This document shows positions 1-37,213 of a stretch of DNA of 37,213 nucleotides, in pieces; position 1 is the stretch's first letter; each line of letters opens with the position of its first letter. The stretch is from the IMG/VR virus record IMGVR_UViG_3300037882_000281, positions 1-37,213 of that record. One strand, 5' to 3'. This stretch comes from a virus. A program made the translations under genes and the position numbers. Below the pieces are notes generated by a model. That model was not told the DNA's origin. It made no database searches and saw nothing but the letters and a program-made list of their open reading frames with translations.

Positions 1-3000
1 ACAGCAGTAAGTGACGACAATATTATCCGCATCAATAAGCGTGGTGATACTTACCTCATTAATGTGCCATCATCAAAGAGCAAAGGCGGTGAATACTTCT
101 TAAATCAAGAGCTTATCAGCATGTTAGAAAGAGATTTCTACAAGCGTGGCTCAGACATGATTAACTACACAAGGGATCCTGAGCAGTTTAAAAAGGTTGC
201 AAAGTATCTGATAGATGAGTTTGGTCAAGGATTTAAAGCTACAACCCGTCAAGAGCAAGCTCGGAAAATGTTTGCACCAAAGTTAAATCTAGAAAATTAT
301 GTTGGTGTTGCAGTTCCTCAAATTATTGTTCAGGATTCTAACCCTGGTGGAAACTGGTTAAAAAACAAGAGAGAACTAGCTATAAGTTATGGCAAAAAAG
401 AAAGTGGCGTTCCCTCTGTTTTTGGCTCTACAACTATGTACTTTACACAGGGTCAAGCAACAAATTCAAAAAAGAGAACAGTATTAATTCCAATAGATAT
501 CCTTGCCAAATTGCAAGGCATGAATGATGAACAAAGAAATGTTCGTCCAAAAGATTTAGATGCAATTAAAAAAATAATGTCCGAAACTGGACGATTGCCA
601 CAGACTAAAGACAAAGAGGACTACGCTCCATTTATCAATGTATATCAGGACGGAACACCATATGTAAATGAAGGCAACCATAGAATTATGGCTGCTAAAG
701 CATTGGGCTTTAAATATATACCAGTGCAAATTGATTATTTTAATGGTGCGGAATTAGAAGATGGAGTACTTACTCCTGAAAAAGCCATTGAATATGACAG
801 ACAAGCTCATCAAGAAGGGTATACGCTAGACAGTTACCAAAACCCAAAGTTTAAAAATGTTGAGGAGTTTACTGGAATTACTCCTAAACAAATTGATACC
901 CGTAGAGATGAAGTACGTGCTGAGAAGATTAAGCGCAGCGCTGCACTAAGCCGCGGCATTACCGCCATCAAGCGCAAGATCATAAAGGGTAACATTGGCA
1001 TCAATATCCAGCGTGAGCTTACCTTTCTTGAGCAGGCTAAAAAGGAAATTAACAAAGATATAGCTAAGAGCAAGCCTGCCCGTAAATCTGCGGAATGGGT
1101 GAGAGCCAAGGCAGCTGCCGAAGTTGCCGCTAACAATATAGATAACGACACCTATAAAGTAATTGAAGCACTGGCTACCCGTTATCCAGCCGTATTGGAT
1201 GGCTTAACTCTGTCCATGCAAAAGCCTAATGTAGCTGGAGTGGCTGGCAACTTTGACCCAATCAGCAGGATCGTTACCCTGTACAAAGGAACGGCTACTG
1301 ACAAAACTATGCGGCATGAGATTGCTCACTCCATGGAGCAGTTAATGACCCCAGAGGCGCAGACTTCGGTAGTCAACGCATGGGCTGATGCTTTACAAAA
1401 GGCAATTGAAAAGAACACAGACCAGCCATCTCAAGATTACTTTGAGGCTGTATTTGATTACTTACAGAACCCTACTCAGGCAAGCCTAAGAAAGGCTACT
1501 GACCTTCTACCAAACTACAACCTATATCAGTTCCTTAACCCGTCTGAGTACTGGGCGGTTAACGCTGAGCCACTACTCAAGGCGCAATTGGGCGGTAGCT
1601 GGCAGCGGTTTAAGAAGGCAATGCAACGCATGCTGGAAACCATCAAAGACCTATTAGGCTTTGATAACAAGCGGGCAATCCATCGGGAGTTCTCTCGGAT
1701 TATGTCTGGCGATCAGCAGCGCATGACCGAAACGATGTTGGTCGAGTACGTGACTGATAACGCAGATGCTCTGAAGTTCTTAAACAATGTGGAAGACTTT
1801 GATAAACAATTCCAAGAAGATAATCTAAACCACACCCCAGTCAAGCCTAGCCGTAGCGTAAAAGACATGATGCTTGGCAGCTACAAAGGTGCAAGACAGC
1901 TATACCGTGACGCCAAAGACGCTCCTGTTCAGGCTTCTCAGGCTATGGGCGGTAAGTTAGTACGTGCAATTACCTATGTTCGGAATAAGAACATTTGGTT
2001 CGGTGCTGGCTTGGAGATGGCTGACTTATCAAAACAAAAGGCTTCTGGACTTGAAGGCCAATTACGTGACGGCGAAGGTAAGGCGGTAGCCTCGATAGCT
2101 GTAACAAATGCACTACGGGCAGGACACATCGCCTCAGAGGTAATTGTTCGTGGTGCGCTGGCATTTAACGGCAAAACCCAGATGTTCCAAGCAATTAGAC
2201 GTCCATTCTCTATGGCTAATGTCTTGCTGGCTAAACACGATCTGATTGAGCGTGTTGGCCTGCAAAGAGCTACGGACATGGTAAATACATTCTTTGAGGC
2301 AAAACGTTCAAAGAGTATTTTGGATGAGTTAGAAGCTCGTCAGAAGGAACTTCAATCGCTTAACAACGAGATGAACTCGCCAAGGACTTCCGCTGAACGT
2401 CAGGCCGCCCTTCTTGATGAAATCCTCCAAGCCGAAAAAGGGCTGCGGATGATTGGTATTGCAAGAAAGAAGGTTCGTTTTTCAAAAGAACAGATTGATT
2501 TCTACGGCAACCTAGACAAAGAGTACTCCGAGCTTGGCACAATGCTTGAGAACTGGACTAAGGTTAATGACAACATGATTGACATGATGCTCTTTAGTAA
2601 GATCATTAGTCAGAAACGTGCTGAGCAACTTAAAGGGATTAAGGATTATGTTCCTTGGTATCGTATTCAAGATGATATGGAAGACCTGCACCAGGCTTCT
2701 AATATGGGTGGCATCAAACGCCTTACCAATGTTGGTAAAGAGAAACGTTTTGAAGACACGATAGTTGTGCAAGACATTGACGATATCGTAGATAACATGC
2801 TGCACAACGTAGCCATGATTACCCGCAACTCCATGCGTAATCATGCTAATTATCGTGTAGTCCAAGAATACGCTACTCGCAACAGCAAAGGGCAGATCCG
2901 TGTTTTCCCAGAAGAAGGTCGCACTTCAGACGGAGCAGTACGCACCAACATCCTGATAAATGGTCGCAGAATAATTGTTGAGATCAGAGATCCGTTGATT

Positions 3001-4599
3001 GCTGAAGCTGTTATTGGCATGGAAAACATTGATATGCCAGCATTAAAGCTGCTTGGCGCCTTGGCTAACGGCTTACGCAGGGGTATTACCATCTGGCCTC
3101 AGTTCCAAATCCGTCAGCTGTTCATGGATGCGCCGACAGCTGCAATGGTTTCAGGAGTCAAAAACCCAACCAAAGTATGGGCGGGTACGTTCCGCGGCTT
3201 TATTAAGGCATTGCAGGCAGATGATCCTGTGGTCGATATGCTCAAATCCTACGGTATCGGTGGCTTCCAGTCGTATACCAGAACACCAGAGATTGAGTTT
3301 AAAAAGCAGATTGGCTTATTAGAAAACAATAAATTTGATGGTTTGATGAACTTACTAGATCGGGTTGGAGACTCTTCCGACTACGGGCAGCGTATCTCGA
3401 TCTATAACAATGTTCTAGCAGAGACTGGTGATGAGATGCTGGCTTTGCTTCAGGCTAACAACGTAATCGACTTCCTCAAGCGGGGTAGCGCACGGCATGC
3501 CCAGTTCTTAACCAAGACGGTAGCCTTTATGAACGCCTATGCCCAGCAGATTGATGTACTAACAACGACTTTAGCTGGCAAGCGTTTAGTCGGTAAAACC
3601 CGCAGCGCTGCCCTGGCTCAACTGGCTAAGACCGCAGGCGTATTCGGGTTTTACGTCATGCTGTATAGCATGGCAGTTGGCGATGACGATGAGTATCAGA
3701 AGCTCGATGACCAAACCAAAGTACGGAATATCTTCCTATCGAAGAACTGGACTGGCTTAGAGAACAACATCCTTATCCCAATGCACACCTCTGCCAGCTT
3801 TATGTTTAAGTCAATCCCTGAACTGATCTATAACTACGTGACCAAAGAGGGAACGGACAATGAGATGGATGCCAGCCGTCTGCGTAGCGCCCTGCGTGAG
3901 GCAGCGTTTGACTCCTTGCTCGGTCCTAACCCAGTTCCTACAGGTATCAAGCCAGCAACAGAGATCATTCTGAATAAGAACTTCTTTACTGGCAGCACTG
4001 TTACCCCACGGGGCATGGAAGACTTGGACGCAGCTGAACAGTACACCTCTGCCACATCTGAGCTTGGCAAGGTTTTAAGCGCCCTGACCAGTATTCCATT
4101 TGGCGAGGGCAGCCGAGTACTTAACCCAATCGAGGCAGATCACCTTGTGCGGGGCATGCTGGGAACCAACGGTTCTGCCATGCAGTGGTTGTCAAACCTG
4201 TTCGGCGAGGATCGCCCAACGCCTTCTATGAGACAGAATCCGCTGTACGGATCGTTTGTTTCGCCTGATGTAGCCCGTGGCAATGAAGACCTTTTCTATG
4301 ACTTTAAATCTAAGGTTGATAACCGTTACGAGACGTATATGAAGCTCTTGGAGCGGGATAAGGCAGAAGAGGCTGATAAGTACTTTGACAAGCATGGTGA
4401 GTTGATCTCAGCCCGTGATTATGTGACTGGCATGGAAGTAGCCTTGCGAGACCTTAACCGCCAGATTCGTATGACTGGCGAAGTCAAAGACAAATCCTTC
4501 ACTCCAGACCAGCGCAGAGAAGAGATCATAGACCTGCAAAGGGCTAAGCAAGATATCCTAGATGGAATCGTGCAGATGCGGTTAGAGTCGGGATTGTAA
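1..4599 (+). CDS. Giant phage polyvalent protein, 5' end outside window (partial)
   Basis: The frame is open from base 1, upstream of the first possible GTG at 64, so the gene very likely begins outside the window; at least 1532 codons are present. Counting from the GTG, residues about 138-225 look like a ParB/sulfiredoxin-type fold (NEGNHRIMAAKALG near 202). A zincin-like HEIAH motif (H418, E419, H422) follows. The C-terminal third, with a WPQFQIRQ segment near residue 1020 and a hydrophobic stretch near 1190, resembles the large polyvalent protein-associated domains (LPD38-like) of phage polyproteins. Such proteins are thought to be packaged and ejected with the DNA, where they may protect or process the entering genome. 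The enzymatic activities are inferred from motifs only. It converges on rusA, whose terminator overlaps this gene's stop codon. Confidence 0.85.
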   Translation, partial: TAVSDDNIIRINKRGDTYLINVPSSKSKGGEYFLNQELISMLERDFYKRGSDMINYTRDPEQFKKVAKYLIDEFGQGFKATTRQEQARKMFAPKLNLENYVGVAVPQIIVQDSNPGGNWLKNKRELAISYGKKESGVPSVFGSTTMYFTQGQATNSKKRTVLIPIDILAKLQGMNDEQRNVRPKDLDAIKKIMSETGRLPQTKDKEDYAPFINVYQDGTPYVNEGNHRIMAAKALGFKYIPVQIDYFNGAELEDGVLTPEKAIEYDRQAHQEGYTLDSYQNPKFKNVEEFTGITPKQIDTRRDEVRAEKIKRSAALSRGITAIKRKIIKGNIGINIQRELTFLEQAKKEINKDIAKSKPARKSAEWVRAKAAAEVAANNIDNDTYKVIEALATRYPAVLDGLTLSMQKPNVAGVAGNFDPISRIVTLYKGTATDKTMRHEIAHSMEQLMTPEAQTSVVNAWADALQKAIEKNTDQPSQDYFEAVFDYLQNPTQASLRKATDLLPNYNLYQFLNPSEYWAVNAEPLLKAQLGGSWQRFKKAMQRMLETIKDLLGFDNKRAIHREFSRIMSGDQQRMTETMLVEYVTDNADALKFLNNVEDFDKQFQEDNLNHTPVKPSRSVKDMMLGSYKGARQLYRDAKDAPVQASQAMGGKLVRAITYVRNKNIWFGAGLEMADLSKQKASGLEGQLRDGEGKAVASIAVTNALRAGHIASEVIVRGALAFNGKTQMFQAIRRPFSMANVLLAKHDLIERVGLQRATDMVNTFFEAKRSKSILDELEARQKELQSLNNEMNSPRTSAERQAALLDEILQAEKGLRMIGIARKKVRFSKEQIDFYGNLDKEYSELGTMLENWTKVNDNMIDMMLFSKIISQKRAEQLKGIKDYVPWYRIQDDMEDLHQASNMGGIKRLTNVGKEKRFEDTIVVQDIDDIVDNMLHNVAMITRNSMRNHANYRVVQEYATRNSKGQIRVFPEEGRTSDGAVRTNILINGRRIIVEIRDPLIAEAVIGMENIDMPALKLLGALANGLRRGITIWPQFQIRQLFMDAPTAAMVSGVKNPTKVWAGTFRGFIKALQADDPVVDMLKSYGIGGFQSYTRTPEIEFKKQIGLLENNKFDGLMNLLDRVGDSSDYGQRISIYNNVLAETGDEMLALLQANNVIDFLKRGSARHAQFLTKTVAFMNAYAQQIDVLTTTLAGKRLVGKTRSAALAQLAKTAGVFGFYVMLYSMAVGDDDEYQKLDDQTKVRNIFLSKNWTGLENNILIPMHTSASFMFKSIPELIYNYVTKEGTDNEMDASRLRSALREAAFDSLLGPNPVPTGIKPATEIILNKNFFTGSTVTPRGMEDLDAAEQYTSATSELGKVLSALTSIPFGEGSRVLNPIEADHLVRGMLGTNGSAMQWLSNLFGEDRPTPSMRQNPLYGSFVSPDVARGNEDLFYDFKSKVDNRYETYMKLLERDKAEEADKYFDKHGELISARDYVTGMEVALRDLNRQIRMTGEVKDKSFTPDQRREEIIDLQRAKQDILDGIVQMRLESGL

Positions 4600-4628
4600 A
4601 AAAAAGGGGGGGCAATCGGTAGCCCCCC
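4598..4628 (-). terminator. Rho-independent terminator of rusA
   Basis: On the minus strand a 7-bp G/C stem (4622-4628 with 4607-4613, 8-nt loop) is followed by one C and then eight T. It lies about 40 nt past the rusA stop. It also overlaps the stop codon of the convergent polyvalent gene at 4597-4599. On the plus strand no T run follows, so it should act in one direction only. Confidence 0.8.
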
Positions 4629-4667
4629 AAGGACGTGAAGAAGCCATATCGCTATGGCATATTCATT

Positions 4668-5018
4668 TTAGTCTATGGTTAAGATAACGATGTTACAGGC
4701 TCCATCTTTTTTTACTTCCTGCCTGACTATCCGTATCTCGTCTATCTGGGAGTCGTTTTCATAGCAGCCCGCATGCTCACAGGCATCGAGCAGGGACTTC
4801 AAAACGTTGTCCAAATCTCTTTTCCTGCGGTCGGGTGGGTACAGAGCCACATGAATAGCAAGACGGCCTTCTAGGGGCTGTACGCCAGCCTCAGTAACCT
4901 CATCCATTACTCTGGCGCGGAACTCTTTCCCCTTCTTCCCAATAAAACGCTGCTTACCTGACTGCCCCCAGTAGTGGTTCACACTGGGTGGATAAGGTAG
5001 TTCTAGCTGTATATACAT
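4668..5018 (-). CDS. rusA: RusA-family Holliday junction resolvase
   Basis: 116 aa, the usual RusA length (about 120). RusA dimers bind four-way junctions and cut them symmetrically, resolving recombination and replication intermediates before packaging. The N-terminus has the PPSVNHYW signature. The catalytic segment RRKRDLDN (64-71) gives D68 and D70, followed by K74 and D89 (ENDSQIDE), matching the aspartate triad and lysine of E. coli RusA. It is transcribed alone and divergently from the recombination operon. An AAGG ribosome site precedes the ATG, a TATGAT -10-like hexamer lies upstream, and a palindrome (5032-5052) sits where the transcript would start, suggesting repression. Confidence 0.95.
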   Translation of the reverse strand: MYIQLELPYPPSVNHYWGQSGKQRFIGKKGKEFRARVMDEVTEAGVQPLEGRLAIHVALYPPDRRKRDLDNVLKSLLDACEHAGCYENDSQIDEIRIVRQEVKKDGACNIVILTID

Positions 5019-5031
5019 GGCTTTTCCTTGT

Positions 5032-5052
5032 AGCTATAACAATGTTATAGTG
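5032..5052. promoter_or_regulatory. Palindromic operator candidate, copy 1
   Basis: Inverted half sites AGCTATAACA and TGTTATAGTG are separated by one base, between divergent rusA and the early operon. The same two 10-mers recur at 23025-23047 with a 3-bp spacer. The site overlaps the predicted rusA transcription start (TATGAT -10 at 5056-5061 on the minus strand). A dimeric repressor such as the LexA-like winged-helix protein at 23425 or the ribbon-helix-helix protein at 8047 is a plausible but unproven ligand. Confidence 0.55.
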
Positions 5053-5089
5053 CTAATCATAGTAGGTGAAATATATTGGGTACGACCTA

Positions 5090-5118
5090 TTGACATGGTA
5101 TTTATTTTAATTCACAAT
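5090..5118 (+). promoter_or_regulatory. Sigma70-like promoter of the early operon
   Basis: Perfect -35 TTGACA (5090-5095), 17-bp spacer, -10 CACAAT (5113-5118, four of six matches). The predicted start, near 5125, lies upstream of the ribosome site GCTAGGAG (5135-5142) and the TTG start at 5150. This argues against the in-frame ATG at 5117, which would overlap the -10 box. Confidence 0.55.
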
Positions 5119-5149
5119 GGATCTCAGTGTAACCGCTAGGAGAACTAAA

Positions 5150-5374
5150 TTGAAGAATGTACCGTACACAACGAAGACTGGAGTTCGGATGGGAATCCGT
5201 TACAACGAGTCACCAAAGCCCATGCCTATTGACGATAGCGACATGCTCGCCATTCAAAGCTGGTTTATTTGCGACAAAGGCTGGCACAAAAAGCGCACCA
5301 TTGAAACCATTGTTATGCGTATTTCAGCTGGTGTTTTAGTGCTTGTTATTTTAGGAATGTGGATAACCAAATGA
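5150..5374 (+). CDS. Small single-pass membrane protein, first gene of early operon
   Basis: 74 aa from TTG at 5150, chosen because GCTAGGAG lies 7 nt upstream and the promoter -10 box covers the alternative ATG at 5117. The N-terminal half is soluble and begins MKNVPYTTKTGVRMGIRY. One hydrophobic helix at the C-terminus (about residues 57-72, ISAGVLVLVILGMWI) is preceded by a basic stretch KKRT, predicting a membrane anchor with the bulk in the cytoplasm. It overlaps the exonuclease start by 4 bp (ATGA). I recognise this only as a conserved-looking early phage protein; the function is unknown. Confidence 0.7.
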   Translation: MKNVPYTTKTGVRMGIRYNESPKPMPIDDSDMLAIQSWFICDKGWHKKRTIETIVMRISAGVLVLVILGMWITK

Positions 5375-6246
5375 AACTAACCAACGAATACGGAATACCG
5401 CAGACGTTTATTAACGTACTTGACCGCCCTACCTATAACAAAGGTAAGGCGCACCTGTCTGCTACCCAGCTGCTCAACAGTCCCAAGATCGTGGCTTTAA
5501 CTCGGAAGTTTGAGGAGGAGATTGTCCAGGACGCTTCGGACATGGTGTGGTCAATTGTCGGCTCTGCCATCCATAACTTCTTAGAGCAGGGCAAAGACGA
5601 GCACCACGTAGTGGAGCAGCGCATCCACGTTGAGCATGACGGCTGGCATATCACTGGGGCTATTGACCTTCAGGAAGTAGAGACGGATGGCATTCATGTA
5701 AAGGACTACAAGTTCACTTCAGTATGGGCAGCAATGAACGAGAAGCCTGAATGGGAGAACCAGTTAAACATCTATGCGTGGCTGGTCGAGCGGGTCAAGA
5801 AAGTGCCAGTCAAATCAGTCACCATTGTGGCAATGTTGCGTGACTGGACAAGAAGGGATCGTGAGAAGGAGGGCTATCCAAATGCCCCAATCATGGAGAT
5901 CCCAATGAAGTTGTGGTCAATGGAGGAGCGTGAGGCTTATATCGGCAAGCGTATCGCCATGCACAGTGCCTGCGAGTTTGCTATCGAGACAGATGCAGAC
6001 CTGCCTGATTGCACCCCCGAAGAGATGTGGGAGAAGCCTACAGTGTGGGCTATCAAGAAGAAAGGAAACGTCAGAGCCAAGGCGTTGTATCAGACGGAAG
6101 CCCTTGCTACGGTTGCAATAGAAGAACTGGGCAAGGACTACGAGATCGAAATACGTAAGGGTGAGCGTACTCGGTGTGCTAATTTTTGCCCAGTGTCCGC
6201 ATACTGCCAACAGTATCGGGATTATTTAAATAAGGAAACTACATGA
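5371..6246 (+). CDS. PD-(D/E)XK nuclease, Cas4/exonuclease-like
   Basis: 291 aa from ATG 5371, in ATGA overlap with the upstream stop; a GTG at 5359 would add four residues. Core motifs of the RecB/lambda-exonuclease fold are visible: H68, GAID (D99), VKDYK (D112, K114), then Q131 and Y135 in the QLNIYAWL helix. C-terminal cysteines (about 269, 273 and 279) resemble the iron-sulfur cysteines of Cas4/AddB-type nucleases, although the matching N-terminal cysteine is not evident. The likely role is resection of dsDNA ends, supplying ssDNA to the ERF annealing protein two genes downstream; together they form a recombination pair. Confidence 0.88.
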   Translation: MKLTNEYGIPQTFINVLDRPTYNKGKAHLSATQLLNSPKIVALTRKFEEEIVQDASDMVWSIVGSAIHNFLEQGKDEHHVVEQRIHVEHDGWHITGAIDLQEVETDGIHVKDYKFTSVWAAMNEKPEWENQLNIYAWLVERVKKVPVKSVTIVAMLRDWTRRDREKEGYPNAPIMEIPMKLWSMEEREAYIGKRIAMHSACEFAIETDADLPDCTPEEMWEKPTVWAIKKKGNVRAKALYQTEALATVAIEELGKDYEIEIRKGERTRCANFCPVSAYCQQYRDYLNKETT

Positions 6247-6386
6247 AGAAGCTAATTGCTGTGGCGTTTATCGCCTTGTTGTCCACTGGTGTTATGGCAC
6301 AAGTCAAGTGTCAGCCAGATGGTCGTGGTGGTATGTGTTGTTGGGATATAAACAAGGATGGTCCTTGGAAACCAATCGGTTGTTAA
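6243..6386 (+). CDS. Secreted cysteine-containing mini-protein
   Basis: 47 aa, too short for many gene callers. It starts by ATGA overlap with the nuclease stop. Residues 1-19 form a Sec signal peptide (MKKLIAVAFIALLSTGVMA), with probable cleavage before Q20. The mature 28 residues contain four cysteines (23, 32, 33, 47), suggesting a disulfide-stabilised periplasmic peptide. It sits between the exonuclease and ERF genes, so it is co-expressed early. Function unknown; an envelope role such as superinfection exclusion is speculation from the location signal alone. Confidence 0.65.
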   Translation: MKKLIAVAFIALLSTGVMAQVKCQPDGRGGMCCWDINKDGPWKPIGC

Positions 6387-6402
6387 TTAAAAGGAGCATT
6401 AC

Positions 6403-7101
6403 ATGAGTGTGTATAAAAAGTTGCAACAGGCTAGGTTAATGTTGCAAAACACCAAGCTAACTAAATCGGGCAAGAACAAGTTTGCTGGCTATGAGTACTT
6501 TGAACTGGGTGACTTTCTGCCGCAGATTCAAAAGATTTGTGCAGAAGTGGGTTTGTGCGGTGTAGTGTCATTTACTAATGAAACGGCATACCTGACTATC
6601 CATGACACGGATGGAGAGGGGTTTACTACCTTTACCTCCCCTATGTCCTCTGCTGCCCTCAAAGGTTGCCATGACGTGCAGAATTTGGGCGCTGTGCAGA
6701 CCTACCTTCGCCGTTACCTATGGACCAATGCGTTTGAGATCGTTGAGCATGATGCCTTGGATGCTACTACTGGATCAGTTGAGCCAGCAAAGAAGCCTGA
6801 ACCTAAGCCAGTACCACTACCAACTGGTCAATCAAAGCCAGTAGCGAAGATAGCTGGTGAGAAGGGCGAATGGCAGATCGTAGCACCTGCAAAGCCCGAA
6901 GGTGACGTAGATGATTGGCTGGAGTTAATCAAGACCACATCCCATACGTTACTGGATTTAACCGAGAACGAAGAAGATGTCATGTTGATCTTTAAGAAGA
7001 ATAAGGTGCTGTTCGATACCGTTAAGGCTACCGACTCCGTATTCTTTAAAGAGATGATGGGCAAATTCACTGACAAAAAGAACCAATTTAACAAGGAGTA
7101 A
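6403..7101 (+). CDS. erf: ERF-family single-strand annealing recombinase
   Basis: 232 aa, start ATG 6403 behind AAGGAG. Residues about 1-118 match the ERF pattern: an N-terminal helix (YKKLQQAR), KSGKNKFAGYEYFEL, LPQIQKICAEVGL, and the late core GAVQTYLRRYLWTNAFEI. ERF proteins, like Red-beta and RecT, form rings on ssDNA and anneal complementary strands; in P22 Erf circularises the incoming genome. A proline/lysine-rich linker (about 126-150) leads to an acidic helical C-terminal region of unknown use. The pairing with the upstream PD-(D/E)XK nuclease supports the call. Confidence 0.92.
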   Translation: MSVYKKLQQARLMLQNTKLTKSGKNKFAGYEYFELGDFLPQIQKICAEVGLCGVVSFTNETAYLTIHDTDGEGFTTFTSPMSSAALKGCHDVQNLGAVQTYLRRYLWTNAFEIVEHDALDATTGSVEPAKKPEPKPVPLPTGQSKPVAKIAGEKGEWQIVAPAKPEGDVDDWLELIKTTSHTLLDLTENEEDVMLIFKKNKVLFDTVKATDSVFFKEMMGKFTDKKNQFNKE

Positions 7102-7103
7102 TC

Positions 7104-7358
7104 ATGGCATTCGTACCAAAACCCAATACAGGCACATTGTGGCCTAACGAGAAGAAACTAACGGATAACCACCCTGACGTTCGGGGTGACTTGAATTTAG
7201 ACCGTGCTTTCTTGAAGGACATGCTGGCTAAAACGGACGGCGATCTTGTAAAGATTGCTGTAGCTGGCTGGAAGAAAGAGATCAATGGCAAGAAAACACT
7301 GTCCATCTCAGCTTCTGAGCCCTATGTAAAACCAGTCGACAACGACTTACCTTATTAA
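7104..7358 (+). CDS. Conserved small phage protein next to ERF
   Basis: 84 aa, ATG 7104 two bases after the ERF stop, with ribosome site AAGGAG at the end of the ERF gene. The N-terminus KPNTGTLWPNEKK, followed by NHPDVRGDLN and a later GWKKEINGKKTLSIS segment, has the look of small beta-rich phage proteins that accompany annealing and ssDNA-binding proteins. I cannot name a family firmly. Its position suggests an accessory in recombination or ssDNA handling, which is inference from context. Confidence 0.7.
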   Translation: MAFVPKPNTGTLWPNEKKLTDNHPDVRGDLNLDRAFLKDMLAKTDGDLVKIAVAGWKKEINGKKTLSISASEPYVKPVDNDLPY

Positions 7359-7367
7359 GGAGCCGAC

Positions 7368-7646
7368 ATGACAAACAAAAGAAGGGGACGTCCTGTTGGC
7401 GTTAAGAACAAACCAAAGTTTGCGTTTCCTAAAGAACCTCAAATAGATTCTTTTCAGCAGCAACTGGAGGAATGGGATAGAAAGCAAAATGCCGTGGATT
7501 ACAAAGAGCTATCCGAGAAGTTACAGGAAGCATTGGCTAAGTCATATGTAGAGGCAGATGCTTTGAATAAGACGATTGCTAATCTAAACCGAGAAATCCA
7601 TGCCAGAGACATCATCATTACCTACTTGGAAATCCGTAAGGTATGA
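7368..7646 (+). CDS. Coiled-coil protein with AT-hook-like N-terminus
   Basis: 92 aa, AAGGAG 7 nt before ATG 7368. Residues 4-13 (KRRGRPVGVK) contain the RGRP core of an AT-hook, a minor-groove-binding motif. The rest (about 27-88) is strongly helical and heptad-like (YKELSEKLQEALAKSY, LNKTIANLNREI), predicting a coiled coil. A DNA-binding bridging protein is possible; no catalytic motif is seen. It ends in ATGA overlap with the next gene. Confidence 0.7.
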   Translation: MTNKRRGRPVGVKNKPKFAFPKEPQIDSFQQQLEEWDRKQNAVDYKELSEKLQEALAKSYVEADALNKTIANLNREIHARDIIITYLEIRKV

Positions 7647-8065
7647 AGACCATTAACTTTGAAGGCGTGAAGGTAGCCCTCAAACAGGATAAGACTGGCT
7701 ATGTTCTTACCTTATCTATGCACCCCGATGACATTCCAGAGGAGTTACTACGGGATTACGTTGGGGCACGGTATCAGGTAGTCATGGTCAGGATTGATGG
7801 TAATGAGGCTCCGATGGATAGGCAGGCTGAGTTTGATGGCGATAAAGCCATTCGCATAGCTGGTTTACTTTGCCGAGATCCTAAGTTTTGGAAATTCCTG
7901 TTTGAAGATTCTCAGATATGGGAGGAGGATGAAGAGTCCTGCACCAGCTGGTTGCGGGATTATTTGACCGTTGAATCCCGCTCTGAACTTAAAACAAACG
8001 AAGAAGCTCGTACTAGATTAAAAAAAATACTGAAGGAATACAACGCATGGACACAAAAAAGCTAG
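7643..8065 (+). CDS. Hypothetical early phage protein
   Basis: 140 aa, start by ATGA overlap with the coiled-coil gene. The N-terminal third is beta-rich, containing HPDDIPEELLRDYVGARYQVVMVRI. The middle part has AGLLCRDPKFWKFL, and the C-terminus is helical and acidic, ending LKKILKEYNAWTQKS. Such an arrangement is seen in uncharacterised replication-region proteins of phages and plasmids. I do not recognise a function. The tight overlaps on both sides show it belongs to the operon. Confidence 0.7.
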   Translation: MKTINFEGVKVALKQDKTGYVLTLSMHPDDIPEELLRDYVGARYQVVMVRIDGNEAPMDRQAEFDGDKAIRIAGLLCRDPKFWKFLFEDSQIWEEDEESCTSWLRDYLTVESRSELKTNEEARTRLKKILKEYNAWTQKS

Positions 8066-8331
8066 TCCCCTACTCGGTATATATACCAGTAGATATGCAC
8101 TCTAAGCTCAAGGAAGCTGCCAAAAGTCGTAAGGCATCCGTCTTGATTCGAGATGCTATCACCATGATTTTAGAGGGGAACGATGCGTACACTAGTGGCT
8201 ATAACAAGGCCGTTAAGGACGCAGCGCAGCTCATCTACGATTGCCCAGAAGCCCAATATATTGCTATTAAAGGTAGAGATCTAGGCTCAATCTTGACTGA
8301 GCAAATTGAGTCATTGGAGATTAAAAAATGA
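8047..8331 (+). CDS. Ribbon-helix-helix (CopG/Arc-like) DNA-binding protein
   Basis: 94 aa; the start overlaps the previous gene by 19 bp and is backed by GAAGGA. Residues 7-45 read as a ribbon-helix-helix: strand VPYSVYIPVD, helix HSKLKEAAKSRKAS, and helix VLIRDAITMIL. Such proteins bind DNA as dimers through the N-terminal beta-ribbon. The C-terminal half (YTSGYNKAVKDAAQLI) is helical and may mediate oligomerisation. It could regulate phage promoters; the palindromes at 5032 and 23025 are candidate targets, with no direct evidence. Confidence 0.72.
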   Translation: MDTKKLVPYSVYIPVDMHSKLKEAAKSRKASVLIRDAITMILEGNDAYTSGYNKAVKDAAQLIYDCPEAQYIAIKGRDLGSILTEQIESLEIKK

Positions 8332-8564
8332 CCGATCAAGACAAAGAACACCTTAGAGATCTGACTGCTATGTTTGCAATGAATGGATATTTATCTAAGA
8401 TGGCATGCAACCCAAAAGCTATTGGCGATATATGTGAGGATGGAGAAACAAATGCAGAGGCAATTGCAAGAGCGTCTTACACCTTTGCAGATGCCATGCT
8501 TGAAGCTAGAGAGCCAAAGTCAACAGTCGGCCTGCCAGCCATTAAAAGAAAGAGGTCAAAATGA
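8328..8564 (+). CDS. Small helical phage protein of unknown function
   Basis: 78 aa, start by ATGA overlap. The pattern LRDLTAMFAMNGYLSKMA ... AEAIARASYTFADAMLEARE is a recurring one in many phages (AMNG and YxxADAMLxARE helices), usually without assigned function. The basic tail IKRKRSK could contact nucleic acid. Its own stop overlaps the methyltransferase start. Confidence 0.68.
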   Translation: MTDQDKEHLRDLTAMFAMNGYLSKMACNPKAIGDICEDGETNAEAIARASYTFADAMLEAREPKSTVGLPAIKRKRSK

Positions 8565-9130
8565 ACTTTACCGCTGACTGGTTTTCTAACAACATTTCTA
8601 ACTTTCAGTTGTGTATGGAGACAACGCCTGAACACAAGCTATTCCTAGAGATTGGTGTATTTGAGGGCAGATCTACCTGCTGGCTGCTACAAAACGGGCT
8701 ATCTGATAAAGGCAGCATTATCTGCGTTGACACCTTTGCGGGCGGTCAATCCCATGATGGAGTTGATTTTGCAGCCGTAGAAGGCAGGTTTTGGACAAAT
8801 ACCAACGAAGCCAAGAAGATGGAGCAGAAGGTATCTTTATACAAGCAGACCTCATACCGTGCAATAGCGGAGTTAATTGGGCATCGTGCGGTGTTTAATT
8901 TCATTTACATTGATGGCAGCCACACAGCGTACGACACCCTAGCCGATGCGTGTATGGCATGGGGAATGCTTAAGTCTGGTGGGGTAATGCTATTTGATGA
9001 CTACGAATGGAACAAATACTCAGAGCCAGAGCGTAACCCGAAGATAGGCATTGATTCATTCCTAGAGTGTTACAAGGGCCAGTACGAAGTTATCTTAAAA
9101 AACTATCAATTGGGCGTAAAAAAGACATGA
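8561..9130 (+). CDS. Class I SAM-dependent methyltransferase (Methyltransf_24-like)
   Basis: 189 aa. A Rossmann methyltransferase core is visible: motif I LEIGVFEGRST (29-39) for SAM binding, an acidic strand end SIICVDTFAGG (about 53-63), then FIYIDGSHTAYDTLAD and the LKSGGVMLFDDYEWN strand. Methyltransf_24 enzymes usually modify small molecules, sugars or natural products rather than DNA. There is no DPPY-type amino-methylase motif. Placed a few genes before two glycosyltransferases, it may take part in modifying a glycan on the virion, DNA or host surface. The substrate is unknown. Confidence 0.85.
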   Translation: MNFTADWFSNNISNFQLCMETTPEHKLFLEIGVFEGRSTCWLLQNGLSDKGSIICVDTFAGGQSHDGVDFAAVEGRFWTNTNEAKKMEQKVSLYKQTSYRAIAELIGHRAVFNFIYIDGSHTAYDTLADACMAWGMLKSGGVMLFDDYEWNKYSEPERNPKIGIDSFLECYKGQYEVILKNYQLGVKKT

Positions 9131-9390
9131 CTAAAGTGATTGAAGAAAATGATGGCAGCCTAACTGTCAATGTTGAACCTATCCCATTTGCAGGACTGGT
9201 TACGCTTACTGAGCCAGCCGAGGCCACCATTACGAACAAGCGCTATTGCACCAGCTGCCAGGTCATGCGCCCAGCAGACTACGGCAAAATGATTAAGGCA
9301 GGTAAGGTCAATCGTTGGAAATGTACCGCCTGTTTTGAGCGAATTAATATACCTAGATACGCTACTAAAAAGGGGGGCAGAAATGCGTAA
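9127..9390 (+). CDS. Small zinc-finger protein
   Basis: 87 aa from ATG 9127 (ATGA overlap); an in-frame start 60 bp upstream would run far into the methyltransferase gene and is unlikely. Residues about 40-72 hold two CxxC knuckles (CTSC and CTAC) about 28 residues apart, typical of a small zinc ribbon. The sequence between them (VMRPADYGKMIKAGKVNRWK) is basic. It probably binds nucleic acid or protein; the partner is unknown. Confidence 0.72.
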   Translation: MTKVIEENDGSLTVNVEPIPFAGLVTLTEPAEATITNKRYCTSCQVMRPADYGKMIKAGKVNRWKCTACFERINIPRYATKKGGRNA

Positions 9391-9694
9391 ACTGTTAGGG
9401 TGTTTATTGTTTGTACCAACATTAGCTTTTGCAGATGCGATAGCTACTATGCCAAACGAGGGCGGTGGTTTTGTTGTTCTGACAGATGATCCATGCAAGC
9501 ATGATGGCAAGGTGTATAAAGGGCTTAACCGCCTGTATAGCTACACTGCACGGGGCAATAACTTTGAAGGTTGTTATGGCATTGAAGACGATACGGTGGT
9601 TGCCGTATGGTACACGGATGGGGTGAATAAAAGACGTTACCCGATCAGTGCTTTTACGTTGTCACCCAAGAGGGGTACGAGGTACGGGACATGA
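9383..9694 (+). CDS. Exported protein with signal peptide
   Basis: 103 aa from ATG 9383, chosen over an in-frame start at 9335 because it places a signal peptide at the N-terminus and has an AGGGGGG purine run just upstream. Residues 1-16 (MRKLLGCLLFVPTLAF) are a Sec signal ending near ADA. The mature part contains two cysteines (about 38 and 62) and the segments GGGFVVLTDDPC and VWYTDGVNKRRYP. It is the second exported protein of this operon (compare 6243). Unknown function, probably in the envelope. Confidence 0.7.
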   Translation: MRKLLGCLLFVPTLAFADAIATMPNEGGGFVVLTDDPCKHDGKVYKGLNRLYSYTARGNNFEGCYGIEDDTVVAVWYTDGVNKRRYPISAFTLSPKRGTRYGT

Positions 9695-9915
9695 GCGATA
9701 AGCCAGTAGCGTGGACAGACGGCAAAGGCAATTACTTTGATAAGAATAGTTTTTTCCCAGTAGATGACCTTATTCCCCTATACACCCATCCAGCAAAGAC
9801 AGAAGATGAGGCGCTAAAAACCTTTTACGAAGATAGGCTAGAGGCTGGTAAAAGACGTGAAGAAACATTGCTAAAAACGATTGAGGCTTTACTAAGAAAG
9901 GCGCAAGAGAAATGA
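9691..9915 (+). CDS. Small protein with IPLYTHP motif
   Basis: 74 aa, ATGA overlap with the exported-protein gene. The N-terminal half (PVAWTDGKGNYF ... DDLIPLYTHPAK) matches a motif common in small phage proteins of unknown role, where W-x-D and IPLYT are conserved. The C-terminal half is a charged helix ending RKAQEK. The last bases and the ATGA junction are almost identical to those of the next gene, suggesting duplication. Confidence 0.7.
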   Translation: MSDKPVAWTDGKGNYFDKNSFFPVDDLIPLYTHPAKTEDEALKTFYEDRLEAGKRREETLLKTIEALLRKAQEK

Positions 9916-10232
9916 TTGCCACAACACCATTTGTATGGATTAAAGAATCCGAGATAGCCAACTTAGAAGGCGAGATAGATTGGACTACTGCTATGTCTTC
10001 TGAGCCACTGGATGGCTATATACCGTTACACGCATACGCTGAGAAGAACATTGACTACAAAAAAGAATGGGTGCTGGCACATAAGCAGTCTAAGGTATAT
10101 GAAAGTTGGTGGATTCAATACAGGGATATGGCAATTAAGTTAGATAAAGAACTTAAAGAACTAAAAGAATTAAACAAATCAATTACAGACGACCCGTTGC
10201 AATTTTTGAGAGTAAAGGCACAAGAGAAATGA
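9912..10232 (+). CDS. Hypothetical protein, possibly diverged duplicate of upstream gene
   Basis: 106 aa, ATGA overlap. It has a GYIPLHAYAEK segment resembling the LIPLYTHPAK of the preceding protein and, like it, ends in KAQEK. It carries a longer helical, lysine-rich C-terminal region (LDKELKELKELNKS). The shared motif and shared 3' junction argue for an old tandem duplication. No known function. Confidence 0.65.
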   Translation: MIATTPFVWIKESEIANLEGEIDWTTAMSSEPLDGYIPLHAYAEKNIDYKKEWVLAHKQSKVYESWWIQYRDMAIKLDKELKELKELNKSITDDPLQFLRVKAQEK

Positions 10233-10399
10233 GAAAGGTGAGCACACACACAGTTGAAGTTGCTATTGGGCTGGCACGAAGTGTTGCTAATGGCAAGACA
10301 AAATTTCCGTTTGTAGGCTATTGCGCAGACTTGATGGAAAAAATGCTTGAAGAAATTAAAGAAACAAGAAAGGTAAAGAATGACATTTCTAGTCGCTAA
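10229..10399 (+). CDS. 56-aa hypothetical protein
   Basis: Short gene starting by ATGA overlap with the upstream stop and overlapping the next gene by 20 bp. The product begins MRKVSTHTVEVAIGLARSVA and ends in a charged helix (EEIKETRKVKNDISSR). It fills what would otherwise be a gap of about 150 nt in an operon that is otherwise without gaps, and the start context matches its neighbours. Function unknown; a coding assignment rests on these points only. Confidence 0.55.
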   Translation: MRKVSTHTVEVAIGLARSVANGKTKFPFVGYCADLMEKMLEEIKETRKVKNDISSR

Positions 10400-11015
10400 C
10401 ATACCGCCAGTCAAGTGTTTCGTACGCACTGAGTTTTTATATAACCACGAGAAAGGACACGGAGAACTAGAGCCATGCGTATGGATGACAGCCAAGGCCA
10501 TCAAGGGTCAGGCGTTTCGCATCGAGTCATTGCTGATTAACTATGGCGCCCTGTATGACAAGCTGCCTATCAGTGCCTATGTATGGAAAGAAGTAGCCGA
10601 ACCGTTGCCGTTAGATCATTTACAGATATGGGATTGCCTGTCTTATGATATGGCCGTGATCGAGAAGTCCAACCTGCGTGGGCTGAAGGTCAAGTACTTT
10701 GGTAAGGATAAGCAATTCCACTTTGGCAATTACCTGTTCACCATTGACTTTGCCGATCCTGATAGTAATCGTTTGGATACAACCTTTAGCGAAGGGGTCG
10801 AGGAACATAAGTCCTACAACTTTATCAAACTGGATAACGGACAGTTTGCTTGCCAACCCAATAACAGATGCCTCTGGTATGACGTATCACTGGTTCCAGC
10901 CGTGCTTAAGACGCCTGATTTCCGCATTCCTACTGAGGTATATAGCGTTGAGAATCATGCCAAGTGGAACGCCAAGGACGAATGGTTCTATAACTTTGAG
11001 GAGATTAAGACGTGA
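10380..11015 (+). CDS. Hypothetical phage protein upstream of glycosyltransferases
   Basis: 211 aa, ATG 10380 with AAGGTAAAG upstream. It is a mixed alpha/beta protein with many aromatic residues, including CVWMTAKAIKGQAFRIESLL, PLDHLQIWDCLSYD and a C-terminal WNAKDEWFYNFEEIK. I do not recognise a catalytic motif or a named domain. The GTGA overlap with the first glycosyltransferase implies co-translation, so it may act in the same modification pathway. Confidence 0.72.
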   Translation: MTFLVANIPPVKCFVRTEFLYNHEKGHGELEPCVWMTAKAIKGQAFRIESLLINYGALYDKLPISAYVWKEVAEPLPLDHLQIWDCLSYDMAVIEKSNLRGLKVKYFGKDKQFHFGNYLFTIDFADPDSNRLDTTFSEGVEEHKSYNFIKLDNGQFACQPNNRCLWYDVSLVPAVLKTPDFRIPTEVYSVENHAKWNAKDEWFYNFEEIKT

Positions 11016-11770
11016 AATCCGTAGTCATCACGCCTACCACTGGTGTTCCTGAACTAGCCAAAGCCATGGAATCCACCAACTCCCAGTCCTGTGAGCACTG
11101 GATTGTGATCGATGGTGCAGAACATGCCCAAAAGGTGGCGGACATACTGGCGGCGGGTGATTACGTTAATAAGAAGATCATCCTGTTGCCTGAGAATACA
11201 GGTAGACCCAAAGAGTTTTGGGGTGAGCTGCCTGAAAGCCGATATAAAGATAGGGAAGCCGACCGCTGGTTTAATGGTCATCGGATCTATGCCTCTATGC
11301 CGTTTTTAATCAATAAGCCCTATGTTTTATTCTTAGACGAGGACAACTGGTTCGAGCCAAATCACATTGATTCCATGCTAGAAATGATGAATTACAAGGA
11401 TTTAGACTGGGTTTACTGTCTTCGCAGGCTGGTAGATGAGGATGGCGTCTTCGTTGGCTATGATAATTGCGACAGTCTTGGCGTGTTTGCTAATCAAATG
11501 AATGTTAACTTTGTTGATATGAACTGTTATATGTTTAAAACAGAGTTTTTGACCAAGATATGCCAGCACCTACACATAGGCCATAGAGCCGATAAGATCC
11601 TGTATAGGCAGGCTTTTGCCAACACATCGCCGTACGAAACCATTGGCTGCACTGGTAAATACACCGTCAACTACAGAATTAGCAGGGCAGATCAGGCTAA
11701 CTGGTTTAAAGAAGGCAATCAATTAATGCACGACTTATATAAAGGGAACTATCCATGGAAAATCAAGTAA
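11012..11770 (+). CDS. GT-A-fold glycosyltransferase (family 2-like)
   Basis: 252 aa, start GTG 11012 in GTGA overlap, GAGGA upstream. The N-terminal strand SVVITPTTGVPELAKAM and the acidic motif LFLDEDNW (D109, E110, D111), which would bind the metal and the nucleotide sugar, fit family 2-type enzymes. Downstream, DWVYCLRRLVDEDG resembles an acceptor-loop region. It probably transfers a sugar from a nucleotide donor to a phage or host acceptor. It overlaps a second glycosyltransferase by 16 bp. The acceptor cannot be read from the sequence. Confidence 0.85.
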   Translation: MKSVVITPTTGVPELAKAMESTNSQSCEHWIVIDGAEHAQKVADILAAGDYVNKKIILLPENTGRPKEFWGELPESRYKDREADRWFNGHRIYASMPFLINKPYVLFLDEDNWFEPNHIDSMLEMMNYKDLDWVYCLRRLVDEDGVFVGYDNCDSLGVFANQMNVNFVDMNCYMFKTEFLTKICQHLHIGHRADKILYRQAFANTSPYETIGCTGKYTVNYRISRADQANWFKEGNQLMHDLYKGNYPWKIK

Positions 11771-12504
11771 GAAAGATATTTATAGCCACGCCGATGTACG
11801 GGGGCATGTGCGTGGGCGGTTACACCATGGGGCTGCTGAACTGTGTCCAGGAGTTTATGAAGCACGGGATCCTGATGTATTACGGCTATATGATGAACGA
11901 ATCCCTGATTACCCGTGCTAGAAATACACTAACCTATGACTTTCTAGTCACTGATGCTACGCACCTGATGTTTATTGATGCCGACATTAGCTTTAATCCA
12001 GAGAGCATTACCTCGATGCTGGACGCCGACAAGGACATTATCTGCGGCCTGTATCCTAAGAAAGAGATTAACTGGAAGACCATAGCCGAGGCCGTAAAGT
12101 CTGGGGTGGAGTACCAAAACCTGCCCCTGCATACAGGTACGTTTGTGGTTAATTTGATAGACAACGCCAAAGAAAAACAGGGTTTAGTCAATGAGCCAAT
12201 GGAGATAGCCAACGGCGGGACTGGGTTTATGCTGATTAAACGGGAAGTATTCGAGTCTTTACGGGACAAAGTACCGACCTATACCAACGACATGATCCAG
12301 ATCGTGGACGTTAACCCAGAGAAGCGGGTAATCCATGAGTTCTTTACCACTAGCATTGACGAGGAAACCAATCGCCTGTTATCTGAGGACTACCATTTTT
12401 GTAAGCTGGCACGGAACAACGGCTTTCAAGTCTGGGCTGCGCCATGGGTCAATCTAAGCCATGCGGGGACGTATAACTTCAACGGCGTCTTGCAGCGGGC
12501 GTGA
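11755..12504 (+). CDS. Second GT-A-type glycosyltransferase-like protein
   Basis: 249 aa. It starts with KIFIATPMYGGMCVGGY, a strand and nucleotide-binding loop typical of GT-A folds, and has a classic DxD motif in MFIDADISF (D75, D77). Later segments IANGGTGFMLIKREVFE and LSEDYHFCKLARNNGF match the catalytic and acceptor regions of phage glycosyltransferase-like proteins. It is sequence-distinct from the upstream enzyme, so the pair probably adds two different sugars or acts in sequence. Substrates unknown. Confidence 0.85.
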   Translation: MENQVRKIFIATPMYGGMCVGGYTMGLLNCVQEFMKHGILMYYGYMMNESLITRARNTLTYDFLVTDATHLMFIDADISFNPESITSMLDADKDIICGLYPKKEINWKTIAEAVKSGVEYQNLPLHTGTFVVNLIDNAKEKQGLVNEPMEIANGGTGFMLIKREVFESLRDKVPTYTNDMIQIVDVNPEKRVIHEFFTTSIDEETNRLLSEDYHFCKLARNNGFQVWAAPWVNLSHAGTYNFNGVLQRA

Positions 12505-12791
12505 TCTATCGGAATAAGAAACTGCTGGAGCTGGTACGCCAGTCTCCATGCCAGACCTGTGGAAATCAGGACGGAACCGTGGTGGCTGCGCACTCCAACC
12601 AGCTGCGGGACGGTAAGGGTAGAGGAATCAAGGCACATGATTATCGCATTGCAGCATTGTGTTACCGCTGCCACATGGAGCTGGATCAGGGAACCAAGAT
12701 GACTAAGGAAGAACGGGCAGACTCCTGGGATGAGGCACACCGCGCTACGATAGGCTGGCTATTCGAAAACGGTCATATTGACATAAAATAG
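12501..12791 (+). CDS. HNH/DUF1364-like zinc nuclease
   Basis: 96 aa, GTG 12501 in GTGA overlap. The pattern CQTCG (17-21), VVAAHSNQLRDGKG, then ALCYRCHMELDQG, with two Cys pairs and several histidines, resembles the DUF1364/Ref-type phage nuclease-like fold. In that group (for example P1 Ref) the zinc-bound HNH core cuts DNA, in P1 in a RecA-dependent way. A role in phage recombination fits the rest of the operon. It is the last gene before the long untranslated region. Confidence 0.75.
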   Translation: MIYRNKKLLELVRQSPCQTCGNQDGTVVAAHSNQLRDGKGRGIKAHDYRIAALCYRCHMELDQGTKMTKEERADSWDEAHRATIGWLFENGHIDIK

Positions 12792-12849
12792 AGACGGCTG
12801 CCAGCAACGTAAACATCGCTTCGCATTCGCTGTATACAGGTGTTGTTGG

Positions 12850-12908
12850 TAGCCCTTGATAGCCCTTGACACAACATATTGACGCATTTCTTATTCGTGT
12901 GCTATATT
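12850..12908 (+). promoter_or_regulatory. Strong sigma70-like promoter(s) with upstream tandem repeat
   Basis: The best promoter has -35 TTGACG (12879-12884), an 18-bp spacer and -10 TATATT (12903-12908). A second, overlapping one has TTGACA (12866-12871), 17 bp and TCTTAT. Just upstream the 10-mer TAGCCCTTGA is repeated perfectly in tandem (12850-12859 and 12860-12869), covering the -35 of the second promoter; it may be a regulator site. Predicted start near 12915. Confidence 0.65.
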
Positions 12909-12914
12909 TAGTAC

Positions 12915-13034
12915 ACCAGTCCTTACTGGCGCACATTTTTTCCTCTCCTAGCAGACTGGTTCTTGTGCAAAGCAAGCCCTCGGTGAACACACTCACCCCA
13001 AAACCCCTAGCCTAAAAACTAGGGGTTTTCCTTT
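12915..13034 (+). ncRNA. Candidate small RNA with anti-Shine-Dalgarno loop
   Basis: An interval of about 115-120 nt bounded by a strong promoter and an intrinsic terminator, with no plus-strand ORF. It can form CCAGT/ACTGG (12916-12929) or, alternatively, ACCAGTC/GACTGGT (12915-12921 with 12954-12960). A pyrimidine-rich unpaired segment contains TCTCCTAGCAG (12944-12954). This is exactly complementary (10-11 nt) to the ribosome sites in front of the minus-strand genes starting at 19404, 20044 and 21356. Alternative: read on the minus strand the same bases form CTGCTAGGAG plus ATG (12936) of a 63-codon ORF, but no minus-strand promoter is visible. Confidence 0.45.
13000..13034 (+). terminator. 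Bidirectional rho-independent terminator
   Basis: Perfect 11-bp stem AAAACCCCTAG (13000-13010) with CTAGGGGTTTT (13019-13029), 8-nt loop, followed by CCTTTT. The stem is flanked by T-rich tracts on both strands, so it can work in either direction. It closes the candidate small RNA and separates it from the structured region downstream. Confidence 0.85.
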
Positions 13035-13079
13035 TGTAAATAATTCTTGCAAAACTATTTCTGTTCGGTTAACCTAATC

Positions 13080-13392
13080 GGGCTAGGAGTTTTATGGAAA
13101 AAATGTGATGGCATTCTTGCCTTCATCTTTTCTGTAAGACTCCCAAGCTACACCACTCAGGTCGGATCTTAAACGACAGCTGCGTGGGAAGAACTCCTAC
13201 TGTGGGATAAGACTTGAAACAGGAGAAAGGGTGGCGAAGCCAGAGCCCTAAGTCGAACGTCTGGCGGGTGCTGTGGCTCCGAAAAGCAACAGTTGAAGGC
13301 ATCTAGGATAGGCTAGGTGCGTTCACCAAAAAGCAACCGTCAATCAGAGTTACTGTAGTAAGGAGTTACTGGGGGGTGGCATCCCCATTTTT
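13080..13392 (+). ncRNA. Candidate structured RNA (about 310 nt), unassigned
   Basis: No ORF longer than a few codons. Many consistent helices can be drawn: 13086-13094 with 13135-13143 (9 bp, one G-U) enclosing further pairing; CCCA and AGCT arms (13142-13149 with 13178-13188) around GTCG/CGAC; AGGG-GGC-gaa-GCC-CCCT (13228-13249) inside GACTT/AAGTC; CTGT-GCT/AGC-ACAG (13271-13292); and GGTG-cgtt-CACC (13316-13327). It ends in an intrinsic terminator. A weak TTGCAA-17-TAACCT promoter starts at 13047. It could be an independent RNA, or an attenuator or antiterminator leader for the ParB-helicase-primase operon. It does not match any RNA family I know. Confidence 0.45.
13371..13392 (+). terminator. 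Probable intrinsic terminator upstream of ParB-like gene
   Basis: GGGG (13372-13375) pairs with CCCC (13383-13386), with G-T and T-A pairs inside and a GGC loop, followed by ATTTTT. It stands 6 bases before the AAGGAG ribosome site of the next gene, a position typical of an attenuator rather than a gene end. Confidence 0.5.
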
Positions 13393-13409
13393 GAAACCAA
13401 GGAGAAAAA

Positions 13410-14270
13410 GTGAAGAAGCTAAACATACTAACCATCCGCACTGACGGCGGTACACAACCACGGTTAGAGCTGGATCAAGAGTTAGTCAAAGACTATGCGG
13501 AAAAGATGCGTGATGGCGCTGTATTTCCACCGATTGTAGTATTCAATGATGGTTCTGAGAATTGGCTGGCAGACGGATTTACCCGTTACTTTGCCACCAA
13601 AGCAAACGGCGGCACAAGCATTGAAGCAGAAGTCCGTCAGGGCACACTGCGTGAAGCCAAGATGTACGCACGAAAGGCAAACAACAAACAAGGCAGGCCG
13701 CTTACCAGCAACGACATTCGTGTCATTCTGCTGGATATGTTTGCTGACGAGGAATACGGCACATGGTCAAACAATAAGATTGCCAAAGAGTTAGACCTTT
13801 CCAGCATGACAATCGGTAGGGCTCGTGTCGCATACCAAGAGCAGACCAAAGCACCGAAGCAGCCAGTAAGTTACACGGACAAGCATGGCAACCAAAAGAC
13901 CATGAACACCGAGAACATTGGTAAGAAAAAGAAGGAAAGGCCAACCACCAAGCCCGATCACAGCACTGGCGCATTAGATCCGTCTTCTGAGCTGACTCAA
14001 AAGGTCAATGAGTTATCCACCACAGTAACCACACTGGCAGAGGAAAACACGGCTCTACGAGATCAAATTGCCGTTGGTCAATGGGATGCCTCCGAGATAG
14101 AAAAGGTAGATGTTGAAGAAACACTTAGAGAGCTGCGTGAGCAAATCCGAGTGCTGGAGATTGAAAACAAATCATTGCGTGAAAGCAGGGATATGTATCA
14201 GAACCGCAACGCAGAGTTAATGCGCTCACTTAAATCAGCCAATGCCAAGTTAAAGAAACTAGAGGGTTAA
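13410..14270 (+). CDS. ParB-like protein with helix-turn-helix and coiled coil
   Basis: 286 aa, GTG 13410 behind AAGGAG. Residues about 10-80 have the ParB/Spo0J N-terminal fold, with the nucleotide/DNA-contact motif LADGFTRYFA (D55, G56, R59) in the place of the usual DGxRR. A helix-turn-helix follows (NKIAKELDLSSMTIGRARVAYQ... region, about 122-143), then a lysine-rich linker. A long coiled coil (about 195-285) contains LRELREQIRVLEIENKSLRE. It leads the helicase-primase operon. The likely role is sequence-specific DNA binding in replication initiation, partition or transcription control. No ParA partner is seen here. Confidence 0.85.
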   Translation: MKKLNILTIRTDGGTQPRLELDQELVKDYAEKMRDGAVFPPIVVFNDGSENWLADGFTRYFATKANGGTSIEAEVRQGTLREAKMYARKANNKQGRPLTSNDIRVILLDMFADEEYGTWSNNKIAKELDLSSMTIGRARVAYQEQTKAPKQPVSYTDKHGNQKTMNTENIGKKKKERPTTKPDHSTGALDPSSELTQKVNELSTTVTTLAEENTALRDQIAVGQWDASEIEKVDVEETLRELREQIRVLEIENKSLRESRDMYQNRNAELMRSLKSANAKLKKLEG

Positions 14271-14283
14271 TTACCCAGCCCAA

Positions 14284-14311
14284 GTTAGGGGGGAATCCTA
14301 ACAGTTAGGAG
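14284..14311 (+). promoter_or_regulatory. Switchable leader of the helicase gene
   Basis: GTTAGG (14284-14289), CCTAAC (14297-14302) and GTTAGGAG (14304-14311, the ribosome site) can pair in two exclusive ways: first with second, leaving the ribosome site open, or second with third, hiding it. The start ATG is at 14317. This is a compact candidate translational switch; the second hairpin has only a 1-3-nt loop and is weaker. Confidence 0.35.
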
Positions 14312-14316
14312 TATCA

Positions 14317-15807
14317 ATGCAGTCATTAGAGTTAAGGGAGCACCAAATACAAGTGGTGAACTCCCTCCGAGAGGGATTTAAGCGTGGGCATCGGTCGCAG
14401 CTGCTTTATGCACCGACTGGGTTTGGTAAGACCGAGGTAGCGATTTACTTAATGCAGGCTACTTCAGACAACTACAAAAAAGCATCCATGGTGCTGGATC
14501 GTGTTGTCTTGGTAGACCAAACCAGCATTCGCCTCAGCAAATACGGCATAGACCACGGAGTATTCCAAGCAGATCACTGGAAGTTTGACAGGCAGAATCG
14601 CATTCAAGTGTGTTCTGCCCAAACCCTAGAGCGTAGGGCAGACTTTCCAGAGGTGGATTTACTCATCGTAGACGAGTGCCACATCGCCAGGAAGCAGACC
14701 TCAGCCTTCATCAAGAATAACCCGCACATCAAAGTCATCGGACTAACCGCAACCCCTTTTACTGACGGGCTTGGAGACCTTTACAGTAATGTTGTTTGCG
14801 GCGCAACCACGGATGATTTAGTCAATCGTAAATGGCTTACACCCCTTAAAGTCTACATAGCCAAAGAGATTGACATGACTGGCGTTAAGAAAGTCGCTGG
14901 CGAGTGGTCGCAGGATGCAGTAACCGAGCGTGGCATGAAGATCACAGGCGATATCGTGGATGAATGGATCAAAAAGACCCATGAAATCTATGGCAAGCCT
15001 ATGAAAACGATTGTCTTCTGTTCTGGTGTAGCCCACGGTGCAGACCTTGTGGAGCAGTTTGCCAATCGTGGCTATAACTTTGTTTCGATATCCTACAAAG
15101 ACGACAGTGAATTTAAGAGGGCAGCCATCGAGGACTTTGCTAAACCCGATACCGAGATCAACGGACTGATAGCCACTGACATCCTGACAAGGGGGTTTGA
15201 TGTGTCTGACGTAATGATTGGGGTATCTGCAAGACCATTCTCGAAGTCGCTTTCTTCCCACATCCAGCAAATGGGAAGGGTTATGCGCCCACACGAAGGT
15301 AAAGAGTTTGCTTTGTGGCTTGACCATTCAGGAAACTATGTTCGATTCAGGGAAGACTGGGATCAAGTGTACGAAGATGGGGTGCGATCCCTCAAAGGTG
15401 TTAGCGAGAAGACCAAAAAAGAACCCACAGAAAAGGAAAAGACCGAATCTAAATGCCCTTCTTGTGGATATTTATGGCCTAAGAACAGCGACACCTGCCC
15501 TGCTTGTGGTCATGTACGCAAGAGAATGAACTTAGTCGATCATGTGGCAGGCGAACTGGTCGAACTCGTATCAGGACTAAAGGTGAAGAAGGATGACAAG
15601 CAGATCTTTTACTCTGAACTCCTGTATATCGCCAAGGAACAGGCATACAACCCCCACTGGGCTAGTCACAAATACCGAGAGAAGTTTGGTGTATGGCCTA
15701 AAGGTTTAGATGCCAAGGAAGTCCCACCATCCATTGCTACGCAGAAATGGGTTAGATCCCAGATGATTCGCTGGGCAAGAAAAAACGATAAAGGAACAAG
15801 AGCATGA
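14317..15807 (+). CDS. DEAD/DEAH-box superfamily 2 helicase with zinc ribbon
   Basis: 496 aa. Motif I APTGFGKT (32-39), motif II DECH (119-122), motif III TAT (144-146) and motif VI QQMGRVMR (317-324) define a complete SF2 core with both RecA-like domains. A C-terminal zinc ribbon has CPSCG (380-384) and CPACG (394-398). It resembles the UvsW/RadD-type helicases that phages use for replication-fork and recombination-intermediate remodelling, and may serve as the replicative helicase here because no DnaB-type one is visible. It overlaps the primase start by 4 bp. Confidence 0.93.
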   Translation: MQSLELREHQIQVVNSLREGFKRGHRSQLLYAPTGFGKTEVAIYLMQATSDNYKKASMVLDRVVLVDQTSIRLSKYGIDHGVFQADHWKFDRQNRIQVCSAQTLERRADFPEVDLLIVDECHIARKQTSAFIKNNPHIKVIGLTATPFTDGLGDLYSNVVCGATTDDLVNRKWLTPLKVYIAKEIDMTGVKKVAGEWSQDAVTERGMKITGDIVDEWIKKTHEIYGKPMKTIVFCSGVAHGADLVEQFANRGYNFVSISYKDDSEFKRAAIEDFAKPDTEINGLIATDILTRGFDVSDVMIGVSARPFSKSLSSHIQQMGRVMRPHEGKEFALWLDHSGNYVRFREDWDQVYEDGVRSLKGVSEKTKKEPTEKEKTESKCPSCGYLWPKNSDTCPACGHVRKRMNLVDHVAGELVELVSGLKVKKDDKQIFYSELLYIAKEQAYNPHWASHKYREKFGVWPKGLDAKEVPPSIATQKWVRSQMIRWARKNDKGTRA

Positions 15808-16628
15808 GGTTTGAAGATTTTGCACGAACCCACGGATTGATAGTGAACAATGTAACTCCGTTTAAGTGGATGTCCACCCCCACAGTGGATCATCCGCACA
15901 AAAGGAACGGCAGGTATAAGTTTATGGGGGATGTTGGCTGGGTACAGAACTGGGCAACCATGGAGAAGCCTACAATGTGGCGGGATTCAGGGAATTATGC
16001 ATCAACCCCACAGTTTCAAAAACTACGAGAAAACGAAGACAGAAAACGCAAAGATTTGACTGAACGGGCAGCAGCAAAAGCGGGCTGGATCATGCATCAA
16101 ACCCAACTTATGCACCATCCCTATCTTGTGAAAAAGGGATTTGCCGAAGAAATGATGCCAGTGTGGAACACTCCTGAAGGCGAAGGCAAGTTAGTAGTAG
16201 CCATGCGGAGAGAGGGTCGCATGGTAGGATGCCAACTCATCAATGACCAGGGGGACAAGAAGTTTCTCTATGGTCAGCAAACTAAGGGGGCAGCCTTCAC
16301 CTTTGACGCAAAAGGCATTCCAATCTTTTGCGAGGGACTGGCGACTGGGTTGTCCATTCAGGCCGTAATGCGAGCAAACAAGATGCGATACACAATCCAT
16401 GTGTGCTTCAGTGCAGGCAACCTGAAGGAAGTAGCGAGGTCGATTCCCAATGGGATAGTCGTTGCCGATAACGACTCCAGTGGTGTCGGCGAAGATATCG
16501 CCCAACAGACAGGCAAGCCGTATTGGATTTCGCATACAGTCGGTCATGATTTCAATGATGACTATCTTGCTCATGGTATGTTTAAAATGGCTCTTAGCCT
16601 CAAAAAGGTGCTGATTCAGCATAGATAG
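15804..16628 (+). CDS. TOPRIM-domain primase-like protein
   Basis: 274 aa, ATGA overlap with the helicase. Residues 1-100 are a basic, tryptophan-rich region (VGWVQNWATMEKPTMWRDSG) like the N-terminal parts of plasmid and phage primases. The TOPRIM core has the catalytic glutamate in FCEGLATGLS (E177) and the metal-binding VVADNDSSG (D222, D224), as in Toprim_3 proteins. The likely role is RNA primer synthesis together with the adjacent helicase. An N-terminal zinc finger is not apparent, so priming could depend on partners. Ends just before a bidirectional terminator. Confidence 0.88.
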   Translation: MRFEDFARTHGLIVNNVTPFKWMSTPTVDHPHKRNGRYKFMGDVGWVQNWATMEKPTMWRDSGNYASTPQFQKLRENEDRKRKDLTERAAAKAGWIMHQTQLMHHPYLVKKGFAEEMMPVWNTPEGEGKLVVAMRREGRMVGCQLINDQGDKKFLYGQQTKGAAFTFDAKGIPIFCEGLATGLSIQAVMRANKMRYTIHVCFSAGNLKEVARSIPNGIVVADNDSSGVGEDIAQQTGKPYWISHTVGHDFNDDYLAHGMFKMALSLKKVLIQHR

Positions 16629-16636
16629 TAATGGAA

Positions 16637-16668
16637 AAACCCCCAGTCAGACAGCACTGGGGGTTTCA
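16637..16668. terminator. Bidirectional terminator between converging operons
   Basis: Perfect 11-bp stem AAACCCCCAGT (16637-16647) with ACTGGGGGTTT (16656-16666), 8-nt loop. T runs follow on both strands. It ends the ParB-helicase-primase operon on the plus strand and the small-gene operon on the minus strand. Confidence 0.88.
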
Positions 16669-16686
16669 TTTACTGCTAGGTAAATC

Positions 16687-16830
16687 CTACTTAGGTTCGT
16701 CTTTCTTACTCTCGAACTCTTTTATCTGCTCTAAAAGGGTTTCAACTCGGTCGTTCCACAACTGAGAATCCACCGATTGCGGCCATATTACTAGGTGTTC
16801 CTTAATCAACTCAAGAATGCTTTTAGTCAT
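16687..16830 (-). CDS. 47-aa hypothetical protein, last gene of minus-strand operon
   Basis: ATG 16830 overlaps the end of the preceding gene by 8 bp. The product MTKSILELIKEHLVIWPQ... is largely helical, with two tryptophans and a charged tail (EQIKEFESKKDEPK). It is short and has no recognisable domain. Support: conserved overlap style of this operon and the terminator 20 bp after its stop. Confidence 0.55.
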   Translation of the reverse strand: MTKSILELIKEHLVIWPQSVDSQLWNDRVETLLEQIKEFESKKDEPK

Positions 16831-16993
16831 TTGGATCAACCTCGTCTATGTCCTGCACTTCTGCTTCCCATTCTTCTACCTGTTTGGCATCAATTAAATC
16901 ACTGGCATACTCTTCAGGATCTTCGCCGTTAGGCACATCCACCTCAATGTATTGCGTTCCAGTCAGCCGCATGGTTATGCCGTATTTACGCAT
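16823..16993 (-). CDS. Small MPKY-type paralogue (MRKYGITM...)
   Basis: 56 aa from ATG 16993, preferred over a longer reading because GGGGGAGG lies 7 nt upstream and the start overlaps the upstream stop by 8 bp. The layout is strand (RKYGITMRL), turn, strand (QYIEVDVPNG), then acidic helix (YASDLIDAKQVEEWEAEV), shared with the proteins at 17155, 17901 and 18582. A small ferredoxin-like beta-hairpin-helix fold is likely. Very acidic C-terminus. Function unknown. Confidence 0.65.
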   Translation of the reverse strand: MRKYGITMRLTGTQYIEVDVPNGEDPEEYASDLIDAKQVEEWEAEVQDIDEVDPND

Positions 16994-17165
16994 GGATATC
17001 CTCCCCCACATAAACCTCTGCGTAAATGGTTTTAATAGCATCTTCAGGGTAATGCTGGCGGCAATGCTCTTTTACTTCTTCAACATCAAAGAACATGACA
17101 TGAATCGTTCTTCCTGATTCAAGAACAACCATGTAAATGCTTTCGTAATCTGAGTCATAACTCAT
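16986..17165 (-). CDS. Small hypothetical protein
   Basis: 59 aa from ATG 17165 with GAGGAGGA 6 nt upstream; the longer TTG reading would put the ribosome site inside the gene. It begins MSYDSDYESIYMVVLESG and contains RTIHVMFFDVEEVKEHCRQH, a strand-strand-helix pattern loosely like its neighbours. It overlaps both flanking genes by 8-11 bp. No known family. Confidence 0.6.
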   Translation of the reverse strand: MSYDSDYESIYMVVLESGRTIHVMFFDVEEVKEHCRQHYPEDAIKTIYAEVYVGEDIHA

Positions 17166-17334
17166 TTTCTTCCTCCTCAATTAAGTCGGCTTCTTCACAT
17201 ACAAACAGGGGATACTCAGGTCGCACTTCGCACATCTGATACATCTTGAATCCCTTCAATTCTGCTTCGGCAGGGGTATTTGCTTCAACTTCAATGTATT
17301 CTGCCGTTGTCATCAAAACATTCCATTTAGGCAT
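17155..17334 (-). CDS. Small MPKW-type paralogue
   Basis: 59 aa from ATG 17334, chosen because GGAG lies upstream and the start overlaps the upstream stop by 8 bp. MPKWNVLMTTAEYIEVEA is followed by NTPAEAELKGFKMYQ, the same strand-strand-helix layout as the proteins at 16823, 17901 and 18582, and ends in an acidic EEADLIEEEENEL tail. Probably one copy of an expanded small family; function unknown. Confidence 0.68.
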   Translation of the reverse strand: MPKWNVLMTTAEYIEVEANTPAEAELKGFKMYQMCEVRPEYPLFVCEEADLIEEEENEL

Positions 17335-17908
17335 CTTCTTTCTCCATGTATTCTTCCCAGTCCGCATAAGATTCAACAATAAACATCTCTTCATTTATAT
17401 CTTTAGGGATGTTCTCTTCAATCCACTGCACTGGTGAACCCTTCTCAGGAAAGTCAAGGGTATAACCTTCCTCCTCTCCATCTTCCCATCTGCCACAGAA
17501 TCCCACACCCCCCTCAAAGTAATAGGCTCTAATGGAGTAGCCCATCTCAACCAGTTTGGCATACGCATCAGTGGGTGGAGACCAAGCAGACTGGAAGTTT
17601 ACGAACATATCGTGATCTCCACTCAATTCTGCTTTATCTTGGTGATCTTCCCAGCCAATGTCCCACTTTGTTCCCCAGTTTTGAACCCTCCAGTCCCACC
17701 ATGCTTGTTCAGGATCAACGAACTCAGGTGCAGGCTTACCAGTAATGTGACTGGAATCAAAAGTAGGCTTGACCTTGACTGTCGTGTAGTCAGGCTCAGG
17801 CACAAGAGCAGATAAAAACTTACCACTGTTCCAAGCGGTAAGGGCTTTCGTCATCATCTCTTTGTCAGGATGAGAGATATACAGATTGTTATCGCACCAA
17901 TTAGGCAT
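17327..17908 (-). CDS. DUF1281/Api92-like ferredoxin-fold protein
   Basis: 193 aa. The N-terminus MPNWCDNNLYIS is the hallmark of the DUF1281/Api92-like group found on phages and plasmids (usual form MPNWxxNxL). Other expected blocks are present: WWDWRVQNWGTKWD (about 70-83) and SAWSPPTDAY, followed by YYFEGGVGFCGRWEDG. The family has a predicted ferredoxin-like fold and no established biochemical role; members sit in accessory regions of mobile elements. GAGGAGG precedes the start, which overlaps the upstream gene by 8 bp. Confidence 0.82.
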   Translation of the reverse strand: MPNWCDNNLYISHPDKEMMTKALTAWNSGKFLSALVPEPDYTTVKVKPTFDSSHITGKPAPEFVDPEQAWWDWRVQNWGTKWDIGWEDHQDKAELSGDHDMFVNFQSAWSPPTDAYAKLVEMGYSIRAYYFEGGVGFCGRWEDGEEEGYTLDFPEKGSPVQWIEENIPKDINEEMFIVESYADWEEYMEKEDA

Positions 17909-18074
17909 TTTGAACCTCCTCTAAACTACCTTCATAAAATTCCCAGTCGGTATCGTAGGGATCGTCTTCAATAATGGCTTCAGAGATTAAGTCTTTTGCT
18001 TCATCAGCATCTTGGGCTAGAACCTCTATTTCAAAGTATTCTTTTTTGATTAAAACTCCACTGTATTTAGGCAT
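17901..18074 (-). CDS. Small MPKY-type paralogue
   Basis: 57 aa, missed by size filters. ATG 18074 with GGGGAAATAA upstream. MPKYSGVLIKKEYFEIEV is followed by DADEAKDLISEAI and an acidic tail (EFYEGSLEEVQNA). The same order of two strands and one helix is found in at least three neighbours. The gene carries the GAGGAGG ribosome site of the next gene in its last codons. Unknown function. Confidence 0.7.
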   Translation of the reverse strand: MPKYSGVLIKKEYFEIEVLAQDADEAKDLISEAIIEDDPYDTDWEFYEGSLEEVQNA

Positions 18075-18083
18075 TTATTTCCC

Positions 18084-18287
18084 CTATTCTTCAGTTATTC
18101 CAGCACAACGAATTGCCATGCCGTTGCATCTATCGGGATTGCTTACCATGTGGTCATCAAATACGATTGGTGAACCATCTTTGGTAAGGGTGAAATACTC
18201 CTCAACATACCCAGCATCTACCTGCTGGAATGCTTCATCAATAACATCAAGACTATCTGCATCTACATAAACTAAAAATCTAGGCAT
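18084..18287 (-). CDS. Small MPRF-type protein
   Basis: 67 aa from ATG 18287; an ATG two codons upstream is only 3 nt from GAGG and less likely. It begins MPRFLVYVDADSLDVIDE and later has VFDDHMVSNPDRCNGMAIRC with two cysteines. The first ten residues resemble the MPKY group, the rest differ. It overlaps the upstream stop by 8 bp. Unknown function. Confidence 0.62.
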   Translation of the reverse strand: MPRFLVYVDADSLDVIDEAFQQVDAGYVEEYFTLTKDGSPIVFDDHMVSNPDRCNGMAIRCAGITEE

Positions 18288-18585
18288 GGTCATGTTCCTC
18301 TTTAAATGTTATTTGTTTGGTATCAGGTGTCCAACTAACATCAGCCCAAACTTTGCCGTTGTATGACATATAGCCAACTACTTGACCATCAAATACCAGT
18401 GGGGGATTCATCCAGTTACCACCACCAATATCGTTATCGCCAATCCAGTCCTGCACCATCTCCCGAATCTCGGCATAGGTGTTGGCTCGTAAAGTCTTAG
18501 CCCGAACCCCATATGGGGGCTTGTTTGGATTCTGCCCACGATCGGGATTGCCGCAGACCATTGTCTTTATCTCAAACTGTTTCAT
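18280..18585 (-). CDS. Hypothetical small protein
   Basis: 101 aa, start 18585 with GGAG 6 nt upstream and ATGA overlap with the preceding gene. Segments: FEIKTMVCGNPDRGQNPNKP, a helix YAEIREMVQDWIGDND, then PPLVFDGQVVGYMSY and WADVSWTPDTKQITF as beta strands. No family recognised. The compact alpha/beta layout is compatible with a small inhibitor or adaptor, but nothing proves it. Confidence 0.68.
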   Translation of the reverse strand: MKQFEIKTMVCGNPDRGQNPNKPPYGVRAKTLRANTYAEIREMVQDWIGDNDIGGGNWMNPPLVFDGQVVGYMSYNGKVWADVSWTPDTKQITFKEEHDHA

Positions 18586-18815
18586 TGCTTCTCCAGTAGG
18601 TCGTTGGTGATTTGGTTAAAAAACTGTTTGTCGATTGAATCCTTGATACGCATCTCCGTTGTTTGGGCATCAGCCAAAATAGTGTCATCAGCCTGCACCC
18701 CTTCAAAATGCTTAACTTCAGCAAGGTTTATTGCTTCCTCCTTGCTTTCGGCTTCTACTGCATACTCGTAAACCCAATATTGGGTTTCATTTACTTGCAC
18801 TGTATATTTAGGCAT
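18582..18815 (-). CDS. MPKY-type paralogue, longest copy
   Basis: 77 aa, AAGGAG 8 nt before ATG 18815. MPKYTVQVNETQYWVYEYAV then EAESKEEAINLAEVKHFEG is the clearest example of the strand-strand-helix pattern of this block, of the kind seen in small DpnD/PcfM-like phage proteins. The C-terminal half adds a helical extension (KDSIDKQFFNQITNDLLEKQ). Function unknown. Confidence 0.7.
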   Translation of the reverse strand: MPKYTVQVNETQYWVYEYAVEAESKEEAINLAEVKHFEGVQADDTILADAQTTEMRIKDSIDKQFFNQITNDLLEKQ

Positions 18816-18936
18816 TTTCCAACTCCTTTAATTTGTTGATAATGGCGGACATCTCCATCAGTTTTGCTTCGTATTCCTTTGGGCAAACCTTAGATAATTC
18901 CCACAACTGTTCTGATAATTTGTCGTAGTTAATCAT
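18808..18936 (-). CDS. 42-aa helical protein
   Basis: Short gene, ATG 18936 after a GGGGGC purine run, overlapping the next start by 8 bp. MINYDKLSEQLWELSKVC ... AKLMEMSAIINKLKELEN is predicted to be two amphipathic helices with leucine heptads, suited to a small coiled coil. Its 3' end carries the AAGGAG ribosome site of the next gene. Function unknown. Confidence 0.58.
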   Translation of the reverse strand: MINYDKLSEQLWELSKVCPKEYEAKLMEMSAIINKLKELENA

Positions 18937-18945
18937 TTCTGCCCC

Positions 18946-19404
18946 CTACCAACTGGCTTGATAGTAGAACTCAAAAGACTTAGGCAATTCCAATGCCCTT
19001 TCAATGCCCTCAATGGTATTTTTTAAGTCTTGGTAATACCATTCGTCTTTCTCATACGAACCAAAAAAGAATCCTGCGGTAGGCTCTAATACTTCGTGGT
19101 CAGGCTTATCCAATGCTTCGTGGCACAACTCGACCAACTCCTCCAACTGCTCTCTCGATACATAGTATTCTTTGCAGTTATCTTCACCCCCTTGGCATCT
19201 CCTTACAAACCACCCATGGATAGCGTTTGCCTTTCTCCAGCCCATTGCTTCGATGGATATTTCTTTGGCAACAAAACTCGCCCCACAAAATCGCTTGCTC
19301 TTATCGCTTGGGATACCAAGTAATTCGTTAATCCCATCAGAGATGGTTTCGTCACCATCTCTATACAAATAGCGTTTAGCACTTAAATACATATCTAATC
19401 CCAT
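18946..19404 (-). CDS. Conserved phage protein of MGLDMYL type
   Basis: 152 aa, first gene after a hairpin leader with the CTGCTAGGAG ribosome site. The start MGLDMYLSAKRYLY, the middle GWRKANAIHGWFVRRCQGGEDNC and the later TAGFFFGSYEKDEWYYQDLK are a recurrent set of motifs in uncharacterised phage and prophage proteins. Aromatic-rich and acidic, with no catalytic motif assigned. I recognise the group but no function. Confidence 0.75.
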   Translation of the reverse strand: MGLDMYLSAKRYLYRDGDETISDGINELLGIPSDKSKRFCGASFVAKEISIEAMGWRKANAIHGWFVRRCQGGEDNCKEYYVSREQLEELVELCHEALDKPDHEVLEPTAGFFFGSYEKDEWYYQDLKNTIEGIERALELPKSFEFYYQASW

Positions 19405-19468
19405 ATCAATCTCCTAGCAGTTAAATGATTACCGAATGGTAATCCCCATGCCCTCAATCAAGGGCATG
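19405..19468 (-). promoter_or_regulatory. Two-hairpin leader with conserved ribosome site
   Basis: Reading on the minus strand: hairpin CATGCCCT/AGGGCATG (19468-19447), hairpin GATTACC/GGTAATC (19444-19427), ATTTAA, then CTGCTAGGAG (19420-19411) and ATG 6 nt later. The order and the GATTAYC hairpin are repeated at 21363-21422. CTGCTAGGAGA is complementary to the candidate small RNA at 12944-12954. It may be a translation-control leader. Confidence 0.5.
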
Positions 19469-19478
19469 AAGGTACAAC

Positions 19479-19556
19479 TCAGACAAATACAACAATGGCA
19501 GACCAAACAACATAGGCCGTATAGGTCAGGCAGATAAGCAGTATCCAGTCCCACAT
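19479..19556 (-). CDS. 25-aa single-span membrane microprotein
   Basis: ATG 19556 shares bases with the upstream stop (TGATG), with AAGGAG 6 nt before it. The product MWDWILLICLTYTAYVVWSA plus VVFV is one hydrophobic helix almost from end to end, with a single early aspartate. The coupling signal is strong for so small a gene. Tiny membrane peptides often modulate larger membrane proteins or depolarise membranes; which applies here is unknown. Confidence 0.6.
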   Translation of the reverse strand: MWDWILLICLTYTAYVVWSAIVVFV

Positions 19557-20044
19557 CAGAAACTCCTTCCGTCTTCGTCAAACTCGTAATCATTGGCTTC
19601 CATCATCTCGGCAACTGCTTCATCAGAGCAGTGATACTCAATGTCCCGATTGATGGCTTGCAGGGCAGTCTCAAGGGCTTGGTTAAATGCGTAAAATGCA
19701 TCACCAGTCTTTTTAAAATCCTCGAAGAATGCCTGAATCAAGGTGCAATCCAGCCACATCCCCGATTCTGGAAAGTAACCAGTCTCAGCCAACTTCTTGG
19801 CATCAGCCATTGTGTATCCCCGAAAATGAGAACTATCAACATCAGTCTTGAGATACTCGCCACGACCACCAATAGACCAGTCTTTCAAAGTAACCCCAAA
19901 ATGCCCACAAAAGGCTTTGATTGAGTCAATGTTCTCTTGGTGGAATGGATACTCCATCCTAGTTAAATACCACTCCCTAGCCCTTTGCTTGGCTTGGTCA
20001 TTCAACTCCGAGTATTTGCATACCAATACTTCAGCAACTCTCAT
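19556..20044 (-). CDS. Hypothetical phage protein of KYSELND type
   Basis: 162 aa, preceded by CTGCTAGGAG 6 nt before ATG 20044. The N-terminus has KYSELNDQAKQRAREWYLTR, a motif frequent in phage and plasmid proteins of unknown role, then IGGRGEYLKTDVD and FHQENIDSIKAFCGHFGV. The C-terminal part is acidic and helical (EAVAEMMEANDYEFDEDG). The upstream DNA holds an unusual nested repeat (20071-20129). No function known. Confidence 0.72.
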   Translation of the reverse strand: MRVAEVLVCKYSELNDQAKQRAREWYLTRMEYPFHQENIDSIKAFCGHFGVTLKDWSIGGRGEYLKTDVDSSHFRGYTMADAKKLAETGYFPESGMWLDCTLIQAFFEDFKKTGDAFYAFNQALETALQAINRDIEYHCSDEAVAEMMEANDYEFDEDGRSF

Positions 20045-20070
20045 GTTTAACTCCTAGCAGTTTGTCAAAG

Positions 20071-20129
20071 ACAAGTAAGTAATTTGCGGACTCATGCCAA
20101 TGGCAATTTGCGGACTCATACTTACTTGT
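20071..20129. repeat. Nested repeat: inverted arms, two direct repeats, central palindrome
   Basis: ACAAGTAAGT (20071-20080) and its reverse complement ACTTACTTGT (20120-20129) enclose two perfect copies of AATTTGCGGACTCAT (20081-20095 and 20105-20119), which are separated by GCCAATGGC (20096-20104). It is non-coding in the frames of the neighbouring genes and sits about 30-85 bp upstream of the gene starting at 20044 on the minus strand. It could be a protein-binding array or a long hairpin in the leader. Confidence 0.8.
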
Positions 20130-20156
20130 TTCGCCCATAAGGGCTCGTCAGTTTGA

Positions 20157-20342
20157 CTAATAGTCTTCGTTTTCCTCCCACAAGCAGGGATCAACCAGTC
20201 TTTGCCCAAAAGCATTGAACAACTGCCCACAATCGCAGGCAACATCCCCACCATCACCATCAGAGCAAACCTTCCTATTGCAATGGCATTTCCACTCTTT
20301 CCAAAGAATACGGCCTGTTTCTTGGCATTCAATGATTCTCAT
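20157..20342 (-). CDS. Small cysteine-rich zinc-ribbon-like protein
   Basis: 61 aa, AAGGAG 7 nt before ATG 20342, ATGA overlap with the preceding gene. Seven cysteines include CHC and CDCG near the centre; the stretch VACDCGQLFNAFGQRLVDP with a following WEENEDY is a pattern I associate with small phage zinc ribbons (C-x-CGxxxNAFGQ). It is favoured over a longer ORF in another frame that covers the same DNA. Possible nucleic-acid or protein adaptor. Confidence 0.7.
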   Translation of the reverse strand: MRIIECQETGRILWKEWKCHCNRKVCSDGDGGDVACDCGQLFNAFGQRLVDPCLWEENEDY

Positions 20343-20518
20343 ATTGCAGTCTCCTTAACCCAAACAATGTATTGACCATTGGCTTTCAAATGACCTACTT
20401 TCCGACTAAGACCATGCCAAGAGATAAATGAATCTATCCACTCGGCACACTCAACCCAAGACTGGCAGTTAGACTGCCCCAGTCTTTGGCTATTACTTCC
20501 AATGACTAGGGCAACCAT
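20339..20518 (-). CDS. 59-aa hypothetical protein
   Basis: ATG 20518 overlaps the upstream stop (TAATG) and its own stop overlaps the next start (ATGA). The product starts MVALVIGSNSQRLGQSN, then has CAEWIDSFISWHGLSRK and the strand QYIVWVKE. A small alpha/beta protein with two cysteines. The coupled junctions at both ends make it a credible gene; function unknown. Confidence 0.6.
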   Translation of the reverse strand: MVALVIGSNSQRLGQSNCQSWVECAEWIDSFISWHGLSRKVGHLKANGQYIVWVKETAI

Positions 20519-20820
20519 TATTCGAAGTCCTCCGAAACAATGACATCAAACTTACGCAACAGGGCAATCGCCTTATCCGACAGGCACATCACTCCGTCAT
20601 AGTCAGACAGGGAACGGATGCCGAACTGGTCAATCGTGAACCACAGACCAATATGCTCAAACCCAACATCCTCAATGTCCCACTCAATGAATCCAGTCGC
20701 ATCATCATTGAAATACAACTCCATTGTGGATTCGTGTGTCCCGATATCCCTCTCACCCCAACTGCCCTCCATAATCAAAGGGCATGTAAAGGTTTCTTTT
20801 CCGATAAAGTAATTAGCCAT
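20518..20820 (-). CDS. Hypothetical protein
   Basis: 100 aa from ATG 20820, chosen because CGGAG lies 7 nt upstream; an in-frame start ten codons earlier lacks a ribosome site. It is beta-rich: MANYFIGKETFTCPLIMEG, MELYFNDDATGFIEWDIED, then HIGLWFTIDQFGI and LSDKAIALLRKF. Acidic overall. Not recognised as a named family. Confidence 0.68.
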   Translation of the reverse strand: MANYFIGKETFTCPLIMEGSWGERDIGTHESTMELYFNDDATGFIEWDIEDVGFEHIGLWFTIDQFGIRSLSDYDGVMCLSDKAIALLRKFDVIVSEDFE

Positions 20821-20821
20821 A

Positions 20822-21166
20822 TCAATACTCCGAAGTAAGCATGAGAACATTGTCAGTCAGGAAGAACTCATACAGACCACTGGGGCAATCGGTATGGGCA
20901 ATATGCTTTGAGAAGAGCAGACCAAGATCACCATCCTCAACTGCGATTTTGGCTTGACCATCCTCGACCAACATATTGATAGCCAAGAATGGCTCTTTCT
21001 TGGTCAGGGGATAAACCTCAGTGGCAACAATGTCCAAGAACCAAAAACAGCCTGCGGTTTCGGCAAAGTATTGAACCCCATCCGTATGAACCAGTTTGGG
21101 GGTAAACATAAAGGTGCGGTGATATTGCGTAGTGCCGCAGAACTGGCTTAGATTGAGAGCAGTCAT
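20822..21166 (-). CDS. DUF6876-like protein
   Basis: 114 aa, GGAG 7 nt before ATG 21166. The pattern LSQFCGTTQYHR, TDGVQYFAETAGCFWFLDIVAT, a central strand pair, HTDCPSGLYEFFLTDNVLML and a terminal SEY matches the DUF6876 group of phage/plasmid accessory proteins, as I recall the family. These occur near early or leading-region genes; biochemical function is not known. Confidence 0.75.
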   Translation of the reverse strand: MTALNLSQFCGTTQYHRTFMFTPKLVHTDGVQYFAETAGCFWFLDIVATEVYPLTKKEPFLAINMLVEDGQAKIAVEDGDLGLLFSKHIAHTDCPSGLYEFFLTDNVLMLTSEY

Positions 21167-21167
21167 G

Positions 21168-21356
21168 TTATTTCTCCACTGGTGTGTATTTGTTTAAGAA
21201 ACCCATGCGACTAGCTTGGATGGCTTTGTATGTGTTATAGCGGATGGCGGTGTCTCCGAGATCCTTGGGAACAGTCATGGAATACATAGCAGTCTTGCCA
21301 CGACCACTCTTTTTAATGGTGAGGATTGCACCTAATTGCGTTCTACTTAATTTCAT
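21168..21356 (-). CDS. Small basic protein with LSRTQLGA start
   Basis: 62 aa, behind the CTGCTAGGAG leader. MKLSRTQLGAILTIKKSGRG, then TVPKDLGDTAIRYNTYKAIQ. It is basic, unlike most neighbours. The helix-like N-terminus and the second helix IRYNTYKAIQASRMG could form a minimal DNA-binding or adaptor fold. Uncertain function; first of the run read from the leader at 21363. Confidence 0.65.
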   Translation of the reverse strand: MKLSRTQLGAILTIKKSGRGKTAMYSMTVPKDLGDTAIRYNTYKAIQASRMGFLNKYTPVEK

Positions 21357-21422
21357 TTGAATCTCCTAGCAGTTAATGATTATCAAGTGATAATCCACAA
21401 ACCCACGACTGGCATGGGCTTG
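21357..21422 (-). promoter_or_regulatory. Two-hairpin leader with conserved ribosome site, second copy
   Basis: On the minus strand: CAAGCCCA/TGGGTTTG hairpin (21422-21398, one mismatch), GATTATC/GATAATC hairpin (21395-21378), ATTAA, CTGCTAGGAG (21372-21363), six bases, ATG. The same order as at 19411-19468, with covarying stem bases (GATTACC/GGTAATC there). This points to selection for structure, probably for translation control. Confidence 0.5.
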
Positions 21423-21428
21423 TAGGAA

Positions 21429-21824
21429 TCACTCCTCTACTTCTTCTTCTTCTTCAAGAACAGTATCGACAATGTAATTGCCAAACTTCAGAACCCCATC
21501 TTCATCAGTGCAAAGCGTTTCAGTCTCAAACACAACGAGAGTAGAGTCGTTCCAGTCAAGCGTAGCGTAAGCAACAGGCACAAGACCAATCAAACCAGCA
21601 TCAACTGGGTAAGTATTGCCCTTGTTATCAGGATAGCAACCATCACCCCATTTAGTGCCAAAGGCGAGAACCTTGAAGTCCCCAACTTTGCCAACAGGCT
21701 CATTAAAGTAATTGCACGACTGGAGTAAAGCATCCCAGTCAGCATCAGGCACTACATAGCAAGGATCACCAAGAATGTAAGCACCTTTTGGAACTACAAC
21801 GGATTTGGAACTCAATGTAAGCAT
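21429..21824 (-). CDS. Phage protein of GDPCYVV type
   Basis: 131 aa, first gene of the minus-strand block. Motifs YILGDPCYVVPDADWDALL (17-35), GTKWGDGCYPDNKGN and FPVDAGLIGLVP-like VDAGLIGLVPVAY are widely seen in uncharacterised phage proteins. It ends in a run of glutamates. The fold is probably a beta-barrel; the function is unknown. Ribosome site CTACTAGGAG differs from its relatives downstream by one base. Confidence 0.75.
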   Translation of the reverse strand: MLTLSSKSVVVPKGAYILGDPCYVVPDADWDALLQSCNYFNEPVGKVGDFKVLAFGTKWGDGCYPDNKGNTYPVDAGLIGLVPVAYATLDWNDSTLVVFETETLCTDEDGVLKFGNYIVDTVLEEEEEVEE

Positions 21825-21830
21825 TTGAAT

Positions 21831-21905
21831 CTCCTAGTAGGTGGTTAGTGTTGCTCTCATGTAATGAGAGATTACATTTTCTCGAATTATTGGGAATCGT
21901 GTCAA
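21831..21905 (-). promoter_or_regulatory. Promoter and leader of the minus-strand block
   Basis: Perfect -35 TTGACA (21905-21900 on the minus strand), 18-bp spacer, -10 GAAAAT (21881-21876). A second TTGACA lies 14 bp farther upstream. The transcript would begin near a hairpin CTCTCAT/ATGAGAG and lead into CTACTAGGAG and ATG 21824. This is the only clear promoter for the 5-kb block. Confidence 0.55.
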
Positions 21906-22185
21906 GCGTTTTGTCAAAATAAATTTGTGCCTTGCTGGATAAGGCTTAGCGGTCGATTGTCCAGGCCATAGAAGGGCTTACTTGTGTATCAGGGCTCACA
22001 AAAATGGAAAGCAGGGCTCTCTAGTGCGTGTCTTGCAGCAGAAAGTAGGGGTGCAGCCGAAGAATCGGGGAAGTTAAAAGCGGGTTAGTAGCGAAGCGAA
22101 ACAGTCCAGTGTCTCAAGTAACAGTAGGAAGAACACAAGGGAATAACACCAGTCTCTTGCATGACTATCCTAATTGCCCTAATAT
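21906..22185. other. Non-coding divergent region upstream of terminase genes
   Basis: About 280 bp with no ORF of note. Plus-strand hairpins: CTGGATAA with TTGTCCAG (21935-21942 and 21957-21964, one G-U), TTGTG/CACAA (21982-22001), and CCGA-agaa-TCGG further on. The hexamer AGGGCT occurs three times (21973, 21991, 22013). It probably includes the packaging operon's promoter and leader; no confident -10/-35 pair or terminator is seen. A packaging (pac/cos) signal could also lie here, but cannot be identified by eye. Confidence 0.5.
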
Positions 22186-23019
22186 GTGGGGTATGCAGAT
22201 TACCAAAAGATACCCATGAAAAGGCTTACTCGGAAAGATATCGAAGCAGGGCTAGAGACTATGCCGATTGATACGCTATTGCTGGGGGCTAGTCAGGCTA
22301 AGACTACGAAACTAACCCACAAGCAAAGGGAGTTTGCGAGATCAATCGCCTTGGGTGAGACTAAAGCAGGGGCATATCGGAAGGCTTATAAGAGCAAGGG
22401 GAAACCCCAAACTCAGAGCATTGAAGGGCAACGACTGGTAAAAGACCCAGCGATATCCCTTCAGATAGATGCCTTTAAGGTGGCTTTGGAAGCACAGAAA
22501 TATCAAACTCCTGCTCACTTGAGGGCTCTAGCAATCCACAAGATCACTGAAAAGGTGCTGGATCAGAACTGTCCTCCAGCCCAGCAACTCAAGGCACTGG
22601 AACTATTAGGCAAGATAACCGAGGTCGCACTGTTTACTGAACGGCGTGAGGTCGTAACTGTCAGCAACCCAGCCGAGATGCGTGAGAAACTCATGGCGAG
22701 CATCCAACTGGCAATATCGAATAGCAAGACGATTGATATGGAAGCACAATCGGCAGACGATCTACTGGCAGAACTCGTAGGCAACGCACCAGTGGATGAT
22801 GATGAAGGCAGTCATGACAAAGAGGATCATGTAATGGATGCCGCGAATGGCACTATAACAACTGGTATAGAGGAAGGCGAAGGGCAGACAGAGGATTCTT
22901 TAGGGGGGCAGGCTTCGGAAAGCGGGGATTTGACCGACCCACCAGACCCCACCAGCCAAATATTGGCAACGCACTGCGTCTCTGACTTGCATAGTATTCC
23001 ACACACTCAATCACCCTAA
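22186..23019 (+). CDS. terS: Terminase small subunit
   Basis: 277 aa from GTG 22186; ATG 22216 (MKRLTRKDIEAG) is equally possible because neither has a clear ribosome site. Residues about 45-110 have the Terminase_2/TerS DNA-binding pattern: THKQREFARSIALGETKAGAYRKAY, then RLVKDPAISLQIDAF, and a later helical multimerisation segment (QQLKALELLGKITEVALF). TerS recognises the packaging site and delivers DNA to TerL. The C-terminal 80 residues are acidic and low-complexity. Location ahead of terL supports the call. Confidence 0.82.
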   Translation: MGYADYQKIPMKRLTRKDIEAGLETMPIDTLLLGASQAKTTKLTHKQREFARSIALGETKAGAYRKAYKSKGKPQTQSIEGQRLVKDPAISLQIDAFKVALEAQKYQTPAHLRALAIHKITEKVLDQNCPPAQQLKALELLGKITEVALFTERREVVTVSNPAEMREKLMASIQLAISNSKTIDMEAQSADDLLAELVGNAPVDDDEGSHDKEDHVMDAANGTITTGIEEGEGQTEDSLGGQASESGDLTDPPDPTSQILATHCVSDLHSIPHTQSP

Positions 23020-23024
23020 AAATC

Positions 23025-23047
23025 AGCTATAACACCCTGTTATAGTG
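23025..23047. promoter_or_regulatory. Palindromic operator candidate, copy 2
   Basis: AGCTATAACA and TGTTATAGTG flank CCC; both 10-mers are identical to those at 5032-5052. The site lies 6 bp after the terS stop and just in front of a three-gene group ending in a LexA-like winged-helix gene, as expected of autoregulation. It overlaps a possible GTG start at 23045, so the ATG at 23069 was preferred for that gene. Confidence 0.55.
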
Positions 23048-23068
23048 ACCCCCCCACCCCTCTTTAAA

Positions 23069-23245
23069 ATGACCTCCTCAGACAAAAATATCCCACCCAG
23101 AACACCCCCCCTTAGTGATTTGGGTCCCCTACTACAGGTGGATAGGTTTATTTTGGAAGATCGGCTAAAAAGGCTCAGCCCTAAAGACAGGGCGGTTTTG
23201 TTAGATAAGTTGCGTCACTACGCTGTGGAGATCATCAATGACTGA
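23069..23245 (+). CDS. Small hypothetical protein after terS
   Basis: 58 aa from ATG 23069; a GTG at 23045 would lie within the palindrome and add only a proline-rich leader. The N-terminal third is proline-rich; the rest is a helical pair (VDRFILEDRLKRLSPKDRAVL, LDKLRHYAVEI). No family recognised. It overlaps the next gene by 8 bp. Confidence 0.6.
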   Translation: MTSSDKNIPPRTPPLSDLGPLLQVDRFILEDRLKRLSPKDRAVLLDKLRHYAVEIIND

Positions 23246-23420
23246 CCGTGAATTAGCGCTTTTACAGGCAGAACACAAGGTTGTGGATTACTTAGAGAAA
23301 TTAGTCGTGCATGACCGTAACAGGCTTTTAAGAATGATGACCCATATAAAGTCCTGCATTATTGAACAAGACTCCAAAATGATTGCTAACTTGGTAATAG
23401 ATCGTGCGAAGGAAAAGTAA
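23238..23420 (+). CDS. Small helical protein
   Basis: 60 aa, ATG 23238 inside the end of the previous gene. An all-helical product, MTDRELALLQAEHKVVDYLE ... DRNRLLRMMTHIKSCII, similar in layout to its neighbour. It lies between terS and a winged-helix gene. Function unknown; possibly a partner of the DNA-binding protein next to it. Confidence 0.6.
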   Translation: MTDRELALLQAEHKVVDYLEKLVVHDRNRLLRMMTHIKSCIIEQDSKMIANLVIDRAKEK

Positions 23421-23424
23421 AGAG

Positions 23425-23649
23425 ATGACACCTGCTCAAAAAGAGATACTGCTCGTAATAGACAGTTTCTGGAAACGCTACGGGTTTGCCCCTAGTATTG
23501 ATGACGTTATGTATTTAACGGGCGAAAAAGGTAGAGGGAACGTCAGTCGCAAAATGTGGCGGCTTGTGGAGTTGGGGCTCTGTAAAGGGATCAAAGGTAA
23601 GGTCAGAAGTATTAGACCTTCGTACATAAAGGCGCACCACATTGAGTGA
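23425..23649 (+). CDS. LexA-like winged-helix DNA-binding protein
   Basis: 74 aa from ATG 23425, with AAGGA upstream. Residues 1-65 match the LexA N-terminal domain: LTP-like start MTPAQKEILLVIDSFWKRYG, FAPSIDDVMYLTG as second helix, NVSRKMWRLVELGLCKGI as recognition helix and wing. The self-cleaving peptidase domain of LexA is absent, so it would not respond to DNA damage by autolysis. It may repress through the AGCTATAACA palindromes at 23025 and 5032; that link is inferred from position. Confidence 0.75.
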   Translation: MTPAQKEILLVIDSFWKRYGFAPSIDDVMYLTGEKGRGNVSRKMWRLVELGLCKGIKGKVRSIRPSYIKAHHIE

Positions 23650-25141
23650 TGCTCTAGGCAACTTATTGGCAAGTCTCCCAGAAGGTGATCGGGAGAACCT
23701 AATGAACATGGCGATGGCGTATAAGGACTCGCTGGTGCGGGATACTGCGCAAAAGTCGTTTATGTCCTTTGTTAAACAGATGTGGCCTGGCTTTATTTTG
23801 GGACGTCATCACGCTTTAATGGCAAAAAAATTCGAGGAGATAGCCGAGGGGAAATGTAAACGCCTGATTATTAATATGCCTCCCCGTCATACAAAGTCCG
23901 AGTTTGCCAGTTATTTACTGCCCGCATGGTATCTTGGTAAGTACCCGCATCGAAAAATTATCCAGTGTTCGAACACCGCCGAGCTTGCCGTAGGGTTTGG
24001 TAGGAAAGTCAGGAACTTAGTTGACGGAGAAACCTATGCCAAAATCTTCCCCAATGTCGCTCTTCGGACTGACTCTAAAGCTGCTGGTCGTTGGGCTACT
24101 AACGCCAATGGTGACTATTTTGCTATTGGTGTTGGCGGTACCGTTACTGGTAAAGGCGCGGATCTGCTCATTATTGACGATCCCCACTCGGAACAAGAAG
24201 CCGCTTTAGCCGCTGGCGACCCTACGGTCTACGATAAAGTCTTTGAGTGGTATTCCTCTGGTCCACGTCAACGACTGCAGCCTGGTGGGACGATTATTAT
24301 CGTAATGACCCGCTGGGGTAAACGAGACTTAACGGGTAGGGTACTTCAGTCCATGGTCGAGCGGGACGGAGACGAGTGGGAAGTCATTAACCTTCCCGCC
24401 ATTATGCCGAGCGGAAAGTCTTTATGGCCTGAGTTCTGGGCTTTAGAGGAACTTGAAAAGCTCCGCAATGAACTTCCTATTTCAAAATGGTCAGCCCAGT
24501 ACCAACAAGATCCCAGTGCCGAAGCGGGAGCCATTGTTAAACGGGAGTGGTGGAAGATCTGGGAAGGGGAAAGACCACCGCCGTGTGAGTTTATTATCCA
24601 GTCTTGGGATACGGCCTTTACAAAAAACGAGCGTTCAGACTACTCGGCGTGTACGACTTGGGGAGTTTTTAATATGAACGAAGACCCCAACGACACCCAC
24701 ATTATTCTGCTTGACGCTCTGAAAGAACGGCTGGAGTTTCCAGAACTTAAACAACGCGCCCTCGATATGTATAACGAATGGGAACCCGATGCGTGTATCG
24801 TAGAGGCTAAGGCGTCAGGTGCGCCACTCGTCTTTGAGCTAAGAAAAATGGGAATCCCTGTACAAGAATTTACACCAACCCGTGGAAACGATAAGATTAC
24901 CCGTGTAAACTCTGTTTCAGACCTATTTGCATCAGGAAAAGTATGGGCGCCCCGCAAACGCTGGGCAGAAGAAGTCATTGAAGAAATGGCCGCCTTCCCC
25001 AATTCAGACCACGATGACTTAGTGGATTCGGCAACACAGGCATTAATACGGTTTAGAAAAGGCGGGTTTTTACGGCTTCAGTCAGACGAAGAAGACGAGA
25101 TCCAATTCTTTAAATCCAGACGTGCAGTCAGTTATTACTAA
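23642..25141 (+). CDS. terL: Terminase large subunit
   Basis: 499 aa from TTG 23642, overlapping the upstream gene by 8 bp; an ATG at 23702 with GGGAGA upstream is an alternative start. The ATPase has a variant Walker A PPRHTKS (80-86) and Walker B LLIIDDPH (D179, D180). The nuclease domain shows QSWDTAF (D323), IVEAKASG (an acidic strand near 390) and HDDLVDS (D458, D459), the metal-binding set of an RNase H fold. TerL powers DNA entry through the portal and cuts the concatemer. Full length for its family. Confidence 0.96.
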   Translation: MSDALGNLLASLPEGDRENLMNMAMAYKDSLVRDTAQKSFMSFVKQMWPGFILGRHHALMAKKFEEIAEGKCKRLIINMPPRHTKSEFASYLLPAWYLGKYPHRKIIQCSNTAELAVGFGRKVRNLVDGETYAKIFPNVALRTDSKAAGRWATNANGDYFAIGVGGTVTGKGADLLIIDDPHSEQEAALAAGDPTVYDKVFEWYSSGPRQRLQPGGTIIIVMTRWGKRDLTGRVLQSMVERDGDEWEVINLPAIMPSGKSLWPEFWALEELEKLRNELPISKWSAQYQQDPSAEAGAIVKREWWKIWEGERPPPCEFIIQSWDTAFTKNERSDYSACTTWGVFNMNEDPNDTHIILLDALKERLEFPELKQRALDMYNEWEPDACIVEAKASGAPLVFELRKMGIPVQEFTPTRGNDKITRVNSVSDLFASGKVWAPRKRWAEEVIEEMAAFPNSDHDDLVDSATQALIRFRKGGFLRLQSDEEDEIQFFKSRRAVSYY

Positions 25142-25145
25142 AAAC

Positions 25146-25589
25146 ATGATACCTAAAGAAGATGTTTTAGAACAGTTTCTACAGTGGTGGTTGCATAACC
25201 GAGTAATATGCCCGCCACTTACGGATTCTTTAGTTCATGTGAAAGATACGCATGGCGTGGTTTTATATAGGGAGGGTCAGTTTCAGGTTGAGTTATTTAA
25301 CGTCAAACCAAACTCTGAAATAGTTCCCCATATACATCCAAATGTAGATTCGTTTGAGGTTTTTTTAAGCGGTGACATCCACTTTATGTGCGATGATGTA
25401 TGGAGTTATGAGCAAAAAATAGGCGAAAGCATAACAAGAGTTAAGCCAGATTCGTGGCATGGCGGTTTGTTTGGTGAAAAAGGCGGATGTTTCTTATCTG
25501 TGCAACATTGGTTAAATGGAGTGCAGCCGACCTTCGTTGGCAATGATTGGGCAGACTACAAGAAAAGCTGCTCATACGAAAAAAGTTAA
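25146..25589 (+). CDS. Cupin-domain protein
   Basis: 147 aa from ATG 25146, 4 bp after terL; no clear ribosome site, so translation may depend on terL. A textbook cupin metal site is visible: PHIHPNVDSFEVFLSG (H62, H64, E71) and the second motif PDSWHGG (H105). Such small cupins bind a divalent metal and may be isomerases, dioxygenases or sugar-binding proteins. It is unusual between terL and the portal and is probably a cargo gene. The substrate is unknown. Confidence 0.85.
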   Translation: MIPKEDVLEQFLQWWLHNRVICPPLTDSLVHVKDTHGVVLYREGQFQVELFNVKPNSEIVPHIHPNVDSFEVFLSGDIHFMCDDVWSYEQKIGESITRVKPDSWHGGLFGEKGGCFLSVQHWLNGVQPTFVGNDWADYKKSCSYEKS

Positions 25590-25598
25590 AGGATAGTT

Positions 25599-28019
25599 AT
25601 GGCAATTGATAAATCACTCTACGCATTACCCCAAGGACTTGAAGCCGCTGCTGCGATGCAAGAGCCAATCGAGATCGAAATTGAGGATCCAGAATCAGTC
25701 ACTATCGGTATTGACGGCTTAGAAATTGAAATCGCCCCTAGGAAAGAAACGGCAGACGACTTTGACGCCAACCTTGCTGAGTACTTAGACGAACGTGAAC
25801 TCGCCCAGATCTGCGGAGACTTACTGGGTGATGTAGAGTCAGACGTTAGCTCCCGTAAGGACTGGATGCAAACCTACACAGACGGCATCGAGCTCTTGGG
25901 TATGAAGTTAGAGGAGCGTTCTGAACCATGGGAAGGCGCCTGCGGTGTCTATCACCCACTTCTTTCAGAAGCCCTCGTGAAGTTTCAAGCCGAGACGGTT
26001 ATGGAGACTCTTCCTCCCGCTGGTCCAGTCAAAACAGTCGTTGTCGGCAAAGAGACACCAGAAAAGATGGCAGCTGCCGACCGTGTTCAAAAGGACATGA
26101 ACTACCAGATTACCGAAGAAATGCCAGAGTACCGTCCAGAGCATGAGCGCATGTGCTGGGGACTCGGCCTTTCAGGTAACGCCTTTAAGAAGGTGTACTT
26201 TGATCCCTCATTAAATCGTCAGGTTTCGTTGTTCGTTCCAGCCGAAGACCTTATTGTTCCTTACGGCGCAACCGATCTTCAATCCGCTGAGCGTGTTACT
26301 CACGTCATGCGCAAGACCGAAAACGAGATGCGCAAGTTGCAGGTTGCAGGCTTTTACCGTGACGTAGACTTAGGCTCTCCTGTTTCCTCGTTTGACGAGG
26401 TAGAAAAGAAGATTGCCGAGAAGATGGGTTTTCAGGCTTCGACAGATGACCGCTATAAGATCCTTGAGATCCAAGTAAACCTCGACATTACAGGCCATGA
26501 AGACACAGATAAAGACGGCGAACCTACTGGAATAGCCTTACCGTACATTGTGACCATCGAAAAGGGCACTCAAAACGTACTGGCGATTCGCAGAAACTGG
26601 AGACCAGAAGATGAGACCAAACAGAAACGCAATCACTTCGTTCATTATGGCTACGTTCCAGGCTTTGGCTTTTACTGCTTTGGCCTTATTCACCTTGTCG
26701 GCGCTTTTGCTAAGTCTGGCACTAGTCTTATTCGGCAGCTCGTGGATGCAGGAACCCTCTCGAACTTGCCAGGTGGCTTTAAGACCCGTGGTCTCAGAGT
26801 CAAGGGTGATGACACCCCAATCTCCCCAGGAGAGTTCCGAGACGTTGACGTTCCAAGCGGGGTCCTCAAAGACAACATTCTGCCATTACCGTATAAGGAA
26901 CCCTCACAAGTCTTATATAGTCTGCTTGGCACAATTGTAGAAGAAGGCCGCCGCTTCGCTTCGGCTTCAGATATGAAGATTGCCGACATGTCTGCCAACA
27001 CCCCAGTTGGCACGACACTGGCTATTCTGGAGCGGACTCTTAAAGTCATGTCCGCTGTTCAGGCTCGTGTTCACTACAGTCTTAAACAGGAGTTAAAGTT
27101 ACTGCGCGACATTATTCGCGATTACACACCCGATGAATACAGCTACCAGCCAGATGTAGGAAACAGATTTGCCAAACAGTCTGATTACGATAACTGCGAT
27201 GTAATCCCAGTATCCGATCCAAATGCGGCAACAATGAGCCAGAAGGTAGTTCAATATCAGGCCGTCCTACAGTTAGCCCAGCAAGCGCCTCAGTTATACG
27301 ATTTAGGTATGCTGCACCGTCAAATGCTAGAAGTCTTGGGTATTAAGAACGCCAAGAAGCTGGTTAAGATCGAGGACGATCAAATGCCAGAAGATCCAAT
27401 TACGGAAAACATGAACATTTTGAACATGAAACCCGTAAAGGCTTTCCTATACCAAGACCATGCGGCACACATTCAGGTGCATATGAACGCCATGAAAGAT
27501 CCAAAAATAGCTGCTTTAGTGGGTCAAAATCCACAGGCTCAAGCTATTCAGGCGGCGGCATTGGCGCATATTCAACAGCACTTAGCCTTTGAATACCGCA
27601 AGCAAATGGAACAGATTATGCAAATCCAGCTGCCAAACCCAGAGAATGATGAAGAACAGATCCCACGCGATCAAGAAGTTCAGCTATCCATCATGGCAGC
27701 ACAAGCCTCAGACGCCTTATTACAACGCAACCAGACCGAAATTGCGGCGCAGCAAGCAGAGCAGGCCAAGCAAGACCCTGTGATTCAGATGCAGGCGCAA
27801 GAACTTCAGCTCAAACAAGCCGAAGAACAGCGCAAAGCGGCTAAAGATCAGGCAGATGTACAAGAGGCAGCACAACGATTAGAGCTTGAAAGAGAGCGAA
27901 TTGCCTCCCAAGAGCGTATTGCGGCGGCTCAGATCCAAGCAAAAGTTGGAAAAGACCAAGCCGAGATTGAAATTAAGGCATTACAAGCAATGAAACCTCA
28001 AACAGGGAATAAACAGTGA
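25599..28019 (+). CDS. Portal protein
   Basis: 806 aa, AAGGA before ATG 25599. It is a long portal of the P22-like size class. Blocks expected of this group are present: ERSEPWEGACGVYHPLLSEA (about 107-126) and ETVMETLPPAGPVKTVVVG in the clip/wing region, and a long GTSLIRQLVDAGTLSNLPGG stretch mid-protein. The C-terminal 150 residues are glutamine- and alanine-rich coiled coil (about 650-800), as in P22-type barrels. Portals form the dodecameric DNA gate at one capsid vertex. It overlaps the next gene by 4 bp. Confidence 0.93.
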   Translation: MAIDKSLYALPQGLEAAAAMQEPIEIEIEDPESVTIGIDGLEIEIAPRKETADDFDANLAEYLDERELAQICGDLLGDVESDVSSRKDWMQTYTDGIELLGMKLEERSEPWEGACGVYHPLLSEALVKFQAETVMETLPPAGPVKTVVVGKETPEKMAAADRVQKDMNYQITEEMPEYRPEHERMCWGLGLSGNAFKKVYFDPSLNRQVSLFVPAEDLIVPYGATDLQSAERVTHVMRKTENEMRKLQVAGFYRDVDLGSPVSSFDEVEKKIAEKMGFQASTDDRYKILEIQVNLDITGHEDTDKDGEPTGIALPYIVTIEKGTQNVLAIRRNWRPEDETKQKRNHFVHYGYVPGFGFYCFGLIHLVGAFAKSGTSLIRQLVDAGTLSNLPGGFKTRGLRVKGDDTPISPGEFRDVDVPSGVLKDNILPLPYKEPSQVLYSLLGTIVEEGRRFASASDMKIADMSANTPVGTTLAILERTLKVMSAVQARVHYSLKQELKLLRDIIRDYTPDEYSYQPDVGNRFAKQSDYDNCDVIPVSDPNAATMSQKVVQYQAVLQLAQQAPQLYDLGMLHRQMLEVLGIKNAKKLVKIEDDQMPEDPITENMNILNMKPVKAFLYQDHAAHIQVHMNAMKDPKIAALVGQNPQAQAIQAAALAHIQQHLAFEYRKQMEQIMQIQLPNPENDEEQIPRDQEVQLSIMAAQASDALLQRNQTEIAAQQAEQAKQDPVIQMQAQELQLKQAEEQRKAAKDQADVQEAAQRLELERERIASQERIAAAQIQAKVGKDQAEIEIKALQAMKPQTGNKQ

Positions 28020-28207
28020 ATAAATATTTAGACTTCCTCTTAAATGAATACAGCCAACGCATCGAAATGCTCCAAAAGGCAGTCGCTGCGGGAAATTGTG
28101 TGAATCACGAGGAATATAAGTACGCATGTGGGCAAATTAGGGGTCTTGAGTCCGCATGTTTAACCATTACAGACCTCAAACAACGAATGGAGAACTCAGA
28201 TGAGTGA
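28016..28207 (+). CDS. Small conserved protein following portal
   Basis: 63 aa, GTG 28016 in GTGA overlap. An all-helical protein with NEYSQRIEMLQKAVAAGN and YKYACGQIRGLESACLTI, a pattern (RYACGxIRGL) seen in small genes between portal and scaffold of podoviruses. Role unknown, presumably in head assembly. Confidence 0.72.
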   Translation: MNKYLDFLLNEYSQRIEMLQKAVAAGNCVNHEEYKYACGQIRGLESACLTITDLKQRMENSDE

Positions 28208-28610
28208 CCTACTAATCGGCTCAAACCCCGATGATGTAACAGCAACAACCGTTCTGCCCCAAACGGCAGAAGAAAAAGCAAAACAACTACCTGAACCGTC
28301 TGGATACCGCATTTTGTGCGTAATCCCAGAGGTTGAAGAAGCCTATGAGAGCGGTATTATCAAGGCTGATAAGACAATGCACTATGAAGAGATACTTTCA
28401 ACCGTGTTTTTTGTCGTTAAAATGGGGCCAGATTGTTATAAGGACGCATCCCGTTTCCCAACAGGACCGTGGTGCAAAGAAGGCGACTTTATCCTAGCGA
28501 GACCAAACTCTGGCACACGTTTAAAGATCCATGGAAGAGAATTTAGGATTATTAACGATGACTCGGTTGAGGCAGTTGTTGAAGATCCCCGTGGCATAAC
28601 CCGACCTTAA
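28200..28610 (+). CDS. GroES-like co-chaperonin
   Basis: 136 aa, ATG 28200 overlapping the upstream gene by 8 bp. Residues about 33-130 follow the Cpn10 beta-barrel: PSGYRILCVIPEVEEAY at the start, a mobile-loop region around GIIKADKTMHYEE, then GPWCKEGDFILARPNSGTRL, and a closing REFRIINDDSVEAVVEDP. Phage co-chaperonins such as T4 gp31 replace GroES on host GroEL to fold the capsid protein. Its position two genes before the major capsid gene fits that task. Confidence 0.85.
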   Translation: MSDLLIGSNPDDVTATTVLPQTAEEKAKQLPEPSGYRILCVIPEVEEAYESGIIKADKTMHYEEILSTVFFVVKMGPDCYKDASRFPTGPWCKEGDFILARPNSGTRLKIHGREFRIINDDSVEAVVEDPRGITRP

Positions 28611-28619
28611 GGAAAAATC

Positions 28620-29588
28620 ATGGCACAGCAAGAATACGAAGACTATACGTTTCCTGACGAGTCCAAAGCCGAAAAACCAGAGGCAGAAGACGAGTTTGAG
28701 ATTGTTATAGAGGACGATACCCCACCAGAGGATCGCAATCGCGCTCCAATGCCAAAAAACATCGTAGATGAACTAGAGCAGGACGTGCTAGAAGAGTTTA
28801 CGGGCAAGGCAAAAGAGAAATTAGTACAACTTAAAAAGGTCTGGAATGACGAGCGTAGGGCTAAAGATGCTGCCAGTAAGGAAGCCGCAGAAGCTGCACG
28901 TATTGCCCAGCAACTTTTAAATGAAAACCAACAGCTTAAGACACGGCTAACCGCTGGTGAGCAAACCTTGCACAATAAGTACAAGGAAAACATCAGTTAT
29001 GAGCTTGAGAAAGCAAAGTCTGCTTATAAAGAGGCTTATGACTCTGGCGATTCCGACCGCTTAGTAGAAGCGCAGGAAAAGTTAACCACCGTACAGATGG
29101 AAGCAAAGCAAATTGAACGGTATCAACCAGAATATTCAGAAGAGGCTTTACAAAATTCTGAAAGTCAGGTACAAATACCACAACAACCTCAACGATTGGA
29201 ACCAAAAACCCAATCTTGGCTGGACAAAAACAGCTGGTATGGGGTGGATGACGATATGAGTTTCCTGGCAATGGGAATCCATAGGCGCCTAGAGCGTGAA
29301 GGGGTAGCAGTAGGCTCTGAACACTATTTTGGCGTTATTGACAAAGAAATGCGTCAACGTTTTCCTGAAAAATTTGAAGGTGGAGAGACCAAATACTCTT
29401 CAGAAGTAGAAATCAAACCTTCTACTAAAACTAGTAAACCGAGCACGGTCGTTGCACCAGCGACTAGGTCTACCTCTCCAAAAAGAGTCAAACTTACGCC
29501 AACGCAAGTCCAACTGGCAAAGAAATTCAATCTAACCCCAGAGCAGTATGCTCGTGAACTTACAAAATTGGAGTCCCAAAATGGCTGA
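28620..29588 (+). CDS. Capsid scaffold protein
   Basis: 322 aa, AAGGA before ATG 28620. Very acidic N-terminus (EDEFEIVIEDDTPPED), a long central coiled coil (about 80-165: KEAAEAARIAQQLLNENQQL, AKSAYKEAYDSGDSDRLVE), and a basic C-terminal tail with LTPTQVQLAKKFNLTPEQY. This charge layout and place between portal and capsid genes is typical of scaffolds that guide procapsid assembly and then leave. No protease domain is seen. Call by context and composition rather than motif. Confidence 0.8.
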   Translation: MAQQEYEDYTFPDESKAEKPEAEDEFEIVIEDDTPPEDRNRAPMPKNIVDELEQDVLEEFTGKAKEKLVQLKKVWNDERRAKDAASKEAAEAARIAQQLLNENQQLKTRLTAGEQTLHNKYKENISYELEKAKSAYKEAYDSGDSDRLVEAQEKLTTVQMEAKQIERYQPEYSEEALQNSESQVQIPQQPQRLEPKTQSWLDKNSWYGVDDDMSFLAMGIHRRLEREGVAVGSEHYFGVIDKEMRQRFPEKFEGGETKYSSEVEIKPSTKTSKPSTVVAPATRSTSPKRVKLTPTQVQLAKKFNLTPEQYARELTKLESQNG

Positions 29589-30027
29589 AAACAGAACACC
29601 TCGTGAAATAGCAACTCGTCAACAAGATGCGCGCCCCCAGCAGTGGAAGCAACCAGATTTGTTGCCAGAACCCGATAAACAAGAAGGTTATAACTATCGG
29701 TGGATCAGAGTATCTACGAATGGCAAGGCAGACCCCCGCAACGTCTCAGCAAAAATGAGAGAAGGATGGGAGCCTGTACGAGTAGAGGAACAACCGAAGT
29801 TTCAACTGCTAGTTGATCCCGATAGTCGTTTTAAAGACAACATCGAGATTGGCGGGTTGTTGTTATGCAAGACACCAAAAGAGTTTGTAGAGCAGCGTAA
29901 TGCACATTATTCCGCTCAAGCAGATGCTCAGATGATGGCTGTAGACAACGCTCTTATGCGTCAAAGTGACCCACGTATGCCTCTCTTTAATGAGGGAAAA
30001 ACGAGTACGTCCTTTGGCAAAAGTTAA
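29581..30027 (+). CDS. Head-associated protein upstream of capsid genes
   Basis: 148 aa from ATG 29581, the start overlapping the scaffold stop by 8 bp; an in-frame ATG-like start 33 bp upstream would run into the scaffold gene. Segments: WKQPDLLPEPDKQEGYNYRW, VSAKMREGWEPVRVEE, then LLLCKTPKEFVEQRNAHY. It is conserved-looking in this slot of podovirus-like genomes and is probably a head component. I assign no enzymatic function. Confidence 0.75.
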   Translation: MAENRTPREIATRQQDARPQQWKQPDLLPEPDKQEGYNYRWIRVSTNGKADPRNVSAKMREGWEPVRVEEQPKFQLLVDPDSRFKDNIEIGGLLLCKTPKEFVEQRNAHYSAQADAQMMAVDNALMRQSDPRMPLFNEGKTSTSFGKS

Positions 30028-30046
30028 TTTTAATTAGGAGATTTAA

Positions 30047-30670
30047 ATGGCTTATCCAACCGTTTCAGCTCCCTACGGCTTAGAAGCAATTAACCGTGTA
30101 GATGGCTTGCCATACGCTGGTGCTATTCGTCAGATTCCTATCGATTCTGACTACAACACCGCAATCTACAACGGCGACATTGTTCGCGTGGCCGCAGGTG
30201 GCACAGTAGAAAAATCGACCGTAACTGTAAGCGCTACTGGCGCAGCTGCAAATAACACCGTTGGTGTGTTTGTTGGTGTTCAGTATGTAAATACACAAGG
30301 TCAAACCGTTCAGGCTCAATACTATCCAGGTAATGCCGCTGCTACCAGCGCTGTTGCTTTTGTAGTTGACGATCCTTTGGCAGCCTTCAAGGTAGCAGTA
30401 ACTTTGTCAAACAGCGCTATGTCGACTGTAAACCAGAGCATTGTTGGTACCAATATGGCTATCGTTCAGGGCACAGGCTCTAACACAACTGGTAATTCTG
30501 GTGTTTCTGTTGTTGCAACTAACGCAGAAGGTAACGCAGCAGCTCTGCCAGTTCGTGTTATTGCAGTTATTCCTGATACGGCTTCTAACGCAACTGCCTT
30601 TACTGAAGTATTAGTAAAGTTCAACAACCATCAATACAACGTAGCTGCTGCGTTGGATTACACCGCATAA
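30047..30670 (+). CDS. Probable head decoration or minor capsid protein
   Basis: 207 aa, AGGAG 8 nt before ATG 30047. Alanine/valine/threonine-rich beta protein beginning MAYPTVSAPYGLEAINRVDG and containing IVRVAAGGTVEKSTVTVSAT. The strong ribosome site and codon use resemble those of the major capsid gene next to it, suggesting high expression. Position and composition fit a capsid-surface decoration protein or a second abundant head protein. No fold-specific motif is visible. Confidence 0.7.
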   Translation: MAYPTVSAPYGLEAINRVDGLPYAGAIRQIPIDSDYNTAIYNGDIVRVAAGGTVEKSTVTVSATGAAANNTVGVFVGVQYVNTQGQTVQAQYYPGNAAATSAVAFVVDDPLAAFKVAVTLSNSAMSTVNQSIVGTNMAIVQGTGSNTTGNSGVSVVATNAEGNAAALPVRVIAVIPDTASNATAFTEVLVKFNNHQYNVAAALDYTA

Positions 30671-30680
30671 GGAGCTATAA

Positions 30681-31589
30681 ATGGCTATTTCACGCGCACA
30701 ACTACTGAAAGAGTTGCTCCCAGGATTGAATGCATTGTTCGGTCTTGAGTATGCAACGTATGGTGAACAGCACAAAGAGATCTACGAAACTGAGACCTCT
30801 GAGCGTTCGTTCGAAGAAGAAACCAAGTTGTCAGGCTTTAGTGCCGCCGCCGTTAAAAACGAAGGCGCACCAATCGCTTATGACAATGCACAAGAGGCAT
30901 TTACTGCTCGTTATACCCACGTAACTATCGCTCAAGGCTTCTCCCTCACGGAAGAGGCTATTGAGGACAACTTGTATGACAGCCTATCAGCTCGTTATAC
31001 CAAGGCGTTAGCTCGTTCCATGGCGTATACCAAGCAAGTTCGTGCAGCTTCTGTATTGAACAATGGTTTCAATGCTGGTTTCCCAGGCGGTGATGGCGTT
31101 GCATTATTTGCAACTAACCACCCACTCGTATCTGGTGGAGTCAACTCGAATGAGCCAACCACTCCTTCTGACTTAAACGAGACTTCTTTGGAAGCCGCCG
31201 TTATTCAGATCGCCCAGTGGACAGATGAGCGTGGTTTGCTCATCGCTGCTAAGCCTAAGAAGTTAATTGTTCCACCACAACTTCAGTTCGTTGCAACTCG
31301 CTTGCTTGAAACTGAATTGCGTACTGGTACAGCTGACAACGACATCAATGCAATTAAGAACAATGGTTCGATCCCAGAAGGTTATACAGTTAATAACTAC
31401 CTGACCGAGCCAAATGCATGGTTCTTGACCACTGATGTTCCAAACGGCATGAAGCACTTTGTTCGTACACCATTGAGCAATTCGATGGACGGTGACTTTG
31501 ACACTGGCAACGTGCGTTACAAGTCTCGTGAGCGTTATTCTTTCGGATTCTCGGATCCGCTTGGAATGTTCGGTTCACCAGGCGCTTAA
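30681..31589 (+). CDS. Major capsid protein (HK97-fold type)
   Basis: 302 aa, AAGGAG before ATG 30681. N-terminal helix AQLLKELLPGLNALFG, then an E-loop-like region with FSAAAVKNEGAPIAYDNAQE, a spine-helix candidate YDSLSARYTKALARSMAYTK, and P-domain/A-domain strands including LIVPPQLQFVATRLLETE and YTVNNYLTEPNAWFL. These are the usual blocks of the Mu gpT/HK97-like capsid proteins. It forms the icosahedral shell. A strong terminator follows at 31611. Confidence 0.9.
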   Translation: MAISRAQLLKELLPGLNALFGLEYATYGEQHKEIYETETSERSFEEETKLSGFSAAAVKNEGAPIAYDNAQEAFTARYTHVTIAQGFSLTEEAIEDNLYDSLSARYTKALARSMAYTKQVRAASVLNNGFNAGFPGGDGVALFATNHPLVSGGVNSNEPTTPSDLNETSLEAAVIQIAQWTDERGLLIAAKPKKLIVPPQLQFVATRLLETELRTGTADNDINAIKNNGSIPEGYTVNNYLTEPNAWFLTTDVPNGMKHFVRTPLSNSMDGDFDTGNVRYKSRERYSFGFSDPLGMFGSPGA

Positions 31590-31607
31590 TCAGCACCTAA
31601 GTTGTAT

Positions 31608-31636
31608 AGACCCCGCCCACAAAGCGGGGTTTTTTT
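31608..31636 (+). terminator. Strong rho-independent terminator after major capsid gene
   Basis: CCCCGC (31611-31616) pairs with GCGGGG (31624-31629), 7-nt loop, followed directly by seven T. It separates capsid transcription from the downstream virion genes, which have their own promoter at 31648. Confidence 0.9.
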
Positions 31637-31647
31637 GTGTAAAGCAC

Positions 31648-31675
31648 TTGCACAAAGTTAAAATAGTAGTAAGAT
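31648..31675 (+). promoter_or_regulatory. Sigma70-like promoter for the downstream virion genes
   Basis: -35 TTGCAC (31648-31653), 16-bp spacer, -10 TAAGAT (31670-31675). It sits right after the capsid terminator and 89 bp before the next start codon, giving a structured leader. Confidence 0.5.
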
Positions 31676-31680
31676 TGTGG

Positions 31681-31763
31681 AAACTGGATTAACCAGTCTA
31701 TTAAACCGATCCAGCGGACGCATACACGATTAATAGACTTACTTTGTATGAAGGACAATTTAA
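31681..31763 (+). promoter_or_regulatory. Hairpin leader of decoration-like gene
   Basis: A perfect 10-bp inverted repeat AGTCTATTAA (31695-31704) with TTAATAGACT (31730-31739) and an overlapping small hairpin ACTGG/CCAGT (31683-31697). The ribosome region (AAGGA, about 31751) stays outside the stem. It may stabilise the mRNA of an abundant protein. A related TAGACTA/TAGTCTA hairpin stands before the next gene. Confidence 0.45.
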
Positions 31764-32177
31764 ATGGCACGTACTACTTTTTCAGGTCCAGTCGTTTCTC
31801 AAAACGGCTTTATTGTTGACCACAATACAACACAAGCAATTAACGCAACTGCAACCGCAACAGCCGCCCAAGTAGCTGCTGGATACATTACCTCCACTTC
31901 TGCATCTGCTACCACAATTACTTTACCAACTGGTACTAATTTGGGTGAAGCAGTTAGTGCTACCAAAGGAACTGTATTAGATTTGTATATTGACAACACT
32001 GCAGGCGCAAGCACGGTAACTGTAGCTGTTAACACAAACGCTATATTGTCAACTGCTGCTGCAGATACTGCTGGTTCATTTGGGGATTTGACTATTGCTG
32101 CAGGTGCAACAGGATTGGCTAGATATACCATCATGTTCTCTAGCGCAACTGCATACGTCTTTACTAGAACAGCTTAA
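31764..32177 (+). CDS. Small beta-rich virion protein (decoration-like)
   Basis: 137 aa, AAGGA upstream. Threonine/alanine-rich with alternating residues (ITSTSASATTITLPTGTNLG, AGASTVTVAVNTNAILST), as in beta-sandwich decoration or fibre proteins. The AT-rich leader with a strong hairpin and its own promoter suggests high expression. Function inferred from composition and location only. Confidence 0.7.
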   Translation: MARTTFSGPVVSQNGFIVDHNTTQAINATATATAAQVAAGYITSTSASATTITLPTGTNLGEAVSATKGTVLDLYIDNTAGASTVTVAVNTNAILSTAAADTAGSFGDLTIAAGATGLARYTIMFSSATAYVFTRTA

Positions 32178-32234
32178 TTAATCTCATAGACTATGGAAAA
32201 ACCTAGTCTAATCAACATATTAGGAGATTAATTA
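32175..32234 (+). promoter_or_regulatory. Ribosome-site-sequestering hairpin between coupled genes
   Basis: TAATTAATCTC (32175-32185), beginning at the upstream stop codon, is perfectly complementary (11 bp) to GAGATTAATTA (32224-32234), which holds part of the AGGAG ribosome site and the first base of the next ATG. Inside lies a second 7-bp stem TAGACTA/TAGTCTA (32187-32210). A ribosome ending at 32177 would open the stem, so translation of the second gene should depend on the first. Confidence 0.65.
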
Positions 32235-32524
32235 TGGGTATGCAATATGACGTTAAATCAACAGCCATTGCCGCAGCGGCAACCAATGCTGCGGTTTTTG
32301 CTGGTCCAGCACGTATCAAGGGTATGGTTATCGGCGTTCCTACCGCTGGCGGGACTTTAACGCTACGTAATGGATCTGGCGGTACTGTTGTATTTTCGCT
32401 TGTAATCCCTGCAAGTTCAGGTGGTGCAAGCACTGTTGTTATTCCTGGCGAAGGCATCCGCTGTGACGCAGGCATCTACGCTACAACCCCAGCGAATATG
32501 ACGGTTACAGTGTTTTATGGCTAA
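32234..32524 (+). CDS. Small beta-rich virion protein
   Basis: 96 aa, start ATG 32234 with AGGAG 7 nt upstream, hidden in a stem (see the leader). Glycine/valine-rich beta protein: AAVFAGPARIKGMVIGVPTA, LTLRNGSGGTVVFSLVIP. It resembles the preceding product in composition and probably also belongs on the capsid or tail surface. It overlaps the next gene by 8 bp. Confidence 0.7.
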   Translation: MGMQYDVKSTAIAAAATNAAVFAGPARIKGMVIGVPTAGGTLTLRNGSGGTVVFSLVIPASSGGASTVVIPGEGIRCDAGIYATTPANMTVTVFYG

Positions 32525-32774
32525 GAAGAAGGGCGTCTCTCTTGCGGTTGGTCGTGGTGAAAAGCTGCCTGTATCTAAGGGCGCTGGGCTTACCGCCAAA
32601 GGTCGTGCTAAATATAATGCAGCGACTGGCTCGAATCTAAAGGCTCCACAGCCCGAAGGTGGCGCCCGTAAGAAGTCGTTTTGTGCTCGTATGTCTGGTA
32701 TGCCAGGACCAATGAAAGATGAGAACGGCAAGCCAACACGCAAGGCCGCCTCTTTAAAGAGATGGAAATGCTAA
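32517..32774 (+). CDS. DUF6321-like basic phage protein
   Basis: 85 aa, very basic. It contains LAVGRGEKLPVSKGAGLTAK, GRAKYNAATGSNLKAPQP and a C-terminal RKKSFCARMSGMPGPMKDEN with final KRWKC, matching the DUF6321 pattern of phage structural-region proteins as I recall it. The charge suggests DNA contact within the head. Biochemical role unknown. Confidence 0.8.
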   Translation: MAKKKGVSLAVGRGEKLPVSKGAGLTAKGRAKYNAATGSNLKAPQPEGGARKKSFCARMSGMPGPMKDENGKPTRKAASLKRWKC

Positions 32775-33014
32775 ATGGAAATGCTGATATGGAACGTAGT
32801 CCTAACTGCGATAGTAGGACTCATGGGATTCGTGCTTAAAGATAAGTTCGAGGAAGTTAATCGCCTCGGTATTCTTTTAAATAAGACCCGTGAGGAAGTG
32901 GCTAGGGATCACATTACCCGCTCAGAAGTAAGAGCAGATATGGAAAGGCTTTTAAACCACGTAGATTCACGGTTTAATCGATTGGAAGAAAAATTAGATC
33001 AACTACATAAATAA
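32775..33014 (+). CDS. Membrane-anchored coiled-coil protein
   Basis: 79 aa, ATG right after the upstream stop. Residues 3-21 (MLIWNVVLTAIVGLMGFVL) are one membrane helix; the rest is a charged coiled coil (VRADMERLLNHVDSRFNRLE, EKLDQLHK). One-span proteins of this form near virion genes may be holin accessory or membrane-attachment proteins. No lysis gene is otherwise visible, so a lysis role is open. Confidence 0.7.
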   Translation: MEMLIWNVVLTAIVGLMGFVLKDKFEEVNRLGILLNKTREEVARDHITRSEVRADMERLLNHVDSRFNRLEEKLDQLHK

Positions 33015-33018
33015 TCTT

Positions 33019-33648
33019 ATGCCAAGCGTATCTAAGAAACAACACAACTTAATGGCAGCAGTAGCCAAGAATCCTAAGTTTGCCAAAAAAACTGGTATTC
33101 CACAGTCTGTGGGAGAAGATTTCTTAGAGGCAGACAAAGGTAAAAAGTTTCGTAGTGGTAGTCTTTCATCAAAGAAAGCTGGTATTAATAAACCAAGAAC
33201 TAACCACGGAAAGATCCAGATGCCAAATTACAGCTTATTAAAGTATGCTGGCAAGAAGGAAGGTGGCGTTACAACTGACAATCAAAAGGAAAAAGACATG
33301 AAAAAGATGAACCCAGGAATGATGGCTATGATGGCTAAAAAGAAACCCATGAAAATGGCTGACGGCGGTATGCCGATGGTTATGAAAGATGGTAAAAAAG
33401 TTCCAGAGTTTGCTGCTGACGGCAAAGGCAAGATGGCTAGAGGCGGTATGGCTCACTCAGATATGGCTAAAGACAAGCCTATGATGAAGAAAGTAGCCAA
33501 AGAAGAAGTTAAAGGCCACGAAAAGAAAATGCACGGCATGAAGCATGGCGGTATGGCAGTTAAGAAAATGGCTAAAGGTGGCGGCTGCGAAGTTCGTGGC
33601 AAGACCAAAGGCACAATGATTAAGATGAAAAGTGGCGGGAGCTGCTAA
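33019..33648 (+). CDS. Methionine/lysine/glycine-rich basic protein
   Basis: 209 aa. The N-terminal 60 residues (MPSVSKKQHNLMAAVAKNPK, GIPQSVGEDFLEADKGKKF) form a conserved-looking small domain. The rest is low-complexity, full of MKKM, GGMPMVMKDGK and similar words. Near the end GGCEVRGKTKGTMIKM repeats a motif of the next protein. Highly positive charge suggests DNA condensation in the capsid, like an internal head protein; this is inference from composition. Confidence 0.72.
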   Translation: MPSVSKKQHNLMAAVAKNPKFAKKTGIPQSVGEDFLEADKGKKFRSGSLSSKKAGINKPRTNHGKIQMPNYSLLKYAGKKEGGVTTDNQKEKDMKKMNPGMMAMMAKKKPMKMADGGMPMVMKDGKKVPEFAADGKGKMARGGMAHSDMAKDKPMMKKVAKEEVKGHEKKMHGMKHGGMAVKKMAKGGGCEVRGKTKGTMIKMKSGGSC

Positions 33649-33650
33649 TC

Positions 33651-33932
33651 ATGGCTGACGTTAAAGACCCCCAAAAGCTAACAGACGATATTGCAAAGCA
33701 AGAAAATGCCGAAGATTTGGCAACCTTAAAAAAATACATTACTGATCCTGTTAAGAAAGCTGGAAGGCGTCTTTACGAAAATGTTATGGGCACTCCAGAG
33801 CAAAACAAAGCAGCGCAAGAACGTATGGATAAATCAAAAGGTAAAAAAGCTGGTGGCGTTGTTCGCTCTTCCGCTTCTAAACGTGCTGATGGTTGTGCTG
33901 TTAAAGGTAAAACTAAAGGACGAATGGTATGA
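33651..33932 (+). CDS. Basic protein with GCxVxGKTKG tail motif
   Basis: 93 aa. The N-terminal half is acidic to neutral and helical (DPQKLTDDIAKQENAEDLAT), the C-terminal half strongly basic. It ends in DGCAVKGKTKGRMV, nearly the same motif as near the end of the preceding protein (GCEVRGKTKGTMI). Its stop overlaps the next start (ATGA). Probably a head-region protein; unknown. Confidence 0.7.
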   Translation: MADVKDPQKLTDDIAKQENAEDLATLKKYITDPVKKAGRRLYENVMGTPEQNKAAQERMDKSKGKKAGGVVRSSASKRADGCAVKGKTKGRMV

Positions 33933-34201
33933 GACCATCTCGTGGCATGGGAGCCATACTACCTTCTAAGATGGGCAAAGGCGTTAAGAAAAAACGCCGT
34001 GATAATACCGACTTTACCCAATATAAAGATGGCGGTAAGGTCAATGCTGCGGAGAACTATACTAAGCCAGAGATGCGTAAGCGTATTGTTTCTCAGGTTA
34101 AGGCTGCTGCAACACATGGTACTGGCGCAGGTCAGTGGTCAGCTCGTAAAGCTCAATTGGTGGCTAAAAAATATAAGGCGGCTGGTGGTGGGTATAAATG
34201 A
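33929..34201 (+). CDS. Basic small virion-region protein
   Basis: 90 aa, ATGA overlap. It begins MRPSRGMGAILPSKMGKGVK and contains NYTKPEMRKRIVSQVKAAAT and GAGQWSARKAQLVAKKYKAA, helical basic segments common in small phage proteins of this region. It may bind DNA. It overlaps the next gene by 4 bp; a 170-codon ORF in another frame that spans both genes is a shadow. Confidence 0.72.
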   Translation: MRPSRGMGAILPSKMGKGVKKKRRDNTDFTQYKDGGKVNAAENYTKPEMRKRIVSQVKAAATHGTGAGQWSARKAQLVAKKYKAAGGGYK

Positions 34202-34449
34202 GTGGTTTAGCAAAGTCGCAGCGTTCTTTAAAGGCTTGGGGAGACCAGAAGTGGACAACCAAGTCAGGGAAGAAGTCGTCCGAGACAGGGGAACGGTACC
34301 TGCCAAAAAAAGCAATCGAGTCGTTAAGCCCGCAGGAGTACGCAGCAACAACACGAGCAAAACGAGCGGGAAAAGCGCAGGGAAAGCAGTTCGTGCCCCA
34401 GCCAGCAAAAGTAAAAGCAAAAGTAAAACCGTATCGAAAGGTAAAGTAA
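34198..34449 (+). CDS. DUF5872-like basic protein
   Basis: 83 aa, ATGA overlap. SQRSLKAWGDQKWTTKSGKK, SSETGERYLPKKAIESLSPQ and EYAATTRAKRAGKAQGKQF are the blocks of the DUF5872 group, found in phages, large DNA viruses and some bacteria. The basic C-terminal tail (AKVKAKVKPYRKVK) suggests nucleic-acid binding. No known enzymatic activity. Confidence 0.82.
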   Translation: MSGLAKSQRSLKAWGDQKWTTKSGKKSSETGERYLPKKAIESLSPQEYAATTRAKRAGKAQGKQFVPQPAKVKAKVKPYRKVK

Positions 34450-34450
34450 C

Positions 34451-35380
34451 ATGACCACTACGGGACAAACCGCTTTTAACCTAGACATGAATGACCTCAT
34501 CGAGGAGGCCTTCGAGAGATGCGGCTTAGAACTTCGCACGGGATATGACTTTAAGACCGCAAGACGGTCGCTGAATATTCTTACCATTGAGTGGGCAAAC
34601 CGTGGCATCAACCTGTGGACGGTTGAGCAGGGTCAGATTGTACTTAATACCCAGCAGGCTTTGTATGCGTTGCCTACAGACACTATTGACATATTAGATG
34701 CAAGTACCCGTACCAATAACGGCAGTCAGTCTAACCAAACAGACATTAACTTAAGCCGTATTAGTGAACCAACCTACATGACGATTCCTAACAAAAATAC
34801 TACTGGACGTCCTGTTCAGATGTTTGTTAATCGTCAAAGTGGCGGCGTTTCAAGCATTCCGCAGACCACATTAGTTGGCGGTATTAGTGCAACGGACACA
34901 ACAATTACACTAGCTAATGCAGCTAATCTACCTACTCAGGGCTTTGTAAACATTGGATCTGAGACGATTGCCTATCAGAATATTGTTGGAAATCAAATAG
35001 TTAACGCATGGCGTGGACAGAACGGAACTACAGCAGCGTCTCATTTAACGGGTGTTGATGTATTTAATAACCAACTTCCTTGCATTAATGTATGGCCTAC
35101 CCCTAATCCGCCTGGCAATCAGTACACATTGGTGTATTACCGTATGCGCCGCATTCAAGACGGCGGTACTGGTGTACGTACACAAGACATTCCGTTCCGA
35201 TTTATCCCATGTATGGTGGCTGGATTAGCGTATTACCTTAGCTCAAAGCTGCCTGGCGTTGATCCTGGACGGATCCCCATGCTAAAAGCAGAGTATGAGC
35301 AACAGTTCCAATTGGCAGCGGAAGAAGATAGGGAGAAAGCCTCTATTCGTTTCGTGCCCCGTAATTTGTTTTATTCATAA
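34451..35380 (+). CDS. P22 gp4-like head-completion adaptor with inserted beta domain
   Basis: 309 aa. N-terminal helices (MNDLIEEAFERCGLELRTG, FKTARRSLNILTIEWANRG) and the C-terminal helix (GLAYYLSSKLPGVDPGRIPM, YEQQFQLAAEEDREKAS) match the connector protein that plugs under the portal. Between them, residues about 137-206 form an extra beta domain (SATDTTITLANAANLPTQG, IGSETIAYQN, AWRGQNGTTAASHLTG), a module found in phage surface proteins. It probably stabilises packaged DNA and links to the tail. It overlaps the next start by one base. Confidence 0.83.
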   Translation: MTTTGQTAFNLDMNDLIEEAFERCGLELRTGYDFKTARRSLNILTIEWANRGINLWTVEQGQIVLNTQQALYALPTDTIDILDASTRTNNGSQSNQTDINLSRISEPTYMTIPNKNTTGRPVQMFVNRQSGGVSSIPQTTLVGGISATDTTITLANAANLPTQGFVNIGSETIAYQNIVGNQIVNAWRGQNGTTAASHLTGVDVFNNQLPCINVWPTPNPPGNQYTLVYYRMRRIQDGGTGVRTQDIPFRFIPCMVAGLAYYLSSKLPGVDPGRIPMLKAEYEQQFQLAAEEDREKASIRFVPRNLFYS

Positions 35381-35808
35381 TGCCTAGTCAGTTCGCCTCT
35401 GGTAAGTATGCAATTGCCGAATGTGATCGGTGTGGTCAGCGATATAAGCTCAAACAGCTTAGAAAGCTGACAATTAAGACGAAGCAGGTCAGTATTAAGG
35501 TCTGTCCAGAGTGCTGGGAACCAGATCAGCCGCAGTTACAGTTAGGTATGTATCCTGTGAACGATCCACAGGGTTTGAGGGAACCAAGACCTGATGTAAG
35601 TTATCAACAGTCTGGGCAAAGCGGTTTGCAGATTAATGGTACTGGAGACGCAGGAATAGATGGATTTGGCTCACCAGAAGGCGGTAGTCGAGTGTTCCAA
35701 TGGGGCTATAACCCAGTTGGTGGCTCTAGGGCAAACGATGATTTTTTAACGCCAAATAACTTGGTAATTACGGTAGAAGTCGGTACAGTAACGGTAGTAA
35801 CAACATAG
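35380..35808 (+). CDS. Zinc-ribbon virion-region protein
   Basis: 142 aa, ATG shares a base with the upstream stop (TAATG). The N-terminal CDRCGQRYKLKQLRKL and CPECWEPDQPQLQLG form a four-cysteine zinc ribbon (about residues 15-45) that I associate with small structural-region proteins of podoviruses. The C-terminal half is glycine-rich and beta-like, ending in VEVGTVTVVTT. Likely a structural or assembly protein; the metal site is seen, the role inferred. Confidence 0.78.
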   Translation: MPSQFASGKYAIAECDRCGQRYKLKQLRKLTIKTKQVSIKVCPECWEPDQPQLQLGMYPVNDPQGLREPRPDVSYQQSGQSGLQINGTGDAGIDGFGSPEGGSRVFQWGYNPVGGSRANDDFLTPNNLVITVEVGTVTVVTT

Positions 35809-35817
35809 GAGCAGAAC

Positions 35818-36009
35818 ATGTTTAAATCAGGCGCAGACGGTATTACTAAAAAAGGCAAAACTGAGGGTAAAAACCTTGGTAACTCAGGTCCAACAGTAAC
35901 CGCCGTAAAAGGGGGCACTAAAACTGCTGGTGTAAAGAACATTGACCTTAAGAAAATGGGTCGTGGTTTGGCTAAGGTCAAAAACCAAAAAGCAGGCAGA
36001 GGTCGATAA
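35818..36009 (+). CDS. Very basic small protein
   Basis: 63 aa, AGGAG 7 nt before ATG 35818. About one quarter lysine and arginine: KKGKTEGKNLGNSGPTVTAV, LKKMGRGLAKVKNQKAGRGR. Contains a GKTEG motif loosely like the GKTKG words in the proteins at 33019 and 33651. Probably unstructured and DNA-binding. Its stop overlaps the next start by one base (TAATG). Confidence 0.65.
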   Translation: MFKSGADGITKKGKTEGKNLGNSGPTVTAVKGGTKTAGVKNIDLKKMGRGLAKVKNQKAGRGR

Positions 36010-36272
36010 TGGCTAAATACTCTAAAAAAGTAATGGGTAAAGAGATTGGTGATGCTAAAGTCTATGCAGAACCACATACTATGTCTGGCAAAAAGATAGC
36101 TACAGCAAAAGCTGCGGTTACTAAGCCAGGCAATGGCGTAGATCAAGTAAACATGTCGGTAGGCGGCTACACCAAGAACAACAATCAGCCAGTTAATAAG
36201 CATGGCGGGATGAAGCAACGTGGATCAGGCGCAGCTACTAAAGGCTTTACCTCACGAGGACCGATGGCGTAA
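36009..36272 (+). CDS. Basic small protein with C-terminal GAATKG-RGPMA motif
   Basis: 87 aa, TAATG coupling at both ends. The C-terminal KQRGSGAATKGFTSRGPMA pattern recurs in small phage proteins encoded near tail adaptors. The rest is lysine/glycine-rich and probably disordered. Role unknown; gene position suggests a tail- or head-completion accessory. Confidence 0.7.
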   Translation: MAKYSKKVMGKEIGDAKVYAEPHTMSGKKIATAKAAVTKPGNGVDQVNMSVGGYTKNNNQPVNKHGGMKQRGSGAATKGFTSRGPMA

Positions 36273-37189
36273 TGAACTACAACGAACTTTCGCAGACGAT
36301 ACAAAGCTACGTAGAATCAACAGAGCAACTCTTTGTTGAGAATATCCCTGTTTTTGTACAGCAGGCTGAGGAGCGCATCTATAACACGGTGCAGATTCCG
36401 TCTTTGCGAAAGAACGTTGTTGGTACGGCTACCATCAGTAATAAGTACTTATCCTGCCCCAATGACTTCTTGTCATCCTTTTCGATGGCGGTGGTTAAGG
36501 CGAATGGCGAGTACGAGTACCTGCTGAATAAAGACGTTAATTTCATTCGTCAAGCCTACCCAAACCCTGCCGATGCTGGACTGCCTAAGTATTACGCCTT
36601 GTTTGGATCGCAGTTTTCAAACCCAAATGAGCTTTCCTTTATCCTTGGACCTACCCCAGATGCAAACTACTCTGTAGAGCTGCACTATTTCTACTACCCA
36701 GCGACCATTGTTCAGGGGGTTATTGCAACGACTTCAGGCATTGTAGCTGGTACTTCGTACACGGCTGGTACGTATTTGGGCGTTAATTTGACTGGCGGTC
36801 AAGGTACGGGCGCTGTTGCAGACATCGTTATTTCTGGTGGCGGCGTTATCTCTGTGACCATCCGTAACGGCGGTTCTCTTTATGTAACGGGGGATATTCT
36901 CAGTGCTCCAACTTCTGCTATCGGTAATACTGGTTCTGGCTTTAGTGTCAATGTTGCTACTGTTTCCAATCCTTCAGGTACTTCTTGGCTAGGCGATAAC
37001 TACTCACCTGTCCTTCTCTACGGCTCCATGCGTGAGGCAATCCTGTTCCAAAAAGGTGAGCAAGACCTGGTTGCCTATTACGAGAAACAGTTCCAAGAAG
37101 CCCTTGCGCAGCTTAACCGTCTGGGTACTGGCCTTGAGCGCGGCGATGCGTATAGGGACGGGCAAGCAAAAATTAAGGTTAACCCATGA
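36272..37189 (+). CDS. T7 gp11-like tail adaptor with inserted beta domain
   Basis: 305 aa. N-terminal helical part (MNYNELSQTIQSYVESTEQL, VFVQQAEERIYNTVQIPS), then LSCPNDFLSSFSMAVV, LLNKDVNFIRQAYPNP and FILGPTPDANYSVELHYFYY are the standard blocks of the gp11-type (tail tubular A) adaptor joining portal and tail nozzle. Residues about 150-232 are an insertion rich in glycine and beta strands (LTGGQGTGAVADIVISGG, VTIRNGGSLYVTGDIL), of the kind seen in tail fibre repeats. It probably projects from the particle. Confidence 0.85.
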   Translation: MNYNELSQTIQSYVESTEQLFVENIPVFVQQAEERIYNTVQIPSLRKNVVGTATISNKYLSCPNDFLSSFSMAVVKANGEYEYLLNKDVNFIRQAYPNPADAGLPKYYALFGSQFSNPNELSFILGPTPDANYSVELHYFYYPATIVQGVIATTSGIVAGTSYTAGTYLGVNLTGGQGTGAVADIVISGGGVISVTIRNGGSLYVTGDILSAPTSAIGNTGSGFSVNVATVSNPSGTSWLGDNYSPVLLYGSMREAILFQKGEQDLVAYYEKQFQEALAQLNRLGTGLERGDAYRDGQAKIKVNP

Positions 37190-37213
37190 AAAACTACAAA
37201 ACCCAGCTAGACG
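37186..37213 (+). CDS. Start of next tail gene (cut by window end)
   Basis: ATG 37186 forms an ATGA overlap with the preceding stop; nine codons (MKNYKTQLD) are visible before the window ends. By position it should be the next tail protein, but nothing more can be said. Confidence 0.5.

Follow-up and report, generated by a model that had tools for sequence, protein, structure and literature searches.

A conserved small RNA of freshwater phages predicted to mask the ribosome sites of many unrelated phage genes

The antisense RNAs known from phages either silence a single phage gene or interfere with the host. The c4 antisense RNA of P1/P7, which pairs through loops, and the sar RNA of P22 are described, in the part of PMC12197685 that treats them, as blocking the translation of a phage mRNA by pairing in the region of its ribosome site. 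The same part of that article describes two trans-acting phage small RNAs, VpdS (phage VP882), with host and phage mRNAs as targets, and PreS (phage lambda), with the host dnaN mRNA as target; these descriptions contain no ribosome-site word that is reiterated across dozens of phage gene families. The article also describes prophage anti-small-RNA decoys, AgvB among them, which mimic the targets of another small RNA, in the case of AgvB one of the host. One factor that does act on many phage start regions is a protein: RegA of T4, which has a loose, A+U-rich target and, on ~30 phage mRNAs, competes with the ribosome for the start region (PMC3014915).

We analyzed a stretch of viral DNA of 37,213 nucleotides (all of the IMG/VR record IMGVR_UViG_3300037882_000281; hereafter the window), a segment of which, as judged by comparison with related phages, very probably encodes a trans-acting antisense small RNA that masks the Shine-Dalgarno sites of a phage regulon. 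Whereas c4 and sar act on one gene (ant), this one RNA matches the sites of many unrelated genes; it is neither beside nor antisense to a single target, that is, its exact targets in the window are 6–9 kb away and on the other strand, and no sequence relation to c4 or sar came to light, the small RNA having no match in Rfam. The RNA is most likely an RNA counterpart of T4 RegA, a comparison of how the two work only: both are one factor for many phage start regions (here 61 sequence families across phages, with three exact and two near sites in the window), but the factor here, predicted to be a non-coding RNA that would recognize an exact 8-nt word, is not a member of the RegA protein family. 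Unlike AgvB, which decoys a host small RNA, the regulator and its candidate decoy adjoin in one phage cassette. We found no description of this small-RNA family in the open-licence literature.

The predicted transcript (~120 nt; 12915–13034, plus strand) is composed of a 5′ hairpin, a seed hairpin, a third hairpin and a terminator. The promoter, TTGACG-18-TATATT, occupies 12879–12908 on the plus strand (TTGACG at 12879, TATATT ending at 12908), and the intrinsic terminator occupies 13000–13036 with an 11-pair stem at 13000–13029; the two elements from which the original prediction started are therefore both in place. The 5′ hairpin (CCAGT/ACTGG, 12916–12929) is found in the fold of the window's RNA and in those of its homologues. 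It is followed by the seed hairpin (12931–12968), identified from homologue folds, in which the stem GCACA/TGTGC carries an anti-Shine-Dalgarno loop. This loop contains the pyrimidine-rich segment CTCCTAGCAG (12945–12954) and, within it, the 8-nt seed CCTAGCAG (12947–12954), the best-kept word of the small RNA when homologues are compared. The sequence 12915–13034 folds better than 200 of 200 shuffles (z −4.1). The computed accessibility of the full 8-nt seed is low; its outer bases lie in a small apical stem and its inner part stays in the loop. Neither a tRNA nor any Rfam family at the gathering score (RF02932 included) was found in 12915–13034, and promoter-like and terminator-like matches in the region, counted in this single window, do not exceed the shuffled expectation.

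In the window, the word CTGCTAGGAG stands on the minus strand 6 nt ahead of the ATG of three genes whose products are of unknown function: gene 19404 (152 aa; site at 19411–19420; a protein family of 20 with the site), gene 20044 (162 aa; site at 20051–20060; a family of 7) and gene 21356 (62 aa; site at 21363–21372; a family of 4). These are the three 10-nt exact complements that had been predicted at these starts. The two further matches that had been noted, each with one mismatch to the full complement, are likewise present: CTACTAGGAG before gene 21824 (131 aa; 21831–21840, minus strand), the orthologue of which in L005 has the exact CTGCTAGGAG, and CCGCTAGGAG before the first early gene (TTG start at 5150; 5133–5142, plus strand), the orthologues of which carry TTAACTGCTAGGAG...ATG. 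The target word was not found at the plus-strand packaging genes of the window. When all 7-mers of the window's RNA are scanned, the best matches to start regions fall at the seed. When the 66 start regions are ranked by duplex energy, 19404 and 21356 take the top two places, and 20044, with the remaining exact site, shares third place. In this calculation, which the original prediction had suggested as a check, the four best start regions compared with shuffled loops give p ~0.06, which is suggestive for one genome. Given that the energy test in the window is only suggestive, it is the comparison with relatives that decides for a small RNA. As a separate observation, local hairpins precede target sites on the minus strand at 21372–21400 (GATTATCACTTGATAATC) and 19420–19450 (GATTACCATTCGGTAATC); the hairpin and ribosome site look as if they had been duplicated as a cassette.

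Relatives were gathered by protein scans with the ParB-like protein (13410–14270) and the HNH protein (12501–12791), which identified more than 100 phage contigs; in a search among isolated phages, no nucleotide relatives of the DNA were found. In many of the contigs the segment from the HNH gene to the ParB-like gene aligns by blastn with 12845–13340 of the window, and the conspicuous features of this alignment are the promoter, CCTAGCAG, CTTGTGCAA-GCAAGCCC and the terminator. The promoter elements of the relatives keep the −35 as TTGAC and the −10 as TATATTTAGT or TACATTTAGT. Diverged copies, located with a covariance model, lie either immediately downstream of the HNH gene or upstream of ParB, and the most diverged retain little beyond the promoter, a hairpin-borne CCTAGCAG and the terminator. 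A pattern-based finder returned 118 loci, redundant and with a few chance matches outside the family, that reduce to 57 distinct sequences; across these related phage contigs the promoter, the 8-nt loop CCTAGCAG and the terminator are kept between the HNH and ParB-like genes while nearly all other sequence diverges. A family of freshwater phages carries the small RNA. A genome scan with the ParB alignment for a prophage copy, which might have identified the host, returned only distant ParB relatives.

The structure is conserved along with the elements that bound it. Folds of 51 distinct copies have the four-hairpin layout in common, and in 47 of them the seed is enclosed by a stem of at least four pairs. 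In an alignment made without reference to structure, five pairs of the terminator stem are changed on both sides in relatives; the arms of the 5′ hairpin change in concert (GTCAG/CTGAC, ACCAAG/CTTGGT, GCCAA/TTGGC, GCCGG/CCGGC); and inspection of the folds identifies compensatory changes in all hairpins. Conservation in related phages, which the original prediction had named as a check, is observed for promoter, loop, hairpins and terminator. The small RNA, as a predicted transcript, has a promoter and a terminator of its own without a conserved coding frame, and it exposes a conserved, loop-borne seed complementary to targets that are encoded elsewhere.

In contigs with the RNA, CTGCTAGGAG recurs as a ribosome site. 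Over all loci, CYGCTAGGA precedes a start at tight spacing in 188 distinct proteins of 61 sequence families, and in 147 of the 188 the start codon follows GGAG by 5, 6 or 7 nt. The carriers include, in several relatives, the ParB-like gene or an orthologue of the exonuclease-like gene 5359. In 25 RNA-bearing loci, CTGCT stands ahead of AGGAG and an ATG in 52 of 247 cases; the next word does so 6 times. We then examined co-occurrence in 58 ParB-anchored loci: the site is present in 30 of the 38 with the seed upstream of ParB and in 2 of the 20 without it (Fisher 5.5e-7), so that the site kept without the loop, a pattern that would speak against a small RNA, is confined to these two. One of the two, L042, has a variant loop, TTTAGCAG. 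Eight seed-bearing loci have no site in the sequence stretch examined, and seven whole contigs without the small RNA (G014–G020) contain no copy of CYGCTAGGAG. In the reverse direction, a search of the whole collection from the ribosome word returns mostly single chance copies: 16 of 16 contigs with one copy of AACTGCTAGGAG before an ATG have no detectable small RNA, and two of the three checked contigs with four copies carry it; this indicates that single copies mean nothing and that clusters do. We rejected the possibility that CTGCTAGGAG is a normal ribosome site of the host, for it occurs 0–2 times per genome in 40 of 41 bacterial genomes. One bacterial genome has 22 copies, most of which belong to an interspersed repeat that contains GCAGGCTCTTGCCTGCTAGGAGGAGC (L292–L304, all in this genome) and is unrelated to the phage RNA.

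A second RNA lies immediately downstream. Its promoter, TTGCAA-17-TAACCT (13047–13075, plus strand), was read from the sequence, and its inferred extent is 13082–13391 on the plus strand, so that its predicted 5′ end begins with GCTAGGAG, the complement of the seed; the occurrence of this word at 13082 had been pointed out in the original prediction. A second promoter (TTGCA-N-TA...T) follows the small RNA in 45 of the 57 distinct loci, and in 40 of these 45 GCTAGG lies within 40 nt of its −10, in most loci exactly 6 nt after it and hence at the predicted 5′ end. The second RNA has no apparent conserved reading frame. In L034 and L038 the variant seed CTTAGCGG faces CCGCTATGA in the second RNA, with one mismatch left. 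The target word therefore occupies a prominent place in this RNA and is co-conserved with the seed; the second RNA is most likely a decoy that would titrate the small RNA.

The body of the second RNA matches Rfam RF02932, Betaproteobacteria-1 RNA (13151–13269, plus strand; 100.3 bits). RF02932 occurs in the second RNAs of the window's wider clade and is absent from those of other clades; it is also found without the small RNA, rarely, in bacterial genomes related to Variovorax with no small RNA nearby. This distribution suggests that RF02932 probably existed earlier and gained the 5′ target word afterwards. Of 301 genomes of one bacterial family, 5 contain it, and in one of these, from Variovorax, a ParB relative lies nearby. 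The start of the second RNA (13086–13143) is a long near-perfect hairpin, AGGAGTTTTATGGAAAAAATGTGATGGC...CATCTTTTCTGTAAGACTCC, the sequence of which varies strongly among relatives while its flanks are conserved.

In the mechanism that we propose, the second hairpin of the ~120-nt small RNA would hold the 8-nt seed CCUAGCAG exposed in its loop, and the seed would pair in trans with CUGCUAGG, which overlaps the Shine-Dalgarno sequence CUGCUAGGAG 5–7 nt ahead of the start codon. The seed would thus cover the Shine-Dalgarno AGG and five bases upstream, and ribosome loading would be blocked on a whole set of the phage's own, mostly non-homologous, genes; the second RNA, starting with the target word, would titrate the small RNA. 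We infer transcription, direct pairing in the cell, repression, the decoy role, the timing in infection and the use of a chaperone from these patterns. Pairing over a Shine-Dalgarno AGG close to the start codon normally blocks the 30S subunit, and translational silencing is the most likely reading of a seed in this position. The main argument for it is that CTGCT, a word that plays no part in ordinary ribosome binding, has become fixed before unrelated genes essentially only in RNA-bearing phages. An effect of the opposite sign, in which pairing opens or protects the leaders (activation), or a reversal of roles, with the small RNA as the molecule that its targets and the second RNA capture, is in our judgment unlikely: local hairpins do precede several target leaders, the target word at the start of the second RNA is consistent with capture, and the sign of regulation is not readable from the sequence, but in most cases the pairing covers the AGG at 5–7 nt from the start codon.

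Pairing between seed and targets, on which silencing would depend, is evidenced by their natural co-variation. In phages with the loop CCTAGCAG, 114 of 116 distinct sites are CTGCTAGG sites (CTGC) and two are CCGC; in phages with the loop CCTAGCGG, 9 of 11 distinct sites are CCGCTAGG sites (CCGC) and two are CTGC. The association of loop and site is significant on distinct sites (Fisher 1.7e-10, with sites within a clade treated as independent). On a quick ParB tree the loop change arose more than once: the CCTAGCGG loop is found in L023 and L049, which are closest, among relatives with a known loop, to L020 with CCTAGCAG, and separately in L027, which is closest to L017, also with CCTAGCAG. 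The strong switch of targets is mainly that of one clade (L023, L049 and L022); L027 is mixed, with one CTGC and one CCGC site, both of which a G-U pair would tolerate, and no switched ribosome sites were seen in L089, L034 and L038. The conserved part of the pairing is short, with a computed duplex energy for CCUAGCAG/CUGCUAGG of −12.3 kcal/mol over 8 nt; the doubly changed pair has −13.8 kcal/mol, and an A-type seed on a C-type site has −9.6 kcal/mol. In the pairing that flanks the core, a phage's own RNA is better than swapped RNAs (p 0.0005 and 0.0065). Compensatory change between seed and targets, which the original prediction had named as a check, is thus found, most strongly in one clade. 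The same data bear on whether CTGCTAGGAG might be the site of a phage or host RNA- or DNA-binding protein, copies of which the RNAs carry without any RNA-RNA pairing. There is precedent for one protein at many phage start regions (T4 RegA; PMC3014915), and the second RNA carries the motif in the sense orientation; however, what the small RNA always has is the complement, placed in a hairpin loop while the rest of the RNA diverges, the seed and its targets co-vary at a position that pairs, and a DNA site would need neither the fixed distance to the start codon nor the loop, so we consider a protein site very unlikely.

The minus strand might instead be the functional one, with CTGCTAGGAG at 12945–12954 serving as another ribosome site for a small gene starting at 12936; in the window the same word is followed after 8 nt by an ATG and a frame of 63 codons. 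This frame is not conserved, however: it has 13 codons in the close relative L002 and mostly 5–30 elsewhere, its start codon is varied or absent in relatives, it has no Pfam or PHROGs match, and the promoter, hairpins and terminator with their compensatory changes are all on the plus strand. Translation of the frame, which had been recognized as an outcome that would count against a small RNA, is refuted as a general explanation by this comparison, leaving the minus-strand gene highly improbable. Chance, that is, an intergenic promoter-terminator pair with a common Shine-Dalgarno complement, has a negligible probability, for although promoter- and terminator-like matches do not exceed the shuffled expectation and the 16 single-copy contigs have chance copies of AACTGCTAGGAG before an ATG without the RNA, it is contradicted by conservation, co-occurrence and co-variation. 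These three lines support what had been proposed, a small RNA with a loop predicted to mask the ribosome sites of a group of genes, and the support is far stronger than the window by itself could provide.

The seed has a second carrier. Directly before its terminator, the minus-strand target operon has a 3′-terminal hairpin, TTTAC-CTAGCA-GTAAA (TTTACCTAGCAGTAAA; 16669–16684, minus strand), that carries the anti-site CCTAGCAG and is kept in roughly a dozen contigs belonging to the window's clade. We tentatively suggest, at somewhat less than even probability, a switch composed entirely of RNA, in which the seed silences the regulon, the second RNA acts as the decoy and the 3′ end of the operon repeats the seed as feedback. 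Under such a switch, the members of the regulon could conceivably be interchangeable, each enrolled by carrying CTGCTAGGAG in its ribosome site; a gene could then enter or drop out of the regulon through exchange of its 12-nt leader. The data point to a single small RNA over a broad, modular regulon of the phage's own genes. If so, many unknown small genes of these freshwater phages share a common regulatory tag, the fixation of the pentamer CTGCT, outside the Shine-Dalgarno core, before unrelated genes is explained, a role is suggested for the orphan Rfam family RF02932, and a naturally evolved switch with one RNA for many genes, easy to test, is at hand.

The two loci with the variant loop CTTAGCGG (L034 and L038) may use a different word. 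They are without CYGCTAGGAG sites; AAGGGGCA recurs before starts in all 14 of its copies, and the loop of the small RNA's 5′ hairpin in these loci, TCCCCTTG, could pair with it.
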